Source: Geothrix paludis
GTDB lineage: Bacteria > Acidobacteriota > Holophagae > Holophagales > Holophagaceae
Assembly (NCBI RefSeq): GCF_022808815.1
Contig: NZ_JAKZLC010000003.1
Location: forward strand, 310,001-374,000
Direction of reading: 5' to 3'
DNA: 64,000 bases
Of this stretch, positions 1 through 64,000 are shown piece after piece. Every line of letters starts with the position of its first letter. Positions within the stretch are counted from its first letter, which is position 1. Under the pieces are notes generated by a model that worked only from the letters and a program-made list of their open reading frames with translations, was not told where the DNA came from and made no database searches. Both the position numbers and the translations under genes were made by a program.

Positions 1-1
1 G

Positions 2-445
2 TGGGACCGGGCCCTGATGGCCGAAGGGAAGGCGCTGGTGGACCAGGCGCTGGCCTCCCGCCGGGTGGGCGCCTACACGCTCCAGGCCGCCATCGCCGCC
101 GCCCACGCCGAGGCGGCCGAGGCCCCGGCCACGGACTGGACCCGGATCATCGGGCTGTACACCCTCCTGGCCCGGGTGGCGCCCTCGCCCGTGGTGGACC
201 TCAACCGGGCGGTGGCGGTGGCCATGCGGGACGGCCCCCAGGCCGGGCTGGACCTCACCGATGCCCTCCTGGCACGCCGCGACATGGCGGAGTACCACCT
301 GGCCCACTCGGTCCGCGCGGACCTCTGCCGCCGCCTGGGGAGGACGGAAGAAGCGCTTGCCTCCTACCGCCAGGCCCTCGGGCTGGTCCAGCAGGGGCCC
401 GAGCGGCGGTTCCTCGAGCGGCGAGTGGCCGAGCTTCAAAAATAA
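2..445 (+). CDS. ECF RNA polymerase sigma factor, C-terminal part (5'-truncated by window)
   Basis: The reading frame is open from base 2 and begins inside a protein with residues WDRALMAEG, followed by a helical, tetratricopeptide-like C-terminal region with LQAAIAAAHAEA, VVDLNRAVAVAM and a final EEALASYRQAL helix. This is the C-terminal extension of the large ECF sigma factors that are commonly paired with YCII-domain proteins (known family association). The DNA-binding sigma2/sigma4 regions lie upstream of the window. A YCII-domain gene follows 361 bases downstream on the same strand, which supports the call. The stop codon is TAA at 443-445. Confidence 0.8.
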   Translation, partial: WDRALMAEGKALVDQALASRRVGAYTLQAAIAAAHAEAAEAPATDWTRIIGLYTLLARVAPSPVVDLNRAVAVAMRDGPQAGLDLTDALLARRDMAEYHLAHSVRADLCRRLGRTEEALASYRQALGLVQQGPERRFLERRVAELQK

Positions 446-479
446 TTCCTGATTATTGGCCTACTCGCGCTTGGTAATG

Positions 480-720
480 ATCGAACCTCGAAAGACGCGA
501 ATCGCCCTGCGGGCGCGCGAATGGCGAACGATCCTGCTTCCGCCTCCACGCGCGGGGCGGGTCTGGCGGCCTTCAGAAGCCGGCATTCCCGCCCCGCGTG
601 TGCCCAGCCGCGCATCGCGCGGCTGGGGGCCGAAGGCCCAGGCGGCCTATCTCCGCCGCGTTTCGCGCCCTTTCGCGTCATTCGCGGTTCCTTGCTTTTC
701 TGGCTGGGTCAGGCCGATTA
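480..720. repeat. Structured intergenic block, possible interspersed repeat
   Basis: The 361-base gap between the sigma factor and the YCII gene has no convincing gene. It holds a block in which CGCGAAT occurs twice on the plus strand near the left end (about 493 and 518) and once on the minus strand near the right end (about 679), next to several further TTTCGCG words. The centre contains two strong hairpins. Both the inverted placement of the CGCGAAT words and the central hairpins are visible. That it is a dispersed family is inference. Confidence 0.4.
603..627. other. Perfect 11-bp hairpin
   Basis: CCCAGCCGCGC and GCGCGGCTGGG are exact reverse complements separated by the three bases ATC. 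A second short hairpin (GGGCC-GAA-GGCCC) follows immediately. No T-run follows on either strand, so this is not a typical intrinsic terminator. Confidence 0.7.
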
Positions 721-806
721 CAAAAAAACTTCGGTTCCCTGTCGAAACAGCGCCTCCCCGAACGACCAGGGGGTGAAGGGGTCAGAGCAACCCCATAGGA
801 GCCACC

Positions 807-1214
807 ATGAAATACATCTGTTTCGGGTACCTCGATGTTCAGCAGTGGGCGACCCTCTCCCAGGACAAGCAGCACGCCATGATCGACGCGTGCTTCGCCT
901 ACGATGAGGGCCTGAAGAAGGACGGCCACTGGGCCGGCGGGGAGGGGCTGCAGGGCCCGGACACTGCCGTCATGGTGCGCTTCGAGCAGGGCAAGGCGTC
1001 CGTGACGGACGGCCCCTACGCCGAGACCAAGGAGCTGCTGGGCGGCCTCCTGATGCTGGAGGCGCGGGACCTCAACCACGCCATCCACCTGATCTCGAAC
1101 CACCCGGGCCTGAAGATGGGGCCTTGGGAGATCCGGCCGGCAGCGGACCTGGACAAGATGATTCGCGAAAGCGAGGCACGGCGTGCCAAGGCCAAGGGGA
1201 AACCTGCTTCCTGA
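807..1214 (+). CDS. YCII-related (YciI/DGPF domain) protein
   Basis: A 135-residue protein beginning MKYICFGYLD, with the family's hallmark DGPYAETKELLGG stretch around residues 70-82 and a conserved MVRFEQG segment before it. These small ferredoxin-like-fold proteins are encoded next to large ECF sigma factors (family knowledge), and one ends 361 bases upstream here. The function of the family is unresolved. The start is supported by AGGAG six bases before the ATG. The last 20 residues are basic (ARRAKAKGK). Confidence 0.85.
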   Translation: MKYICFGYLDVQQWATLSQDKQHAMIDACFAYDEGLKKDGHWAGGEGLQGPDTAVMVRFEQGKASVTDGPYAETKELLGGLLMLEARDLNHAIHLISNHPGLKMGPWEIRPAADLDKMIRESEARRAKAKGKPAS

Positions 1215-1224
1215 GAAGGGCGCA

Positions 1225-1345
1225 TCAGGTCCGCCAAATCTCCACTTCGGATTCCAACTCCCTGCCTTGGTTTGCGTGCACTTTCTTCTGCACGCGGATC
1301 ATGAGTTCAACGAGTTTTTCCTTGCCGTAATCCCGAGCTTGCATG
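1225..1345 (-). pseudogene. murB-like 3' end fragment
   Basis: Read on the minus strand this stretch encodes a tail ending GRELESEVEIWRT-stop, preceded by LVELMIRVQKKV. It aligns without gaps to the C-terminus of the intact MurB encoded from 2955 to 2062, which reads AELMEQVRTRV then GVELEPEVEIWREHP. At DNA level a 13-base run (ATCTCCACTTCGG) is identical and the rest is diverged. There is no MurB body upstream, because the opposite strand is occupied by the DHFR-like gene. It is a leftover 3' end of a different murB allele. Confidence 0.75.
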
Positions 1346-1371
1346 GCATCTAAACATACGAGAGGAAAATC

Positions 1372-2004
1372 ATGAGCAAGGTATTTGTGAACATCGCGCT
1401 TAGCCTCGATGGCTACATGGCGCCGGAAGGAATGACCATGGAGAACCCCGCGTATAAGAACTGGGGTGCCAAGTGGGGTGCGCTGATGGCTTGGCTCATC
1501 AATCAACAGTACTTTCGCGAGAACCTCCTCAAGCTCGAATCAGGAGGAGAAACCGGACCGGTCAATGACCTGGTTCGCAGGACCACCGAGCGCATCGGTG
1601 CCAACATCATGGGCAAGCGGATGTTCGACCAAGGCGAGCGCGCCTGGCCAGAAGAGGCTCCGTTTCACACACCGGTATACGTTCTTACCAATGAGAAACG
1701 CGAGCCCTGGATGCGCCCCGGTGGCACGACCTTTTACTTCGTCAATGAAGGGCCAGAGCGCGCCCTAGAATTGGCTCGGGAATCCGCAGGCAGTCGTGAT
1801 ATTCGTGTCGCGGGTGGACCGGATGTGATCCAGCAGTATCTGAACCTAGGTGTCGTTGATGAGCTGGAAATCGCCTTGGCACCCGTGTTTTTCGGCGGCG
1901 GGCGGCGTCTCTTCGAGAACCTAAGCGAGCCCGGGCCGCAGTTTCGCATAGACAAGGTTTTTGATGGTCCAGCCGCCACACACCTGCGCTATGTCCGTCA
2001 GTGA
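1372..2004 (+). CDS. Dihydrofolate reductase-family (RibD C-terminal-like) protein
   Basis: A 210-residue protein. It opens with VFVNIALSLDGYMAP (the nucleotide/substrate-binding first strand of the RibD C-terminal/DHFR-like fold), has IMGKRMFDQGERAW near residue 83, and ends with DIRVAGGPDVIQQYLNLGVVDELEIALAPVFFGGG, the usual late glycine motif and strand. Its precise substrate is unknown. The start follows AGAGGAAAATC. Base composition differs from the surroundings: bases 1381-1500 contain 68 G/C of 120, against 47 of 60 in nearby murB (2221-2280). The gene is flanked by two murB 3' ends, so it is probably imported. Confidence 0.8.
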   Translation: MSKVFVNIALSLDGYMAPEGMTMENPAYKNWGAKWGALMAWLINQQYFRENLLKLESGGETGPVNDLVRRTTERIGANIMGKRMFDQGERAWPEEAPFHTPVYVLTNEKREPWMRPGGTTFYFVNEGPERALELARESAGSRDIRVAGGPDVIQQYLNLGVVDELEIALAPVFFGGGRRLFENLSEPGPQFRIDKVFDGPAATHLRYVRQ

Positions 2005-2009
2005 GGGCG

Positions 2010-2060
2010 GCCTAACCCCGCTTAACTGGCCATCAGATCTCGAGGCGCTGGCCGTTGGAG
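2010..2060. other. Possible degenerate attC-like recombination site
   Basis: Six bases after the stop codon of the DHFR-like gene lies GCCTAAC, which fits the RYYYAAC core of integron attC sites, followed by CGCTTAACT. The right side has GTTGGAG at 2054-2060, one base off the GTTRRRY core. The internal arms pair poorly and the element is only about 51 bases, so it is at best a decayed site. This is resemblance only. Confidence 0.2.
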
Positions 2061-2061
2061 A

Positions 2062-2955
2062 TCAAGGGTGCTCCCGCCAGATCTCCACTTCGGGTTCCAG
2101 CTCCACGCCATGCCTTTCCCGCACCCTCGTTCGCACCTGTTCCATCAGCTCGGCGAATTCGGCGGCGGTGGCGCGGCCGTGGTTCACGAGGAAGTTGGCG
2201 TGCTCGGGGCTCACCTCGGCGTCGCCCACCCGCAGGCCCTTGAGGCCCGCCTGGTCGATGAGGCGGCCGGCGCTCTGGCCCGGCGGGTTCTTGAAGATGC
2301 AGCCGGCGTTGCGCTTCGACAGCGGCTGGCTGGTGCCGCGCTTGGCCCGGTACTCCGCCACCTGGGCCCGGATGGCGGCGGGATTGCCTTCCGCGAGCTG
2401 GGCCGTGGCCGAGAGCACCACGCGGCCCCCAGTGAGGAAGCTCCAGCGGTACTTGAACTCACCGGCTTCGGGCGCCTTCTCCACCAGCTCACCGTCGGGC
2501 GTGATGAAGCGGTAGCGCGCGAGCACATCCACCCACTCGCGGCCGTAGGCGCCCGCGTTCATGCGGATGGCGCCGCCAAGGGAGCCAGGAATGCCGCTGG
2601 CGAACTCCAGGCCCGACAGCCCGGCGGCGGCCGCGGCCTCTGCCAGGGCGATGTGGCCGTGGCTGGCGGGCGCGGTGATCCGCGTGCCGTCGCGCTGGAC
2701 GATCTTGGGCAGGGCGAGCCGCAGCACCGGCGTGTCAATGTCGCCCAGCACCACCAGGTTCGAGCCGCCCCCCAGCACGCGCCAGGGCAGGCCCTCCCGG
2801 GCGCAGGCGCGCACGAAGGCCTGGGCCTCGCCTTCTGTCGTGGGCTCGAAGAGCCAGCGGCAGAGCCCGCCCACGCCCAGCGTCGTGAGGCGCGCGAAGG
2901 GCACGTCCCGGCGGTGGGGAACCTTCAGCAGATCATCGGGCAGGGGGCGCGTCAT
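2062..2955 (-). CDS. murB: UDP-N-acetylenolpyruvoylglucosamine reductase
   Basis: A 297-residue cytoplasmic flavoenzyme of peptidoglycan precursor synthesis, reducing UDP-GlcNAc-enolpyruvate to UDP-MurNAc with NADPH. Visible motifs are TTLGVGG near the start, VLGGGSNLVV (FAD-binding), GIPGSLGGAIRMNAGAYG, and the catalytic region with SKRNAGCIFKNPPGQSAGRLID, whose NAGCIFKNP holds the proton-donor position. The C-terminal HANFLVNHGRATAAE leads to a tail ending WREHP. Length and motif order match the type I family. A second, diverged copy of the last ~35 codons lies 0.7 kb downstream, beyond a foreign gene. Confidence 0.95.
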   Translation of the reverse strand: MTRPLPDDLLKVPHRRDVPFARLTTLGVGGLCRWLFEPTTEGEAQAFVRACAREGLPWRVLGGGSNLVVLGDIDTPVLRLALPKIVQRDGTRITAPASHGHIALAEAAAAAGLSGLEFASGIPGSLGGAIRMNAGAYGREWVDVLARYRFITPDGELVEKAPEAGEFKYRWSFLTGGRVVLSATAQLAEGNPAAIRAQVAEYRAKRGTSQPLSKRNAGCIFKNPPGQSAGRLIDQAGLKGLRVGDAEVSPEHANFLVNHGRATAAEFAELMEQVRTRVRERHGVELEPEVEIWREHP

Positions 2956-2979
2956 CGATTCCAGTATGGACGAACCGGC

Positions 2980-3561
2980 TCAGACCCCCGCTTCCGGCGC
3001 GGGCCGAAGCGAGGCCAGCACCATCTCCAGCAGGCCGTCGATCATGGCGCGGAGCTCGTCGGCATCCTTGGCGGATTCCTTGAAGCCGTGGACGGCGCGG
3101 GTGAGGACGCGGGCGATCTGCTCGGGGGGCAGCGCCTTCGCGGGCGCCGTCGCGCTCAGGGGCGCGAGGATGCCCACCAGCTCGGCCTCGAAGGCCGCCA
3201 CGGCCTGGTCGATGGCCCCCTTGGCGAAGGCGAGGCCGCCATGGAGAGGTTCCCGCAGTTCGGGCGAGGCCTCGAAGAACCCGAAGGGGCGCACGGCCCA
3301 GAGGTCGAAGGCGAAGCGGAGCTTCTCCAGGGGGGTGGGACGGGCGTCCAGGCCATGGCGGACCTCCTCCAGCGTGCGGGCGGTGAAGGCCCGGAGGACG
3401 GTCTCGAAGACCTCCTCCTTGTTGCAGAAGACCAGGTAGAGGGCCGGTCGGGACATGCCCGCGGCGGCCGCGAGGTCGCCCATGGTCGTCCGCCGGTAGC
3501 CGAAGCGGAGGAACACGGATTCGGCGGCCTCCAGGACTCGGGCCTTCTTCTCGTTTCCCAT
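2980..3561 (-). CDS. TetR/AcrR family transcriptional regulator
   Basis: A 193-residue protein with a canonical N-terminal helix-turn-helix (ARVLEAAESVFLRFGYRRTT, then MGDLAAAAGMSRPALYLVFCNKEEVF) and a variable helical ligand domain that ends in the TetR_C-like LEMVLASLRP segment. It is transcribed divergently from an SDR oxidoreductase, with an 89-base intergenic region that carries palindromes. It therefore probably represses the SDR gene, itself, or both. The ligand is unknown. Confidence 0.9.
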   Translation of the reverse strand: MGNEKKARVLEAAESVFLRFGYRRTTMGDLAAAAGMSRPALYLVFCNKEEVFETVLRAFTARTLEEVRHGLDARPTPLEKLRFAFDLWAVRPFGFFEASPELREPLHGGLAFAKGAIDQAVAAFEAELVGILAPLSATAPAKALPPEQIARVLTRAVHGFKESAKDADELRAMIDGLLEMVLASLRPAPEAGV

Positions 3562-3571
3562 GAAAAGAGTG

Positions 3572-3630
3572 TTGACAAAATTTGTCCGATTGTCAATATT
3601 GGCTTTCTGACATTATTAGTCATTGTGTCA
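3572..3630. promoter_or_regulatory. Divergent promoter region with candidate TetR operators
   Basis: GACAAAATTTGTC (3574-3586) is a perfect inverted repeat with 6-base arms around a central A. It lies inside a wider pair, TTGACAA (3572-3578) and TTGTCAA (3590-3596). A further TGACA/TGTCA pair spans 3608-3630. The region is much richer in A/T than the flanking genes and lies between the divergent tetR and SDR start codons, which is the usual place for a TetR operator. Confidence 0.6.
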
Positions 3631-3650
3631 AATTGATTGTGGAGAACGAC

Positions 3651-4568
3651 ATGACGCAAGAAGGTTGGACCTGGGCCCAGGTCCCCGATCAGACCGGCCG
3701 GGTCGCCGTGGTCACCGGGGCCACCTCCGGCACCGGCTTCGAGGCCGCCCGCATCCTGGCGGCCCGCCGGGCTACCGTGGTCCTGGCCTGCCGGAACCAG
3801 CCCAAGGCGGAGGAGGCGGCCCGGCGCATCCAGGCGCTCCATCCCGGGGCCCGGGTGGAGGTCCAGGCCCTGGACCTGGCCTCCCTGGCCTCCGTGCGGA
3901 CGGCAGCCGCGGAGCTCCTGGCCCGCTTCGACCGCCTGGACCTGCTCTTGAACAACGCCGGGGTGATGGTCCCGCCCTACGGGAAGACCGAGGACGGCTT
4001 CGAGACCCAGCTCGGCACCAACCACTTCGGCCCCTTCGCCCTCACGGGCCTCCTGCTGGCGCGCCTGATGGCCACGCCGGGTTCTCGGGTGGCGACCATG
4101 AGCAGCGGAGCCCATCGGATGGGCCGCATCTACGCCGACGACATGGACTTCGAGCGCGGCTACCGGGCCTGGGCCGCCTACGGCCAGTCCAAGCTGGCCA
4201 ACCTCCTCTTCGCCTACGAGCTGCAGCGTCGGCTGGCGGCGGTTGGCTCGACGACGTGTTCCGTGGCCGCCCACCCCGGCTGGGCCCGGACCGAGCTTCA
4301 AAGGCACGCGGGGTGGATCCGCTGGCTTCGGATCGCGGGTCTGGAGGGTCTGCTGAGCCAGGACGCCTTCGGCGGGGCCCAGCCCCTGCTGCGGGCCGCC
4401 ACGGATCCCGCGGTGGAAGGCGGGGATTACTTCGGTCCCTCGGGCTTCCAGGAGATGAAGGGAGCCCCGGTACCGGTGCGATCCGACGCCCGCTCCCGGG
4501 ACGAAGGCCTCCAGCGCTGGATGTGGCGCCTCTCCGAGCAGCGCACGAGGGTGGTGTATCCGATCTAG
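3651..4568 (+). CDS. Short-chain dehydrogenase/reductase (retinol dehydrogenase/protochlorophyllide reductase-like)
   Basis: A 305-residue NAD(P)-dependent oxidoreductase. The cofactor glycine motif is TGATSGTG at residues 22-29, NNAG lies at 101-104, and the catalytic pair is YGQSK (Tyr177, Lys181) with serines at 151-152. The extended length and the C-terminal AAHPGWARTELQRH segment are typical of the retinol dehydrogenase-like SDR subgroup. A longer in-frame start exists at 3582, but 3651 has GGAG in front and leaves the divergent operator region free, so I chose it. Divergent tetR suggests induction by a small molecule. Confidence 0.88.
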   Translation: MTQEGWTWAQVPDQTGRVAVVTGATSGTGFEAARILAARRATVVLACRNQPKAEEAARRIQALHPGARVEVQALDLASLASVRTAAAELLARFDRLDLLLNNAGVMVPPYGKTEDGFETQLGTNHFGPFALTGLLLARLMATPGSRVATMSSGAHRMGRIYADDMDFERGYRAWAAYGQSKLANLLFAYELQRRLAAVGSTTCSVAAHPGWARTELQRHAGWIRWLRIAGLEGLLSQDAFGGAQPLLRAATDPAVEGGDYFGPSGFQEMKGAPVPVRSDARSRDEGLQRWMWRLSEQRTRVVYPI

Positions 4569-4677
4569 CGGATCCAGCCGCCGTCTCCGCAAGGCCGCGT
4601 CCCTCCTCATCGCCGTCATGGTGGCCGGAGGCTTCTGGGCCGCCGGCTCCTCCCCCGATTTCCTCAGGAGTTCCCGC

Positions 4678-5742
4678 ATGGACCGATCCCCCCAATCCCC
4701 CCAGTGGCGCGACGGGCGCTTCCGCAATCCCCAGCCCATCTGGAACGACACCTGGGGGGCCCTCGCCGCCATGGTGCGGCGGGACTCGAACGCGAACCCC
4801 CAGGCCGAGATTCCCGTGGCCCATCCCACGCGTGCCGACTTGGCCGCGGACGCGCCCACGGGCCTGCGGGCCACCTGGCTGGGCCACTCCACGGTGCACC
4901 TGGAGGTGGACGGCACCCGCGTCCTCACGGATCCCGTGTGGGGCCTGCGGGCCTCGCCCTTCGGCTGGGCCGGGCCCCGCCGCTTCTACGCGCCGCCCAT
5001 CCCCCTGGAGGAGGTGCCCGTGCCGCAGGTGGTGGCCCTCTCCCACGACCACTACGACCACCTGGACCGGGACACGATCCGCCGCATCAAGGACTGGGAC
5101 ACGCGCTTCGTGACCCCCCTGGGCGTGGGCGCGCGCCTGGTGCGCTGGGGCGTGGCCGCGGACCGCATCACGGAACTGGACTGGTGGGAGTCGGTGCGGG
5201 TGGGCGACCTGGAGGTGGTGCTGGTGCCGGCCCGGCACGCCTCGGGCCGGGGCCTGCGGGACAAGGACCGGACACTCTGGGGCGGTTTCGCCTTCCTCGG
5301 CCCCCGCCACCGGGTCTACTTCTCCGGCGACACCGGCATGTTCCCGGGCCTGGCGGACATCGGCGAGCGCCTGGGTCCCTTCGACCTGGCCATGATCGAG
5401 GCCGGTGCCTACAACCCGGCCTGGCCCGACTGGCACCTGGGCCCCGAGCAGGCCGTGGCGGCCCACCGGATGGTGCGGGGCCGGGTGCTCCTGCCCCTCC
5501 ACTGGGGCCTCTTCAACCTGGCGGCCCACGGCTGGACGGAGCCCGTGGAGCGGGTGCTGGCGGCGGCGGACCCCGCAGGTATCCCGGTGGCCCTGCCCCG
5601 GCCCGGCGAGGGCTTCGAGCCTGGCGGTCCCCTGCCGACCCAGCGCTGGTGGCCGACGCTGCCCTGGAAGACCGCGGCGGAGGTGCCCGTCCGTGCCACG
5701 CTGGACGGACAACCCGCGGTTCTCCAGGGAGGCCTGCCATGA
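4678..5742 (+). CDS. Metallo-beta-lactamase-fold hydrolase (NAPE-PLD/UlaG-like)
   Basis: A protein of about 354 residues with the metal-binding signature SHDHYDHLD (HxHxDH), an upstream WLGHSTVHLEVDG strand, YFSGDTGMF (third ligand region), MIEAGAYNPAW and PLHWGLFNLA near the C-terminus. The pattern is that of the NAPE-phospholipase D/UlaG-like branch, probably a phosphodiesterase or lactonase with unknown substrate. Start 4678 has AGGAG seven bases upstream. A start at 4618 is possible and would add a short hydrophobic N-terminus. The stop overlaps the start of the next gene (ATGA), indicating coupling. Confidence 0.88.
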   Translation: MDRSPQSPQWRDGRFRNPQPIWNDTWGALAAMVRRDSNANPQAEIPVAHPTRADLAADAPTGLRATWLGHSTVHLEVDGTRVLTDPVWGLRASPFGWAGPRRFYAPPIPLEEVPVPQVVALSHDHYDHLDRDTIRRIKDWDTRFVTPLGVGARLVRWGVAADRITELDWWESVRVGDLEVVLVPARHASGRGLRDKDRTLWGGFAFLGPRHRVYFSGDTGMFPGLADIGERLGPFDLAMIEAGAYNPAWPDWHLGPEQAVAAHRMVRGRVLLPLHWGLFNLAAHGWTEPVERVLAAADPAGIPVALPRPGEGFEPGGPLPTQRWWPTLPWKTAAEVPVRATLDGQPAVLQGGLP

Positions 5743-6428
5743 AGGTCCTGATCTTCGGCGCCACGGGCATGGTGGGGCAGGGTGTGTTGCGCGAGTGCCT
5801 CCTGGATCCCGGCATCAGCCAGGTGGTGGCGCTCGTACGCGAGCCCTCTCTTCCTGCCCATTCCAAGCTCCGGGAGGTCGTCCACACAGACTTCTTCGAC
5901 TACCGGGTGGTGGAGCCGGAGCTCACCGGACTGGACGCCTGCTTCTTCTGCCTGGGCGTCTCGGCCGCGGGCCTGTCGGAGGCCGAGTACCGGCGCCTGA
6001 CCCACGACCTCACGCTGGCCGCGGCGGAGACCTTGGCACGGCTCAACCCGGCCATGACATTTGTCTACGTGTCCGGCGCCGGAACGGACAGCACCGAGCA
6101 GGGCCGCACCATGTGGGCGCGGGTGAAGGGGCGGACCGAGAACGCCCTGCGGCGCCTGCCCTTTCAGGCCGTCTACCTCTTCCGGCCCGGCCTCATCCAG
6201 CCCCTGCATGGCATCCGGTCGCGGACGGGCTGGTACCAGGCCATCTACACGGTGCTGGGGCCCTGCTTCCCGCTGCTGCGGCGGCTGTTCCCGAAGGCCA
6301 TCCTCACCACGGAGGAGCTGGGTCGGGCCATGCTCTGCGTGGCGCGGGACGGGGCGCCGACGGCGATCCTCGAGGCTGCCGACCTCATCGCCCTGGGGGC
6401 GTCTCCAGCTCGAGCAGCCGCGCCTTGA
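5739..6428 (+). CDS. NAD(P)-binding (atypical SDR, NmrA/HTATIP2-like) protein
   Basis: A 229-residue Rossmann protein beginning MKVLIFGATGMVGQGVLREC, with a TGxxGxxG-type cofactor loop, and continuing with CFFCLGVSAAGLSEAEYRRL and FVYVSGAGTD. It lacks a clear YxxxK catalytic pair, like other atypical SDRs. Its ATG overlaps the stop codon of the hydrolase gene. Its last 44 bases overlap the convergently transcribed ogt gene. Function unknown. Confidence 0.8.
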   Translation: MKVLIFGATGMVGQGVLRECLLDPGISQVVALVREPSLPAHSKLREVVHTDFFDYRVVEPELTGLDACFFCLGVSAAGLSEAEYRRLTHDLTLAAAETLARLNPAMTFVYVSGAGTDSTEQGRTMWARVKGRTENALRRLPFQAVYLFRPGLIQPLHGIRSRTGWYQAIYTVLGPCFPLLRRLFPKAILTTEELGRAMLCVARDGAPTAILEAADLIALGASPARAAAP

Positions 6429-6861
6429 CCTCCGGCGATCCGAAGGCGCTCCAGCCGCCGGGACCGTCCGCCGCCATCACGCGGTGGCAGGGCACGAGGA
6501 TGATGATGGGGTTCGCCTTCACGGCCTGCCCCACGGCCCGGGCCGCGCCTGGGCGCCCGGCCAGCAGGGCCACCTCGCCGTAGGTGAGGGTCTGGCCGGA
6601 TCGCGTGGCCCGCAGCACGTCAGCTACGCGGCGGTGGAAGGGTGTCAGGCCAGAAAGATCCAGGGGGATCCCACCCAGATCCTGCGGACTTCCCGCCAGG
6701 TGGGCCATGAGGCGCCGCACGGCCTCCAGCACCCAGGCCGGGGCCTCCCGGGTCTCCTCGCGATCCAGGGCGTCCGTGAAGCGCAGGAGGCAGATCCCCT
6801 CCGCCGTCCAGCCCAGGCGGATCCGCCCCATGGCGGTGGCGAAGGTGAGGAGGCGGACCAT
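6385..6861 (-). CDS. ogt: Methylated-DNA-[protein]-cysteine S-methyltransferase
   Basis: A 158-residue suicide DNA-repair enzyme that removes O6-alkyl groups from guanine. The active site is PCHRV with Cys125. It is preceded by the helix-turn-helix part (TYGEVALLAGRPGAARAVGQAV) and followed by GGWSAFG, as in the Ogt/AGT family. The N-terminal domain is shorter than in Ada-type enzymes. It converges with the upstream oxidoreductase gene and overlaps it by 44 bases. Confidence 0.92.
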   Translation of the reverse strand: MVRLLTFATAMGRIRLGWTAEGICLLRFTDALDREETREAPAWVLEAVRRLMAHLAGSPQDLGGIPLDLSGLTPFHRRVADVLRATRSGQTLTYGEVALLAGRPGAARAVGQAVKANPIIILVPCHRVMAADGPGGWSAFGSPEVKARLLELETPPGR

Positions 6862-6907
6862 GGGCTGATGATGTCACGGGGCGTTAGGATGGTCGTGAGG
6901 ATCTCCC

Positions 6908-7228
6908 ATGAAGCTGCCTGAGGAACTGATCCAGGAATTGGTGGCGCGCCTGGTCGAGGCCGTGCACCCCACGCGGATCATCCTCTTCGGGAGCGCCGCT
7001 CGTGGCGAGATGGGTCCCCACAGTGACATCGACCTACTGGTGGTGGTGCCCGATGGTGTCTCCCAGAAAGAAGCCTGGAACCGGGCCTACCAGGGGCTGC
7101 GGCGGTTTCCCTACGCCAAGGATCTGATCGTGGTTCAGGAAGGGTTCCTCGAGGCCCACCGGAACACCCTGGGCATGGTCTACTGCGAGGCCCTGCGCGA
7201 GGGGCAGGAGATCTTCCATGCCGCCTAG
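6908..7228 (+). CDS. MNT-type nucleotidyltransferase (probable antitoxin of a HEPN-MNT pair)
   Basis: A 106-residue minimal nucleotidyltransferase with the motif GSAARGE (Gly28-Ser29) followed by SDIDLLVVV (Asp40 and Asp42, metal ligands). Members paired with HEPN toxins act as antitoxins by adding AMP to the toxin (known for MntA/HepT). The next gene is a HEPN protein whose start overlaps this gene's end by 11 bases. RBS-like GAGGATC precedes the ATG. Confidence 0.88.
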   Translation: MKLPEELIQELVARLVEAVHPTRIILFGSAARGEMGPHSDIDLLVVVPDGVSQKEAWNRAYQGLRRFPYAKDLIVVQEGFLEAHRNTLGMVYCEALREGQEIFHAA

Positions 7229-7628
7229 GAACCTGGGACGCACAGAGGATTGGCTGGCAAGGGCGGAAGCGAGCCTGGCTCTTGCCCGCATGGTCGGCCC
7301 CGGCGTGGCGCTGGAGGATTTGTGCTTCCAGGTCCAGCAGGCTGCCGAGAAGGCGTTGAAGGCTGTTTTCATTCATCGGAAAACCTCGTTCCCGTTCGTG
7401 CACGACCTCGATCTGCTGTTTGAAGGGCTCGAAGAACTGGGCTACAACATCCCCGAGCCAGTGGATGCGGCTTCGATCCTTACCCGCTATGCCTCGGAAA
7501 CCCGCTACCCCGGCGGCTTCGAGCCGTTGACGCGCGAGGACCACGCACGGGCCCTGGAGCTGGCTGAGGTGGTGTTGGCCTGGGCCAAGGTTCAGTGCGG
7601 GCTCGGGGATCCGGGACCCCGCTCCTGA
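7218..7628 (+). CDS. HEPN domain protein (probable HepT-like toxin)
   Basis: A 136-residue helical protein: WLARAEASLALARM, then CFQVQQAAEKALKAVFIHR (the HEPN core helix with KA-L-KA), then a SFPFVHDLDLLFEGL segment with the HDL that closes the RxnH nuclease motif of HEPN domains. The spacing between the Arg and His (seven residues) is slightly longer than the usual four to six. The partner MNT gene overlaps upstream, and the stop codon overlaps the start of ruvX (TGATG). Confidence 0.85.
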   Translation: MPPRNLGRTEDWLARAEASLALARMVGPGVALEDLCFQVQQAAEKALKAVFIHRKTSFPFVHDLDLLFEGLEELGYNIPEPVDAASILTRYASETRYPGGFEPLTREDHARALELAEVVLAWAKVQCGLGDPGPRS

Positions 7629-8065
7629 TGCGCTGGCTCGCCATCGACCACGGCACGAAGAAGATCGGCCTCGCCTTCTCGGACGAGCTGGAGATCTTGG
7701 CCTCGCCCTTCGAGGTCTGGCCCCAGGAGGAGGCGCGCACGCTGGATCGCTTGGCTCGGCTCTGCAAGGACGAGGGCGTGCAGGCCCTCTGCGTGGGCCT
7801 GCCCCGCCACAAGGACGGCGCCGAGAGTGCCACGGCGCCCGCGGCGAGGGCCTTCGGCGAGGCCCTGGCGGCGCGCACGGGCCTGCCCCTGCGCTTCGTG
7901 AACGAGCACCTCAGCAGCGCCGAGGCCGAGCGCCTGCTGCGCGAGCGGGGCGTGAAGCCCGAGAAGCGCAAGCTCCTGCTGGACGCCGCCGCGGCGGCGG
8001 TCATCCTGAACGAGCTGCTGGAGGACCGGCGGGCCAAGGGGATCCCCGCCAGCGCCCTGGATTGA
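7628..8065 (+). CDS. ruvX: Putative Holliday junction resolvase / pre-16S rRNA nuclease YqgF
   Basis: A 145-residue RNase H-fold protein starting MRWLAIDHGTKKIGLAFSD (first catalytic Asp), with VGLPRHKDGAES (GLP motif), FVNEHLSSAEAERLL (catalytic Glu) and LDAAAAAVILNELLEDR (final Asp). This matches RuvX/YqgF in length and order. The start codon overlaps the stop of the HEPN gene, so the essential gene may be translated from the toxin-antitoxin message. Confidence 0.92.
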   Translation: MRWLAIDHGTKKIGLAFSDELEILASPFEVWPQEEARTLDRLARLCKDEGVQALCVGLPRHKDGAESATAPAARAFGEALAARTGLPLRFVNEHLSSAEAERLLRERGVKPEKRKLLLDAAAAAVILNELLEDRRAKGIPASALD

Positions 8066-8085
8066 TCCCCACCACGGGAGGAACG

Positions 8086-8964
8086 ATGCGAGTCGCATTC
8101 CTGGGCCTGGGACGGATGGGCGATCCCATGGCGCGCCGGCTGGTGGGCGCCTTCGAGCTGACGGTGTTCAACCGGGACATGGCCCGGGCCCGACCCTTCG
8201 GGGCCCTGGGAGCGCGGGTGGCGGGCTCCGTGCGGGAGGCCGTGGCTGGGGCGGAGGTCGCCATCACCATGCTCTCGGACGACGCCGCGGAAGAGGCCAT
8301 CACCTTCGGTCCCGGCGGCCTGCTGGAGACGCTGGCCCCGGAGGCCATCCACGTCTCCATGAGCACCATCGGCATCGCCACCTCCGCCCGTCTGGGGGAG
8401 GCCCACGCCGAAGCCGGGCAGGGCTTCGTGGCGGCGCCGGTCTTCGGCCGCCCGCCCGCGGCGGCTTCGGGCCAGCTCTGGATCCTGGCCGCCGGCCCCG
8501 ACGACCAGGTGGCCAAGTGCCAGCCCCTGTTCCAGGCCCTGGGCCAAGGCACTTTCCCGCTGGGGGGGCGAGCCTCCACGGCCCACGCCATGAAGCTGGC
8601 GGGCAACAGCCTCCTCGTCACCGCCGTGGAGGCCCTCAGCGAAGCCTTCGCCTACGGCGAGAAGGCGGGGGTGGCGCCGGAGACCACCCTGAAGATCCTC
8701 AACACGGCCCTGCTGAAGTCGCCCCTGGCCGATGCCTACGGGGGCGCGGTGGTGCGGGGCGACTTCGAGCCCGCGGGCTTCGCCCTGCGGCTGGGGCTCA
8801 AGGACGTGAGCCTGGCCCTCCGCGCCGCCGAGGCCTACCAGGCGCCCCTGCCCATCGCCAGCCTCCTGCGGGACCGCCTCCTGTCGGCCGTGGCCAAGGG
8901 CTACGGCGAGCAGGACCTGGCCGCCCTCTCCCGCCTCAGTCGGGAGGATGCCGGGCTGGCCTGA
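8086..8964 (+). CDS. NAD(P)-dependent beta-hydroxyacid dehydrogenase (3-hydroxyisobutyrate dehydrogenase family)
   Basis: A 292-residue two-domain enzyme. The Rossmann motif is FLGLGRMGDPMARRL at the N-terminus, the substrate-binding segment is around VSMSTIGIATSARL, and the catalytic Lys lies in AMKLAGNSLL. The C-terminal all-helical domain ends with GYGEQDLAALSRL, as in the glyoxylate/succinic-semialdehyde reductase branch. GGAGG lies just before the ATG. Substrate cannot be fixed from sequence alone. Confidence 0.9.
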   Translation: MRVAFLGLGRMGDPMARRLVGAFELTVFNRDMARARPFGALGARVAGSVREAVAGAEVAITMLSDDAAEEAITFGPGGLLETLAPEAIHVSMSTIGIATSARLGEAHAEAGQGFVAAPVFGRPPAAASGQLWILAAGPDDQVAKCQPLFQALGQGTFPLGGRASTAHAMKLAGNSLLVTAVEALSEAFAYGEKAGVAPETTLKILNTALLKSPLADAYGGAVVRGDFEPAGFALRLGLKDVSLALRAAEAYQAPLPIASLLRDRLLSAVAKGYGEQDLAALSRLSREDAGLA

Positions 8965-8966
8965 AG

Positions 8967-8994
8967 GAGGCTGCCATGAGTTGCCTCTTTTTTT
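8967..8994 (+). terminator. Weak intrinsic terminator
   Basis: GAGGC (8967-8971) pairs with GCCTC (8983-8987) and is followed by seven T residues at 8988-8994, directly after the dehydrogenase stop codon. The stem is only five base pairs, so confidence is limited. Confidence 0.4.
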
Positions 8995-9221
8995 GCCGAC
9001 CTGGATTCAGGAGACTCGAGAACTTTCTTGAGTTGAGGGGTGGTCAAACCGATGCATGATGAGTCGCGTGGAGTTGGCCTCCGGGTCGCTCCGAAGGTCG
9101 TCATCTCCGATTCCTGGGGTCCAGGCATGGCAGGTTCCCTTCGTTCTCTCCATCCCGCCTTCCGCAGGGCAGGCGCCGCCCGTGGGCTCCTGGCGACGGA
9201 GACCTCGGAAGGATCCCGGCC

Positions 9222-11525
9222 GTGGGCCTGAAGGAGGCTCAGGGGCCGGACGACGCCCCTTCTGGTGATGCCCGCTCCGAGGAGCGGCGGGGCCGGCGGT
9301 TCGAGGACGCCATCACCAGCTTCCTGCCCCGCATCGGGCGGATGGCCAAGGTGGGGGGCTGGAGCTTCGACGTGGACTCGGGCGAGGGCTGGTGGACGGA
9401 GGAGGTGGCCCGCATCCACGACCTCGATCCCTCGACGCCGGCCTCCGCGGCGCTGGGACTGAACTTTTACACGGCCCAGTCCCGGCCCCTGATCGAGCGG
9501 GCCATCCGGGAGGCCATCGAGAAGGGTCGTCCCTACGATCTGGAGCTGGAGTTGGTGAGCGCCACGGGGGCGCGCAAGTGGGTGTGGACCCAGGGCCAGC
9601 CGGTGGTCATGGGCGGGCGGGTGGTCCGCATCCAGGGCACCTTCCAGGACATCACCGAGCGCAAGCGCACGGAGCTGGCCCTCCGCGAGAGCCAGGAGCG
9701 CCTGCAGATGCTCATCGACCACGCCCCGGCGGCCCTGGCGATGTTCGACCGGGAGATGCGGTACCTTGCCGTGAGCCGGCGCTGGCTCAGCGATTTCCAC
9801 CTGGGCGAGCAGGCCATCCTGGGGCGCTCCCACTACGACATCTTCCCGGAGATCCCCGAGGCCTGGCGGGAGGCCCACCGGCGAGGGTTGGCGGGGGAGA
9901 TCCTTCACTCGGAGGAGGACCGCTTCATCCGGCAGGACGGGACCGTGTACTGGCGGCGCTGGGAGCTCCGGCCCTGGCACGCCGCGGACGGGACCGTGGG
10001 CGGCATCGTGATCTTCTCGGAGGACATCACCGAGCGGGTGGAGGCGCTCCAGGCCCTGCGCGAGAGCGAGCAGCGCTTCCGCCTGGCCCTGCGGAACGCG
10101 CCGGTGTCCGTGGCCGTCCAGGACCGGGACCTGCGCTACGTCTGGGCCTACAACCAGCGGACCGCCCGGCCCGAGGACATGGTGGGCCGGCGCGACGCCG
10201 ACCTGTTCTCCCCCGACCAGGCGGCCAGGCTGGATGAGCTGAAGCGGCAGGTGCTGGAGGAGGGCGCGGAGATCCACCAGCAGATGTGGCTGGACCGCCC
10301 GGGGCGCCGCCTGTTCCTGGACTTCTACTGCGAGCCCATGCGGGACGCCGAGGGACGCATCACGGGGGTGGGAACCGCGACCGTCGATCTGACGCCGGTC
10401 CGCGAGGCCGAGGAGGAGCGGCGGCGGCTGGAGGCCGAGGTCGCCCACGGGCAGAAGCTGGAGTCCCTCGGCGCCCTGGCGGGAGGCGTCTCCCACGACA
10501 TGAACAACGTGCTGGCCGCCATCATGGCGGTGGCCTCCATGCTCAAGGAGAAGCGCCCGGACGATGCGGAGCTGGTGAAGTCCATGGACACCCTGCTCCA
10601 CGCCGCGGGCCGGGGCCGGGACCTGGTGAAGGGGCTGACCGACTTCGCCCGCAAGGACCTCCCCGAGCCCCAGCCCCTGGATCTCAACGAGCTGGTCCGA
10701 AAGGAGGCCGCCCTCCTCCAGCGGACGACGCTGCAGAAGGTGGGCGTGGAGCTGGCGCTGGCAGAGGGCCTTCCCCTGGTGATGGGCGATCCCAGCGCCA
10801 TCTCCAACGCCCTCATGAACCTCTGCGTCAATGCCCTGGACGCCATGCCCGAGGGGGGCCGCCTGCGCCTCGCCACCCATCCCGGCGCCGCCGGCATGGT
10901 GGAGCTCGTCGTGGAGGACTCGGGCCACGGCATGGCGCCGGAGGTCCTGGCGCGGGCCCTGGAGCCCTTCTTCACCACGAAGCCGGTGGGCAAGGGCACC
11001 GGCCTGGGGCTGGCCCTGGTCTACGGCGTGATGAAGGCCCACGGCGGGCGGGTGGACCTCCGCAGCACGCCGGGCCGGGGCACGGAGATCACCCTCGTCT
11101 TCCCGACCTACCAGGCCGACCTTCCCTTCGATGTGGGAATTCCCCTGGCGGACGAGGCGAGGGGCCGTCGGCTCCGCATCCTGCTGGTGGACGACGACGA
11201 GCTGGTCCGGGGCACGGTGCCGGTCATGCTCGAGGCGCTAGGGCATGAAGTCCTGGCCACGGCCGGCGGGCCCCAGGCCCTGGAGCGGCTGGAGGCGGGC
11301 TACGCTCCAGATCTCGTGATCCTGGACCTCAGCATGCCGGGCATGGACGGTGAGGAGACCCTGAGGCGCCTGCGCGTCCTGAGGCCGGACCTGCCCGTCC
11401 TGCTCGCCACGGGCTACCGGGACGAGCGGGGCGACCGGATCCTCGAACAGGGCGCTCACGTGGGGCTGATCCTGAAGCCCTTCACGCTCATGGACCTCAA
11501 GCTGAAGCTGGGGCAGATGGCCTGA
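9222..11525 (+). CDS. Hybrid sensor histidine kinase with three PAS domains and C-terminal receiver
   Basis: A 767-residue cytosolic kinase without membrane segments. PAS domains lie at about 35-145, 155-272 and 283-395, each of the first two ending in a DITER-type PAC motif. The phosphoacceptor is His425 in GGVSHDMNNV. The ATPase domain has NALMNLCVNALDAM (N box), DSGHGM (G1), a FFTTKPVGKGTGLGL loop and the G2 box. The last ~120 residues are a receiver (LLVDDDE, phosphoacceptor in LDLSMPGMDG, lysine in ILKPF). The start is GTG. The receiver at the end probably acts as an intramolecular phosphate acceptor or sink. No dedicated response regulator is adjacent. Confidence 0.92.
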   Translation: MGLKEAQGPDDAPSGDARSEERRGRRFEDAITSFLPRIGRMAKVGGWSFDVDSGEGWWTEEVARIHDLDPSTPASAALGLNFYTAQSRPLIERAIREAIEKGRPYDLELELVSATGARKWVWTQGQPVVMGGRVVRIQGTFQDITERKRTELALRESQERLQMLIDHAPAALAMFDREMRYLAVSRRWLSDFHLGEQAILGRSHYDIFPEIPEAWREAHRRGLAGEILHSEEDRFIRQDGTVYWRRWELRPWHAADGTVGGIVIFSEDITERVEALQALRESEQRFRLALRNAPVSVAVQDRDLRYVWAYNQRTARPEDMVGRRDADLFSPDQAARLDELKRQVLEEGAEIHQQMWLDRPGRRLFLDFYCEPMRDAEGRITGVGTATVDLTPVREAEEERRRLEAEVAHGQKLESLGALAGGVSHDMNNVLAAIMAVASMLKEKRPDDAELVKSMDTLLHAAGRGRDLVKGLTDFARKDLPEPQPLDLNELVRKEAALLQRTTLQKVGVELALAEGLPLVMGDPSAISNALMNLCVNALDAMPEGGRLRLATHPGAAGMVELVVEDSGHGMAPEVLARALEPFFTTKPVGKGTGLGLALVYGVMKAHGGRVDLRSTPGRGTEITLVFPTYQADLPFDVGIPLADEARGRRLRILLVDDDELVRGTVPVMLEALGHEVLATAGGPQALERLEAGYAPDLVILDLSMPGMDGEETLRRLRVLRPDLPVLLATGYRDERGDRILEQGAHVGLILKPFTLMDLKLKLGQMA

Positions 11526-11539
11526 GCCCGCCCTCCGGC

Positions 11540-12190
11540 TCAGCCCAGGCGCACCGTCCGCATGCAGCGCTCCGCCAGGCCCGGGTTGTGGGTGACGAGC
11601 AGGGTGGTGGGCCGCAGCTCGGCGTGGAGATCCATCAGGAAGCCGAAGACCTCCTCGGCCGTGGCGGGATCCAGGTTGCCGGTGGGCTCGTCCAGCAGCC
11701 AGAGGGCGGGCTTGCGCACCAGGGCGCGGGCCAGGCCGGCGCGGGCGGCCTGGCCGCCCGAGAGCTGGCCGGGGAGCCGCTCGCCGAGATCGCCCAGGCC
11801 CACGGTGGACAGGAGCTGTCCGATCCAGGCCTCGGCCTCGGCGGAGCCGTCGCCGTCGATGAGCAGGGGCATGCGGAGGTTCTCCCGCACGGTAAACTCA
11901 GGCAGCAGGTGGGGCTGCTGGAAGGCCAGGCCCACCCGGCGCCGGCGGTAGAGGGCCCGGGCCTCGGCGCCCGCGGGCACGGGGTCCCCGCCCACGGCGA
12001 TGCCGCCGCCCTCCCAGTGGTCGAGCCCGGCCACGCAGTTCAGGAGCGTGGTCTTGCCCACGCCGGAGACGCCCACGATGGCGCAGAGGCTGCCGGCCTC
12101 GACGTCGAGGGAGAAGCCGTCGAAGACTGGATGGGCATTGCCGGGGTAGGTCTTGTGCAGGTCCCGGATGGAAAGGGGCTGTCCGATCAT
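11540..12190 (-). CDS. lolD: Lipoprotein-releasing ABC transporter ATP-binding protein (LolD-like)
   Basis: A 216-residue ABC ATPase with Walker A GVSGVGKTT, Q-loop AFQQPHLLPEFTV, signature LSGGQAAR, Walker B LWLLDEPTGNLD and the H-loop in LLVTHNP. The GNLD after Walker B and the short length are typical of the MacB/LolD class. Its start codon overlaps the stop of the permease gene (ATGA), so the pair is translationally coupled. LolCDE extracts outer-membrane lipoproteins from the inner membrane. Confidence 0.9.
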   Translation of the reverse strand: MIGQPLSIRDLHKTYPGNAHPVFDGFSLDVEAGSLCAIVGVSGVGKTTLLNCVAGLDHWEGGGIAVGGDPVPAGAEARALYRRRRVGLAFQQPHLLPEFTVRENLRMPLLIDGDGSAEAEAWIGQLLSTVGLGDLGERLPGQLSGGQAARAGLARALVRKPALWLLDEPTGNLDPATAEEVFGFLMDLHAELRPTTLLVTHNPGLAERCMRTVRLG

Positions 12191-13413
12191 TCGGCCCTCA
12201 GCGCGTCGACGGGGTCCAGAGCTGCGGCCTTCTTGGCGGGGTAGCGCGCGGCCAGCCAGGAGACCAGCAAGGGGAAGAGGCCCACCAGCAGCACGTCCAG
12301 CAGCCTGAGGCGGAAGGGCATGTAGGTGATGAAGTCGTAGACAGCCGCCGGCAGCTTCAGGAGCTTCCAGTGATCGAGGATGAGGCAGAGGGGCACGCTG
12401 ATGCCCAGCCCCCAGGCCGTTCCCGCCACGCCGATGCGCAGGCCCTGCAGCTCGAAGAGCCGTTGGATCTGCTTCGGCGTGGCGCCCAAGGCCAGCAGCA
12501 CGCCCAGATCCCGCCGCTTTTCCGTCACCAGCAGCACCAGGGAGGCCACGATGTTGAAGGCCGCCACCAGCACGATGAGGCTGAGGATGGAGGCGAAGGC
12601 CCACTTCTCCACCGTCAATGCGGCGAAGAGGGCCCGGTTGGATTCCCGCAGGTCCGTGGCCTGGAAGGCGGGGCCGAGGGCCTGGAGAACGCGGGGCTTT
12701 ACGTCCGCGATGGCGTCGATGCTGGTGGCGCGCACCTCGATCATCTCGGCCCGGCCCTCGGATCGGGCGATCCGCATGGCGTCCGCCAGGTGGATGAAGG
12801 CCCAGGCCTTGTCGTACTCGGAGCTGTGGCTGTAGAAGGTCCCGGCCACGCGGAAGGCCGCCACCTTGGGCTGCTGGCCGCCCAGGCCCAGCTCCAGCCG
12901 GAAGACTGCCAGGGCCACGGTGTCGCCCACCTTGAGGCTGAGGCGCTGGGCCAGCTCCTTGCCCAGGATGATCTCGCCCTCCTTCAGCTGCTCCACGGGT
13001 AGGGGTTTCATGGAGTCGAAGATGCTGGAGGTGCCGTGGGCCGTGGCGGGATCCACGGCCTTCACCACCACGGTCTCAGGGGGCATGTCGCTGTCCGGGC
13101 GCCGCAGGAGCCCCTTTTCCAGCCGGATGGGCGAGGCGGCCTGCACACCGGGCACCGCACGGATGGTTCTCAAGGCGCCTTCAGTGTCCGGAATGTCCCC
13201 GCCCAGGTTGAAGACGGTGAAGTGGGCCGTGGCGCTGAAGAGGGTGGCCTGGATCTCCTCGTGGAAGCCGTTCATCACGGCCAGGGTCACCACCATGGCG
13301 AAGACGCCCAGGGCCGTGCCACCCCGGGCGAACCGCACCATGATCCGCACGAAGGCCCCCTTCCGGTGGGTCTTCAGGTAGCGGTCGGCGATGGTGCGTT
13401 CGAACAGGGCCAT
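12187..13413 (-). CDS. lolC: Lipoprotein-releasing ABC transporter permease (LolC/LolE-like)
   Basis: A 408-residue permease with one N-terminal membrane helix (GGTALGVFAMVVTLAVMNGF), a large periplasmic domain, and three C-terminal helices starting at ASILSLIVLVAAFNIVASLV and ending near LLDVLLVGLFPLLVSWLAA. The EKRRDLGVLLALGATPKQIQ loop is the classic FtsX/LolE signature. Only one permease gene is present, so the complex may use a homodimer, as in genomes with a single LolF-type subunit. I chose the ATG at 13413 because the MALFERTIADRYL start fits the family. Confidence 0.9.
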   Translation of the reverse strand: MALFERTIADRYLKTHRKGAFVRIMVRFARGGTALGVFAMVVTLAVMNGFHEEIQATLFSATAHFTVFNLGGDIPDTEGALRTIRAVPGVQAASPIRLEKGLLRRPDSDMPPETVVVKAVDPATAHGTSSIFDSMKPLPVEQLKEGEIILGKELAQRLSLKVGDTVALAVFRLELGLGGQQPKVAAFRVAGTFYSHSSEYDKAWAFIHLADAMRIARSEGRAEMIEVRATSIDAIADVKPRVLQALGPAFQATDLRESNRALFAALTVEKWAFASILSLIVLVAAFNIVASLVLLVTEKRRDLGVLLALGATPKQIQRLFELQGLRIGVAGTAWGLGISVPLCLILDHWKLLKLPAAVYDFITYMPFRLRLLDVLLVGLFPLLVSWLAARYPAKKAAALDPVDALRAE

Positions 13414-13468
13414 GGATCCAGGGTAGCCGGGACTTGATTCTTGCCCCCCGACACGGCAGCTTTGGCTC

Positions 13469-14659
13469 ATGGCCGAAACTCCGCCCCGCTGTCTGCTCAT
13501 CGCCCGCCAGGGCCCCGAGGACCGGGAGGACCGCATCGAGGACCACCTGCTGGAGCTGGTGGAGCTGGCCCGCAGCTGCGGCTTCGAGGTCTGGGCCCAC
13601 CACCGCCTGAAGCGCCCCCAGATCGCCCCGCGGACCTTCTACGGCTCCGGCCAGCTCCAGGCCCTGGCGGACGAGGCCGCCCGGCAGGGGGTCCGCCACC
13701 TCATCTGCGATGACGAGCTGAGCGGCAGCCAGGTGAACGCCATCGAGAAGGCCACGAACCTGGTCTGCCTGGATCGCACGGGCCTCATCCTCAGCATCTT
13801 CGAGCAGCGGGCCCAGAGCCGGGAGGCCAAGGCCCAGGTGGAGTTGGCCCGGCTGGAATACGAGCTGCCCCGCCTCAAGGGCGCCTGGACCCACCTGGAA
13901 CGCCAGGTGGGCGGCGTGGGCGTCCGCGGGGGTCCCGGCGAGACCCAGATCGAGGTGGACCGCCGCATGATCCGCACCCGCATCAGCCAGCTCAAGCGGG
14001 AGCTCACCCACCTGGAGCGGGTGCGGGAGACCCAGCGCCAGGGCCGGCCCCAGGGCCTGCCCAGGGTGGCCCTGGTGGGCTACACCAACGCGGGCAAGAC
14101 CACCCTCCTGAAGGCCCTCACCGGCGAAGGCGAGCCCCGGGATCTGCTCTTCGCCACCCTCGACACCACCACCCGCAAGGCCTGGCTGGGCCAGGACTTC
14201 GACCCCGAGACCGGGGAGGGCAGCCTGGAACCCAAGCACTGCTTGGTGGCCGACACCGTGGGCTTCATCCGCAAGCTGCCCCACCAGCTCGTGGCCGCCT
14301 TCCGCAGCACCCTGGGCGAGGTCCGCACGGCGGACGCCCTGCTGGTGGTGGCCGACGCGGCCCATCCGGACCTGGAGGATCACCTCAAGGTGGTGGGCGC
14401 CACCCTGCGCGAGATCGGCTGCGCCCCCGAGGATGGCGATGCCCAGCCCCGGCTCCTGGTGCTCAACCAGGTGGACCGCCTGCACCGGCCCCAGAAGCTG
14501 GGCCTGAAGAAGCGCCACCCGGGCGCCGTCCAGGCTTGCGCGCTCCAGGGCGCGGGCATCCCCGAGATCCGCTCCTGGTTGCGGGAGCTGATCCCCGGGC
14601 CGCCCAAGCCCAGGGAGCTGGAGGACTGGGAGCTGCCGGACCCCGCTCCGGCGGTCTGA
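13469..14659 (+). CDS. hflX: GTPase HflX
   Basis: A 396-residue ribosome-associated GTPase. The N-terminal HflX domain (residues 1-~120) has the TFYGSGQL motif. A long coiled-coil linker follows with GPGETQIEVDRR. The G domain has G1 GYTNAGKTT, G2 in ATLDTTTR, G3 DTVGF and G4 LNQVD (Gln in place of the more usual Lys of NKxD). HflX rescues stalled or hibernating ribosomes (family knowledge). It is followed by the divergently unrelated marR operon on the same strand. Confidence 0.94.
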   Translation: MAETPPRCLLIARQGPEDREDRIEDHLLELVELARSCGFEVWAHHRLKRPQIAPRTFYGSGQLQALADEAARQGVRHLICDDELSGSQVNAIEKATNLVCLDRTGLILSIFEQRAQSREAKAQVELARLEYELPRLKGAWTHLERQVGGVGVRGGPGETQIEVDRRMIRTRISQLKRELTHLERVRETQRQGRPQGLPRVALVGYTNAGKTTLLKALTGEGEPRDLLFATLDTTTRKAWLGQDFDPETGEGSLEPKHCLVADTVGFIRKLPHQLVAAFRSTLGEVRTADALLVVADAAHPDLEDHLKVVGATLREIGCAPEDGDAQPRLLVLNQVDRLHRPQKLGLKKRHPGAVQACALQGAGIPEIRSWLRELIPGPPKPRELEDWELPDPAPAV

Positions 14660-14720
14660 TCCCAAGAGGAAGAAGGAGGGAAGACAGGACTGGACCCGGA
14701 GATTCCTGTCGCGTAGCCTT

Positions 14721-14734
14721 GTTGCTTATGCAAC
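14721..14734. promoter_or_regulatory. Palindrome over the marR start codon
   Basis: GTTGC-TTAT-GCAAC is a perfect inverted repeat with a four-base spacer, and the ATG start codon (14728) lies inside it. No good ribosome-binding site precedes the start. A site here could serve for autorepression by the MarR product. This is inference from position and symmetry. Confidence 0.4.
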
Positions 14735-15249
14735 TAACCGCCTTCTGGAAGACCGCCAGCCTGTCCCACATGATCACTGCGGTGAAGAGCCGCATGCGGC
14801 AGGTGGCCGGACGCCGCCTGGCCCCCTATGGGCTGACGCCCCAGCAGTTCCAGCTGCTGATGGCCGTGGCCGAGCGGGATGGCCGCTGCCACGGGGATCT
14901 GGCCCGGAGCACCTGGATGGACAAGCCCACGGCCACCCGGATCCTCCGGACCCTCCAGGACCGGGGTCTCGTGCGGGCCGAGGGCGACCCCGCCCACCGG
15001 CGCCGGGTGCTGTTCCACCTCCTGCCGGAGGCGGAGGCGCTGGTCCAGGAGCTGCGGGGCTTCCGCCAGTCCATGCGGGAGGGGATGGAACAGGGGCTGG
15101 ACCCCAAGGACCGGGACCGCCTCCGGGACATCCTGGCCTCGGTCATGGGCAACCTGGACCGGATGGACGAGCTGGACCGGATGGAGCAGGACCAGGGTCA
15201 GGGCCCGGATCTGGGTCAAGGCCGGGCCGGCTCCGTGGAAGGGAAGTAG
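14728..15249 (+). CDS. MarR family transcriptional regulator
   Basis: A 173-residue winged-helix protein. Residues 30-110 carry the MarR core: LTPQQFQLLMAVAERDG, DLARSTWMDKPTATRILRTLQDRGLV (recognition helix region) and the wing with DPAHRRRVLFHLLPEAEALV. The C-terminus is glutamine/aspartate-rich and unstructured. It precedes an RND pump gene by nine bases and very probably controls that operon. Confidence 0.9.
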   Translation: MQLTAFWKTASLSHMITAVKSRMRQVAGRRLAPYGLTPQQFQLLMAVAERDGRCHGDLARSTWMDKPTATRILRTLQDRGLVRAEGDPAHRRRVLFHLLPEAEALVQELRGFRQSMREGMEQGLDPKDRDRLRDILASVMGNLDRMDELDRMEQDQGQGPDLGQGRAGSVEGK

Positions 15250-15258
15250 GAGCGCGCC

Positions 15259-18200
15259 ATGTGGATCGTCCGACTGGCCCTGCGCCGTCCCTACACCACC
15301 GCCGTCATGTGCCTTCTGGTGCTGCTCATGGGCGGCCTGTCCGTCACCCGCATGCCCGTGGACATCTTCCCCAGCATCGACATCCCCGTGGTGGCCGTGG
15401 TCTGGCAGTACGGCGGGCTCCCGCCGGAGGAGATGGAGCGCCGGGTGGTCACCATCAGCGAGCGGGCCATGTCCACCACGGTGAATGGCATCGAGCGCAT
15501 CGAGTCCCAGAGCATCCAGGGCGTCGGGCTGTTGCGGGTCTATTTCCAGCCGGGCACGGACATCGGCGCGGCCATCGCGCAGATCTCGGCGGTGAGCGGC
15601 CCCATCCTGCGCATCATGCCGCCGGGCATGACGGCGCCGGCCGTCATCCAGTTCAACGCCAGCAACGTGCCCGTGGTCCAGCTCGCGGCCCGCAGCGACA
15701 CGCTGCCCGAGCAGAAGATCGTGGATTACGCCACCAACTTCATCCGCATCCGCCTCTTCACCATTCCGGGCCTGTCCACGCCGCTCCCCTACGGCGGCAA
15801 GGGGCGCCAGGTCTCTGTGGACATCGACACGGCCAAGCTGGCGGCCCGGAGCCTCAGCCCCGCGGACGTGGTGAACGCCCTCTCCGCCGAGAACGTCATC
15901 ACCCCCGCGGGCATGACCCGCATGGGCAGCCGCGAGGTGCCGGTGGTGACGAACTCCAGCCCCTCCACCATCGAGGCGTTCCGGGATCTCCCCGTGAAGG
16001 TGGTGAACGGCGCGCCGGTGCTGCTGGGCGACGTGGCCCGGGTCTACGACGGCTTCGCGGATCAGACCAACATCGTGCGCGTCAATGGCCAGCGGGCCAC
16101 CTACCTGGCCATCCTCAAGAAGGCGGACGCCTCCACCCTGGCGGTGGTGGACGCGGCCAAGGAGGCCCTGCCGGCCATCCAGGCCGCGGCGCCCAAGGGC
16201 CTGGAGCTGAAGTTCGACTTCGACCAGAGCCACTTCGTGCGGGCCGCCATCCAGGACGTGGCCAAGGAGGCCCTGGCCTCCTCCCTGCTCGTGTCCGTGA
16301 TGATCCTGCTGTTCCTGGGTTCCTGGCGCAGCATGCTCATCGTCTGCACCAGCATCCCCCTGGCGGTCCTGGTGGGCCTGGTGGGCCTGAAGCTGTCGGG
16401 CCAGACCCTGAACATCATGACCCTCGGCGGCCTCAGCCTCGCCATCGGCATGCTGGTGGACGACGCCACGGTGGAGGTGGAGAACATCCACCGCAACCAG
16501 GCCATGGGCAAGCCCCTCACGGTGGCCATCCTGGACGGCGCGCGGCAGATCGCCGTGCCGGCCATCGTGGCCACCCTGGCCATCTGCATCGTCTTCTTCC
16601 CGGTGGTGCTGCTGGTGGGGCCCGCCAAGTACCTGTTCACGCCGCTGGCCATGGCTGTGGTCTTCTCCATGCTGGCCTCGTACCTGCTGTCCCGCACCCT
16701 GGTGCCCACCATGGCCCGGATGCTCATGGGCCACGACCATCCGGAGCCCGAGAGCCTCGTGGGCCGCTTCAACGCCTGGCGCGAGGGCGCCCTGGAGCGG
16801 TTCCAGGCGGCCTACGGCCGGGCTCTGGATCAGGTGCTGCACCACCGCGTCTTCGTCCTCATGGTGTCCCTGGCCTTCGTGGCGGTGAGCTCGGGCCTGC
16901 TCTTCGTCATCGGCCGCGACTTCTTCCCCACGGTGGACGTGGGCCTGATGAAGCTCCACGTGCGGGCCCCTGTCGGGCTGCGTCTGGAGGAGACTGAGCG
17001 GGTCGTGGCCCAGGTGGAAGGCGAGATCCGGAGCCTCATCCCGGCCGGGGAGCTCCGGTCCGTCAACAGCAACCTCGGTGTGGCCAACGCCTTCAACATG
17101 GCGTACATGCCCAGCGACAACGTCACGAGCCAGGACGCGGACATCTTCATCTCCCTGGCCCCCGAGGGGCACCACACCCGCGAGCACATGCGGCGGCTGC
17201 GGGAGGAGCTGCCGCGGCGCCTGCCGGGCGTCAGCTTCTACTTCCAGCCCGCCGACATCGTGAGCCAGGTGCTGAATTTCGGCGTGGCCGCGCCCATCGA
17301 TGTCCAGATCGAGGGGCCCGACCTGGGGGCCAGCGGGGCGGTCGCCCAGCGCCTGAAGGCCGCCATCCAGGCCATTCCCGGGGCCGTGGACGTGCGACTG
17401 AAGCAGGTGACGGAGGCCCCGGCCTACCGCATCGATGTGGACCGCCTCCGGGCGGCGCGGGCCGGCGTCACCCAGCGGGATGTCGCCAACGGCCTGCTCG
17501 TCTCCCTCTCGGGCAACGGCCAGCTGGCGCCCTCGTATTTCCTGAACCCCGCCAACGGCGTGAACTACACCGTGGTCGTGAAGTCGCCCCTGGTGAACCT
17601 GGACTCCCCGGACAAGCTGCTCGCGACGCCCTTCGGGCTCCCGGGCTCCGCCGGCCTGCTCCAGGCGGAGCCCTTCAGGGCCGCGGGGCCCGCCACCCAG
17701 GCCGCCTTCCAGCCCCTCTCCAACCTGGCTTCGATCCAGCGGGTGAGCACCCCCAGTGAGATCAACCATGCGACGGTCCAGCGCGTGCTCGACGTCATGG
17801 CCAACGTGGACGGCCGAGACCTGGGCAGCGTGGTGAAGGAGATCGAAGGGCAGATCAAGGCCCTGGGCCCCCTGCCGCCGCCCATGAAGATCCGCATCCG
17901 GGGCCAGAACGAGGTGATGACCGAATCCTTCCGGAGCCTGGGCGGGGGGCTGCTGATCGCCATCGCCCTGGTCTACCTGCTCATGGTCGTGCTGTTCCAG
18001 AGCTGGCTGGATCCCTTCATCATCATCACGGCCGTGCCGGGCGCCCTGGTGGGCATCCTGTGGATGCTGGCCCTGACGGGCACCACCTTCAACGTGGAGT
18101 CGCTCATGGGCGCCATCATGGCCGTGGGCATCGCCACCTCCAACGCCATCCTCATCGTGAGCTTCGCCAACGAGGTGCGGGCCGGGAACCCGGGGATGAG

Positions 18201-18483
18201 CGCCCTGGACGCGGCCCTGGAGGCCGGCAAGGTGCGGCTGCGGCCCGTGCTCATGACGGCCCTGGCCATGATCATCGGCATGGTGCCCATGGCCCTGGCC
18301 CTGGGCGAGGCAGGGAGCCAGAACGCCCCCCTGGGCCGGGCGGTGATCGGGGGCCTACTCATGGCCACCTTCGTCACCCTCTTCATCGTGCCCGTCATCT
18401 ACAGCCTCCTGCGGAGAAAGCCGCCCACGGCCCACCTGCTGGAGAGCCGGTTCCAGGAAGAACAGCAAGGGAGTGAAGCATGA
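15259..18483 (+). CDS. RND family efflux transporter, inner-membrane pump subunit (HAE1/AcrB-like)
   Basis: A 1074-residue pump with the 12-helix RND layout. After the first helix it reads MPVDIFPSIDIPVVAV, the usual FP-ID--V motif of AcrB relatives. Helix 4 carries the proton-relay pair GMLVDDATVEVENIH, followed by an R/K-rich loop. The second half repeats the periplasmic domain and ends with helices around GIATSNAILIVSFANE and LIIAIALVYLLMVVLFQSW. AGGAG precedes the ATG. The downstream adaptor overlaps by four bases. No TolC-type outer-membrane gene is in the window. Confidence 0.93.
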   Translation: MWIVRLALRRPYTTAVMCLLVLLMGGLSVTRMPVDIFPSIDIPVVAVVWQYGGLPPEEMERRVVTISERAMSTTVNGIERIESQSIQGVGLLRVYFQPGTDIGAAIAQISAVSGPILRIMPPGMTAPAVIQFNASNVPVVQLAARSDTLPEQKIVDYATNFIRIRLFTIPGLSTPLPYGGKGRQVSVDIDTAKLAARSLSPADVVNALSAENVITPAGMTRMGSREVPVVTNSSPSTIEAFRDLPVKVVNGAPVLLGDVARVYDGFADQTNIVRVNGQRATYLAILKKADASTLAVVDAAKEALPAIQAAAPKGLELKFDFDQSHFVRAAIQDVAKEALASSLLVSVMILLFLGSWRSMLIVCTSIPLAVLVGLVGLKLSGQTLNIMTLGGLSLAIGMLVDDATVEVENIHRNQAMGKPLTVAILDGARQIAVPAIVATLAICIVFFPVVLLVGPAKYLFTPLAMAVVFSMLASYLLSRTLVPTMARMLMGHDHPEPESLVGRFNAWREGALERFQAAYGRALDQVLHHRVFVLMVSLAFVAVSSGLLFVIGRDFFPTVDVGLMKLHVRAPVGLRLEETERVVAQVEGEIRSLIPAGELRSVNSNLGVANAFNMAYMPSDNVTSQDADIFISLAPEGHHTREHMRRLREELPRRLPGVSFYFQPADIVSQVLNFGVAAPIDVQIEGPDLGASGAVAQRLKAAIQAIPGAVDVRLKQVTEAPAYRIDVDRLRAARAGVTQRDVANGLLVSLSGNGQLAPSYFLNPANGVNYTVVVKSPLVNLDSPDKLLATPFGLPGSAGLLQAEPFRAAGPATQAAFQPLSNLASIQRVSTPSEINHATVQRVLDVMANVDGRDLGSVVKEIEGQIKALGPLPPPMKIRIRGQNEVMTESFRSLGGGLLIAIALVYLLMVVLFQSWLDPFIIITAVPGALVGILWMLALTGTTFNVESLMGAIMAVGIATSNAILIVSFANEVRAGNPGMSALDAALEAGKVRLRPVLMTALAMIIGMVPMALALGEAGSQNAPLGRAVIGGLLMATFVTLFIVPVIYSLLRRKPPTAHLLESRFQEEQQGSEA

Positions 18484-19598
18484 GCGAGCGGCCTGAATCC
18501 CCAACCTTCAAGCTGGGCGGCGTCCTCACCCTGGCCGTGGCCGTCCTGGGCGTGGGCAGCCTCCTCTGGGCCCGCCAGTCCAACCTAAAGCGGGAGGCCC
18601 GGCACCTCCGGACCGAGGCCGAGGCGGGCCCCCGGGTCCGCGTGGCCCGGCTGGACACCCAGGGCGGCGAGCGCGCCCTGGCCCTCGAGGGCGAGGCGCT
18701 GCCCTACGTGAGCACCACGCTCTACGCCAAGGTGAGCGGCTTCCTCCGCAGCATCCCCGTGGACAAGGGCAGCGCCGTGGCCAAGGGCCAGGTGGTGGCC
18801 GTGGTGGAATCACCGGAGACGGACCGGGACACCCAGGCCCTCCAGGCCGACGCGGACAACAAGCGCCGGAACGCGGCCCGCAGCCGGACCTTGGGCGGGG
18901 ACGGGCTCCTGAGCCCCCGGGACGTGGAGCAGGCGGAAGCCGATGCCCGGGTGGCCGAGGCCAAGCTGGCCTCCCAGGCCACCCTCAAGGGCTACCAGGT
19001 AGTCCGTGCCCCCTTCAGCGGCGTGGTCACCCAGCGCTTCGCCGATCCAGGCGCCCTGGTGCAGAACGCCGGCGCCACCAGCACGGCCCAGCCCCTGGTG
19101 ACCCTGGCGGAGGTGGACCGCCTCCGCGTCACGGTGTATCTGGATGCGTCGGCGGCGGCCCGGGTGAAGGTGGGCACCGAGGTGGAGATCCGCCCGGCGG
19201 AGCGCCTCGACATCATCCGGAAGGCGAAGCTCAGCCGCGTGGCCGGGGCGCTGGATCCCCGGACCCGCACCCTGCTGGTGGAGGCCGACCTCGACAACCG
19301 GGACCGGGCCTTCCTGGCGGGGGGCTTCGTCCAGGTGGCGCTGAAGGTGCCCGCCGCCGGTCGCTTCGCGGTGCCCGCCGAGGCCGTGGTTCTGCAGGGG
19401 GGCAAACCCCTGGCGGCCGTGGTGCAGGCCGATGGCCGAGTGCGCTTCCAGGCCCTCCAGCTCGGCGAGGAGGAGGACCAGCGCATCCGCGTGCTGGGCG
19501 GCCTTCGACCCGGGGACACGGTGGTGCTGAATCCGCCCCTCGGCCTGAAGGACGGGGACCGCGTTCAGGCCGAGGGGCCTAATCCTTCCGGCGCCTGA
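18480..19598 (+). CDS. RND efflux periplasmic adaptor subunit (membrane fusion protein)
   Basis: A 372-residue adaptor with an N-terminal membrane anchor (GGVLTLAVAVLGVGSLLWA), a lipoyl half-motif with KVSGFLRSIPVDKGSAVAKGQVVA, a short alpha-hairpin, the second lipoyl half with GYQVVRAPFSGVVTQRFADPGALV, then the beta-barrel and membrane-proximal domains. This bridges the RND pump to an outer-membrane channel. Its start overlaps the pump's stop codon. In most such operons the adaptor comes first, and here it comes last. It overlaps the convergent DUF4149 gene by 34 bases. Confidence 0.92.
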   Translation: MSERPESPTFKLGGVLTLAVAVLGVGSLLWARQSNLKREARHLRTEAEAGPRVRVARLDTQGGERALALEGEALPYVSTTLYAKVSGFLRSIPVDKGSAVAKGQVVAVVESPETDRDTQALQADADNKRRNAARSRTLGGDGLLSPRDVEQAEADARVAEAKLASQATLKGYQVVRAPFSGVVTQRFADPGALVQNAGATSTAQPLVTLAEVDRLRVTVYLDASAAARVKVGTEVEIRPAERLDIIRKAKLSRVAGALDPRTRTLLVEADLDNRDRAFLAGGFVQVALKVPAAGRFAVPAEAVVLQGGKPLAAVVQADGRVRFQALQLGEEEDQRIRVLGGLRPGDTVVLNPPLGLKDGDRVQAEGPNPSGA

Positions 19599-20101
19599 TC
19601 CTTCCGGGGCAGCATCCCCACGGTGGCCGCCAGGCCCAGGGCCAGCAGGATGCGCAGGAAGAAGAGGTTGCGGCTGAGGCTGTGGGCCTTGTTGTAGGCC
19701 ACGCGGTCCTCATGCTCCGGCGCCAGCGTCTCGATGGGCGCGTCGATGCGGGCCCGGATGGCCCGGACCTTGGGCGTCACCACGAAGGTGCTGGCCAGGC
19801 ACATGAGCATAGCCACCAGCCAGGCGGCGCTCCACAGGCGGATGGGGCCGATGAGGTCCTCCTTCACTTCGGCGATCCACCGGGCGCCCCAGCTCAGTCC
19901 CGCCAGGCCGAAGACCGTCCAGGCCGCCCAGTCCAGGCGGCCCAGGATGAGGCCGGCGATATGGCCCGCCACATCGCGGCTGGGCAGCTCGCGGAAGAAG
20001 ACCGGTGCGGAGAACACGCCGAAGCCCAGCGCGGCGCCCGCCCACAGCAGCAGGAGGGCGGTGGTGATGCGGTCGAGGCGGTGCAGGGTGCTGGGGCTCA
20101 T
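19565..20101 (-). CDS. DUF4149 domain membrane protein
   Basis: A 178-residue integral membrane protein with four predicted helices: around ITTALLLLWAGAALGFGVF, WAAWTVFGLAGLSWG, LWSAAWLVAMLMCLAST and LFFLRILLALGLAATVGML. The FSAPVFFRE motif after helix 1 and VVTPKVRAIRARID after helix 3 match the DUF4149 (TMEM205-like) family, whose role is unknown. It converges with the adaptor gene. Confidence 0.8.
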   Translation of the reverse strand: MSPSTLHRLDRITTALLLLWAGAALGFGVFSAPVFFRELPSRDVAGHIAGLILGRLDWAAWTVFGLAGLSWGARWIAEVKEDLIGPIRLWSAAWLVAMLMCLASTFVVTPKVRAIRARIDAPIETLAPEHEDRVAYNKAHSLSRNLFFLRILLALGLAATVGMLPRKDQAPEGLGPSA

Positions 20102-20137
20102 GGATTTCCGCGCTGAATACTGAGGACTGAGGCCCCC

Positions 20138-20542
20138 CTACCACTCGTTGTAGGGGATCTGGTTGGTGGGGCTCTTGTCGGCGGAGCCGCTGCGGACGCG
20201 CCACACGCCCAGATCGGCATCCGGATTATCGGGATCCGGGGGCTCTGTTTCGAGCTGCCAGGTGTCCCGGGACTGGGTCATGGGATCCCAGGGGATGTCC
20301 CGCAGGTAGCCCAGCTCCCGGAGGGGCGCGAGGCTCGTGGGATACTTGCCGCGATCCGCCCGGTACTGCTCGAGGGCGTGGTTGATCTGGAAGAGGTTCT
20401 CCTTGAGGACGGCCTCGCGGGCCACGGTCGTCTTGTACCGGTAGCCCACCAGGCCGATCGTGGCCAGGAGGGCCAGGATGGTCATGACGACCAGCAGTTC
20501 CATCAGGGTGAACCCGCGCTGGCGGGAGGGGACGAGGCGCAT
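20138..20542 (-). CDS. Type II secretion/type IV pseudopilin (GspG-like)
   Basis: A 134-residue prepilin-like protein. The cleavage and methylation motif is RGFTLMELLVVMTILALLA (cleavage after Gly, Glu at mature position 5), followed by the long N-terminal helix and a GspG-type C-terminal domain with LEQYRADRGKYPTSLAPL and ending with PYNEW. No secretion operon surrounds it, so it is an isolated pseudopilin that would work with components encoded elsewhere. Confidence 0.87.
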   Translation of the reverse strand: MRLVPSRQRGFTLMELLVVMTILALLATIGLVGYRYKTTVAREAVLKENLFQINHALEQYRADRGKYPTSLAPLRELGYLRDIPWDPMTQSRDTWQLETEPPDPDNPDADLGVWRVRSGSADKSPTNQIPYNEW

Positions 20543-20648
20543 GGCATTACCTTAGCGCAGCCCGGGCCCGGCGAGGGGTTGGTTGCGGGATTGCCCGGGC
20601 CCGGACGGCGGGATCGACGTATGCTGGGCGCGTCCGGACGAGGATCCC

Positions 20649-21662
20649 ATGCCCGAAACCGCGATCACCTTCGACGACATTCTCCTGATCCCGGCCTACA
20701 ACCACCACGAGTCCCGGCGGATCGTGGATATCAGCATGACCGACAAGACCGGGAAGCTCCGGCTGGAGCTGCCCGTCCTGACGGCGAACATGGACACGGT
20801 GACCGAGGAGGCCATGGCCGACTTCGTCGGCGAGCGGGGCGGCATGGGCGTCCTCCACCGGTTCATGTCCGTGGAGGAGAACGTCGCCATGTTCCGGCGC
20901 TGCCGCTTCCCCACCTTCGTCTCCGTGGGCACTGCGGATGCGGAGATGGAGCGGGTGGAGGCCCTCCGGGACGCCGGGGCCCAGTACTTCTGCGTGGACG
21001 TGGCCCACGGTCATGCCAAGTACGTCGGCAAGATGGTCAAGCGCATGCGGGCCATCCTGCCGAACGAATGCATCATGGCGGGGAACGTGGCCACCTATGC
21101 TGGGGCGGACTACCTGGCCAGCGTGAAGGCCGACATCGTGAAGGTGGGCATCGGCCCGGGCAGCGTCTGCACCACGCGCATCAAGACCGGCTTCGGCGTG
21201 CCCCAGCTCACGGCCATCAAGGAGTGTTCCCGGGCGGACCGCTCCATCGTGGCCGACGGAGGTATCCGCACCCCGGGAGATGTCGTGAAGGCCCTGGCCT
21301 TCGGCGCGGACTTCGTGATGATCGGCGGCATGCTGGCCGGCACGCGGCCCACGCCGGGAGAGCCGCTCAAGGACGACGCCGGGACGCCCACCCGCAAGGT
21401 GTACCGGGGCATGGCCAGCCAGGAGGTGGCCGACGACCACCTGGGCGGGCTCACCGGCTGGAAGACCGCGGAGGGCGTGGCCACCGAGGTCCCCTACCGG
21501 GAGGACGAAGACGAGATCCTCGCCGACATCGTGGGCGGCCTGCGCTCCGGCCTGACCTATGCCGGCGCGAACACCATCCGCGAGCTCCAGCGGAAGCTCA
21601 ACTACGTGCAGGTCTCCCCCGCCGGCTGGGTCGAGGGCCTGCCCCACAAGACCCTGCGCTAG
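20649..21662 (+). CDS. guaC: IMP dehydrogenase/GMP reductase family protein
   Basis: A 337-residue TIM-barrel purine enzyme without CBS domains. Motifs are FDDILLIP at the start, TANMDTVT, the active-site loop GIGPGSVCTTRIKTGFGVPQ with the catalytic Cys, and the phosphate-binding VADGGIRTPGDVVKALAFGADFVMIGGMLAG. The short CBS-less form and the GIGPGSVCTTR-KTG-G-PQ loop favour GMP reductase (GMP to IMP, NADPH), although a CBS-less IMPDH cannot be excluded. The start follows a weak site (GAGGATCCC). Its TAG stop is shared with the antisense stop of the HPPD tail copy. Confidence 0.85.
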   Translation: MPETAITFDDILLIPAYNHHESRRIVDISMTDKTGKLRLELPVLTANMDTVTEEAMADFVGERGGMGVLHRFMSVEENVAMFRRCRFPTFVSVGTADAEMERVEALRDAGAQYFCVDVAHGHAKYVGKMVKRMRAILPNECIMAGNVATYAGADYLASVKADIVKVGIGPGSVCTTRIKTGFGVPQLTAIKECSRADRSIVADGGIRTPGDVVKALAFGADFVMIGGMLAGTRPTPGEPLKDDAGTPTRKVYRGMASQEVADDHLGGLTGWKTAEGVATEVPYREDEDEILADIVGGLRSGLTYAGANTIRELQRKLNYVQVSPAGWVEGLPHKTLR

Positions 21663-21737
21663 AGCACGCCCCGCTTCTTCTGATCCAGTTCAATGGAGTC
21701 GTAGAGCGCCTGGAAGTTGCCCTCGCCGAAGCCCATG
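21659..21737 (-). pseudogene. Second copy of the HPPD gene 3' end
   Basis: Read on the minus strand these 79 bases encode the same last 25 residues as intact HPPD (MGFGEGNFQALYDSIELD then QKKRGVL) plus a stop. Compared with 21836-21914 there are five mismatches in 79 bases, and all are silent, including TAG versus TAA. Similarity stops abruptly just upstream of the Met codon. The stop codon coincides with the end of the convergent guaC gene. Confidence 0.9.
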
Positions 21738-21787
21738 GGGCGACCGGCCATCGGAGGCTCCAGGGGAGCCTTCGATAGGGAGTGCAT

Positions 21788-21816
21788 GAAATAGGGCCGC
21801 GTTGCGGCCCTATTTC
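21788..21816. terminator. Bidirectional intrinsic terminator
   Basis: A perfect 13-bp stem (GAAATAGGGCCGC, loop GTT, GCGGCCCTATTTC) lies between the two copies of the HPPD 3' end. A-rich and T-rich flanks of the stem allow termination in either direction, serving the minus-strand HPPD gene and possibly guaC. Confidence 0.75.
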
Positions 21817-21835
21817 GAGGGGGACATGGGCGGCG

Positions 21836-22969
21836 TTAGAGTACGCCCCTCTTCTTCTGATCCAGCTCAATGGAGTCATAGAGCGCCTGGAAGTTGCCCT
21901 CGCCGAAGCCCATGTTCCCCCGCCGCTGGATGATCTCGAAGAACAGCGGTCCGATCTGGTCCTCGGTGAAGATCTGCAGGAGGTAGCCGGTCTCGTCGCC
22001 GTCGATCTGGACGCCCAGCTCCTGCACGGTGGCCAGGTCCTCGCGCACGGTGTAGCCGCTTGCCGCGATGCGCCCGGGCAGCAGCTCGTAGTAGGTGTCG
22101 GGGACCCGCAGGAACTTGAACCCCTGGTCCCGCAGGGTGCGCAGGGTGTGGAAGATGTCGTTGGTGGAGAGGGCGATGTGCTGCACGCCCTGGCCCTTGT
22201 GCCGGGTGACATACTCCTGCACCTGGCTCTTCTCATCCGTGGGCTGGTTGATGGGGATGATCACCTGGTTGTTGGCGCTCTGGACCACCTTGGAGTCGAG
22301 GCCCGTGCCCAGGGCGCCGCGGATGTGGAACTCGCGGGTGACGACGAAGCCGTAGACGCGCTCGTAGAAGTCCACCAGGGCATCCATCTCGGCGGGGCCC
22401 ACGTTGTTGGTGAGGTGATCCACGCGTACCAGGCCAGGATCGCAGAAGGCCGGGGCCGGGTCGGGCGAGAGGCCGGGCCAGAAGATGGACAACTCGCCCT
22501 TCCGTTCGCCCTCGTTTCCCGGCGTGCGCTGCACGAGGAAGTTCCAGACGTCGCCCACGCCCTGGATCGCGGCGAAGCGGAGCGTGCCGTCACCCAGCGG
22601 GTGCGTCTCGGGCTCCCGCATGACGCGGGCGTCCTGGGCGCGGGCCTGGGCCATGGCCACGTCGAGGTCGTCCACCAGGAAGTTGAGCGCGCAGACGCCT
22701 TCTCCGTGAGCCTGGGCGTAGCTGCCGGCCGGATGGGAGGCCATGGCTTCGAAGATGAGGATGTCCATGCGCTGCTGGCGCAGGTGGACCATCCGGCCCC
22801 AGGCGTGGGACCCACTGGCCACCCGGGCGAACCCGAGGCGGCGGTAGAGGGGCTCCAGGCGCTCGACGGAGCCGGTCAGCTGGAAGTGATCGATGCGCTG
22901 CAGCCCCATGGGATTGCCGCCGGGCTCCCGGTGGGCAGGGGCGGTCAGGGCGAAGCTCGGAGCGGTCAT
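21836..22969 (-). CDS. hppD: 4-hydroxyphenylpyruvate dioxygenase
   Basis: A 377-residue Fe(II) enzyme converting 4-hydroxyphenylpyruvate to homogentisate in tyrosine breakdown. Two vicinal-oxygen-chelate halves are visible: the N-terminal GLQRIDHFQLTG, and the catalytic half with VDHLTNNV (first His ligand), GVQHIALSTNDIF (second His) and FTEDQIGPLFFEIIQR (Glu ligand). The C-terminal GNMGFGEGNFQALYDSIE is the gating helix. I chose the ATG at 22969 with GAGGTG before it. A pterin dehydratase (phhB) 7 kb away fits aromatic amino-acid catabolism. The last 25 codons recur downstream. Confidence 0.95.
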   Translation of the reverse strand: MTAPSFALTAPAHREPGGNPMGLQRIDHFQLTGSVERLEPLYRRLGFARVASGSHAWGRMVHLRQQRMDILIFEAMASHPAGSYAQAHGEGVCALNFLVDDLDVAMAQARAQDARVMREPETHPLGDGTLRFAAIQGVGDVWNFLVQRTPGNEGERKGELSIFWPGLSPDPAPAFCDPGLVRVDHLTNNVGPAEMDALVDFYERVYGFVVTREFHIRGALGTGLDSKVVQSANNQVIIPINQPTDEKSQVQEYVTRHKGQGVQHIALSTNDIFHTLRTLRDQGFKFLRVPDTYYELLPGRIAASGYTVREDLATVQELGVQIDGDETGYLLQIFTEDQIGPLFFEIIQRRGNMGFGEGNFQALYDSIELDQKKRGVL

Positions 22970-23098
22970 GGACACCTCACACGGGGCAGACCGTCCAGTC
23001 TGGGGCCGCAGGGGCGTGACGGGAATCACATGAATGATGGTTACCCAATTGTATTCAATAGTTTAAACACCATTGAGTCGATTATGAAAATCAATGAA
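22970..23098 (-). promoter_or_regulatory. AT-rich upstream region of HPPD
   Basis: This intergenic stretch is the most A/T-rich in the area (about 23030-23100). On the minus strand it contains CAAT-GGTGTTTAAACT-ATTG, an inverted CAAT/ATTG pair, and TATTGAATACAATTG, which resemble promoter or operator elements. No specific regulator can be assigned. Confidence 0.35.
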
Positions 23099-23125
23099 AA
23101 ATGGGCCCGCTCGGCGGGCCCATTT
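23099..23125 (-). terminator. Intrinsic terminator after infB
   Basis: AAATGGGCCCGC, loop TCG, GCGGGCCCATTT forms a perfect 12-bp stem. On the minus strand it is followed by further T residues (CATTTTTC), 27 bases beyond the infB stop. It separates infB from the HPPD promoter, which reads in the same direction. Confidence 0.9.
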
Positions 23126-23151
23126 CCGATCCGCGCGAAGCGCAGGCCGCC

Positions 23152-26100
23152 TCAGCTGAGAGAGGTTGCGATCACCTTCTCCTTGCTGAAGAACTCGAGG
23201 ATATCCCCTTCCTTCAGCTCGTCGAAGCCGTCGAGGGAGATGCCGCAGTCGAGGCCGTTCTTCACCTCGGTCACGTCCTCCTTGAAGCGCTTGAGGTTCT
23301 TGATGCCGCCCTCGAAGAGGACCTCCTCGCCACGCTTCACGCGGACCTTGTTCGACTTCTGGACCTTGCCCTCGGTGACGAAGGAACCGGCGATGACGGC
23401 CTTGCCGATCTTGAAGAGCTGGCGCACCTCGGCCTGGCCGTGGACGGTCTCCTTCTCGGTGGCGTCCAGCATGCCAACCATGGCCTGCTCGACCTCTTCC
23501 GTGACCTTGTAGATGATGTCGTGGAAGCGCAGGTCCACGCCCTCCTCGTGGGCGAGTTCCTCGGTCTTCTTCTCGGCCCTGGTCTGGAAGCCGATGATGG
23601 TGGCCTTGGAGGCTTCGGCGAGGAGCACGTCGTTCTCGGTGACGGTGCCGGCGGCGCTGTGGATGATGCGCACCCGGACCTTCTCGGTGCTGAGGCGCTC
23701 CAGCTGGCCCACGAGGGATTCCACGGAGCCCTGGGTGTCCGCCTTGATGATGAGGGGCAGCTCCTTGACCTGGCCGTCCTTGAGGGTGCTGAACAGCGTC
23801 TCGAGCGTGGCGCGCTGCTTCTGCTGGGCCGCCTGCTTGGCCTTCTCCTGGCGGAAGGAGACGATGGTGCGGGCCTTGCCCTCGTCCTCCACCACCTGGA
23901 AGTTGTCGCCGGCGCTGGGCACTTCCTCGAAGCCGAGGATCTGCACGGCGGTGGACGGCTCGGCTTCGGTGACGCGCTGACCCAGATAGTCGAACATGGC
24001 GCGGACGCGGCCCATGGTGGCGCCGGCCACGAAGATGTCGCCGGCCCGCAGGGTGCCGCGCTGCACGAGCACCGTGGCCACGGGACCGCGGCCCCGGTCC
24101 AGGCGGCCTTCGATGATGGACCCGGCGGCGGGGCAGTCATAGACCGCCTTCAGCTCCTTCAGGTCCGCCACGAGGAGCAGCGTCTCGAGCAGGTCGTCGA
24201 GGCCCTGCTGGGTCTTGGCGCTGACGAGGACGGCCGGCACGTCGCCGCCATAGGCCTCGGTCTGGACGCCGTACTGGAGCAGGCCCTGCTGGACCTTGTC
24301 CGGGTTGGCGCCGGGCTTGTCGATCTTATTGATGGCGATCACCAGGGGGACGTCCGCGGCCTTGGCGTGGTTGATGGACTCCACGGTCTGGGGCATGACG
24401 CCGTCGTCGGCGGCCACCACCAGGACGGCGATGTCCGTCACCTTGGCGCCGCGGGCGCGCATCTTGGTGAAGGCTTCGTGGCCCGGCGTGTCGAGGAAGA
24501 CCACCTTGCGCTTCTCGCCGGTGTTCGGGTCCTTCACGGCCACGTGGTAGGCGCCCACGTGCTGCGTGATGCCGCCGGCTTCGCCGGCCGCCACCTTGGT
24601 CTTGCGGATGGCGTCCAGCAGCGAAGTCTTGCCGTGGTCGACGTGGCCCATGATGGTGACGACTGGGGGACGGGACAGCTTCTCGCCCGCCACCTCGCCG
24701 GATTCATCCGCGGCGATCTGCACATCCTCCTCGAAGGAGACGATGTCGGCCAGGTAGCCGAACTCGCGGGCGATGTCCTTGGCCATCTCGGTGTCGAGGG
24801 GCTGGTTGATGGTGGCGAAGATGCCCCGATGGAGCAGCTTGGCGACCACATCCTTGGCGGGCCGGTTGCACTTCTCGGCGAGTTCCTTCACCGTCACGCC
24901 CTCGGAGAGCATGACGATGCCGATCTCCTCCTCGATGTACTCGCTGGCCACCTGCTGGGCGCGGGAGCGGGGCTGGCGGAGCTTGAGGTCGAGTTCCTCC
25001 TCCTTGCTCCGGACGTAGCCACCCTTCTTCTTCTTGCCGCCCACGTGGGCGCCGCGACCGGGGCCCTTCTGGCTGTTGGGATCGATGGGACCCGAGGCCG
25101 GGATGGAGGGACCGCGACCGGGGCCGCCGGGGCGGGGGCCCATGCCGGGACGGCCGGGACCGCCAGGACGGGAGCCCATGCCGGGACGGCCGGGGCCGCC
25201 GGGACGGCTGCCGGGACCGCCCGGACGACCGCCGGGGCCGCTAGGGCGGCTGCCGGGCGCAGGGCGCGCCTGGGGCAGCTGGATGTAGCGGGCAGGTTCC
25301 GTGGACCGGGGCGCCGGGGCCGGGGTATCCGAGGTCTTGATGCGGCTGAAGCCCTGGTCGGGGCGCAATTCGGTGATGGCTGGCGGAATGTAGGGACGCC
25401 GGCTGGGCGTGGACGGGGCGGGGGCCTCATGGCGGACTTCGCCACGGCCCGTGTTGGTGGCCATCTGGAGAACGGCCTTCTCCTTCTGGGGCATGCCGGA
25501 GCGCTGGACGTCCCGGGGTGCGGGGGCCTGGCCGGGCCGCTGGACGATGGGCCGGGCGCCCGCTTCGGGGCGGGGGCCGGAGCCCTGGGCCGCGGAGGGC
25601 TGGGCAGGACGCTGGGGCGCCGGGGCGCCCGCGGGCCGGGTCGGCGGGAGCTGGATGTAGCGGGCAGGCTTCTCTTCGCGGGGGGCGGGCGCGGTGCCCG
25701 TGGACACCTTCAGGCGGGAGAAGGTCTCCTTGGGAGCTTCCGCCGCCGGGGCCGGTACCGGAGCCTCAACCGGGGCCGACGCCGCAGCCGGGGCCGACGC
25801 CGCAGCCGGGGCCGTGGCGACCGGGGCCGCGGGCGCGGCCGGAGCGGGCGCCGGGGCGGCCTCGGCCGGCTTCGCCTGGGGCGCGGGCATGGCCGCGGGG
25901 GCCGCCGCCTGCGGCTCGGGGCTCGGTTCGGGCTGGGCTTCAGGCTTGGGCTCGGCCTTCTTCACCAGCACGGCGGGCGCGGCCTTGGGGGCCTCGACGG
26001 GGGTCTCGACCTTGGGCTCGGGGCGGGGGGCGACCGGGGTGGGTCCCTTCACCACCTTCACGGCGGCGGAGGGCTTGTGCAGCGCGAGGGGGGGCGCGTC

Positions 26101-26271
26101 GCTCTCCCCCTTGTGCTTGCCCTGGAAGGCCCGGCGCAGCTGGTCCGCCTGGTCATCGGTGAGGTTGGAGCTGTGGCTCTTCCCTTGGAGGCCCAGACGC
26201 TTCTCACAGGCCTCGATGACCTCCTGGTTGGCGACTCCGAGCTCTTTGGCGAGTTGGTTGATACGCAGCAT
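23152..26271 (-). CDS. infB: Translation initiation factor IF-2
   Basis: A 1039-residue GTPase that places initiator tRNA on the ribosome. The IF2_N domain is at 1-~55 ([20 protein letters not shown]). A very long low-complexity region follows (about 60-420), rich in Ala/Pro and with Gly-Pro-Gly-Gly repeats ([16 protein letters not shown] near 350-385). A second IF2_N-like domain precedes the G domain, which has GHVDHGKTS (G1), DTPGHEAF (G3) and INKIDKP (G4). Domains II-IV follow, ending in [14 protein letters not shown]. It is the last gene of rimP-nusA-infB, and rbfA and truB do not follow it here. Confidence 0.97.
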
Positions 26272-26328
26272 GTAAGGGGATTACCTCGGCCTGGGGGTGG
26301 GAAACGGGAAGGGCTGCAGGACTACAGC

Positions 26329-27657
26329 CTACTCCCCGAAGTACGCCTGCACGGCATCGATGAGACGGAAGGCCAGATCCTGATCCATGCCTTCCACCTG
26401 CATGAGCTGCTCGGCAGTGACAGTGTAAAGGGATTTGGCATCGGAATAGCCCGCGGCGGCCAGCCGGTCGGCGAGGGCGGCGTCCAGCCCCTCGACCTGG
26501 ATCTCGTCCAGCAGGGTGGAGGCGGGGGCGGCGGCCTCGGCGGCGGGGGCTGCCTCGGCACCCATCTCCGGGAGGGCCAAGCCCATGGCGACTTCGGCCT
26601 CGCGGCGCTTGTCGGCCTCGCTGCGGACGTCGATGTTCCAGCCCGTGAGCTTGGCGGCCAGACGGACGTTCTGGCCCCGCTTGCCGATGGCGACGCTGAG
26701 CTGCTCGTCGTCCACGACCACCTCGACCCGGTGGGCTTCGGGGTCCACCAGGTTCACCCGGATGGACTTGGCGGGGTTCAGGGCGTTGGCGATGAACTGG
26801 GCCGCGTCATCCGAGAAGCGCACGATGTCGATCTTCTCGTTCTTCAGCTCGCGGATGATGGCCTGCACGCGGCTGCCCTTGAGGCCCACACAGGCGCCCA
26901 CGGGATCGACATCCGGGTCGAGGCTGTGGACGGCCACCTTGGCGCGGTCGCCGGCCTCGCGGACGCAGTTGCGGATGACCACAGTGCCGTCGTGGATCTC
27001 GGGGACTTCATTCTCGAAGAGCTTGATGAGCAGCCGCGGATCCGTGCGGCTGACCTGCACCTGGGGATCCTTGGCACTGCGGTCGACGCTCACGATGACG
27101 ACCTTGATGCGCTGGCCCTTGTCGAAGCGGTCGCCGCGCAGCGCCTCGGAGCGGCGCAGCATGGCCTCGACGCGGTCGATCTCGAGGATGATGGCGCTCT
27201 TCTCGAAGCGCTTGACCTCGGCCACCACCACCTCGCCGATGCGATCGGCGAACTCGGTGAAGATGCGCTCGCGCTCGGCCTCGCGGACCTTCTGCACCAG
27301 CACCTGCTTGGCGGCCTGGGCGGCGATGCGGCCCAGCTGGCTGGTGTCCTGGGGCAGCCAGAGGGTGTCGCCCTCGGCCGCGTCCGGGTTCAGCGTCTGG
27401 GCTTCGGCCAGGCTGATCTCCAGGTCCTCTTCCTCGACCTCGGCCACCACCTGCTTCAGGGCGTAGACGTGGAACTCGCCGGTCTCACGGTCCATCTGGG
27501 CCTGGAAGTTGCCGTAGAAATCCTGGGCATTGAAGTACTTGTCCGCGGCCTTGGCGAGAGCCTCCTCCACCGCCGCGAAGACATCTTCCTCGTTGATGCC
27601 CTTCTCGGCGGCGATCATCTTCACGCTGTCGAAAAAGGTCGTTGCCACGTTCGCCAT
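26329..27657 (-). CDS. nusA: Transcription termination/antitermination protein NusA
   Basis: A 442-residue RNA polymerase-binding factor. The N-terminal domain (1-~130, [27 protein letters not shown]) is followed by S1 (about 135-200, with [22 protein letters not shown]), the two KH domains ([21 protein letters not shown] and [19 protein letters not shown]), and one C-terminal helix-hairpin-helix repeat ([22 protein letters not shown]). It lies one base after rimP and 57 bases before infB, the conserved gene order. The C-terminal extension is short compared with E. coli NusA. Confidence 0.97.
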
Positions 27658-27658
27658 C

Positions 27659-28228
27659 TCAGGCCTCCTCGTCCTCGACGGCGCTTGTCTCTACGCCATC
27701 GGCATCCGGTACTTCAGTCAAACGGGCGGCCAGGTGTTTCGGCCGCGGGGTCTTGTCCTCATCGAAGGGCGCCAGGCGCGCCTTCTGGATGGACTCCAGG
27801 GGAATGCTCTTGAGGACGCCGTCCTCTTCCAGGGTGACGCTGGCGCCCTCCACGGGGCCGATCCAGCCCTTGAACCGCTTCTGGCCGTTGATGGGCGCGG
27901 CGGTCTGCACGCGGCAGAGCCGGCCCGCGAAGCGGCGGAAGTGGTCGGCCTTGACCAGGGGGCGCTCCATGCCCGGGCTGCTGACCTCGACCCCGAGCTT
28001 TTCCCGGAGGTCGGGGAACTCCACGTCCATCCAGAGCAGGAGGCCCTCGTGAGCGGCGGTGCAGTCGTCCAGAGTGACCTTGCGGCCGCTGGTGGCGCCG
28101 TCGAGGTGGTCGATGTAGAGGCGCAGCACCTCGTCCCGGCCCTCGCGGGCCAGCTCCAGGTGCACCAGCTCGTAGCCCAGCAGGGCCAGCTGGCGCTCGA
28201 GGAGGGGTTGCGCTTTCTTCAGATCCAC
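27659..28228 (-). CDS. rimP: Ribosome maturation factor RimP
   Basis: A 189-residue 30S assembly factor. Features are LALLGYELVHLELAREGRDEVLRLYID in the N-terminal domain, TLDDCTAAHEGLLLWMD, the VSSPGMERPLVKADHFRRFAG motif diagnostic of RimP, and an acidic C-terminal tail. I chose the GTG at 28228, which has GGAG before it. An ATG at 28270 would place the leader hairpin inside the coding region. It is the first gene of the rimP-nusA-infB operon. Confidence 0.93.
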   Translation of the reverse strand: MDLKKAQPLLERQLALLGYELVHLELAREGRDEVLRLYIDHLDGATSGRKVTLDDCTAAHEGLLLWMDVEFPDLREKLGVEVSSPGMERPLVKADHFRRFAGRLCRVQTAAPINGQKRFKGWIGPVEGASVTLEEDGVLKSIPLESIQKARLAPFDEDKTPRPKHLAARLTEVPDADGVETSAVEDEEA

Positions 28229-28248
28229 GGGATCTCCGGGTGAACAAC

Positions 28249-28271
28249 AAAAAAGGTGGGCCGAACCCACC
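28249..28271 (-). terminator. Intrinsic terminator/attenuator in the rimP leader
   Basis: On the minus strand GGTGGG-TTCGG-CCCACC is followed by six T residues (28254 down to 28249), a textbook intrinsic terminator. It lies about 20 bases before the rimP start codon and reads in the same direction as the operon. No minus-strand gene lies upstream, so it is placed to attenuate the rimP-nusA-infB message. Confidence 0.75.
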
Positions 28272-28471
28272 CAGTCTTGGCACCCGAGTCCGGGAGGCCA
28301 TGGCCGAATTGACCTATGAGTCTAGCGCGATGTGCAAGGGTTCTCAAGGCCGGGAACGCATCGGGGGGTGGCGGTGCCTGGCCCCCGGTGGGCCCGGCCT
28401 CAGGCTGGCGAGCTGGCTGGTAGGCTGGATTGGGGGCTGGCGGGTCCCCTTTTGCCCAGGAAGGATGGCCC

Positions 28472-29386
28472 ATGGCACAGGTGCTGGATGGCAAGGCGCA
28501 TGCGGACCGCATGCTGGAGGCGGTGCGTCAGGGGGTGGAGGCCCGGCTGGCTGAAGGGAAGCGCGCCCCGGCCCTGGCCGTGGCGCTGGTGGGCGACGAT
28601 CCCGCCAGCCACGTCTACGTCCGCAACAAGTCCGCCGCCTGCGCCAAGGTGGGCATCACCTCCCTGGAGCATCGGCTGCCGGCGGACACGCCCCAGGCCG
28701 TGCTGGACGACCTCATCGACCGCCTGAACGCCGATCCCGGGGTGGACGGCATCCTGGTGCAGCTGCCCCTGCCCAAGGGGCTCGATTCCAAGCGGGCCCT
28801 GCACCGCATCAGCCCCGCCAAGGACGTGGACGGCTTCCACCCCGTGAACCAGGGCCTCCTGCTGGAGGGGCTGCCGGGCCTGCGCCCCTGCACGCCCTCC
28901 GCCTGCATGTCCCTGCTGGCCCACCACGGGCTGGCGCTGAAGGGCCTGCGCGCCGTGGTGCTGGGCCGCAGCGAGATCGTGGGCAAGCCCATGGCCCTCA
29001 TGCTGCTGGAGCAGCACGCCACCGTGACCATCGCCCATAGCCGCACAAGGGATCTTCCGGCCGTCTGCCGCGAGGCGGACCTGCTGGTGGCCGCCGTCGG
29101 CAAGCCCGGCTTGGTGGAAGGCTCCTGGATCAAGCCCGGCGCCGTGGTGGTGGACGTGGGCATCAACCGCGTGGACGACCTCGTCCTGGGCGAGCGCATC
29201 TTCGCCGCCGAGCCCAAGAAGCTGGAGACCCTGATGGCCAAGGGCGCCGTCCTCTGCGGCGACGTGCGCTTCGGCGAGGCCATGCAGGTGGCCTCCGCCG
29301 TGACCCCCGTCCCCGGCGGCGTCGGCCCCCTCACCATCGCGGGCCTGCTGACCAATACCCTGCAGGCGGCGAATCAGCAGAGCTGA
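28472..29386 (+). CDS. folD: Bifunctional methylenetetrahydrofolate dehydrogenase/cyclohydrolase
   Basis: A 304-residue cytosolic enzyme interconverting 5,10-methylene-, methenyl- and 10-formyl-tetrahydrofolate with NADP. Motifs are VGDDPASHVYVRNKSAACAKVG (catalytic Tyr and Lys), DGILVQLPLPKGLD, PCTPSACMSLL, VVLGRSEIVGKPMALMLL (cofactor loop) and TPVPGGVGPLTIAGLL. Length and motif order are standard. It is transcribed divergently from rimP and feeds the one-carbon pool used by the MTHFR/MetH genes further on. Confidence 0.96.
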   Translation: MAQVLDGKAHADRMLEAVRQGVEARLAEGKRAPALAVALVGDDPASHVYVRNKSAACAKVGITSLEHRLPADTPQAVLDDLIDRLNADPGVDGILVQLPLPKGLDSKRALHRISPAKDVDGFHPVNQGLLLEGLPGLRPCTPSACMSLLAHHGLALKGLRAVVLGRSEIVGKPMALMLLEQHATVTIAHSRTRDLPAVCREADLLVAAVGKPGLVEGSWIKPGAVVVDVGINRVDDLVLGERIFAAEPKKLETLMAKGAVLCGDVRFGEAMQVASAVTPVPGGVGPLTIAGLLTNTLQAANQQS

Positions 29387-29400
29387 TTCGCCGTTGGGCT

Positions 29401-30159
29401 TTACGGACAAAGTCCGCCGTCCACGTTGATGATCTGGCCGCTCATGTAGCTGGCCCAGTCGGAGCAGAGGAAGGCCACGACGCTGGCGACTTCCTCGGGT
29501 TCCCCTTCGCGCTTGAGGATGGTGGGGGCCAGGAGGACGCGCTTGGCTTCCTCGGAGACGTCCGCCGTCAGTTCCGTGTGGATGAATCCGGGATTGACGG
29601 CGTTCACCAGGACGCCGAAGGGGGCCACTTCCCGGGCCAGGCTCTTGGTGAGGGACATCACGGCGCCCTTGCTGGCCCCGTAGTTGGTCTGGCCGGCCAT
29701 GCCGATGATGCCGGTGGGGCTGACGATGTTGACGACGCGCCCCCACTTGCGGGCCATCATGCCGCGGACGAAGGCCTTGGTGGCGTAGACGGTGCCCCGG
29801 AGGTTCACGTCCATGACCTCCTCCCACTTCTCGTCGCCCATGAGGATGAAGGGGCCGTCCTTTCGCGTCCCGGCGTTGTTCACGAGGATGTCCACGGGCC
29901 CCAGCTCGGCCTTCACGCGATCCGCGGCGGCCTCCAGCTCGGCTTTCACGCGGACGTCCGCCAGCACGGCCATGGCCCGGCGATCCATGCCGCGGACCTC
30001 TTCCGCCACGGCCTCCGCCAAGTCCAGGTTCTTCTGGGCGTGCACCACCACGTCCGCGCCCCAGCGGGCCAGCTCCACGGCGATGGCCCGCCCGATGCCC
30101 CGGGAGGAGCCGGTGACAAAAGCGATGCGGCCGAGCAGGGGAGGCTGGTTGAAGGGCAT
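29401..30159 (-). CDS. fabG: 3-oxoacyl-ACP reductase-like SDR
   Basis: A 252-residue classical SDR with TGSSRGIGRAIAVEL (cofactor motif), LVNNAG, VVNIVSPTG (catalytic Ser) and YGASKGAVMSLTKSL (Tyr/Lys), ending in SGQIINVDGG. FabG reduces beta-ketoacyl-ACP in fatty acid synthesis. There are no other fab genes nearby, so this may be a paralogue with another substrate. The start at 30159 (MPFNQPPLLGRIAFVTG) fits the family best. Confidence 0.88.
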   Translation of the reverse strand: MPFNQPPLLGRIAFVTGSSRGIGRAIAVELARWGADVVVHAQKNLDLAEAVAEEVRGMDRRAMAVLADVRVKAELEAAADRVKAELGPVDILVNNAGTRKDGPFILMGDEKWEEVMDVNLRGTVYATKAFVRGMMARKWGRVVNIVSPTGIIGMAGQTNYGASKGAVMSLTKSLAREVAPFGVLVNAVNPGFIHTELTADVSEEAKRVLLAPTILKREGEPEEVASVVAFLCSDWASYMSGQIINVDGGLCP

Positions 30160-30205
30160 GGCGCGATTCCAGGGCAACGGATTAGGATGCCCCATGGGGG
30201 AAAGC

Positions 30206-30514
30206 ATGTCCAAGGATCTGGTCAGCCCTGACGCCATGGAGGCCTTCCTGAAGGCGCATCCCGACTGGGTCGCGCAGGGGGATGCCCATGGCCTGACCCT
30301 CCGGCGCCGCTATGTTTTCTCCGGCTACCCGCGAGGCCTGGGCTTCGTCATGGCCGCCGCGGAACATGCCGAGAAGGTGAATCACCACCCAGACCTGACC
30401 CTCGGCTACCGCTGGGTCGTGGCGGTCCTCACCACCCACGTCAGCCGCGGAGTCACCCAGCGGGACCTGGACCTGGCCGAGGCCCTGGACCGGATGTACC
30501 AGGAGCACATCTAG
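30206..30514 (+). CDS. phhB: Pterin-4-alpha-carbinolamine dehydratase
   Basis: A 102-residue protein with the active-site histidines in AEKVNHHPDLTLGYRWV (the EKxxHHP motif) and the preceding FVMAAAEHAE helix. It recycles the tetrahydropterin oxidised by phenylalanine hydroxylase. Together with HPPD this suggests a phenylalanine/tyrosine degradation route, although no hydroxylase is in the window. Several near starts are possible; I chose 30206, with GGGGG upstream. Confidence 0.92.
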   Translation: MSKDLVSPDAMEAFLKAHPDWVAQGDAHGLTLRRRYVFSGYPRGLGFVMAAAEHAEKVNHHPDLTLGYRWVVAVLTTHVSRGVTQRDLDLAEALDRMYQEHI

Positions 30515-30533
30515 CCAGGAGACCGCCCTTGTC

Positions 30534-30977
30534 TCAGCGCATCGGTGGGGTGCGCGGTGGCGGGTTGAACCGCTCCTGCATGGACTGCACCTTGGTGAGG
30601 TCCAGTTGCTGGGGATTCGAGGGATCCGACGAGACCAGCTCGCTGAGTTCGATCTTCCCGTGGCTGGGCGGCGGAGCCGCGAAGGCCCGGACCAGGCGAT
30701 CCCGCAAGGCCTTGAGGGTGAGGGTGAAGGCCTCGCGCCGCGGTGTGTCCCGGTAGGCCAGATCCCACACTTCCACCGTGGCCTCGGCGGGATCCCGCTG
30801 GGGGGTGCGCAAGGCCCGGGGGGCGGCGTGCAGGACCAGGCTGTCCCAGCACCCGGGCTGCACCAGGCGGAGATGGACGATGGGATCGGTGCCCAGATCG
30901 GTGTGCAGATCCAGGGTTCCCACCTCCTGGGCCGCCAGGAAGGGCGTGAGGATGAAACCGAACCAGCAGAGGCGCAT
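30534..30977 (-). CDS. Exported protein of unknown function
   Basis: A 147-residue protein with a signal peptide-like start (MRLCWFGFILTPFLAAQ, predicted cleavage after AAQ or nearby). The mature part begins VGTLDLHTDLGTDPIVHLRLV and holds a middle segment ATVEVWDLAYRDTPRREAFTLTLKALRDRLV, then a proline-rich end. I do not recognise a family. The coding frame continues open upstream into the antisense of the pseudouridine synthase tail, so the start was fixed by the signal peptide. Confidence 0.6.
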   Translation of the reverse strand: MRLCWFGFILTPFLAAQEVGTLDLHTDLGTDPIVHLRLVQPGCWDSLVLHAAPRALRTPQRDPAEATVEVWDLAYRDTPRREAFTLTLKALRDRLVRAFAAPPPSHGKIELSELVSSDPSNPQQLDLTKVQSMQERFNPPPRTPPMR

Positions 30978-31011
30978 GGAAGAAGGATGAGCCGGGCCGG
31001 GATGCGGTTCC

Positions 31012-32985
31012 TCAGGATTTCCGGGGCTTGGGTTTCCCGCTGCGCGGGCCGGGCTTGCCTGCGGGGCGCCCACCGGGGCCTTCTCGGCGTGGGCCTGCCG
31101 GGCGGCTGGTCGCGTCGTAGCTGCGCCGTGGGCGTTCATCGCCCTCGTCACGCCGGGGACGGGCGGGACGCTCGGTGGAGCCGAAGCTGCGGCGCGGACG
31201 CTCATCGCCCTCGTCGCGGCGGGGTCGGGCCGGACGGTCGCCGGGGGTGAAGGGACGGCGGGGCCGCTCGTCGCTGTCGTCGCGGCGCGGGCGGGCGGGG
31301 CGCTCGGTGGAGCCGAAGCTGCGGCGCGGGCGTTCGTCGCCCTCGTCGCGTCGGGGCCGGGCCGGACGGTCGCCGGGGGTGAAGGGACGGCGAGGCCGCT
31401 CGTCGCTGTCGTCGCGTCGAGGGCGGGCGGGCCGCTCGGTGGAGCCGAAGCTGCGGCGCGGGCGCTCATCCCCTTCCTCGCGGCGGGGCCGGGTCGGGCG
31501 GTCGCCGGGGGTGAAGGGACGGCGGGGCCGCTCGTCGCTGTCGTCGCGGCGCGGGCGGGCGGGGCGCTCGGTGGAGCCGAAGCTGCGGCGCGGACGTTCG
31601 TCGCCCTCGTCGCGGCGGGGCCGGGCTGGGCGGTCGCCGGAGGTGAAGGGACGGCGGGGCCGCTCGTCGCTGTCGTCGCGGCGCGGGCGGGCGGGGCGCT
31701 CGGTGGCGCCGAAGCTGCGGCGCGGACGCTCATCGCCCTCGTCACGGCGGGGCCGCTCGTCGCCTTCGTCACGCCGCGGTCGGGCAGGGCGCTCGGCGGA
31801 GCCGAAGCTGCGGCGCGGGCGTTCATCCCCTTCCTCGCGGCGGGGCCGGGCCGGACGGTCACCGGGGGTGAAGGGACGGCGGGGCCGCTCATCGCCATTG
31901 ACGGGGCGGGCGGGCGCTTCCCGCTCATCGAACCGCTTGGCGCGGGCCACGCGCTTGAGCTTGTGGTCGCGGCTCTCGGTGGGCTGGAAGATGCCCTCCT
32001 CGCCCTTGGCGCCGGTGGCGGCGCGCTGCAGGCGGGCGGAATTCCGCAGGGCCTTGAGGGCCGCCTCCATGTCCGCGGGCATGGGGGCCGTCACCGTGAC
32101 CTGCTCCTCGGTGACGGGATGCTTGAAGCCCAGCAGCTCGGCGTGCAGGGCCTGGCGGTCCAGCAGGGGGCTCTCGGTGCCGTAGACCTGGTCGCCCAAC
32201 AGCGGGAAGCCACGGTCCGCGAACTGCACGCGGATCTGGTTGCGGCGGCCGGTCTCCAGGCGCACTTCCACGACCGTGTGGCCGGGCAGGCGCTCGATCA
32301 CGCGGTAGTGGGTGACGGCCTCCTTGGCGCCGGCGGGCATGCGCTTGCCGCCGCCGGGGCCCTTGCGGACCTTGGCCACGGACATCTTCAGGGACTTGGC
32401 GTGCTCGATGAGGTGGCCCGCCAGGGTGCCGCTGTTCTCCGGCAGCTCGCCCACGAGGATGGCGAAGTAGACGCGCTGGAGGCGGTGCAGCTCGAAGTGC
32501 TTCTTGAGGCCGTGCAGGGCCTCCGGGGTCTTGGCGAAGACCAGCACGCCGCTGGTGAAGCGGTCGAGCCGGTGGACGATGAAGAGGTTGAAGCGCTTGA
32601 AGCCGCGCCGCCGGTAGGACTCGGTGATGGCCTCTGCCAGGCTGGGCTCGCCGCCTTGTTCAGCCGGCACCGTCAGCAGGCCCGCGGGCTTGAAGACGAA
32701 GAGCAGGTGGTTGTCCTCCCACAGCGTCTCGTAGGGGCCGGAGCTAAGTTTCTTCGGCGGCGGCAGCACCTCGTAGGTGAGCTCGGGATCGAACACCACC
32801 TTCACGGTGTCGCCGGCCTTGAGCCGGTGGCCGTGCTTCTCGGCGGTCTCGCCATTCACCGTCACGCAGCGGCCGTCGATGAAGCCCTTGGCCTGCCGGT
32901 GGCTGATGACCATCACCTTGTGCAGTTCCGAAGCCAGGGCTGCGCCCTCCTGCTCCGCCTGCCATTCCCGTTCGATGCGTGCCAT
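31012..32985 (-). CDS. RluD-like 23S rRNA pseudouridine synthase with long repetitive basic tail
   Basis: A 657-residue protein. Residues 10-70 are an S4-type RNA-binding domain, and 80-~325 are the RluA/RluD catalytic domain with HRLDRFTSG (catalytic Asp141), TGRRNQIRVQFADRGFPLLGDQVYG and LHAELLGFKHPVT. Residues from about 370 onward are a disordered tail of Arg/Pro/Asp/Glu repeats. Typical RluD proteins end near residue 330, so the tail roughly doubles the protein. Start 32985 has GGAGG eight bases upstream, and an ATG 18 bases earlier is an alternative. Confidence 0.9.
   Translation of the reverse strand: MARIEREWQAEQEGAALASELHKVMVISHRQAKGFIDGRCVTVNGETAEKHGHRLKAGDTVKVVFDPELTYEVLPPPKKLSSGPYETLWEDNHLLFVFKPAGLLTVPAEQGGEPSLAEAITESYRRRGFKRFNLFIVHRLDRFTSGVLVFAKTPEALHGLKKHFELHRLQRVYFAILVGELPENSGTLAGHLIEHAKSLKMSVAKVRKGPGGGKRMPAGAKEAVTHYRVIERLPGHTVVEVRLETGRRNQIRVQFADRGFPLLGDQVYGTESPLLDRQALHAELLGFKHPVTEEQVTVTAPMPADMEAALKALRNSARLQRAATGAKGEEGIFQPTESRDHKLKRVARAKRFDEREAPARPVNGDERPRRPFTPGDRPARPRREEGDERPRRSFGSAERPARPRRDEGDERPRRDEGDERPRRSFGATERPARPRRDDSDERPRRPFTSGDRPARPRRDEGDERPRRSFGSTERPARPRRDDSDERPRRPFTPGDRPTRPRREEGDERPRRSFGSTERPARPRRDDSDERPRRPFTPGDRPARPRRDEGDERPRRSFGSTERPARPRRDDSDERPRRPFTPGDRPARPRRDEGDERPRRSFGSTERPARPRRDEGDERPRRSYDATSRPAGPRREGPGGRPAGKPGPRSGKPKPRKS
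31120..31905 (-). repeat. Coding tandem repeat in the pseudouridine synthase tail (about 132-bp unit)
   Basis: The protein tail consists of about five copies of a 44-residue unit built from GDRPARPRRDEGDERPRRSF, then GSTERPARPRRDDS, then DERPRRPFTP. Copies differ at few positions (for example GDRPTRPRREE, GSAERP, PFTS), and one copy is longer through an extra DEGDERPRR. The near identity of units at DNA level suggests recent expansion by slippage or unequal exchange. Confidence 0.9.
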
Positions 32986-33069
32986 GGCGACGCCCTCCGT
33001 CATCGCCCCGCGTCACTGTCAACGCCGAGCGGACATCCAGCAGACCACGAAACGCTTTTCCCACCTAGC

Positions 33070-33103
33070 AAAATGGGGGAGCGGCATGCCGCTCCCCCAT
33101 TTT
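33070..33103 (-). terminator. Intrinsic terminator after the M16 peptidase gene
   Basis: AAAATGGGGGAGCGGCA is followed directly by its exact reverse complement TGCCGCTCCCCCATTTT, giving a 17-bp palindrome with T residues on the minus-strand 3' side. It lies 17 bases beyond the peptidase stop codon. Confidence 0.92.
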
Positions 33104-33120
33104 GACAGCCGGACAAAAGA

Positions 33121-35922
33121 CTACTTCTTCGCGAAATCTCCCGCCTTCACGATGACGAGCTTCGCGGGGTCCAGGTGCTTGCGGAGGGCGGCGTTGACCT
33201 CGTCGAGCTTGAGGGCCTGGACCTTGGCCTCCAGCTCCGCCTGGAAGAGCACGGGGCGATCCAGGTAGAGGGAGGTGTTCAGCCAGCCGGCGATCGCGCG
33301 GTCGTCCTGCCGCTCGGTCTGCTCGCCCTGGAGCCAGGTCTTGCGGGCGAAGTCCAGCTCCTCCTGGGTGAAGCCGTCCTTCAGGGCCTTCTGCAGCTCT
33401 TCCTGGAAGGCCGCCTCCAGCTTCGCCGCGTTCTGGGGCGCGTAGATGGCGTAGGCCTGCCAGGAGGTCACGGGGTCCTGGCTGCTGACGTTGGCGTAGG
33501 ATCCGGCCCCGTAGCTGAAGCCCTCCTTCTGGCGCAGGCGGTCGCCGAGACGGTTCTTCAGTGTGCCGCCGCCAAGGATCTGGTTGGCCATGAGGAAGGC
33601 CGGGTAGTCGGGATCCGTGTCCTTCATGGCCCAGCGCTCCACGGCCAAGAAGATGGCCATCTGCTTGTCCGGCGTCTCCAGGACCTTGGATTGGCCGGGG
33701 ACCTCCTTCATCCGCGCCGGGATGCGCGTGTAGGGGGAGGCGGACGTCCAGGTGCCGAAGAGGTCGGTTACGAGGGCCTGGAGCTCCTTGGCGTCGAAGT
33801 CGCCGGAGGCGGCGAAGGTGGCGTGGTCGGCGCCGTAGAAGGCGGTGTGGAAGGCCTTGAGGTCCTCCACCTTGGCCGCCTTCAGGTCCTGGATCCGGGT
33901 CTCCAGGGACCGGTAGGCCGAGGGGTGCCCGGCGGGGTAGGCGTCCAGGGTCTGGCCCAGGAACTCCATGGCCTTGGCCTGGGGTTCCTGGCGCTGGGAC
34001 TCGATGCCCGTGGTCTGCTGCTTCACGAGGGTGTCCAGCTCGGAGGCCGGGAACGCGGGTTCGCGCAGCACCTCGGCCACGAGCTTCAGCGTGGCGGCCA
34101 GGTTCTCCCGGGGCACCTTGATCCGGGCATTGGCGGACGTGGCGCCGCCGGTGATCATCACTTCCGCCTTCAGCTTGTCGAAGGCGTCGGCAATCTCCTG
34201 GCGCGAGTGCTTGAGGGTGCCGCGCATGAGCATGGCGCCCGTGAGGTCCGGCACGGCCTGCTTGTCCCGCAACGAGGACTCCTGGCCGAAGCGCAGAGTG
34301 AACTGCACCGAGGCCATGTTGCCCTTGGTCTTCTTGGACAGCAGGGCGCCCTTCAGGCCGTTGGGGCCGGTGAAGCGGAGAGTGCGCTGATCCACGTGGG
34401 CGGGGGTGGCGTCGAAGGCCTCGCCCTGGGCGATGGTCTGCTTGCCGGTGTAGCCCTTCACGTCCGCAGCGACATCGGGCACGCCGGGCACCTCGGTGCG
34501 GTCCGGCTTCTCCGTGGGGAGGTACTCCCCGAGGGTGCGGTTGCTGGGCTTGAAGTAGGTGACGGCGACCTTCTGGACCTGCTCGAGGGTGGCGGACAGG
34601 GTGCGGTCGCGGTCCAGGAACCACTCCCGCCAGTCGCCGGTGGCCATGGCCTCGCTGAGGCTGATGGCCATGTTCTTGGTGTTGGAGAGGGTCTGGTCAA
34701 CGCCCTTCTGGACCTGGGCCTTGGCGCGGTCCAGCTCGGCCTGGGTCAGGGGCTTGTCCTTCAGGTCCTCCACCTCGCGCAGGAGGATGGCCTTCACCTT
34801 CTCCACATCCCCATCCTTCGGCAGCATCACGCCGAACATCTGGAGGCCGGGCTCATAGGTGGAGAAGGAGAGGGGGAAGACCTGGGCGGCCAGCTTGGTC
34901 TCCACCAGGGCCTTGTAGAGGCGGCCGCTGGGGGCGTCCGTGAGGATGGTCGCTGCCAGGTCCGTGGCGCTGCGATCCCCCTGGGCGGAGGGGGCGACGT
35001 GGTATCCGGCCACCAGGAGCGGGGTGCCGCCCACGCGGCGGATGGTGACCAGCCGCTCGCCGTCCTGGACGGGCTCCACGGTGTAGGTGGGCTCCAGGGC
35101 TCGGGTCGGCTTCGGGATCCGCCCGAAGGTGGCGTTGATGTAGGCCAGGGTCTTCGGTCCGTCGAACTGCCCCGCCACCATCAGGACCGCGTTGTCCGGC
35201 TGGTAGTACTTCGTGTAGAAGGCCCGGAGGTGGTCGACGTTCACATGCTCGATGTCGCTGCGGGCGCCGATGACGGGCTTCCCGTAGTTGTGCCAGTCGT
35301 AGGCCGCGGACATCACCCGCAGGATGGTGGTGCGGAAGGGGCTGTTCTCGCCGGACTCGAACTCGTTGCGGACGACGGTCATCTCACCGCTCTTGCCGTC
35401 TTTGCCCCACAGCGTCTCCGCCGTGAAGGTGCAGTTCAGCATCCGGTCCGCCTCCAGATCCAGCGCTTTCTTCAGGTTCTCCTCGGAGGCCGGGAAGGAA
35501 ACGTAGTAGTTGGTGCGGTCGAAGTTGGTGGTGCCGTTGGCGTCGCCGCCCAGCTCGTTGAGGATCTTCCAGGTGTCCGGCCGGGCCTTGGTGCCCTTGA
35601 AGAGCATGTGCTCCAGCAGGTGGGCCATGCCCGTCTCGCCGTAGTGCTCCTGCCGGCTGCCCACCAGGTAGGTGATGTTGGTGGTGATGGTGGGCTTGCT
35701 GGCGTCGGGATAGAGCAGCACCCGCAGGCCGTTGGCCAGCCGGTACTCGGTGATGCCCTCCACCGTGGTCACCTGCACGGGTGCGGCCAGGGATGCGGGT
35801 TTGGCGGCCTTGGTCGCGGCGGCGGCTTTCGAGGTCGTGGTGGGCCTGGGGGCGTCCCCCGCCACCAGCGCCATGGCCAGGGCCCCACAGAGGGGCAGCA
35901 TCATTCGACGGGAGAAGGGCAT
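33121..35922 (-). CDS. M16 family zinc metallopeptidase, exported
   Basis: A 933-residue protein with a signal peptide (residues 1-~22, MMLPLCGALAMALVAG). Two tandem M16 (pitrilysin/insulinase-type) halves follow. The first has the inverted zinc motif HLLEH (His101, Glu104, His105) and a downstream acidic ligand region. The second half (from about residue 500) has the fold but no HxxEH, as usual in this family. It probably degrades peptides in the periplasm. A strong terminator follows the gene. Confidence 0.92.
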   Translation of the reverse strand: MPFSRRMMLPLCGALAMALVAGDAPRPTTTSKAAAATKAAKPASLAAPVQVTTVEGITEYRLANGLRVLLYPDASKPTITTNITYLVGSRQEHYGETGMAHLLEHMLFKGTKARPDTWKILNELGGDANGTTNFDRTNYYVSFPASEENLKKALDLEADRMLNCTFTAETLWGKDGKSGEMTVVRNEFESGENSPFRTTILRVMSAAYDWHNYGKPVIGARSDIEHVNVDHLRAFYTKYYQPDNAVLMVAGQFDGPKTLAYINATFGRIPKPTRALEPTYTVEPVQDGERLVTIRRVGGTPLLVAGYHVAPSAQGDRSATDLAATILTDAPSGRLYKALVETKLAAQVFPLSFSTYEPGLQMFGVMLPKDGDVEKVKAILLREVEDLKDKPLTQAELDRAKAQVQKGVDQTLSNTKNMAISLSEAMATGDWREWFLDRDRTLSATLEQVQKVAVTYFKPSNRTLGEYLPTEKPDRTEVPGVPDVAADVKGYTGKQTIAQGEAFDATPAHVDQRTLRFTGPNGLKGALLSKKTKGNMASVQFTLRFGQESSLRDKQAVPDLTGAMLMRGTLKHSRQEIADAFDKLKAEVMITGGATSANARIKVPRENLAATLKLVAEVLREPAFPASELDTLVKQQTTGIESQRQEPQAKAMEFLGQTLDAYPAGHPSAYRSLETRIQDLKAAKVEDLKAFHTAFYGADHATFAASGDFDAKELQALVTDLFGTWTSASPYTRIPARMKEVPGQSKVLETPDKQMAIFLAVERWAMKDTDPDYPAFLMANQILGGGTLKNRLGDRLRQKEGFSYGAGSYANVSSQDPVTSWQAYAIYAPQNAAKLEAAFQEELQKALKDGFTQEELDFARKTWLQGEQTERQDDRAIAGWLNTSLYLDRPVLFQAELEAKVQALKLDEVNAALRKHLDPAKLVIVKAGDFAKK

Positions 35923-36053
35923 GTGACCTCCAGGTTGTGAAAGATTCCCGATGGGAGACCCTCAGATTACGCGGCATGCAGAGAAGCGCTTGTTAAGAAA
36001 TGTTTAGGTCTGGTCCGAGGTTCCCCTCGGGCAGAGGCCGGGCAGGGGAGCGG

Positions 36054-36114
36054 TTGACAGGCGGCGCGGAAGGAATAATGTTGAGCATCTAGATGTCATA
36101 AGCATCTAAATGCT
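36054..36114 (+). promoter_or_regulatory. Promoter and operator of the split permease operon
   Basis: TTGACA at 36054-36059 and TAATGT at 36076-36081 (16-base spacer) form a good sigma-70-type promoter. Immediately after it, AGCATCTA occurs twice, at 36084 and 36101 (17 bases apart). The first overlaps the perfect palindrome CATCTAGATG (36086-36095) and the second forms AGCAT-CTAA-ATGCT (36101-36114). Placement just downstream of the -10 suggests a repressor operator, plausibly for the PadR protein encoded in the operon. Confidence 0.65.
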
Positions 36115-36133
36115 AAATCTGGAGTCCACTCTC

Positions 36134-36607
36134 ATGTCTTCCCTCATCCTGCTTGCGCTGGCTCTGTCCGGCCTCCTCCTGTCCGCCCGGAAGGACCGGG
36201 CCCGCACCCGCACGGCCCTGGAGGCGGCCTGGCGGTCCTGGCTCGGCCTGCTGCCCTCCCTCCTGGGGCTGACGGCGGGCATCGGGCTGGCCACGGCCCT
36301 GATCTCGCCCCAGGCCGTGGCGCGGCTGTTCCATGAGCACGGGGCCGCGGGCTTCCTCCTCCTGTCGGGCCTGGGCGCCCTGATCACGATCCCATCGCCC
36401 GTGGCCTATCCCCTGGCGGGGACGCTCCACCGCATGGGGGCCAGCCTTCCCGCCCTCGCCAGCTTCATCACCACCCTGACCATGGTGGGCCTCCTCACGG
36501 CGCCCCTGGAGGTCAAGGCCTTCGGTCGGGCGTTCACCTTCCGAAGGCAGGCCCTGAGCCTGGTCCTGGCCCTGGCCATCGGAGCCGCCATGGGGGTGCT
36601 GCTATGA
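36134..36607 (+). CDS. Half-size permease subunit (ArsP/DUF318-like), N-terminal half
   Basis: A 157-residue membrane protein with four or five helices: SSLILLALALSGLLLSA, SWLGLLPSLLGLTAGIGLATALI, a central GFLLLSGLGALITIPSPVAYPLAGTL with a helix-breaking proline motif, and two further C-terminal helices. The HGAAGFLL-SGLGALITIPSP motif resembles the first half of YraQ/ArsP permeases. The stop overlaps the next gene (ATGA), which encodes the second half. Start 36134 has GGAG upstream. A start at 36110 lies within the operator. Confidence 0.7.
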   Translation: MSSLILLALALSGLLLSARKDRARTRTALEAAWRSWLGLLPSLLGLTAGIGLATALISPQAVARLFHEHGAAGFLLLSGLGALITIPSPVAYPLAGTLHRMGASLPALASFITTLTMVGLLTAPLEVKAFGRAFTFRRQALSLVLALAIGAAMGVLL

Positions 36608-37110
36608 GCCGGACCTGGCGTCCCGTCCTCTGGATCCTGGCCGCCATTGCGGCGGTCCACTTCGGCCTGGCTTGGCGGTTTCCGGAGCTTGCGGCGGCCT
36701 CGGCCAAGGGGGGCCTGCGGGGTTTCGGCCAGATCCTGGCCATCCTGCCCGCGGTGCTGGTCCTCCTGGCCCTATTCGACGCCTGGGTTCCCCGGGCCGT
36801 GGTGGAGCGGAGCCTGGGGCCAGGATCGGGTCTCCGTGGGGTGGCCTTCGCCATGCTGCTGGGCACGGCGGCCGCAGGACCCATCTACGCGGCCTTCCCC
36901 CTGGGCCTGTCGCTCCGTGAGAAGGGGGCCCGGACCGCCAACCTGGTCATCTTCCTGGGCGCCTGGGCCACCATCAAGGTGCCCATGCTGATGCTGGAGA
37001 GCGCCTTCCTGGGCCCGTGCTTCGCCCTGATCCGCCTCGCCCTCACCGTCCCCGGGATCCTCGGCTGCGGGTTCCTCATGGAGCGGCTGGAACGCCGGCC
37101 AGCTCGCTGA
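36604..37110 (+). CDS. Half-size permease subunit (ArsP/DUF318-like), C-terminal half
   Basis: A 168-residue membrane protein with helices around VLWILAAIAAVHFGLAW, ILAILPAVLVLLALFDAWV, GVAFAMLLGTAAAGPIYAAFPLGLSL (permease motif with GPIYA-P), LVIFLGAWATIKVPMLMLE and a final helix. Family permeases normally combine both halves in one chain, and here two coupled genes encode them, implying a heterodimer. The substrate is unknown; related proteins export organoarsenicals. Confidence 0.7.
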   Translation: MSRTWRPVLWILAAIAAVHFGLAWRFPELAAASAKGGLRGFGQILAILPAVLVLLALFDAWVPRAVVERSLGPGSGLRGVAFAMLLGTAAAGPIYAAFPLGLSLREKGARTANLVIFLGAWATIKVPMLMLESAFLGPCFALIRLALTVPGILGCGFLMERLERRPAR

Positions 37111-37142
37111 GGTGGGCGCTGAGGGTACACTCTCTTCATCCC

Positions 37143-37493
37143 ATGCCCGCTCCCCACCGCCACGGCCGCCACCTCCCCGCCTTCATCTTGCTGGCCCTCA
37201 CCGAGGGGCCCCTGCACGGACACGCCATCCGGGCGGCGCTCCACGCGCGGTTCGCGGACTTCAAGGGGGACCCCGGCGCCATCTACCGGACGCTCCAGGC
37301 CCTGGAAGCGGCCGGGGAGGTGACGGCCCACTGGGACACGGGCACCCGAGGCCCCGCCCGGAAGGTCTACGAGCTGACACCCCTCGGCTGGGAGCGGCTC
37401 GGCTTCTGGGAGGAGGACATCCGCCAGCGTCTCGGCTTCCTGCAGGGCTTCCTGGACGGCTACGCGAAGGTGCGGCCTTCGGGCCGGTCCTGA
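37143..37493 (+). CDS. PadR family transcriptional regulator
   Basis: A 116-residue winged-helix protein with the PadR pattern FILLALTEGPLHGHAIRAAL, GAIYRTLQALEAAGEVTAHWD and RKVYELTPLGWERL. The C-terminal dimerisation helix is short (class 2-like). It is the last gene of the split-permease operon, so it probably senses the permease's substrate. Its final 34 bases overlap the convergent UDG gene. Confidence 0.88.
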   Translation: MPAPHRHGRHLPAFILLALTEGPLHGHAIRAALHARFADFKGDPGAIYRTLQALEAAGEVTAHWDTGTRGPARKVYELTPLGWERLGFWEEDIRQRLGFLQGFLDGYAKVRPSGRS

Positions 37494-38089
37494 TCCAGCA
37501 GCCGCCGGAGCCGGGCCTCCCACTCGGCGCGGAGGTCTTCCAGCCGCAGGCCCTTTCCCTTGCCGGGGGCGGCCTGCAGTAGGCCCTGGGCGCTGGGGTG
37601 GGGCAGGGCGTGCAGCTCGAAGGGGGGCGCGCCCTTCAGCCGCGAGAGCACCCACTCCGCCCGCTTGCCGAAGGCGATGACACGCAGGGCGGAAGCGCCG
37701 CCCCGCGAAGCGCGGGTCAGTTCCGAAACGAGGCGAGCGAGGTTGGCCGGATCCAGCAGGTCCCGGTTGGAGGGCGCGTGGAAGTGCTCGCCGTCCTTCG
37801 TGGGGCAGGCAGGGTAGGCGTTGCTGAGGGCTGTGCCGATGAGGCGCGGGGCCAGGGCCAGGGCCTTGAAGCGGGCGCCGTCCCAGTCCTCCCAGACCGC
37901 CTCTGGCACCTCGGCCCGGCCGGTGGCGGCCAGGGCGCGGTAGACGGTGATGCCCGCGCCGTCGCCCCAGAAGGGAAGGCCCGACTGGTCCGCGCCCCGG
38001 GGGCCGGGGGCTTCGCCGAAGAGCATGACGGAGACCGGCCCGGAGTCGGGGAACAGGGCGGGGACGGGTTGGCCTTGAATGCGGGGCAT
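37460..38089 (-). CDS. Uracil-DNA glycosylase superfamily protein
   Basis: A 209-residue protein beginning MPRIQGQPVPALFPDSGPVSVMLFGEAPGP. The GEAPGPRGADQSGLPFWGDGAG loop is the water-activating motif 1 region of family 4/5-like UDGs, and LHALPHPSAQ is the motif 2 (HPSP-like) segment. No clustered iron-sulfur cysteines are seen, so it is not a canonical family 4 enzyme. The start at 38089 is an ATG. DNA uracil repair is the likely role, by family. Confidence 0.72.
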   Translation of the reverse strand: MPRIQGQPVPALFPDSGPVSVMLFGEAPGPRGADQSGLPFWGDGAGITVYRALAATGRAEVPEAVWEDWDGARFKALALAPRLIGTALSNAYPACPTKDGEHFHAPSNRDLLDPANLARLVSELTRASRGGASALRVIAFGKRAEWVLSRLKGAPPFELHALPHPSAQGLLQAAPGKGKGLRLEDLRAEWEARLRRLLDQDRPEGRTFA

Positions 38090-38197
38090 GGCGCTTCCTG
38101 AAGGCGTACATTCTGCAATGGTCCCGCCGCGCTGAGGACGCCCTTCCGTCAGAGGCCACCTGCGGGTCCAGACCGGGAAGCTCCGGGGAGGTGGATC

Positions 38198-39439
38198 GTG
38201 AGGCGACTCGCGGGGGACCTCGGGAAGGGAACCATCCCGTTGGCGGGAGCGGCGGTCCTGCTGCTCGGAGCGGCCTGCGGGGGCGGCGGGGAGGTGGTGA
38301 TCCCGCCGTTCCGGGTCTGGGGCCAGGTGGCGGTGGCGGACCTGAACGGGGATGGCCTGGCGGATGTGGCAGTCCCCGCCACCCTGATCGACGGCGGGAC
38401 GCACCGGAGCAGCGTGCAGGTCTTCCTCCGGGAGGCGGCGGGCGGATTCGCCGCGCCGACGGCGTATCCCCTGGCCTTCGATCCCTGGGGCCTGTCGGCG
38501 GGAGACCTGGATGGGGATGGACGGCCGGATCTCGTCGTGGCCATTCCCGCTTCCACACCACCGCAATTGAACACCCCGGGAGACAGTGGCGGGCTGATCG
38601 TGCTTCGGCAGGACCCCGCGGCGCCGGGGCGCTTCCGCTCGCCGGTCTGGGTCTGGACCGGCGGAGCGGCGGAATCATCGGCGGTGGCGGACCTGACGGG
38701 GGACGGCTTGGCCGACCTGGCGGTGGCGGACGGGGTGCGCGTCAACGGCCGCCTCCTCCTGTTGGCGCAGGCTTCGGACGCGCCGGGTGCCTTCCTGCCG
38801 GCCGTCCCGGTGCCTGTGGCGGCTGGCCAGGGTTTCAGCGACCTGACGGCGGCGGATGTCGACGGCGATGGCCGATCGGATCTGGTGCTGGCGGGCTCAG
38901 GCGGCGTGGCCCTGCTCCTGCAGCAGGCGGGCGGAGGCTTCGCGCCGCCGGTTTTCCTCGCCCCGGGGCAGCGGATCGATGGGGTGGCCGCGGCGGACCT
39001 TGATGGCGACGGCCGGATGGACTTGGTGGCGGCAAACCCCGGGAACGTCACGGACGGCGGCCGGGGCGGAGCCAGCGTGACGGTCTTCCTGCAGACCCAC
39101 CCCGGCACTTTCGCGGCCACGGCCCTCCCCGTGGTCGACGGGGCGCGTCAGGTGGCCATCGGGGATCTCAATGGCGACGGCCTGCCGGACATCGCGGCGA
39201 TCTCGCTGGTGTACCAGTCGCTGTCCACGCCTTCGAAGGTGACCGTCCTCCTGCAGTCCGCCACCCACCGCGGCGCGTTCGCCGTGGGCGGCGTCATGGA
39301 TGGAACGCCGTCGTCCAACTTTCTCGCGCTCGGCGATGTGGATGGCGATGGCCGCGCGGACGTGGTCCTGAACGAGGGGCCCAGCGTGATGGTCCAGACT
39401 GCGCCCGGAATCTTCAGTCCGCCGCGGGCACTCCGCTGA
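38198..39439 (+). CDS. FG-GAP/VCBS repeat lipoprotein (seven-bladed propeller)
   Basis: A 413-residue protein. The N-terminus LLLGAACGGGG is a lipobox with the lipidated Cys followed by glycines. Seven calcium-binding loops of the DxDGDGxxD type are visible: DLNGDGLADV, DLDGDGRPDL, DLTGDGLADL, DVDGDGRSDL, DLDGDGRMDL, DLNGDGLPDI and DVDGDGRADV. That number suits one closed integrin-like beta-propeller. The start is GTG with GGAGG six bases before it. Its function is probably surface binding. No operon partner is evident. Confidence 0.88.
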   Translation: MRRLAGDLGKGTIPLAGAAVLLLGAACGGGGEVVIPPFRVWGQVAVADLNGDGLADVAVPATLIDGGTHRSSVQVFLREAAGGFAAPTAYPLAFDPWGLSAGDLDGDGRPDLVVAIPASTPPQLNTPGDSGGLIVLRQDPAAPGRFRSPVWVWTGGAAESSAVADLTGDGLADLAVADGVRVNGRLLLLAQASDAPGAFLPAVPVPVAAGQGFSDLTAADVDGDGRSDLVLAGSGGVALLLQQAGGGFAPPVFLAPGQRIDGVAAADLDGDGRMDLVAANPGNVTDGGRGGASVTVFLQTHPGTFAATALPVVDGARQVAIGDLNGDGLPDIAAISLVYQSLSTPSKVTVLLQSATHRGAFAVGGVMDGTPSSNFLALGDVDGDGRADVVLNEGPSVMVQTAPGIFSPPRALR

Positions 39440-39446
39440 GCGGGGC

Positions 39447-40037
39447 TCAGCCGGGCTGGCCTTCCTTCATCAGCGCGGACAGTGCCTTGAACTGGGGGTG
39501 GTTCTTGTCGCGGGCCCACTCGAAGGCCACGGACTCGTGGTTGGTGAGCGTGGCGCCGGCCGCGGCCATGCGTTCCAGGGCGTGGCGGCGGTACTCCTCG
39601 CCCCGGCCGCTGACGGCGTCCCAGCAGAGGTGCACCTCGTGGCCCGAGCCCAGCAGCTCGAGCACGGTCTGCATCACGCAAACGTGGGCCTCGATGCCCG
39701 CCACCACGATCTGGCGCTTCTCCCGGGCCAGGTGGGGCCGGGCCTGCTTGAGCAGGGTCTCGAAGCCGGCATCGCCGCAACAGCCGAAGGCGGTCTTCTC
39801 CAGGAAGAACTTCGGCGTGGCCAGGGCGTCGTAGGTGGCGCGGATGCTCTCCTCGGTGGGACCGATGCCCTTCGGGTACTGCTCGGTGAGGACCACGGGC
39901 ACCGAGAAAAGGTCCGCCAGCCGCATGAGGCGGCGCGTGGCCTCCAGCACCAGGGCCGGCCGGTGGACCATGCCCACCAGCTTGCCCTGGAGGTCGATGA
40001 CGACGAGGATGCTGCGGCTGGAATCGAGCAGGGCCAT
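39447..40037 (-). CDS. Isochorismatase-like cysteine hydrolase
   Basis: A 196-residue protein with the family catalytic triad Asp15 (ILVVIDLQGKL), Lys81 (FFLEKTAFG) and Cys120 (GIEAHVCVMQT), and a cis-peptide motif before the Cys. The KTAFGCCG segment is typical of the YcaC-like subgroup. The substrate is unknown. It converges with the FG-GAP gene. Confidence 0.88.
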   Translation of the reverse strand: MALLDSSRSILVVIDLQGKLVGMVHRPALVLEATRRLMRLADLFSVPVVLTEQYPKGIGPTEESIRATYDALATPKFFLEKTAFGCCGDAGFETLLKQARPHLAREKRQIVVAGIEAHVCVMQTVLELLGSGHEVHLCWDAVSGRGEEYRRHALERMAAAGATLTNHESVAFEWARDKNHPQFKALSALMKEGQPG

Positions 40038-40054
40038 GGGAACCTCCCGGGGAT

Positions 40055-42097
40055 CTACCAGATCTTCACGCGGTCCGCCGGGGCCAGGTAGAGCTTCTGG
40101 CCGGCCTTCACCTGGAAGGCGGGGTACCAGGCGTCCAGGTTCCGCACCGTATAGGGGCGGAAGGAGGCCGGGGCGTGGCCGTCCGTGAGGATCTGCTGGC
40201 GCAGCAGGGGCTCGCGGGTCTTCTCGCGCCAGCTCTGGGCGTAGCTGAGGAAGAACTGCTGGTCGCCGGTGAGGCCCTGCACCACAGGCGCCTCCTTCCC
40301 CTTCAGGGACAGGCGGTAGGCGTCATAGGCCGCGGCGAGGCCCGCCACATCCGCGATGTTCTCGCCCAGGGTCTGCCTGCCCTTGATGTGGAGGCCCGGG
40401 AAGGGCTCGTAGGCGTCGAACTGCTTCACCAGCTGGTCGGCGGAGGCCTGGAAGTGCTTCAGGTCCTCGGGCGTCCACCAGTTCTCCAGTTTGCCGCTGG
40501 CGTCGAAGAGCGAGCCGGAGTCGTCGAAGCTGTGGCTGATCTCGTGGCCGATGACGGCCCCGATGGCGCCGTAGTCCATGACCATGGGGCGCTTCGGGTC
40601 GAAGAAGGGCGGCTGGAGGATGGCCGCCGGGAAGTTGAGGGCGTTCATCACGGGGAGGTTCACCGCATTCACGAGCTGGGGGTTCATCACCCACTCCGTG
40701 CGGTCGATGGGCTGGCCGAGCTTCTTCAGGTTGCGCTCGTACTCGAAGCGCTCGGCCCGCTGGAGGTTGCCGAAGGCGTCCCCGGCGGCGACCTTCAGGC
40801 CTCGGTAGTCACGCCAGCGGTCCGGGTAGCCCACGCCCACCTTGAGCGCATCCAGCTTGGCGATGGCCTTGGCCTTGGTGGCGGGGGACATCCAGTCCAG
40901 GTGCTCGATGCGGATGCGGAAGGCCTCCTTGATGTTCGTGACCATCTGCTCGGCGCGGGCCTTCTCGGAAGGCGGGAAGTACTTCGCCACGTACGCCTTG
41001 CCCACGGCCTCGCCCAGGGCCTCGTTGGTCAGTGCCACACCCGTCTTCCAGCGGTCCAGGGGCTTGGAGGCGCCGCTCAGCACCTTGCCGTAGAAGGCGA
41101 AGGACTGGTCCGCCACGGCCTTGGGCAGCACCGGCGCCCAGTGCTGGATGACGTGGAAGGTGAGGTAGTCCTTCCACACATCGAGGGACACGTCCGCGGT
41201 CAGGGCCGAGAGGCCGGTGACGGCGCCGGGCTGCCAGACCACGAACACCTGGGGCTTCGAGAGGCCTGCGGCGGCGAAGAAGGCTTCCCAGTCCAGCCCC
41301 GGGGCCTTGGCGGGGAAGTCCGCACGGGTCCAGTGGTTGTTGCCCTTCTGGACGTCGCCGGATTCCTCGCGGCCCAGGTGGGCCTTGGCCATGCGGGTCT
41401 CCAGGTCCACCACCGCCGTGGCGCGCTCGAGGACGTTCGACAGGCCCGCCAGCTTCAGCATGGCCGCCACATGGGTGGTGTACTGGGTGCGGACGGCCGC
41501 CATGCCCTCCGAGGAATCCAGGTAGTAGCTGCGCTCGGGCAGCCCCAGGCCGCCCTGGAGGAGGAACGGCGCGTAGCGGGTGGGCTCGTCCAGGTCCTGC
41601 GCGACCCACAGGCCGAGGAAGTTGGCGGTGTGGTACTGGGTGTTGTTCAGCACGTCCACGTCCGCCCGCAGGGTCGTCCCCAGGTACCGGGCCAGGTCCT
41701 GGCGGCCCTGGATGGCGCCGATGGCCTTGAAGGTGGGGGCCAGGGGGGCCAGGCCTTTGGCCTCGATCCGCTTCTGGTCCATGAAGCTGGTGAAGCAGTC
41801 GCCGACCTTCCGCAGCTCGGATCCGGCGGGCGCCTTAGTGGCCTCCCGGATCAGGGCGGCGGTGCGGCGGTCCGTGAGGTCCGCCACCTCGCGGCCGACC
41901 CCGTAGGAGCCGCGGTCTGCGGGGATCTCCGTCCGCTTCACCCAGGCGCCGTTGGCGTAGGCGAAGAAGTCGTCGCCGGGCGCCACGCTGCGGTCCATGC
42001 CCGTCAGGTCGAGGCCGTGGGGCGCGGCCTTGGGCGGGGCCGCCACCAGGGCGGAGACGGCGAGACAGAGGGAAAGGAGGGGCAAAGATCCGCGCAT
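40055..42097 (-). CDS. M13 family metallopeptidase (neprilysin-like), exported
   Basis: A 680-residue peptidase with a signal peptide (MRGSLPLLSLCLAVSALVAAP). It has the N-terminal M13 motif GDDFFAYANGAWVKRTEIPADRGSYG, the zinc site HEISH at 518-522, the third ligand in LGENIADVAGL, and the C-terminal PFLP-like end with CxxW replaced by VKIW, the conserved terminal Trp. It lies downstream of DUF4126 in the same orientation. It probably trims periplasmic or external oligopeptides, as the M16 protein does. Confidence 0.94.
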   Translation of the reverse strand: MRGSLPLLSLCLAVSALVAAPPKAAPHGLDLTGMDRSVAPGDDFFAYANGAWVKRTEIPADRGSYGVGREVADLTDRRTAALIREATKAPAGSELRKVGDCFTSFMDQKRIEAKGLAPLAPTFKAIGAIQGRQDLARYLGTTLRADVDVLNNTQYHTANFLGLWVAQDLDEPTRYAPFLLQGGLGLPERSYYLDSSEGMAAVRTQYTTHVAAMLKLAGLSNVLERATAVVDLETRMAKAHLGREESGDVQKGNNHWTRADFPAKAPGLDWEAFFAAAGLSKPQVFVVWQPGAVTGLSALTADVSLDVWKDYLTFHVIQHWAPVLPKAVADQSFAFYGKVLSGASKPLDRWKTGVALTNEALGEAVGKAYVAKYFPPSEKARAEQMVTNIKEAFRIRIEHLDWMSPATKAKAIAKLDALKVGVGYPDRWRDYRGLKVAAGDAFGNLQRAERFEYERNLKKLGQPIDRTEWVMNPQLVNAVNLPVMNALNFPAAILQPPFFDPKRPMVMDYGAIGAVIGHEISHSFDDSGSLFDASGKLENWWTPEDLKHFQASADQLVKQFDAYEPFPGLHIKGRQTLGENIADVAGLAAAYDAYRLSLKGKEAPVVQGLTGDQQFFLSYAQSWREKTREPLLRQQILTDGHAPASFRPYTVRNLDAWYPAFQVKAGQKLYLAPADRVKIW

Positions 42098-42155
42098 GGG
42101 GTACCTCAGGACCTTCCAGGGTGGACCGAAAGGCCCCGTTGGGGAAGGTGGGGGG

Positions 42156-43103
42156 TCAGGAGGGCCGCGCCATCTCCGCGGGCAGCGCGTGGCGCCAGTC
42201 CCGACCCGCCAGCAGGATCTGGGGTTTCCCGTCCCGCATGAAGACGGCGGTGTCCCAGAAGAAGCCCGGGAAAGTCTGTACCGGGCCGGGCGCCGCGTCG
42301 AAGGAGAGTTTGCGGGTGCGGAACCAGCGCCGATAGACCAGGTGCCAGTTTCCGCCCGCCTGCACGAGAAAGGCCCCATGGAACCGCGGCAGGCCCTTCA
42401 CTCGCCGGGCGAAGCACGGCAGGACCTCCGAGGGGCGCGTGGGCGCCAACTCCAGGGCCTTCAGCTCCACCCAGGTGGGGATCTCGTCGCGGGTGCCCCG
42501 TCCCACCAGGGAGCGCAGAGCCCCCCGGAAGCCCGTGAGCACGAAGGCCAGTGCCCGTATCAGCAGGGGCAGGAGAAGGGCGGTGGCGACAAGCAGGACC
42601 CCCAGCACGGGCAGCGCGATGGCCGGGTGGCTGTAGGCCAGGGCCAGGAGCCCGACGACGCCCACGTCCTCCGCCACGCTGAGGGCGCTGTGGCTGGCGG
42701 GCTCCGGCGCCGTGTGGGCCAGGAGCCGCACGCCCATCTTGCTGCCGTGGGTGCCCAGGGCGATGGTGCCGCCCGCCAGCAGGGCCAGCACCTTGGCCAC
42801 GGGATGCAGCTCGCTGGCGGCTCCCAGGGCCAGGAGGGCGCCGCCCACGGGCCGGATGAAGGTGTGCAGGCCGTCCCAGATGGGCGTGATGAAGGGTACC
42901 TTGTCCGCCAGGAATTCCAGGAGGAACAGGATCGTCGCCACCCCCAGCACCACCGGGTGGCTGAGGATGGCCAGGTCCGGGGGCAGGCCGTGGATCCAGC
43001 CATAGCGCTGCCCCGCGCCCACCAGGAGCACCGTCAGGTAGAGGTTGATGCCGGAGACGGTGGAGAGGCCGAGGATGGCCGCCAGCGTCTGGAGCTGGCC
43101 CAT
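42156..43103 (-). CDS. DUF4126 domain membrane protein with C-terminal soluble domain
   Basis: A 315-residue protein. Residues 1-~200 are the membrane DUF4126 domain (AAILGLSTVSGINLYLTVLLVG, then LSHPVVLGVATILFLLEFLADKVPFI, then GGTIALGTHGSKMGVRLLAHT). Residues 200-315 form a soluble part without a recognised domain (HGAFLVQAGGNWHLVYRRWFR). The start codon overlaps the stop of the GlsB-like gene by one base (TGATG). Confidence 0.75.
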   Translation of the reverse strand: MGQLQTLAAILGLSTVSGINLYLTVLLVGAGQRYGWIHGLPPDLAILSHPVVLGVATILFLLEFLADKVPFITPIWDGLHTFIRPVGGALLALGAASELHPVAKVLALLAGGTIALGTHGSKMGVRLLAHTAPEPASHSALSVAEDVGVVGLLALAYSHPAIALPVLGVLLVATALLLPLLIRALAFVLTGFRGALRSLVGRGTRDEIPTWVELKALELAPTRPSEVLPCFARRVKGLPRFHGAFLVQAGGNWHLVYRRWFRTRKLSFDAAPGPVQTFPGFFWDTAVFMRDGKPQILLAGRDWRHALPAEMARPS

Positions 43104-43357
43104 CAGGCGGTGAACCGCTTGTAGAGGTGGTAGATGCCCAGGAGGATCACCGCGCCCACCACGGACATGATGAACCCTGCGCTATGCCCTTCCTTGTAGA
43201 AGCCCAGCGCCCGCCCGATCCAGGTGCCCAGGAAGGAGCCCGCGATGCCGAGGACCATGGTGATGATCCATCCGCCGGGGTCCTTGCCGGGCATGACGAG
43301 TTTCGCCACGGCGCCGGCGATGAGACCGATGATGCAGGTCCAGATGAGGTGGAGCAT
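43103..43357 (-). CDS. GlsB/YeaQ/YmgE family stress membrane protein
   Basis: An 84-residue protein with three short membrane helices: IWTCIIGLIAGAVAKLV, WIITMVLGIAGSFLGTWIG and IMSVVGAVILLGIYHLY. The GxxAGxVAKxVMPGKDPGGW motif in the first loop is characteristic of this transglycosylase-associated/GlsB family. Its role is in general envelope stress. It is coupled to the DUF4126 gene. Confidence 0.88.
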   Translation of the reverse strand: MLHLIWTCIIGLIAGAVAKLVMPGKDPGGWIITMVLGIAGSFLGTWIGRALGFYKEGHSAGFIMSVVGAVILLGIYHLYKRFTA

Positions 43358-43525
43358 GCAAACCTCCTCGATGGGTTCGGTGATGTTGCAGCCACCTTAG
43401 GCCTCGGGTTTGGCGCGGTCAATCGCAAAACCCGGGACGCATCACGCTGAGATGCCTTGAATTCAGGGCTTGCGGAAGGCAGGACCGGAGAGGAAGCTGG
43501 GGCTCCACTTCCCGAGGAGGATGTC

Positions 43526-43918
43526 ATGGGTCTGCTGGACATGGTGGGCGGTCTGTTGGGACAGGGCGGTCAGGCGGAGGGTGGCAACCCGCTCATGGGC
43601 GCGGTCATGGGCCTCATCCAGAACCATCCCGGCGGCCTCCAGGGCCTGCTGGGCCAGTTCCAGGAGAAGGGGCTGGGCGATCAGGTGGCCTCCTGGATCG
43701 GCACCGGCGAGAACCAGCCCATCAGCGCCGAACACGTCCAGGCGGCGCTGGGTTCTGATCAGCTGCAGCAGCTGGCAGGCCAGCTGGGAGTCTCCCATGG
43801 CGAAGCCGCCTCGGGCCTGGCCAGCATCCTGCCCCAGGTGATCGACAAGCTGAGCCCCCAGGGCAGCCTGCCCGAAGGCGGCGTCGGCATGGATCTGCTG
43901 AAGAAGTTCCTGGGCTGA
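43526..43918 (+). CDS. YidB/DUF937 family protein
   Basis: A 130-residue soluble protein with MGLLDMVGGLLGQ at the start, LGDQVASWIGTGENQPISAEHVQAALGSDQLQQLAGQLG in the middle (the YidB signature GxxxxvxSWiGtGeNqpIs), and ILPQVIDKLSPQGSLPEGG near the end. GAGGAGG precedes the ATG. Function unknown. Confidence 0.88.
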   Translation: MGLLDMVGGLLGQGGQAEGGNPLMGAVMGLIQNHPGGLQGLLGQFQEKGLGDQVASWIGTGENQPISAEHVQAALGSDQLQQLAGQLGVSHGEAASGLASILPQVIDKLSPQGSLPEGGVGMDLLKKFLG

Positions 43919-43941
43919 ACGCGCCTTAAATCAACCGGACG

Positions 43942-44499
43942 CTACATTCGAAGCGCGGTCTCCGCTGCCGTGGCGTCGCGTGCCTTCAGGTGATCGAAGA
44001 CGATCAGGTACCACCCGATGGCTGCGAGGATGGCGTGCCGGAAGCGGGCGGGATGCGTCGTGTCCAGTTCCACATCGCCCTGCTCATAGCCGGGGAGGGA
44101 AGTCGCGTCCCGGCCCGTACGGGCATGGAGGCGCACCAGGGGCATGCCGCTGAGATCCGCAAAGGTGCCGCCGGGGCCGACGCCGTGGTGCCAGATCCAG
44201 TCGAAGGCCGCGCCATCCTCGAATTCCAGGCGCCCGTGCCGGAAGGCGTGGGGGTGGAAGGTGGCGAGGTTTACCTTTCCGCCCTCCTCCCGCAGGGTCA
44301 CCACCGGGTTCATCACGCCCAGGTGCTTGAGGGTCCAGGTCCCCTCGGCTGTTTCGACACGGGCCAGGATGCAGCCTTCGTCCATGAAGGCCATGGTGGC
44401 GAAGACCTCCTGCTCCACGTGCAGTTCGAAGCTCCTGGGATTGGCTCCCGACCGCCGCCATTCCAGGATGTTGGTGGTGGATTCATTGAGTGATCTCAT
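43942..44499 (-). CDS. Protein of unknown function (beta-rich, 185 aa)
   Basis: A 185-residue protein with no signal peptide and no recognised family. The middle has alternating strands (FELHVEQEVFATMAFMDEG, ILARVETAEGTWTLKHLG) and the last part has GWYLIVFDHLKARD. The pattern slightly recalls LURP-one/tubby-like scramblase folds, but I cannot confirm that. It converges with the YidB-like gene. Confidence 0.6.
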   Translation of the reverse strand: MRSLNESTTNILEWRRSGANPRSFELHVEQEVFATMAFMDEGCILARVETAEGTWTLKHLGVMNPVVTLREEGGKVNLATFHPHAFRHGRLEFEDGAAFDWIWHHGVGPGGTFADLSGMPLVRLHARTGRDATSLPGYEQGDVELDTTHPARFRHAILAAIGWYLIVFDHLKARDATAAETALRM

Positions 44500-44738
44500 G
44501 GCCTGCCGCCTGTTCCCGCGGGGGACGCGTCCGCGTACGGGAAATGTACGTCGGACGGGAGAACGGGGTCAGAGGTCGTCGCGGGAAAATCCATGTTGAA
44601 TTGAGGCGCTGTATGGATTGGGTCGTGGTCAAGCTCTCTCATCGTCGTGATCGGCCAGGCACGGGGAGCAGGGTGGGATCCGAGGGTGGTGGCGCGGGGG
44701 GTTGAGAGCCCTATCTTTAGAATTCACAGAGGAAAGTG

Positions 44739-44969
44739 ATGACCTGCGAGACACGGGGCGACCGGCGCCATGCGCCGGAAGTGCGGAAAGACGAGGCGCG
44801 AGGGGCCCTGTGGTCCCTGCCGGATGGCCACCGTCTGCCCAACCTGGTGGACGCGGCGCCCCTCCTGCTGGCGGATCCGGCCCATCCCGCCCGCCTGCGA
44901 CCCACGGACCTGGAACACCCTGAGGACTTCCACACGCGCCTCACCGCCTGGCTCCTGCGCCAGGGCTGA
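44739..44969 (+). CDS. Small hypothetical protein
   Basis: A 76-residue ORF with a good ribosome-binding site (AGAGGA five bases before the ATG) and a plausible upstream promoter (TTGAGA near 44701 and TTTAGAAT about 17 bases later). It contains SLPDGHRLPNLVDAAPLLLADPAHPARL and ends HTRLTAWLLRQG. No family recognised. The 239-base gap in front of it (44500-44738) shows nothing else beyond this promoter. Confidence 0.5.
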   Translation: MTCETRGDRRHAPEVRKDEARGALWSLPDGHRLPNLVDAAPLLLADPAHPARLRPTDLEHPEDFHTRLTAWLLRQG

Positions 44970-45001
44970 GTCAGTATCGCGAATACAAGATCAGGACTGG
45001 G

Positions 45002-46345
45002 TCAGGGCTGGGTCTGGAGGGTGTCCAGGACGCAGCGGCCATGGAGGCGGGGGATCAGGTCGCCCAGCCGGGCCTCGGGGACCAAGAAGGCGATGGAGAC
45101 TGTGCTGCCGCCGGTGAGGAGGCCGCCGACCGGTTCCTGGCCGAGGGCTGCCAGGTGGCGCAGGGCGGCCAGCGGATCGGCCCGCAGGCCCTCGCCCACC
45201 AGGGCCACCACGGCCCAGCCGGCTTCCAGGTCCGGGCCCTCGGCGGCTAGGTCGGCCAGCACTTTGGTCGCCGCGGGCGTGTCCGGCCGCACCGCGAGCA
45301 GGGTCCCTGCCGGGCTGGACACCAGGCCGAAGCGCAGGGCCCCGACCTCCTCCAGGCGCCGGGCGGCCTCCAGGGGCGGTTCCAGGCCATCCGAGGCCGG
45401 GAACCGCAGGAGGCTGAGACCTTCTTTGTAGGCCACGGAGGTGACGGCACCTGGCGTCCGCACGGGCGGCACGGGCAGGATCTCCGTGCGGGAGGCCGCC
45501 GGCCGCAGCGTGTTGGCCACCACGAGCCGGAAGCCCGCCCGGCCCCCGGGAGCCAGGGAGTCCGCGTGCAGCACCTTGGCCCCGAAGGCGCTGAGGGCCT
45601 CCGCTTCGCCGAGGCTCATCTGGGGGATGGGCTGGGCCTCGGCCACCAGGCTGGGATCCGCCGTGAGCACGCCGTCCACATCCGTCCAGATCTGCACTTC
45701 GGTCGCGCCAAGCGCCTCGCCCAGCAGGGTGGCGCTGGTGTCGGAGCCGCCCCGTCCCAGGGTGGTGGTGTGCCCCTCGGCCGTGGCGCCCAGGAAGCCC
45801 TGGGTGACCCAGAGGGCGCCGGCCGCCAGGCCCTCACGCCAGGGCGCGGCGGCGGCGCGCAGGGCCGCGAGCTGGGGCCGCGCCTTGCCGAAGCGGGCAT
45901 CGGTCCGCATCACGTCCCGCACTTCCTTGAAGGTCCCGCCGAAGCAGAGAGCCGCCAGATGCGCCGACAGCGTCTCGCCCAGGGCCAGGGCCGAGTCCCG
46001 CCCCCGGGCCGTGGCCTCGCTCAGCATGGCCATACCCGTGAGCAGCTGGTCCAGCCGCTCGAACAGGGGCGTCCAGGCAGGCCGAACCTCGGCCCAGAGG
46101 CCCAGCTCGGAGGCCACCTGGCGGTGCCGGTCCCGCAGGGCGACCAGATGTTCCCGCGCACTGGGCAGGTCGCCCCGGCCCGCTGCCGCGCAGGCTTCCA
46201 GGAGGCGATCCGTGGTGCCCCTCAGGGCCGAGACCACCACGAGGCCGCCCTCGGGGAGCTCGTCGCGGACGATGGCGGCGGCCCGGCGGAGCGCGTCGGC
46301 GCTGCCCACGGAACTGCCGCCGAACTTGAGGACCTTCAGGCTCAT
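45002..46345 (-). CDS. lysC: Aspartate kinase
   Basis: A 447-residue enzyme that phosphorylates aspartate, the entry to Met/Thr/Lys synthesis. It has [17 protein letters not shown] at the N-terminus, [14 protein letters not shown], the [18 protein letters not shown] nucleotide motif, [12 protein letters not shown] and two C-terminal ACT domains (about 305-447), ending in VLDTLQTQP. It is the third gene of the SAM riboswitch-controlled metY-metA-lysC operon and overlaps metA by four bases. That context suggests a methionine-regulated isoform. Confidence 0.93.
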
Positions 46346-47277
46346 GCCTGCCTCCCTTCCACCGGCAGGGCGTCCGCTTGGAAGGGGACCTCCTGATAGA
46401 CGGCGTAGTTCAGCCAGTTCGAGAAGAGGAGGTTGGCGTGGCTCCGCCAGCGCACCAGGGGCTCACGGGTCGGGTCGTCGTCCGGGAAGTAGTTCCGGGG
46501 AATGCCAATGGGCAGGCCCTTGCCGAGGTCCCGGGCGTACTCGCCCTGGAGGGTGCCAGGGTCGTACTCCGAGTGCCCCGTGACGAAGACCTGCCGACGG
46601 TCTGCGGACTGCAGCAGGTACACGCCGGCCTCGTCGGACTCGGCCAGGAGCATGAGCCGCGGCTCCGCCAGGACGTCCGCCCGGCGGGTCTCCGTGTGCC
46701 GCGAGTGGGGCGCGAAGAACACATCGTCGAAGCCCTGCACCAGGTGCTCCTGGCGCGCGTTCACCTTGTGGGGGAACACTCCGAACTGCTTCTCCGCCAG
46801 GGGGTGCTTGGGAATCCCGTAGTAGTGGTGGAGGGCGGCCTGGGCGCCCCAGCAGATGAAGAGGCTGGAGAAGACGTTCGTCCGGGCCCAGTCCAGCAGC
46901 TCCGCCAGCTCCGGCCAGTAGTCCACCGCCTCGAAGGGCAGCGTCTCCACGGGGGCGCCGGTGACGATGAGCCCGTCGAAGGCTTGCCCGCGCACGTCCG
47001 CGAAGGACACGTAGTGCTCCAGCAGGTGCTCCGCCGGGGTGTTCTTCGCCTCGTGGGAGGCCATGTGGAGCAGCGTCACTTCCACCTGCAGGGGGGAGTT
47101 GCCCAGCAGGCGGAGGAGCTGCGTCTCCGTGGCGATCTTGGTGGGCATCAGGTTGAGGATGGCGATGCGCAGGGGGCGGATATCCTGCTGGAGGGCGCGG
47201 TGCTCCTCCATCAGGAACACGTTCTCCGCCTCCAGGACGCCGCGGGCGGGCAGGGTGTCGGGAATCTTGACGGGCAT
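46342..47277 (-). CDS. metA: Homoserine O-acyltransferase (MetA family)
   Basis: A 311-residue MetA-type enzyme (acetyl- or succinyl-transfer to homoserine). It has [21 protein letters not shown] at the start, [33 protein letters not shown], the catalytic Cys in [23 protein letters not shown] and VTGHSEYD (catalytic His/Glu). The acyl donor cannot be assigned securely, but pairing with a sulfhydrylase-type metY suggests O-acetylhomoserine. It starts nine bases after metY. Confidence 0.94.
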
Positions 47278-47286
47278 GGGCGGGGC

Positions 47287-48576
47287 CTACGCTTTCGCCA
47301 GGGCCTGATCCAGGTCCGCGGTGAGGTCGTCGATGTGCTCGAGGCCCACGGAGAGGCGGACCAGGTCGTCGGTGACGCCGGTGGCCGCGCGCTCTTCCGC
47401 GGAGAGCTGGGCGTGGGTGGTGGTGGCAGGGTGGATGATGAGGCTCTTGGCATCGCCCAGGTTGGCCAGGCGCGAGAAGAGCTGCACGGCATCGATGACG
47501 GCTCCGCCGGCCTTCAGCCCTCCCTTCACGCCGAAGGTGAGGATGCCGCCGAAACCGGCGCCCTTGCGGAAGTACCGCGCCGCGGCGGCGTGGTTCGGGC
47601 TGCCGGGCAGGCCGGGGTAGTTCACCCAGGCCACCTTGGGGTGCGTCGAAAGCCACTGGGCCAGGGCCAGGGCGTTGGCGCCGTGCCGCTCCACGCGGAG
47701 GTGCAGGGTCTCGATGCCCTGAAGGATGAGGAAGGCGTTGAAGGGGCTCAGGGCGGCGCCCGTGTCGCGCAGCCCCTCGATGCGGGCCTTGGTGATGAAG
47801 GCCGCGGGGCCGGCGAGGTCCGCCAGGATGGCGCCGTGATAGGCGGCGAAGGGCTCTGTGAACTCGGGGAACTTGCCGCTCTTCCAGTCGAAGGTGCCGC
47901 CGTCCACGATGAGGCCCGCCACCGAGGTTCCGTGCCCACCGAGGTACTTGGTGGCGCTGTGCACCACGATGTCCGCGCCCAGCTTGAAGGGGTTCAGCAG
48001 GTAGGGACTGGGCAGGGTGTTGTCCACTATGAGCGGAATCCCGGCCCCGTGGGCGATGGCGGCGATGGCCTCGAAGTCCGGCACGTCCAGCTTGGGATTG
48101 CCCACGGCCTCGATGTAGATGGCGCGGGTTTCGGGCCGCAGGTCGGCGCGGAAGGCCTCGGGCTTCGTCGAATCCACGAAGGTGGTGGTGATGCCCGCAC
48201 GCGGCAGGGTGTGGCTCAGCAGGTTGTAGGTGCCGCCGTAGAGGTTGTTGCCGGCCACCACGTGGTCGCCGCCGCGGAGCAGGGTGGTGAGCGTGAGGGT
48301 GATGGCGGCCTGGCCCGAGGCTGTGGCCAGGGCCGCGATGCCGCCCTCCAGCTGGGCCACGCGCTGCTCCAGCACGGCCGTGGTGGGGTTCATGATGCGG
48401 GTGTAGATGTTCCCCGGCACCTCCAGGTTGAAGAGGGCCGCGCCGTGCTCGGTGCTGTCAAACACGTAGCTCGTGGTCTGGTAGATCGGCACGGCCCGGC
48501 TCTTGGTGTCCGAATCCGGGCTGTGGCCCCCGTGGAGGGCGAGGGTCTCGAAGCGGGGGGTGGGGCTGGCGCTCAT
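47287..48576 (-). CDS. metY: O-acetylhomoserine (thiol)-lyase
   Basis: A 429-residue PLP enzyme of the Cys/Met metabolism family. It has FETLALHGGHSPDSDTKSRA at the start, the YQTTSYVFD and YTRIMNPTTAVLEQR motifs, and the PLP lysine in VHSATKYLGGHG. The family's long form with FGGILTFGVKGGLKAG is that of MetY, which makes homocysteine directly from O-acylhomoserine and sulfide. AGGAG lies before the ATG at 48576. It is the first gene of the operon, preceded by a SAM riboswitch with terminator. Confidence 0.95.
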   Translation of the reverse strand: MSASPTPRFETLALHGGHSPDSDTKSRAVPIYQTTSYVFDSTEHGAALFNLEVPGNIYTRIMNPTTAVLEQRVAQLEGGIAALATASGQAAITLTLTTLLRGGDHVVAGNNLYGGTYNLLSHTLPRAGITTTFVDSTKPEAFRADLRPETRAIYIEAVGNPKLDVPDFEAIAAIAHGAGIPLIVDNTLPSPYLLNPFKLGADIVVHSATKYLGGHGTSVAGLIVDGGTFDWKSGKFPEFTEPFAAYHGAILADLAGPAAFITKARIEGLRDTGAALSPFNAFLILQGIETLHLRVERHGANALALAQWLSTHPKVAWVNYPGLPGSPNHAAAARYFRKGAGFGGILTFGVKGGLKAGGAVIDAVQLFSRLANLGDAKSLIIHPATTTHAQLSAEERAATGVTDDLVRLSVGLEHIDDLTADLDQALAKA

Positions 48577-48644
48577 GGCGTCTCCTGGAAAAGGGATGGA
48601 AAGGCCGAGGCCTCGTCTGTCCAAGCAAGTCCAGGAAAAGCCAA

Positions 48645-48668
48645 AGGGGCCCGATTGCTCGGGCCCCT
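48645..48668 (-). terminator. Riboswitch-controlled intrinsic terminator before metY
   Basis: AGGGGCCCGA and TCGGGCCCCT are exact reverse complements with a four-base loop. On the minus strand they are followed by TTGGCTTTTCC. The hairpin lies 54 bases beyond the SAM aptamer and 69 bases before metY, the usual distance for the expression platform of an S-box leader. Confidence 0.85.
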
Positions 48669-48721
48669 TCGATGATTGCGTCAGCTCGACACAGCTCGAC
48701 ATCTCTCCGCGCTTGATCGCT

Positions 48722-48808
48722 CACTCGCGGCAGGAATTGGCACCTTGCTTCCGCAGGTTGCCAAGGTTTCACAGGGCCCGTCCCTCCACCTTTCTGGATA
48801 ACTCGCTA
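48722..48808 (-). promoter_or_regulatory. SAM-I (S-box) riboswitch controlling metY-metA-lysC
   Basis: On the minus strand it shows the conserved core: ATCCAGAAAGGTGGAGGGA, GGCCCTGTGAAACCTTGG, GCAACC, a variable P4-like stem, AAGGTGCCAA and TTCCTGC, closed by complementary outer arms (GCGAGT near both ends). This matches the SAM-I aptamer consensus closely. Binding of S-adenosylmethionine would favour the downstream terminator and shut off methionine synthesis. The 327-base gap between metY and metH holds this riboswitch, its terminator and the metH terminator. Confidence 0.95.
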
Positions 48809-48836
48809 TGGAACTGACAAGGATCTCGTAAGAGAA

Positions 48837-48852
48837 CGGCCCCGAAGGGCCG
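48837..48852 (-). terminator. Weak terminator after metH
   Basis: CGGCCC-CGAA-GGGCCG forms a stable hairpin with a GNRA-like loop. On the minus strand it is followed by TTCTCTT. It lies 52 bases beyond the metH stop and separates that operon from the metY riboswitch promoter. Confidence 0.55.
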
Positions 48853-48903
48853 GTGAAGAACGGTAACGCCGGGCAACCTGGTTGGCAACCCCTTTCGTTG
48901 TCT

Positions 48904-51900
48904 TTACACGGAGAAGTACCGCGCCTGGGGATGCCAGGCCACGAGGGCGCTGGTGCTGTACTCGGGATCCATCTGGTGGCTGTCGCTGAGGTGGACGCCG
49001 ATCTCGGCGCCGCGCAGCAGGTCGAGGATGGGGCCGTTGTCTTCCAGGTCGGGGCAGGCGGGATAGCCGTAGGAGTAGCGGGAGCCCTGGTAGCCCTGGG
49101 CGAAGAGGGCGCGGCCCGGCAGGTCCTTGTGGTGGATGCCCAGCTCCCGGCGGATGCGGGCGTGGAGCCGCTCCGCGTAGGCTTCCGTCAGCTCGGTGGC
49201 GAGGCCGTGGAAGGCGAAGTAGTCCGCGTAGCCGTCCTCCCGGTAGAGCCTGGCCGCGTGGTCCGCAGCAGCCTGGCCCAGGGTGACGAGCTGGACGGCC
49301 AGCACGTCGGTGGCGTCCGCCCGGAAGAAGTCCGCGATGCAGAGGCGACGGCCCGCGCTTTGGCGCGGGAAGCCGAGCACAGCGAGGGTGCGGGCAGGAT
49401 CCGCAGGATCGAGCACCCGCAGCGCGTCGCCCTCGGCCCGCACGGGGAAGTAGCCGTAGCGAGCCTTCGGCTGGAAGACCGGATCGGCCGCGAGGCGCTC
49501 CTTCCAGCGCGCCAACTGGGGCTCGGCCTTGTCCCGCAGCACGGCCGCGAAGGCCTCGTCCCCCTGGCTGCCCTGGCTGAAGCCCCAGCGGTTGCGGACC
49601 AGGGCGAACTCGTCCAGGTGCTCGAAGAGGTCCACGGGCGCGTCGGCGATCTCCCGCACGCCCCAGAAGGGCGGCTCCGGCGAGGGTGTGTCATGGCGTA
49701 CCCAGCTGCTCTGGCCATGCTCTGTCAGCGGGACTGAAGCACTTCCCCGCTTCAGTATTTTGATATCGCCCGCCGCGGAAGCGGCTGGCGCAGGTGCCGG
49801 CACGCTGAGGTCGCCCGCCACCAGCGCCTGCATGTGCCGCAGCCCCTCGAAGGCGTCCTCTGCGTAGAGCACCGCGCCGGAATAGGATCGGCGGCAGTCG
49901 CCCTCCACGTAGTCGCGGGTGAGGGCGGCGCCGCCGAGGATGACGGGTACGCGCTGCGCCTGCTCCTCCAGGAAGTGCAGGTTCTCCTTCATGATCACGG
50001 TGGACTTCACCAGCAGGCCCGAGAGGCCGATGGCGTCCGCGGGCCAGGCCTCCAGCTCCTTGAGGATGGACTCGATGGGCTGCTTGATGCCCAGGTTCCG
50101 CACCTCGAAGCCATTGTTGCTGAGGATGATGTCCACCAGGTTCTTGCCGATGTCGTGGACGTCGCCCTTCACCGTGGCCAGGAGGATGCGGCCCTTCTGG
50201 TAGCTGGATTCCCGGGGCAGGTGCGGCTCGATGCGCTTGATGGCGGCCTTCATGGCCTCGGCGCTCTCCAGCACGAAGGGGAGCTGCATCTCGCCGGAGC
50301 CGAAGCGCTCGCCCACCACCTTCATGGCGCCCAGCAGCACTTCGTTGATGAGCTTCAGGGGGTCGTGGTCCTTCAGGGCCTCGTCCACATCGGCCAGGAT
50401 GGCCTGCTTTTCGCCGTCGAGGATGCCGCGGTGCAGGCGATCCAGCACGGGCAGGTCGGCCCGGTGGCCGTCGGTGAGGGTGGCCTTGCGGTCGCTGAAG
50501 CGCGCCAGGACGGCCTTGAGGGGGTCGTAGCCCTCCGAGCGCCGGTCGAAGATCAGGTCCTCGACCATGCGGCGGTCCTCGGGGTCGATCTTCGCGACGG
50601 GGAGCACCTTCGAGGCGTTGAAGATGGCCATGTCCAGCCCGTGCTTCACGCCGTGGTAGAGCATGAGGGCGTTGAGCACGTGGCGCGCCGCGGGGTTCAG
50701 GCCGAAGCTCACGTTGCTCACGCCCAGCATGGTCATCACGCCCGGCAGCTCGGCCTTGATGAGCCGCAGGGCCTCCAGGGTCTCGACGGCGGAGCCTCGG
50801 AACGTCTCCTCGCCGCTGCCCAGAGTGAAGGTCAGCGGATCGATGATCAGGTCGCCGGGGTCCAGCCCGTACTCGCCCACCACCAGAGCGTGCAGGCGCT
50901 TCGCCACGGCCAGCTTCTCCTCCCGTGTCTTGGCCATGCCCCGCTCGTCGATGGTGAGGGCCACCACCGCCGCGCCGTACGTCTTGCACAGGTCCAGGAT
51001 CTTCCGCGCCTTGCCTTCGCCATCCTCGAAGTTGATGGAGTTCACCACGCACTTGCCGGGGCTGCGCTGGAGGGCCTTCTCGATGACCGGTACCTCGGTG
51101 CTGTCGATGACCAGGGGCAGGGTGATCTGGGAGACCAGGCGACCCAGCAGCTCGTCCGCGTCGCGCGTCTCGTCGCGGCCCACGTAGGCCACGCAGAGGT
51201 CCAGCAGGTGGGCGCCCTCCTTCTGCTGCTCCTTGGCCAGCGCGATCATGCCGTCCCAGTCCTCGGCGGCCAGCAGGTCGCGGAACTTCTTCGAGCCGTT
51301 GGCGTTCGTCCGCTCGCCCACGATGAGGGGCGCGGGCTCCTGCTTGAGCGTCACGCTCTGGTAGAGGCTGGCGGCGCTGCGCTCCAGCTTCGGCGCGCGC
51401 TTCGGCGGGTTCAGCTTCGTCACGCCGGGCGCCAGGGCGCGGATGTGATCCGGCGTGGTGCCGCAGCAGCCGCCCAGGATGGCCAGGCCGAACTCCGAGG
51501 CGGCATGCAGCACCTTGGGGGCGAAGGCGGCCGGGTCCAGGGGGTAGACCACCTCGCCGGCCACGTTCTCCGGCAGGCCCGCGTTGGGCAGGCAGCTGAT
51601 GGGGAAGGGGCTGGCCTCGCAGAGGGTCTGCAGGTGCTGGTGCATCTCGTCCGGGCCCGTGGCGCAGTTGAGGCCCAGCACGTCGATGCCCAGCGGCTCC
51701 ACGCTGGTGAGCACGGCGGAGATGTCGGAGCCCACGAGCAGCGTGCCCGTGGTCTCCACGGTGGCCTGCACCCAGAGCGGGACCTTCCGGCGTTTGGCGG
51801 CCATGGCCTCGCGCGCGGCGCGCACGGCCACCTTGATCTGGCCCAGGTCCTGGCAGGTCTCGATGAGAATGGCGTCGGCGCCGCCGTCCAGCAGGCCCTC

Positions 51901-52326
51901 CATCTGCACGCGGTACGAGGCCAGCAGCTCGGCGTAGCCCACGTGGCCCAGGGTGATGAGCTTGGTGCCGGGACCCACGGAGCCGATGACGAAGCGGGGC
52001 CGGTCGAAGCTGCGGGCCACCTCCTTGGCCAGCGAGGCGGCCTGGACGTTCAGATCGTAGGCCCTGGCCGAGAGTCCGAACTCGCCGAGCACCAGCGGGT
52101 TCGCCCCGAAGGTGTTGGTCTCCACCGCGTCGGCGCCCGCGTTGAAATAGCTCTCGTGGATCTCGCGGATCCACTGGGGCCGCCGCTCCGTGAGCAGGTC
52201 CACGCAGCCCTCCAGGGCCGCGCCGCCGTAGTCCTCCACCGTGGGCGTGCGGGCGAAGATCTGCGTTCCCATGCCGCCGTCCAGCAGCAGCACCTTGTCG
52301 CGGAGGAGCGTGTCGAGGGTGGTCAT
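48904..52326 (-). CDS. metH: Cobalamin-dependent methionine synthase
   Basis: An 1140-residue MetH of full domain order. The homocysteine domain (1-~305) has all three zinc cysteines, in GLNCATGP and GGCCGTTPDHI. The pterin domain (about 325-585) has VGERTNANGSKKF and SINFEDGE. The cobalamin cap and binding domain carry DVHDIGKN with His724 as the lower cobalt ligand, and the AdoMet-dependent activation domain (about 890-1140) has SRYSYGYPACPD. It transfers methyl from methyl-THF to homocysteine. It starts one base after the ferredoxin gene. The activation domain implies a reductive reactivation step needing an electron donor. Confidence 0.97.
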   Translation of the reverse strand: MTTLDTLLRDKVLLLDGGMGTQIFARTPTVEDYGGAALEGCVDLLTERRPQWIREIHESYFNAGADAVETNTFGANPLVLGEFGLSARAYDLNVQAASLAKEVARSFDRPRFVIGSVGPGTKLITLGHVGYAELLASYRVQMEGLLDGGADAILIETCQDLGQIKVAVRAAREAMAAKRRKVPLWVQATVETTGTLLVGSDISAVLTSVEPLGIDVLGLNCATGPDEMHQHLQTLCEASPFPISCLPNAGLPENVAGEVVYPLDPAAFAPKVLHAASEFGLAILGGCCGTTPDHIRALAPGVTKLNPPKRAPKLERSAASLYQSVTLKQEPAPLIVGERTNANGSKKFRDLLAAEDWDGMIALAKEQQKEGAHLLDLCVAYVGRDETRDADELLGRLVSQITLPLVIDSTEVPVIEKALQRSPGKCVVNSINFEDGEGKARKILDLCKTYGAAVVALTIDERGMAKTREEKLAVAKRLHALVVGEYGLDPGDLIIDPLTFTLGSGEETFRGSAVETLEALRLIKAELPGVMTMLGVSNVSFGLNPAARHVLNALMLYHGVKHGLDMAIFNASKVLPVAKIDPEDRRMVEDLIFDRRSEGYDPLKAVLARFSDRKATLTDGHRADLPVLDRLHRGILDGEKQAILADVDEALKDHDPLKLINEVLLGAMKVVGERFGSGEMQLPFVLESAEAMKAAIKRIEPHLPRESSYQKGRILLATVKGDVHDIGKNLVDIILSNNGFEVRNLGIKQPIESILKELEAWPADAIGLSGLLVKSTVIMKENLHFLEEQAQRVPVILGGAALTRDYVEGDCRRSYSGAVLYAEDAFEGLRHMQALVAGDLSVPAPAPAASAAGDIKILKRGSASVPLTEHGQSSWVRHDTPSPEPPFWGVREIADAPVDLFEHLDEFALVRNRWGFSQGSQGDEAFAAVLRDKAEPQLARWKERLAADPVFQPKARYGYFPVRAEGDALRVLDPADPARTLAVLGFPRQSAGRRLCIADFFRADATDVLAVQLVTLGQAAADHAARLYREDGYADYFAFHGLATELTEAYAERLHARIRRELGIHHKDLPGRALFAQGYQGSRYSYGYPACPDLEDNGPILDLLRGAEIGVHLSDSHQMDPEYSTSALVAWHPQARYFSV

Positions 52327-52327
52327 G

Positions 52328-52615
52328 TCACAGTCCCAGGTAGTCGATGGCCACGTCGCCGTGGACGGTCACCTGGCAGGCGAGGCGCTGGTCGGCCGGC
52401 GCGTCCAGGCCCTGGAGGAAGTCCCGCTCCTCCGGCCCCATCTCGCTGCAGTGGCCCAGGCCCTCGGCCACGCGCACGCGGCAGGTGCCGCAGGAGCCCG
52501 TGCGGCAGCCGAAGGTGATGTCCGCCCCGGCGGCGTCGGCGATCGTCTGCAGCGGCGTCCCCTCCGGTGCTTCGACCAGCAGATCTTCCAGCAGGAAATG
52601 GACCTTCACGCTCAT
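52328..52615 (-). CDS. 2Fe-2S ferredoxin
   Basis: A 95-residue plant-type ferredoxin. The cluster ligands are visible as CRTGSCGTC (C-x4-C-x2-C) around residue 36, with the fourth Cys in RLACQV near residue 79. It is embedded in the methionine operon: its ATG overlaps the stop of the HMT-MTHFR gene (ATGA), and metH begins one base after its stop codon. It is not needed for the standard reactions. It could deliver electrons for cobalamin reactivation or MTHFR (inference). Confidence 0.93.
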   Translation of the reverse strand: MSVKVHFLLEDLLVEAPEGTPLQTIADAAGADITFGCRTGSCGTCRVRVAEGLGHCSEMGPEERDFLQGLDAPADQRLACQVTVHGDVAIDYLGL

Positions 52616-54471
52616 GCGACCTCCCGTTTCGGCAGGAGCGGCGCCACGAGCTCGACCTGGCCGAAGGGGGCGCTGAGCTGGAGGCCGCGGATGCGGGGGC
52701 GGATGGCCTCGATGGTCTCCTGGGCGATGGCCAGGCCCTCCTTGACCTGGTCGTCGGCGGTGGCCCACCTGGCCATGCGGGTGAGCAGGGCGGGCGGCAC
52801 GAGGACGCCGGGTACCTCGTTGGCCATGAACTCGGCGTTGCGCAGGCTCTTGAAGGGCCAGATGCCGGCGATGACAGGCAGGTCCGGGGCCACACCCTCG
52901 GCGAAGTCCAGGAAGCGGAAGAGACTATCCGGGTCGAAGACGGGCTGGGTGATGGCCCACTGGGCGCCGGCCTCGACCTTGTAGCGGAACCGGGTCTTCT
53001 CCCGCTCCAGGTCCGGGGCCACGGGATTGGCGCCCACGCCCACGCTGAAGGAGGTGGGCTTGCCGATGCTGGCGCCGCCGAGATCGAGGCCCGTGTTGAG
53101 GCGCTTGAGCATGTTCACGAGGCCGATGGCGTCCACGTCGAAGACCGCCGTGGCCTGGGGGTACGGCCCCAGCTTCGGGGGATCGCCGGTGACGGCCAGG
53201 ATGTTGCGCAGACCCAGGCCCGCCGCGCCCAGGAGGTCGCTCTGCATGCCCAGCAGGTTGCGGTCCCGGCAGGCGTAGTGGAGGATGGTCTCCACGCCCA
53301 GCTGCTGCTCGATGATGAGGGCCGTGGCCAGCGCGGACATGCGGGCCATGGCCCGGGGGCCGTCCGGCACGTTGATGGCGTCCACGCCCAGGGCCCGGCA
53401 CTGGCGGGTCTTCGCCAGGAGCTTGTCGTACTCCATGCCCTTGGGCGGCACGAGCTCCACGGTGTGGGTGAACTCGCCCTGGGCGAGCTTGAGGCTGAAG
53501 CGGCTGCGGAAGGCGAAGGGCACCTCGGGCTGCGGCTGCTCGTGGGGCTTGAGCTCGTAGCGTCCCCCGGCCTGGACGAAGGCCCGCTCCTGGCGGAAGG
53601 CCCCCCGCATGGCGCGGATGTGGGCGGCCGTGGTGCCGCTGCAGCCGCCCACGGCGCGGGCGCCGCCGGCCAGGGCCCGGGCCGCGAAGCCGCCCAGGTA
53701 CTCGGGGCTGGCCCCGTAGATCAGGCGGCCATCCACCAGGTGTGGCAGGCCGGGGTTGGGCAGCAGGACGATGGGCCGGGTGGTGACGCCCTTCAGGTGC
53801 TCCAGCAGCCGCAGGTGCGGCGCGGGGCCGTTGCCGCCGATGAGGCCCACCAGGTCCGCGCCCCAGGTGTCGAGCTGCTTGATGAACCACTCGGGCTCGG
53901 AGCCGAACAGGGCCTGGCCCTCGTCGTTGGTGGTCATCAGGGCGGCGAGGGGCAGGTCGCGCACCTCCTGGACGGCGAGGATGGCCTGGTGGATCTCGTT
54001 GAGATCCTCGAAGCCCTCCAGGACGACCAGATCGGAACCGGCCTCGATGAGCGCCTCCGCCTGCTCGCGGAAGAGGGCCCGGGCCTCGTCGAAGGAGGTG
54101 GGTCCCCAAGGCTCGATGCGAACGCCCAGGGGCCCGATGCAGCCCGCCACCCAGGCGCGGGCCTGCTGCTGGGCGATGGCCTGCTTCGCCAGGGCCACGC
54201 CCTCGCGGTTGATGGCGTCGAGCTGGCCCTCCAGGCCCCGGGCGGCGAGCTTCAGCCGGTTGGCGCCCCAGGTGTTGGTGGTGAGCACCTGCGCGCCGGC
54301 GGCGAGGAACTCGCCGTGGATGGCCAGCAGCAGGTCCGGCGTCTTGAGGTTGCACTCCTCGAAGCTCCGCTGCAGCGTGATGCCACGGTCATGCAGGGCC
54401 GAGGCCGTGCTTCCGTCGAAGAGGAAACACTCGCCCTCGTCGAGGGCCTGCCGGAAGGTGGATTCGGTCAT
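52612..54471 (-). CDS. Homocysteine S-methyltransferase-like/methylenetetrahydrofolate reductase fusion
   Basis: A 619-residue fusion (YitJ-like). Residues 1-~300 are a homocysteine methyltransferase TIM barrel. Residues 325-619 are MetF-like MTHFR with FTHTVELVPPKGMEYDKLL, HYACRDRNLLGMQ, AVTGDPPK, YKVEAGAQWAITQPVFDPD and IAGIWPFKS. In the first domain two of the three zinc ligands are missing: the GxNC position reads GGNG (Gly215) and the final GGCC reads GGCS (Ser278). Only Cys277 remains. Methylene-THF reduction is well supported, and methyl transfer is doubtful. It is the first gene after a SAM riboswitch. Confidence 0.9.
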   Translation of the reverse strand: MTESTFRQALDEGECFLFDGSTASALHDRGITLQRSFEECNLKTPDLLLAIHGEFLAAGAQVLTTNTWGANRLKLAARGLEGQLDAINREGVALAKQAIAQQQARAWVAGCIGPLGVRIEPWGPTSFDEARALFREQAEALIEAGSDLVVLEGFEDLNEIHQAILAVQEVRDLPLAALMTTNDEGQALFGSEPEWFIKQLDTWGADLVGLIGGNGPAPHLRLLEHLKGVTTRPIVLLPNPGLPHLVDGRLIYGASPEYLGGFAARALAGGARAVGGCSGTTAAHIRAMRGAFRQERAFVQAGGRYELKPHEQPQPEVPFAFRSRFSLKLAQGEFTHTVELVPPKGMEYDKLLAKTRQCRALGVDAINVPDGPRAMARMSALATALIIEQQLGVETILHYACRDRNLLGMQSDLLGAAGLGLRNILAVTGDPPKLGPYPQATAVFDVDAIGLVNMLKRLNTGLDLGGASIGKPTSFSVGVGANPVAPDLEREKTRFRYKVEAGAQWAITQPVFDPDSLFRFLDFAEGVAPDLPVIAGIWPFKSLRNAEFMANEVPGVLVPPALLTRMARWATADDQVKEGLAIAQETIEAIRPRIRGLQLSAPFGQVELVAPLLPKREVA

Positions 54472-54550
54472 GGATGCGCCTGGTGGTGATCAGGGCGGTC
54501 CTCATCGGCATCCAGGGGGTCTCGGGTCAGTCCGGGTCGTTCGGTATCTT

Positions 54551-54570
54551 CCCCCCGGCATGCCGGGGGC
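54551..54570 (-). other. Perfect GC palindrome after the second SAM riboswitch
   Basis: CCCCCGGCATGCCGGGGG (54552-54569) is an 18-base perfect palindrome directly after the aptamer. It lacks a downstream T-run on the minus strand (GAAGATACC follows), so it may act in an expression platform rather than as a classic terminator. It lies about 80 bases before the gene start. Confidence 0.55.
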
Positions 54571-54645
54571 AGGAGTTGGCACCTTGCGTTCGCAGGTTGC
54601 CAAGGTTTCACAGGGCCTTTCCCTCCACCTTTCTGGATAGCGCTA
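54565..54645 (-). promoter_or_regulatory. SAM-I (S-box) riboswitch controlling the HMT-MTHFR/ferredoxin/metH operon
   Basis: On the minus strand it reads ATCCAGAAAGGTGGAGGGA, GGCCCTGTGAAACCTTGG, GCAACC, AAGGTGCCAA and CTCCTGC, nearly identical to the metY leader. The core match is strong. Its control would tie methyl-THF production, the ferredoxin and MetH to the SAM level. Confidence 0.94.
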
Positions 54646-54716
54646 TGGAGTGCCAGGGGCACTCATGGGGACTGCCAAAGATCGAGGAACCAGCATGGTC
54701 TGACCACGCCCGTCCG

Positions 54717-56159
54717 TCAAGCCTGCGGCGGCGGGGCGACCCCTTCCCCGGCCGGATGCGCCGTGAGGCCCTTGCGCTTCAGGTGGCCCCAGCTGTCCTT
54801 GCCGCGGATCCAGTCGAAGGTGCCCCGGAGCCGCCACCACAGTGTCAGCTGCCGGTAGCCAAAGTTCTCGGCCACGGCCGCGAACAGGAGCAGGGCCCAG
54901 GCCTTGAGGCCCTGGTAGCGGTGGCCACTGATCTCCTGGAGCACCACGGCCACCACGGAGTTCAGCACGCCCAGGAGCAGGGCCACGTAGATGAAGAGGA
55001 TGGCGAAGGGCGTGTTCAGCGAGTGGGTCCAGACGGACCAGGCGAAGACGAGGTAGCCGCCCACCTCGACGATGGGGGCCAGGGCCTCGAAGAAGATGAA
55101 GTAGGGCATGGAGAAGAAGCCGATGCGCCCGAACTTCGGGTTGAAGCACATTGCCCGGTGCCGCCAGAGGGTCTCCAGCAGGCCGCGCTGCCAGCGGTTC
55201 CGCTGCCGCCCCAGGCCTCGGAAATCCTCGGGCACCTCGGTCCAGCACACGGGATCGGGCACCAGGGTGATGTGATGGGGCCGCTTCCACTCGCGCAGGC
55301 AGCGGTGGAGGCGCACGACGAGCTCGAAGTCCTCGCCGATGGTGGCGGTCTCGAAGCCTCCCGCGGCCACCACCAGGTCCTTGCGGAACACGCCGAAGGC
55401 GCCGCTGACGATGAACATGCTGTCCAGGGAGGCCAGGCCCACGCGGGCGAAGAGGAAGGCGCGCAGGTATTCCACGATCTGGAAGCGCGCCAGCCAGGAT
55501 CCCGGCAGGAAGATGCCGCGGATGCCCATGGGGGTGATCTTGCAGCCGTTCACGGGCCGCACCACGCCGCCGGAGGCCACCATGTCCGGGCGGTCCATGA
55601 AGGGCCGGGCGATGCGGAGGAGGGCATCGTTCTCCAGGAGGCTGTCCCCGTCCATGCAGCAGACCAGCGGGTAGCGGGCCAGGTTGATGCCGCAGTTCAG
55701 GGCGTCCGCCTTGCCGCCGTTGGCCTTGTCCACCACCACCAGGTTGGGCACGTAGGCGCTCTCGTAGATGCCGCGCACCTCCTGGGTGGGCAGCAGGTGG
55801 CGCACGACGCGCTGGCTCGGCTGGAGCTTGAAGGCCTTGACCAGGCGCTCCAGGGTGGCGTCCGTGCTGCCGTCGCTCACCACCACCACCTGGAACTCGG
55901 GATAGCGCAAGCTGATGAGGCTGTTGACGCTGGGCACCGCGCCGGCCTCCTCGTTGTAGACCGGGCAGATCAGCGTGATGGGCTTGTAGTGGCTGGTTTC
56001 GAAGGCCGTGTCGAGACGGTCGATCCTCACCGCGTCCAGGTAGCTGCGGATGGAGAAGAAGGCCCGCAGGATTAGCGACAGGTTCGTCAGCTGCATGGCC
56101 AGGTAGTAGAGGAGGATGCCCCACTCAGCGAAGGCCAGGATGACGGCGCGGAAGGTCAC
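54717..56159 (-). CDS. Family 2 processive-type glycosyltransferase, membrane-bound
   Basis: A 480-residue GT2 protein. An N-terminal membrane segment (VILAFAEWGILLYYLAMQL) precedes the GT-A domain (about 58-330), with ICPVYNEEAG, SDGSTD, NGGKADALNCG, the metal site CCMDGDS (Asp170, Asp172), GEDFEL (275-280) and QRNRWQRG (319-326). Three or four C-terminal helices follow. The D, D, D/E, QxxRW set marks polysaccharide synthases such as PgaC or NfrB. No PilZ domain is seen. It is the last gene of a five-gene operon, and its start overlaps the HEAT gene. Confidence 0.9.
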   Translation of the reverse strand: MTFRAVILAFAEWGILLYYLAMQLTNLSLILRAFFSIRSYLDAVRIDRLDTAFETSHYKPITLICPVYNEEAGAVPSVNSLISLRYPEFQVVVVSDGSTDATLERLVKAFKLQPSQRVVRHLLPTQEVRGIYESAYVPNLVVVDKANGGKADALNCGINLARYPLVCCMDGDSLLENDALLRIARPFMDRPDMVASGGVVRPVNGCKITPMGIRGIFLPGSWLARFQIVEYLRAFLFARVGLASLDSMFIVSGAFGVFRKDLVVAAGGFETATIGEDFELVVRLHRCLREWKRPHHITLVPDPVCWTEVPEDFRGLGRQRNRWQRGLLETLWRHRAMCFNPKFGRIGFFSMPYFIFFEALAPIVEVGGYLVFAWSVWTHSLNTPFAILFIYVALLLGVLNSVVAVVLQEISGHRYQGLKAWALLLFAAVAENFGYRQLTLWWRLRGTFDWIRGKDSWGHLKRKGLTAHPAGEGVAPPPQA

Positions 56160-57307
56160 AGGTGCCCCCGTTCATCGGCCCACTCGAGCCGCTCCCGGGC
56201 CATGTCGCGGGCGAAGCGGTCGGAGGCTGGATCGTCCGCCAGCCAGGACAGGGCGGACACGCCGGAGTGGCCCAAGTCCACGAGGCTCTGAGCGGCGTTG
56301 CGGCGGACCTCGTAGACGGGATCAGTCATCAGCGGGAGCAGGTCGGGAACGGCCGAGGGGCCGCCCAGCACGCCCAGAGCCCGGGCCACCTGGGCGCGGA
56401 TCTCCCAGGCCGGGCTGGCGGCGAAGCTCAGGACCCGCGGGTAGACCTCTGGATCCGCCAGAATGATGAGGGCCTTGAGGACGGAGGCCCGGAGGTCCAC
56501 GCTCGGCACGTCCAGCAGCCAGAGCAGGCGCGGCAGGGACTCGCGGTGACGGTGGGAGCCCACCAGCAGGGCGTAGAGAATCCAGGGTTCGGGGTTCTGG
56601 TTCGGCGACTCCAGGTTCTCCTTCATCCAGGGCAGCAGGTCCGGCCCGAACCCTTCGAGCACCCGGAGGAGGCGCTCCCGCTGGTAGAGCTCTTCGCGCA
56701 TGACCCAGGCCAGCACCGGCGCGGCGAACCTCAGGCTCCGGCTGTGGGTCAGGGCTTGGGCCGCCGTGTGGGCCACGAAGGGGACCGGATCATCGAGCAG
56801 CGGCAGAACCTGGTCCAGGTAGCCCTCCATGCGGACCCCGGGCTTCCAGCGCCAGGGGCGCTCGGTCACCGGGGGCGGCGCGTGCTCCGCCGGCTCGTCC
56901 AGGCGGAAGACGGAGATCTCCTTGGCCGCCTGGGCCCGGACGTTGGGATCGCGGTCCTTCAGCCGCTGGGGCAGGGAGGCGTGGAGGCCCATGCCCAAGT
57001 AGAGCTCCCGGAGCAGCTCGAATTCCTGCCCGGCGATGGTGGACTGGTAGCGGGCGAGGAAGTCCCTGAACAGCCACCGGTCGGCCCAGGAGACCGGTCC
57101 GAAGGACCCGTCCTCGTAGCCCTTCTTGAACAGGTAGTCCGTGAGCTGGGTTTCCCAGGCCTGGTAGCAGGCGATGCGATGCCGGTTCTGGCGGTCCTTG
57201 CGGTACTGCAGGATGGTGCCCACCAGCACCAGCCCGCCGGTCAGGGCCAGCAGGCCGAACGTCGCCCAGCGGAGGACCGGCAGCAGGGGGACATGGGGAA
57301 AGGGCAT
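56156..57307 (-). CDS. Membrane-anchored HEAT-repeat protein
   Basis: A 383-residue protein. One N-terminal helix (VLRWATFGLLALTGGLVLVGTIL) anchors it. The rest is alpha-helical with HEAT repeats, for example RDPNVRAQAAKEISVFRL, DDPVPFVAHTAAQALTHS, VDLRASVLKALIILADPEV, AWEIRAQVARALGVLG and YEVRRNAAQSLVDLGHSG. Such proteins act as scaffolds. It lies between a receiver gene (12-base gap) and the GT2 gene (four-base overlap), so it likely assembles or regulates the synthase. Confidence 0.87.
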   Translation of the reverse strand: MPFPHVPLLPVLRWATFGLLALTGGLVLVGTILQYRKDRQNRHRIACYQAWETQLTDYLFKKGYEDGSFGPVSWADRWLFRDFLARYQSTIAGQEFELLRELYLGMGLHASLPQRLKDRDPNVRAQAAKEISVFRLDEPAEHAPPPVTERPWRWKPGVRMEGYLDQVLPLLDDPVPFVAHTAAQALTHSRSLRFAAPVLAWVMREELYQRERLLRVLEGFGPDLLPWMKENLESPNQNPEPWILYALLVGSHRHRESLPRLLWLLDVPSVDLRASVLKALIILADPEVYPRVLSFAASPAWEIRAQVARALGVLGGPSAVPDLLPLMTDPVYEVRRNAAQSLVDLGHSGVSALSWLADDPASDRFARDMARERLEWADERGHL

Positions 57308-57319
57308 GGACAGGATGGC

Positions 57320-57724
57320 TCACCCCACGCGGTGGGAGCGTTCGTAGAGCCGCCAGAGCCGCTCCACCATCACCTGGACCGAGATCGGCTTCGCCATGTA
57401 GTCGTCCGCGCCGGCCGCCAGGCAGCGCACCATGTCCTGCTCGCTGTGGTTGCTGGAGAGCAGCAGGATGGGGATGCGGCCCTTGGGCGGCGCGAGGTCC
57501 CGCACCTCCTGCACCAGCCGGAACCCGTTCATGGCGGGCATCATGAGGTCGGTGGTGATCATGTCGACCTGTTCGCGGTGGAGGATCTCGAGGGCCTCCA
57601 TGCCGTTGGCGGCCACGAGCACCTTCAGCCCCTCCATCTCCAGGCGGACCTGGATGATCTTCGCGGTCGCAGGGTCGTCTTCGACCACCAGGATCGTCGT
57701 TTGGGCTGGCCAGCGTCGGGTCAT
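57320..57724 (-). CDS. Single-domain response regulator (receiver only)
   Basis: A 134-residue receiver with acidic pocket LVVEDDPATAK, phosphoacceptor Asp in ITTDLMMPAMNG, the Ser/Thr position in LLLSSNH and the lysine in YMAKPIS. There is no output domain. It lies inside the exopolysaccharide-type operon (20-base gap to the barrel gene, 12 to the HEAT gene). It probably acts by protein contact, and the HEAT protein is an attractive partner (inference). The kinase is not encoded nearby. Confidence 0.92.
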   Translation of the reverse strand: MTRRWPAQTTILVVEDDPATAKIIQVRLEMEGLKVLVAANGMEALEILHREQVDMITTDLMMPAMNGFRLVQEVRDLAPPKGRIPILLLSSNHSEQDMVRCLAAGADDYMAKPISVQVMVERLWRLYERSHRVG

Positions 57725-57744
57725 CGGAAAAAGTCTACCCCTTT

Positions 57745-59442
57745 CTACCAGAACCATCGATTCCCGCGTACCCGGATGCCGAACCGGAGGGTGTGGTCGC
57801 GGTAGCTGGTGGGGTCCGTGGGATCCGCGATGGGCAGGCCCGCCACGCTCTGGCTCCAGGAGGCGAAGAGGGTGGCGGCGGAGCCCCCGGGCGTCCAGGT
57901 TCCAGCCAGGGTGTAGCCCCAGGTGAACTGGCTGGCGGTCTGGTTCACCACCTGGCTTCCGCCCCACCCGTCGAGGGCGACCTCCCAGCGCTCTTCGCGC
58001 CGCACCGAGACGCCGGCGGTGGCGCCGTAGTAGCGGTAGCGCTCGGGGTTGAAGAACCCGATGCGGAGGCTCTGGTCCTGGTCGATGAACCGGGTGGCGA
58101 GCCCCGCGCGCCACTCCCCCCACTCGAAGGGGAAGCGATGCCCCGCCTCTGCCCGGACGCCCGTCCGGGCGGCGCCGGGGGAGAGGAAGGCCCGCTCCAG
58201 GGACAGGGCCGCATGGTCGAGGGTCTGGTTGAAGACCCAGGTTCCTCCCAGCCCCCAGGTCCGGGTGAAGGTACGGAGGTCCACGGCCCGGGGGGTGGCC
58301 AGGTTCGGCGCGAAGGTGTGGGACAGCACCAGGTTCAGGCCCGGCGCTGCGCGCCATCCGAGGGCCAGGCTGTGGAAGCCCGCGGGTTCCCCGCCCACGT
58401 CATCCACCCGGCCCACCTGGGCCGAGGCCATGACCCGCGAGCCCAGGGGATGGCTGAGGCCCAGCGACCACTCGCGGGGCTTGCGCTCGGCCTGGCCGCT
58501 CTGGTCGAGCAGATCGAAGCTGCCGCCGGCCCGGAGGCTCCCGTCGAAGAACGGCACCGCCGCGTCCACCCGCTGGGCCTGGGCGCGCAGGCCCTCGTTG
58601 GAGTCCGTGCGGGTCTGGGAGAGCTCGATCCAGGGGCCCTGGGCATCGGCCAGGCCGCGGAGCCGGGCCTGGGCGTCCTCGCGCGTGTCCGGCTGGTCCA
58701 GCAGGGCCTCAGTGCGGGCCCTTGCCCGGCGGAGACGGCCCATCCGCTGGTCGATCTGGGCTTGCATGAGCTCTGCCTCGGGGCTCCGGGCGTCCTCGGA
58801 TCCGAGACTGCCCAGACGCCGCTCGGCCGCTTCGGGATCGCCGGCCCAGAGGTCCAGCTGGGCCAGCCCCAGGATCGCCTGGCGGTTTCCCGGCGTCCGG
58901 GCGAGGGCCTCCTGGTAGGCCCGGCGGGCCTGTCCGTGCCGCCCGCGCCATCCGAGCACCCGGCCCCGGAGCAGGTGGAAGTCCGTGTCGGCGGGATGGG
59001 CCTGCAGCCAGGCGTCCGTCAGGGCCAGGCTCTGGTCCATGCGCCCGTCCCAGCTCAGGTAGGTGGCCGTGTCCAGGGTGGCCTGGCGGTCGCCCTTGGC
59101 CACGTAGGGCCGGAGGATCCCCACGGCCTCGCCGAAGCGTCCGGACCAGGCGGTGACCCGGGCCAGCACCGGTTCGGATTCCGCCGCCAGCTCCGGATGG
59201 ACCTCCCGGCGCCGCTTCAGGTCGCGGATGGCCTCGTCGAACCGCTTCATCCAGCTGAGGGTCCGGGCCCGCTCCAGGAGGGCGTCGGGCTGGTCCTTCC
59301 AGAGCTCCAGCATCCGGGTGTAGACCGCCACGGCCTCGGTGAACCGCTTCTGCGAGCGCAGCTCCCGGGCCTGCTTCAGGAGCGCGGCGGCATCCGGAGC
59401 CGGGGCGGGCTCCTGCATGGCGGGCGGGGCGGGATGGATCAT
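57745..59442 (-). CDS. TPR protein with C-terminal YaiO-type outer-membrane beta-barrel
   Basis: A 565-residue protein. Residues 15-~265 are tetratricopeptide repeats (AAALLKQARELRSQKRFTEA, KDQPDALLERARTLSWMKRF, HGQARRAYQEALARTPGNRQ). From about 285 to the end are alternating amphipathic strands closing with GIRVRGNRWFW, an aromatic C-terminus expected of an outer-membrane barrel. This resembles PgaA/NfrA export porins. No signal peptide is visible at the start (MIHPAPPAMQEPAP), which is odd for an outer-membrane protein. Its start overlaps the preceding gene by four bases. Confidence 0.82.
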   Translation of the reverse strand: MIHPAPPAMQEPAPAPDAAALLKQARELRSQKRFTEAVAVYTRMLELWKDQPDALLERARTLSWMKRFDEAIRDLKRRREVHPELAAESEPVLARVTAWSGRFGEAVGILRPYVAKGDRQATLDTATYLSWDGRMDQSLALTDAWLQAHPADTDFHLLRGRVLGWRGRHGQARRAYQEALARTPGNRQAILGLAQLDLWAGDPEAAERRLGSLGSEDARSPEAELMQAQIDQRMGRLRRARARTEALLDQPDTREDAQARLRGLADAQGPWIELSQTRTDSNEGLRAQAQRVDAAVPFFDGSLRAGGSFDLLDQSGQAERKPREWSLGLSHPLGSRVMASAQVGRVDDVGGEPAGFHSLALGWRAAPGLNLVLSHTFAPNLATPRAVDLRTFTRTWGLGGTWVFNQTLDHAALSLERAFLSPGAARTGVRAEAGHRFPFEWGEWRAGLATRFIDQDQSLRIGFFNPERYRYYGATAGVSVRREERWEVALDGWGGSQVVNQTASQFTWGYTLAGTWTPGGSAATLFASWSQSVAGLPIADPTDPTSYRDHTLRFGIRVRGNRWFW

Positions 59443-61760
59443 CGGAGCAACCTCGGTTCGTCGGGAGTGGCGGCCAGGGCTTTCTGGTAGATGGCGAAGG
59501 ACAGCTTGCGGAAGCGATGGAAGGTCGGTCGGCTCCAGGTCGGCCAGGTGTAGAGCGGCGGCACGGGGATGCTGCCGCGAACGGCAGCGGGAAGGGTGAG
59601 GCGGAGGGCGCTCGGACCTTCCCCGAGCGGTTTGTCGGCATCCAGGATCGCCAACACGAATCTGAAGCCGGTCGACTTGGACGATTCCAGAGGGTCGCCG
59701 TGTTTCCTCCCGGGATCATCCAGGACCATCCGCTGGCTCGGATCCGTGACCTGGAGCAGTGTCCAGGGGATGCGCGCCTCGAGGAACCCCTGGCCCCCCG
59801 GGCCCCGGCCCGCCTGCCATTCGGCTCGGGAGTCGAAGGCGGGATCGGCGCGGTCCTGCGTCCCCTGGCGGAGCCAGCCGATCTCCGTGGTGTGGCCCGG
59901 GAACCGCGTTCCGTCCCGGCCGATCCGAGGATGGTTGCTCTTGGCTGTGGGCAGGAGGAAGCGGCCCGCCTCGTTGGCCACGCTCTGGTAGCGGTGCTGG
60001 GGCAGGGGCCGGTAGTCGGGGATGGCGTAGGGGGCATCCACGAACACCCCCGTGTGGTCCGGCCCCTGGAAGAGGATCACGAACTCCAGGCCAGCCTCGC
60101 TGCGCGGGCCCGCCACCCAGGGAAGCCGGTGGTCGCCCCGGCGGACGTCCACGGTGTCGAGGCCGACGAGGATCGCTTCCTTCGAGAAGTCCACGGGGCG
60201 CGGGAGGAACAGACCGAGGTGGAGCCAGCCCTCGTCCGCCACGACCTTCAGGGAGAGGCCGCGGCCCTCGAGGTACGCCGGAATCCGGGCCCAGTCCTCC
60301 GCCTTGCCGTCGATCAGGATGGAAGGCCCCTTGGCGCCGGGCCGGTAGGCGATGAGCCCGTAGTTCTCCTCGGCGTCCATGGCGTTGTACCAGAGTGGCT
60401 TCCGCTCGAAGGGGCGCTCGAAGGGCAGGGTGAGCCAGTTCTTCTTGAACCACTCGTCGATCCAGGCAAAGAGCACGCCCCCGGCGCAGCCCGCGTCGTA
60501 GATGTCCTGCTGGAGCCGGGCATCCTGCTCGCCCTGCTCGCGCTCGCCCTGCCCGCCATGGGTCATGCCCTGGGGTTGCCAGTGGGCCACGATGCGGGAG
60601 GAGGGCACGCCGAATTCCGCGATGAGCACCGGATGGTGGGCGTGATGCCTCATCAGGTCGGCGAGGTATCCCGCGTAATGGCTGGGGCCCAGGTGATCCC
60701 GGGCCTGGCCGTAGCCGGGGTCCAGGTTCATGAAGTCGGGGTAGTACGGATAGGCGTGGTAGCTGGCGAAGAGGCCGGCCCTGAGGTTTGCCGTGCCATC
60801 GAACTTCTCCATGTCCAGGCTGGCGGCGTCCTCGTCGTCGGGATCCGGGTTCGGGGCCTCGACCGCCATGCCGAGCTTCCGCCGCAGGGCGCGATCCTCC
60901 TGTTCCGTGGGTTCTGTGATGTGGAAGAGGGGGTCCAGCGTGGGCCAGTTGGTGAAGGCGATGGGCCGCTGGGCCTGGAACCGGTCCCATTCCTCGGCGA
61001 GGAAGCGGTCCAGGCTCTGGGCGAGGAATCGCTCCATGGCGTGGCCCTCCCGCACCGTGACGAAGCGGCCGGTCCAGGTCGAGGTCCCGGGGTGTTGGCG
61101 GTTGAAGGCCACCACGCTGGAGGATTCCCATTCGCGGCCCAGAATGACGGCCACGGTCCAGGGGCTGACGTCCGCGTCAAAGGCGCCGCTGGCGTGGCCC
61201 GGGCGGGAGGGGATGCGGGCGCGGCCGTGAAGCACGTCGGCCACGTCCCGCATCTCCCGATGCCAGGCCGCGAGCCAGGCGGGATCCAGGAAGTCGTGGC
61301 CGGGGGGCAGCTCGGTCCAGACGCCGTGGATGAGCCACATGGGCTTCCGGGCGCCGAGGTTGTAGGCGCGCAGGGCCTCGTAGAATGCGGGTGGATGGAT
61401 GGTGTAGACGCGGATCGTGTTGAAGCCCGCCTCCGCCATCTCGCGGATCCACCCGTCGTAGGTGGCCCGGTCCGGGAACTCGCTCGGGTGCCGGCCGGGA
61501 ATGGCGGCGCCCAGGTTCACGCCTTTGACGTAGAAGGGCCGCCAGCCGCCCGCGCCATCCGCCACTTCCAACCGGCGGTCGTGGGCGCGCGCCGGGATCT
61601 GGGGCTGGGAGGGGCGAGGGACCGGGCGCGGAAGGTTGGTCCGCTGGCGGGAGGGAGGCGCCGGAGTCGCCGACAGGAGGGCCTCACCCCCCGGGAGACC
61701 CAGGGAAAGGGCGAGGCCGAGCATCTTCAGAGCTGGTAAACGCCGGATCATCTGCTTCAT
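59439..61760 (-). CDS. Exported glycoside-hydrolase-like protein of the exopolysaccharide locus
   Basis: A 773-residue protein with a signal peptide (LPALKMLGLALSLGLPGGEA). Residues 65-~440 look like a GH5/GH2-type TIM barrel: YVKGVNLGAAIPGRHPSEF, FNTIRVYTIHPPAFYEAL, VAVILGREWESS (Glu210, likely acid/base) and PVLIAEFGVPSS (Glu382, likely nucleophile). Residues ~470-750 form a second beta-rich domain (ILIDGKAEDWARIP, LVGLDTVDV, EIGWLR) like carbohydrate-binding family-9 modules. It is first in the operon and may trim the polymer made by the GT2. Confidence 0.78.
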   Translation of the reverse strand: MKQMIRRLPALKMLGLALSLGLPGGEALLSATPAPPSRQRTNLPRPVPRPSQPQIPARAHDRRLEVADGAGGWRPFYVKGVNLGAAIPGRHPSEFPDRATYDGWIREMAEAGFNTIRVYTIHPPAFYEALRAYNLGARKPMWLIHGVWTELPPGHDFLDPAWLAAWHREMRDVADVLHGRARIPSRPGHASGAFDADVSPWTVAVILGREWESSSVVAFNRQHPGTSTWTGRFVTVREGHAMERFLAQSLDRFLAEEWDRFQAQRPIAFTNWPTLDPLFHITEPTEQEDRALRRKLGMAVEAPNPDPDDEDAASLDMEKFDGTANLRAGLFASYHAYPYYPDFMNLDPGYGQARDHLGPSHYAGYLADLMRHHAHHPVLIAEFGVPSSRIVAHWQPQGMTHGGQGEREQGEQDARLQQDIYDAGCAGGVLFAWIDEWFKKNWLTLPFERPFERKPLWYNAMDAEENYGLIAYRPGAKGPSILIDGKAEDWARIPAYLEGRGLSLKVVADEGWLHLGLFLPRPVDFSKEAILVGLDTVDVRRGDHRLPWVAGPRSEAGLEFVILFQGPDHTGVFVDAPYAIPDYRPLPQHRYQSVANEAGRFLLPTAKSNHPRIGRDGTRFPGHTTEIGWLRQGTQDRADPAFDSRAEWQAGRGPGGQGFLEARIPWTLLQVTDPSQRMVLDDPGRKHGDPLESSKSTGFRFVLAILDADKPLGEGPSALRLTLPAAVRGSIPVPPLYTWPTWSRPTFHRFRKLSFAIYQKALAATPDEPRLLR

Positions 61761-61837
61761 TAGAACTGGAATTTACCGTTCGCGAGCAGAAAATCACAGA
61801 CAGGGCCTTTGGCTAGGCGGTGAGCCCTCCGAGGGAT

Positions 61838-62800
61838 CTACCAGGCCAGGAGATGGTCCAGGGCGGATCGCACCGCCTTCGTTCCGGGCAGGTAGGCCGC
61901 CTCCAGCGGAGGGCTGGCGGGGATCGGCGTGTCCGCGGCGCCCACCCGCAGCACCGGAGCGTCCAGCCACTCGAAGCAGGTCTCGCCGATGCGAGCGGCC
62001 AGCTCGGCGCCGGGCCCGTAGGTGAGGCTGGCTTCGGTGAGCACCAGGACGCGATGGGTCCGCTTCGCGAGCTCGGCGATGGTCTCGTCGTCCAGGGGCC
62101 AGAGAGTGCGCAGATCCAGCACCGCCACGTCCAGGTCCGCCACGGCTTCCAGCGCCACGTGCTGGGCGGCGCCGTAGGTGATCACGCAGGCCTTCGAGCC
62201 GTCCTTGCGCAGGGCCGCCTCCCCGAGCCGGGCCGTGGGGGCCTCGTCCCACTCATCCTTGAGCCGACGGTAGAGGTGCTTGTGCTCGAAGAACAGCACA
62301 GGATCGGGGTCGTCGATGGCCGCGCGCAGGAGGGCGTAGGCGTCGCGTACGGTGCCCGGAGCCACTACCTTCAGGCCGGGGCTGCCGAGGAAGTGGCCCT
62401 CGGGGTTCTGGCTGTGGAAGGGGCCGCCGCCGTTGCCGGCGCCGGAGGGGCCGCGGAACACGGCGGGCACGGTGGCACCCCAGCGCCAGTGGGCCTTGGC
62501 GGCGAAGTTCACCATGAGGTCGGAGGCCAGCAGGGCGAAGTCCATGAACTGGAACTCCGCCACGGGGCGCTGGCCCATGAGGGCCGCGCCGATGGCCGCA
62601 CCGGCGATGGCCTGCTCGGAGATGGGCGTGTCGATCACCCGGTCCGCGCCGAAGCGTTCCAGCAGGCCCTCCGTGGCGCGGAAGGCGCCGCCGTACGTGC
62701 CGATGTCCTCACCCAGGCAGCAGACCCGGGGATCGGCCTCCATGGCGTCGAAGAGGGCCTGGCGGATGGCGTCGACGTAGGTGCCGGAGAAGGCGGTCAT
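61838..62800 (-). CDS. 2-oxoacid dehydrogenase E1 component, beta subunit
   Basis: A 320-residue transketolase-like subunit. It has GTYVDAIRQALFDAMEADPRV, VCCLGEDIGTYGGAFRATEGL, DTPISEQAIAGAAIGAALMG, FMDFALLASDLMVNFAAKAHW, and the C-terminal LWPLDDETIAELAKRTHRVLVL. It normally pairs with an E1-alpha (TPP binding) subunit, but no alpha subunit lies beside it in the window. The complex (pyruvate or branched-chain) cannot be settled. Its start overlaps the end of the cysteine synthase gene (ATGA). Confidence 0.9.
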   Translation of the reverse strand: MTAFSGTYVDAIRQALFDAMEADPRVCCLGEDIGTYGGAFRATEGLLERFGADRVIDTPISEQAIAGAAIGAALMGQRPVAEFQFMDFALLASDLMVNFAAKAHWRWGATVPAVFRGPSGAGNGGGPFHSQNPEGHFLGSPGLKVVAPGTVRDAYALLRAAIDDPDPVLFFEHKHLYRRLKDEWDEAPTARLGEAALRKDGSKACVITYGAAQHVALEAVADLDVAVLDLRTLWPLDDETIAELAKRTHRVLVLTEASLTYGPGAELAARIGETCFEWLDAPVLRVGAADTPIPASPPLEAAYLPGTKAVRSALDHLLAW

Positions 62801-63798
62801 CCCTTCGCCTCGAGCAGGCCCCTCTCCGCCAGCCAGGCGTCGTTGAAGATGCTGCTGAGGTAGCGGCCGGCGCCGTCGGGGAACACGGTGACGATGCGCG
62901 CGGGGCGGCCCATGGGCGGCAGCTTGGCCGCCACCTGCCGCACCGCCCACAGTGCCGCTCCGCTGGAGCCGCCGCCCAGGACCCCCTCCTCCTTCACCAG
63001 CCGCCGCGCGTGGAGGAAGGCGTCGCGGTCCGTCACCTGGAGCATCTCGTCGATGAGCTCGAACTCCATGGTGGGGATGAGGAACTCGTCGCCCAGGCCC
63101 TCGATCTTGTAGGGCCCGGCCTTCAGCTCCCTCTCTCCGCGGAAGTGGGGTGTGAACACCGAGCCCACGGGATCCACGGCCACGACCTTGATCTTCGGAT
63201 CCTTCTCTTTCAGGTAGCGGCCCACGCCCCCGATCGTGCCGCCGGTGCCGGCGCCCGCCACCAGGACGTCGATGCGGCCCTCCATCTGCTCCCAGATCTC
63301 CGGTCCCGTGCCGGCGTAGTGGGCGGCATTGTTTTCCCGGTTGCCGTGCTGGTCGGGGAAGAAGCAGTTGGGGAGCTCCTTCGCCAGGCGCGGCGTGATG
63401 TTGTTGTAGCTGTCGGGATGCTCCGGCGGCAGGCTCGTGTCCACCTTGTGCACCTGGGCGCCCAGGGCCAGCAGCTGGTTCAGCTTCTCCTGGCTGATGG
63501 TGTCGCGCACCACGACCTTAAGCTTGTAGCCCTTCTGGATGGCCATGAGGGCCAGGCCCATGGCGGTGTTGCCCGAGGAGTTCTCGATGATGGTGTCGCC
63601 GGGCTTCAGCCGGCCGTCCCGCTCGGCCGCCTCGATCATGTGCTTGGCGATGCGGTCCTTGCTGCTGCCCATGGGGTTCAGGAACTCGAGCTTGGCGAAG
63701 ACCTCCGCCGGAAGGTCCGACACCACGCGGCGCAGCCGCACCAGCGGCGTGTTGCCGATGGCTTCCAGGACGCTGCCGCAGGGCTTCCGGTACTGCAT
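62797..63798 (-). CDS. cysK: Cysteine synthase/cystathionine beta-synthase-family PLP enzyme
   Basis: A 333-residue fold-type II PLP enzyme. It has SVLEAIGNTPLVRLRRV, FLNPMGSSKDRIAKHMIE (PLP lysine in SSKDR), IENSSGNTAMGLAL (substrate loop), the phosphate loop GAGTGGTIGGVGRYLKE and GGGSSGAALWA near the end. The form with HGNRENNAAHYAGTGPEIW and C-terminal VFPDGAGRYLSS is like CBS-type and CysM-type enzymes without a CBS domain. The start has AGGAGG. Transsulfuration to cystathionine is possible, given the methionine genes, but not proven. Confidence 0.88.
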   Translation of the reverse strand: MQYRKPCGSVLEAIGNTPLVRLRRVVSDLPAEVFAKLEFLNPMGSSKDRIAKHMIEAAERDGRLKPGDTIIENSSGNTAMGLALMAIQKGYKLKVVVRDTISQEKLNQLLALGAQVHKVDTSLPPEHPDSYNNITPRLAKELPNCFFPDQHGNRENNAAHYAGTGPEIWEQMEGRIDVLVAGAGTGGTIGGVGRYLKEKDPKIKVVAVDPVGSVFTPHFRGERELKAGPYKIEGLGDEFLIPTMEFELIDEMLQVTDRDAFLHARRLVKEEGVLGGGSSGAALWAVRQVAAKLPPMGRPARIVTVFPDGAGRYLSSIFNDAWLAERGLLEAKG

Positions 63799-63901
63799 GA
63801 GGTTCCTCCTGCCGCCAGTATGACCGGCGCAACGGCCAGGGGCCGGCGACAATGGGGCCAGCCGCCGCTGGGGATCCTTTGATCGCGGCGGACGGGGACC
63901 C

Positions 63902-64000
63902 ATGCCGCACCGCTTCGCGCCCATCTTCGACCACCACTCCCACGTGAGCCTTTATGCGGCCCTGCAGGGCTGCCTGGACCTCTCGACCTGCGCCAACCCG
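63902..64000 (+). CDS. Amidohydrolase-like protein, N-terminus only (cut by window)
   Basis: The last 99 bases are open from an ATG with GGGGA upstream, encoding MPHRFAPIFDHHSHVSLYAA and onward. The DHHSH motif near the N-terminus is typical of the first metal-ligand pair in amidohydrolases. It is divergent from cysK. The product is too short to identify further. Confidence 0.5.
   Translation, partial: MPHRFAPIFDHHSHVSLYAALQGCLDLSTCANP

What the first reader, a model, noticed from the sequence alone, without database searches (positions are those of the whole stretch)
54717..61760. Five-gene synthase-dependent exopolysaccharide operon of unfamiliar composition
GH-like exported protein, TPR/beta-barrel, receiver, HEAT-repeat anchor and GT2 synthase are packed with 4-base overlaps or gaps of at most 20 bases. 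GT2 plus TPR-barrel plus periplasmic hydrolase is the logic of PgaABC and NfrA/NfrB. A lone receiver next to a membrane HEAT scaffold in the same operon is not part of those systems. I suggest phospho-dependent control of the synthase through the HEAT protein instead of PilZ/c-di-GMP. This is the best candidate here for a new system.
Basis: partly seen in the sequence, partly recalled or inferred. Interest (0 to 1): 0.72.

Follow-up and report, generated by a model that had tools for sequence, protein, structure and literature searches.

The report
Receiver–HEAT–GT2 polysaccharide synthase operon
A sugar-polymer factory whose synthase almost always sits next to a membrane-anchored HEAT scaffold protein, and usually next to a small phospho-switch protein, recurs in widely different bacteria and archaea; I found no experimental study of it in the open papers I could search.

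Summary
They overlap by 4 bases or lie 12-20 bases apart. The set is conserved, not accidental. Of 64 GT2s of this clade in 297 Acidobacteriota genomes, 63 have the HEAT gene immediately upstream, 55 a receiver upstream, 58 a TPR/outer-membrane barrel nearby and 25 this GH. Beyond the phylum, HEAT-GT2 pairs occur in Halobacteria (with receiver), Deinococcus, Paenibacillus, Planococcus, alphaproteobacteria, Legionella and Bacteroidota. These GT2s form one clade (100/100) apart from PgaC/IcaA. The barrel models as 8 TPRs plus 16 strands, like BcsC/PgaA. The GH is a distant clan GH-A (GH157-like) enzyme with both catalytic Glu conserved. HEAT is inner-membrane anchored and faces the cytosol. REC keeps its phospho-Asp, and kinases or Hpt proteins adjoin the operon in some relatives. 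So it works like a synthase-dependent exopolysaccharide system, with HEAT as a likely obligate partner. Phospho-control through HEAT fits but is untested. I found no experimental description. A HEAT-GT2 pair is listed, uncharacterised, in Clostridium perfringens NELoc-2.

The parts
54717..56159 (-). GT2 inner-membrane polysaccharide synthase (480 aa, GTG start); NGGKADALN, DGD, GED and QRNRW motifs; no PilZ or MshEN domain
   Evidence: Pfam GT2 hits; best NCBIfam model PgaC_IcaA, far below its cut-off (131.6 against 422 bits); invariant motifs; clade 100/100 with HEAT-linked GT2s
56156..57307 (-). HEAT-repeat protein with one N-terminal TM helix (about residues 15-33), HEAT domain predicted cytosolic
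   Evidence: Pfam HEAT_2; hydrophobic stretch near the N-terminus followed by K/R-rich stretch in divergent members; directly upstream of GT2 in 63/64 loci
57320..57724 (-). single-domain response-regulator receiver (134 aa, no output domain), acidic pair, phospho-acceptor Asp and conserved Lys present
   Evidence: Pfam Response_reg 5e-28; phospho-Asp invariant in 18 divergent RECs; within 3.5 kb upstream of GT2 in 55/64 loci
57722..57737 (-). predicted -10-like element TAGACT plus N7 plus ATG directly before REC (leaderless-type promoter)
   Evidence: conserved upstream of REC in Holophagaceae; loci; 19 genome matches against 3 for the reversed pattern
57745..59442 (-). TPR + 16-stranded outer-membrane beta-barrel export porin (565 aa); no clear signal peptide at this start
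   Evidence: AF2 pLDDT 87, 16 helices + 16 strands; Foldseek best BcsC 9b8a, PgaA porin 4y25 (TMt 0.82), PelB 9h80; N-terminus
59439..61760 (-). exported clan GH-A (distant GH157-like) hydrolase with a beta-rich C-terminal region; putative catalytic E210 (after strand 4) and E382 (strand 7)
   Evidence: no Pfam; profile match to LaGH157 9fz9, E382 aligning with E224; Foldseek best LaGH157; conserved residues

Best explanation
A synthase-dependent exopolysaccharide system. The GT2 polymerises a sugar nucleotide and passes the chain through the inner membrane (inferred from motifs and family). The HEAT protein, anchored in the inner membrane with its repeats in the cytosol, is a near-obligate partner or regulatory subunit of the synthase (inferred from 63/64 adjacency and its presence in bacteria and archaea). 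The lone receiver, when phosphorylated by a kinase or phosphorelay, binds the HEAT scaffold and switches the synthase on or off (inferred, not shown). The TPR-barrel guides the chain to the outer membrane and exports it, and the GH157-like enzyme trims it in the periplasm. REC-HEAT-GT2 is the synthesis and control cassette; GH+barrel is an exchangeable processing and export module.
For: Co-occurrence: of 64 clade GT2s from 62 of 297 Acidobacteriota genomes, 63 have HEAT immediately upstream, 55 REC upstream (48 abutting HEAT), 58 a TPR/OMP nearby and 25 the GH. The full five-gene order recurs in other families. Other phyla: REC-HEAT-GT2 in Salinirubellus and Halosolutus, kinase-RR-HEAT-GT2-kinase in Haloarcula, kinase/RR/barrel/HEAT/GT2/Hpt in Mesorhizobium, GH-HEAT-GT2 in Deinococcus, Paenibacillus and Planococcus. 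GT2 clade 100/100. Barrel structure. GH-A assignment. REC phospho-Asp invariant and HEAT TM topology. Regulator with Hpt and two RECs at L154. No PilZ in the GT2; the genome's three PilZ proteins are on other contigs.
Against: No physical or genetic evidence of a REC-HEAT or HEAT-GT2 contact. REC is missing in 9/64 loci, and appears lost in G070 and G194 while relatives in the same family keep it, so it is not essential to the machine. Some neighbouring regulators carry GGDEF or EAL domains (L168, L131). The barrel of the window and its close relatives lacks a recognisable signal peptide. The GH model is poor (pLDDT 55). The polymer is unknown.
Confidence: 0.6

Rival explanations
1. HEAT is a structural or assembly subunit of the synthase (like BcsB or PgaD in role), and the receiver acts elsewhere, as in other free-standing receivers, so there is no REC-HEAT switch.
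For: HEAT-GT2 persists without REC in Deinococcus, Paenibacillus, Planococcus, Bacteroides and Legionella and in Acidobacteriota loci without an upstream REC (9 of 64).
Against: 48 of the 55 REC genes abut HEAT; the Halobacteria show the same REC-HEAT-GT2 triple.
Confidence: 0.3
2. A known Pga, Bcs or Nfr variant with lineage-specific extras.
For: Same logic of GT2 + TPR porin + periplasmic hydrolase; PgaC is the nearest NCBIfam model.
Against: The GT2 clade is separate from PgaC/IcaA at 100/100; no deacetylase, PgaD, BcsB, PilZ or MshEN domain found in the five genes; the GH is GH157-like.
Confidence: 0.05
3. c-di-GMP, not phosphorylation, sets output, through a non-PilZ site on HEAT or GT2; the REC proteins only tune local cyclases.
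For: REC-GGDEF-EAL and GGDEF-REC neighbours at L131 and L168.
Against: Most loci have a plain REC; kinase/Hpt neighbours in Haloarcula, Mesorhizobium and Devosia.
Confidence: 0.15
4. The GT2 is non-processive and glycosylates a lipid or protein; barrel and GH belong to another pathway that is merely adjacent.
For: GH+barrel can be on the opposite strand (G002, G032, and GH in G033).
Against: QRNRW and other processive-type motifs are invariant or nearly so; 58/64 loci keep a barrel nearby.
Confidence: 0.08

Closest known systems
PNAG system PgaABCD
   Same: GT2 synthase, TPR + 16-strand porin (PgaA; PMC9384988), periplasmic processing enzyme with a GH domain
   Different: no PgaB-type deacetylase, no PgaD; GT2 outside the PgaC/IcaA clade; HEAT and REC present; GH is GH157-like
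Cellulose Bcs (BcsA/B/Z/C)
   Same: TPR-barrel closest in fold to BcsC 9b8a; synthase + periplasmic hydrolase logic
   Different: no PilZ, no BcsB; different GT2
NfrA/NfrB (NGR glycan)
   Same: GT2 + outer-membrane TPR-barrel
   Different: no MshEN-type domain found in the GT2; HEAT/REC instead
YaiO/YaiP-type clusters
   Same: related HEAT-GT2 loci use YaiO (PF19413) barrels
   Different: the window's barrel is not PF19413; HEAT and REC are not known parts of yaiOP (from memory)
Clostridium perfringens NELoc-2 (PMC2879425)
   Same: published gene table lists VTC, CotH, a 685-aa protein, HEAT (377 aa) and GT2 'chitin synthase' (466 aa), the same layout as Planococcus L148
   Different: function not studied in that paper; no barrel, no receiver listed; its sequence was not compared here

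Membership tests
Synthase-dependent exopolysaccharide system (general) | membrane GT2 with processive motifs | tested here: met
   D96, DxD (D170/D172), D277 and QRxRW invariant across 21 divergent members; several hydrophobic stretches in the sequence
Synthase-dependent exopolysaccharide system (general) | TPR + outer-membrane beta-barrel exporter | tested here: met
   but signal peptide unclear in the window's copy
Synthase-dependent exopolysaccharide system (general) | makes and secretes a polymer | not testable with these tools
   needs mutants or biochemistry
PNAG (Pga) | PgaC-clade GT2 | tested here: not met
   separate at 100/100; 131.6 bits against a cut-off of 422
PNAG (Pga) | PgaB deacetylase + PgaD | tested here: not met
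   no such domain among the five proteins
Bcs cellulose | PilZ on synthase, BcsB | tested here: not met
NfrA/NfrB | MshEN-type c-di-GMP domain on the GT2 | tested here: not met
   only GT2-type or chitin-synthase-type domains at E < 0.1 apart from a DUF4079 hit at 0.099
GH157 (clan GH-A) | (beta/alpha)8 with catalytic Glu after strands 4 and 7 | tested here: inconclusive
   strand order fits and E382 aligns with LaGH157 E224, but the profile match is weak (E 0.002) and the model pLDDT is 55
Receiver-HEAT controlled synthase (proposed) | conserved HEAT-GT2 adjacency, REC adjacent | tested here: met
   63/64 HEAT, 55/64 REC
Receiver-HEAT controlled synthase (proposed) | phospho-dependent REC-HEAT binding | not testable with these tools
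   no multimer prediction or experiment available

The most novel reading that the evidence does not exclude
A widespread, undescribed class of polysaccharide synthase in bacteria and archaea, in which a membrane HEAT scaffold is the obligate regulatory subunit and a free-standing receiver gates polymer synthesis directly by phosphorylation, replacing PilZ/c-di-GMP control.
Probability: 0.4. Interest if true: 0.8.

Novelty: new variant of a known kind. Interest (0 to 1): 0.62.

Why it matters
The described synthase-dependent exopolysaccharide machines are few, and post-translational control of several of them runs through c-di-GMP (established knowledge). A conserved HEAT-GT2 pair found from Acidobacteriota to Halobacteria, usually with a receiver, would be a separate lineage of such machines with a two-component switch. 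The published C. perfringens NELoc-2 gene table shows the same pair in an animal-associated bacterium, so a function for the HEAT-GT2 class would also give that locus a hypothesis.

Tried and rejected
Pga/Bcs/Nfr membership was rejected on the tree and domain content. Sinorhizobium APS (CuxR) as a characterised prototype: considered from memory; the literature search found no matching gene description and no close Sinorhizobium hit appeared among the plasmid matches listed. Deinococcus DeinoPol dra0033 was read as a possible prototype; the paper describes an ExoP-like protein, so not this. Natural REC-HEAT or HEAT-GT2 fusions: none among the loci searched. Own-genome control GT2s L001 and L003-L006 have no HEAT within the 3.4-3.7 kb held. 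The genome search could not be centred on a plasmid locus of another phylum, so distribution outside Acidobacteriota rests on plasmid records only. The structure of REC with HEAT was not attempted: no multimer tool. The GH fold was tried and gave a low-confidence model. Literature searches for HEAT + GT2 + exopolysaccharide gave no characterised system in the open-access library; subscription papers are not covered. The survey of synthase-dependent operons, PMC7112194, has no mention of HEAT proteins or receivers.

Full report
What is there. The window lies in a Geothrix-like Holophagaceae genome (Acidobacteriota); close relatives in the same search carry the names Geothrix terrae, G. campi, G. 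oryzisoli and others. The five reported genes are all on the minus strand and packed as described: GH 61760-59439, TPR-barrel 59442-57745, REC 57724-57320, HEAT 57307-56156, GT2 56159-54717. Upstream on the same strand, 77 bases away, is a gene I read as pdhB from its sequence. Downstream is a SAM riboswitch and metF/metH-type genes.

Domain evidence. Pfam identifies TPRs, a receiver, HEAT repeats and a GT2. The GT2's nearest NCBIfam model is PgaC_IcaA at 131.6 bits, far below its cut-off of 422. No PilZ or MshEN domain is reported in it. The GH has no Pfam hit, nor has any of its 22 relatives a GH hit.

Conservation in the family. In 18 fetched Holophagaceae loci, REC-HEAT-GT2 stay together wherever the contig reaches, whereas GH+barrel can be divergent (G002, G032, and GH in G033) or absent and replaced (G013, G036). 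The replacement module in G013 is a 309-aa exported protein, a TPR protein, a sulfatase-superfamily protein and a YaiO-type barrel.

Conservation in the phylum. A GT2 profile search of 297 Acidobacteriota genomes found 64 GT2s in 62 genomes (37 of 167 genera). Of 64, 63 have HEAT immediately upstream, 55 a REC within 3.5 kb upstream on the same strand (48 abutting HEAT), 58 a TPR/OMP-type gene within 5.5 kb and 25 the GH. The full order GH-barrel-REC-HEAT-GT2 occurs in several other families (L123, L124, L127, L128, L131, L135, L139, L152, L163). Caveats: the 64 include 14 Geothrix genomes, and the search models contain some of these loci. In the window genome 57 receivers in 3.41 Mb give about a 6% chance per 3.5 kb. 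REC is optional: the orthologue is missing in G070 and G194 although relatives of the same family keep it.

Beyond the phylum. tblastn of plasmid records found HEAT next to GT2 in Salinirubellus, Halosolutus and Haloarcula (each with REC), Mesorhizobium, Erythrobacter and Devosia (each with RR and TPR or YaiO gene), Deinococcus radiophilus, Paenibacillus and Planococcus (each with GH), Bacteroides and Legionella. In Emticicia the gene before GT2 is annotated hypothetical, and its homology to HEAT comes from the profile search, whose model includes it. A reciprocal tblastn from the Planococcus GT2 recovered the same records. A tree with PgaC, IcaA and several deacetylase-GT2 fusions as outgroups puts all HEAT-linked GT2s in one 100/100 clade; outgroup sampling is limited and NfrB, NodC and HAS were not included.

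Parts and mechanism. HEAT: 26 divergent members all have a hydrophobic stretch near the N-terminus, and in nearly all of them K/R residues outnumber acidic ones after it, which by the positive-inside rule puts the repeats in the cytosol; this is where REC and the GT2 catalytic domain are. REC: the phospho-Asp is invariant and the conserved Lys nearly so. Kinases, Hpt or phosphorelay proteins adjoin in Haloarcula, Mesorhizobium, Devosia and L154, but a few neighbours carry GGDEF/EAL (L131, L168). Barrel: AF2 gives 16 helices and 16 strands (pLDDT 87), with BcsC, the PgaA porin and PelB among the best Foldseek matches. GH: the model is poor, but both profile and fold searches point to GH157; the E of IAEFG (E382) aligns with E224 of LaGH157, the residue changed in structure 9g4n, and E210 of GREWE follows strand 4, both nearly invariant.

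Promoter. Directly before REC in many Holophagaceae lies TAGACT-N6..8-ATG. Genome-wide this pattern occurs 19 times against 3 for the reversed control, as expected for leaderless promoters. I read this as a separate promoter for REC-HEAT-GT2. It is a prediction.

Interpretation. The layout works like a synthase-dependent exopolysaccharide system. It is not Pga, Bcs or Nfr by the tests in the table. The best-supported new element is the HEAT-GT2 pair. The REC-HEAT switch is a reasonable hypothesis that no result here tests directly. In the open papers I could search, none describes the system experimentally; one 2010 paper lists a HEAT-GT2 pair in C. perfringens NELoc-2 without function (PMC2879425). 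That layout matches Planococcus L148; I compared gene order and lengths only.

Unresolved. The barrel of the window and its nearest relatives starts MIHPAPPAMQEP, with no evident signal peptide, and in L047 an in-frame stop just upstream excludes a longer start. Relatives such as L123 and L143 do have signal-like starts. I cannot explain this.

Noticed in passing
54541-54643 and 48696-48804 (minus strand): Two SAM (S-box) riboswitches in the metF/metH region downstream of the operon.
   Followed up: partly
52328-52768 (minus strand): Small ORF whose C-terminal part looks like a [2Fe-2S] ferredoxin (CRTGSCGTC motif), between the homocysteine methyltransferase/MTHFR-like gene and metH; read from sequence only.
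   Followed up: no
57722-57737 (minus strand): TAGACT-N7-ATG before REC; the pattern is enriched in the genome (19 against 3), consistent with leaderless promoters in Geothrix.
   Followed up: partly
57745-59442 (minus strand): The outer-membrane barrel protein lacks a recognisable signal peptide here and in near relatives; unexplained.
   Followed up: partly
57308-57322 (minus strand): HEAT starts in the same reading frame as REC, only one TGA and four codons after it.
   Followed up: no
L056:10027-15548, L120, L121: Replacement module in relatives: TPR and YaiO-type (PF19413) barrel, with a 309-aa exported protein and a sulfatase-superfamily protein in L056, in place of GH+barrel.
   Followed up: partly
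L142:6805-8862, L148:4826-6892: GH relatives in Paenibacillus (second copy) and Planococcus have lost the GREWE and/or EFG motifs; possible pseudoenzymes.
   Followed up: no
L150, L146: Legionella adelaidensis YaiO-HEAT-GT2 sits with a nucleotide-sugar dehydrogenase and epimerases, hinting at a uronate- or pentose-containing polymer; Halosolutus L146 sits with glmS, hinting at an amino sugar.
   Followed up: no
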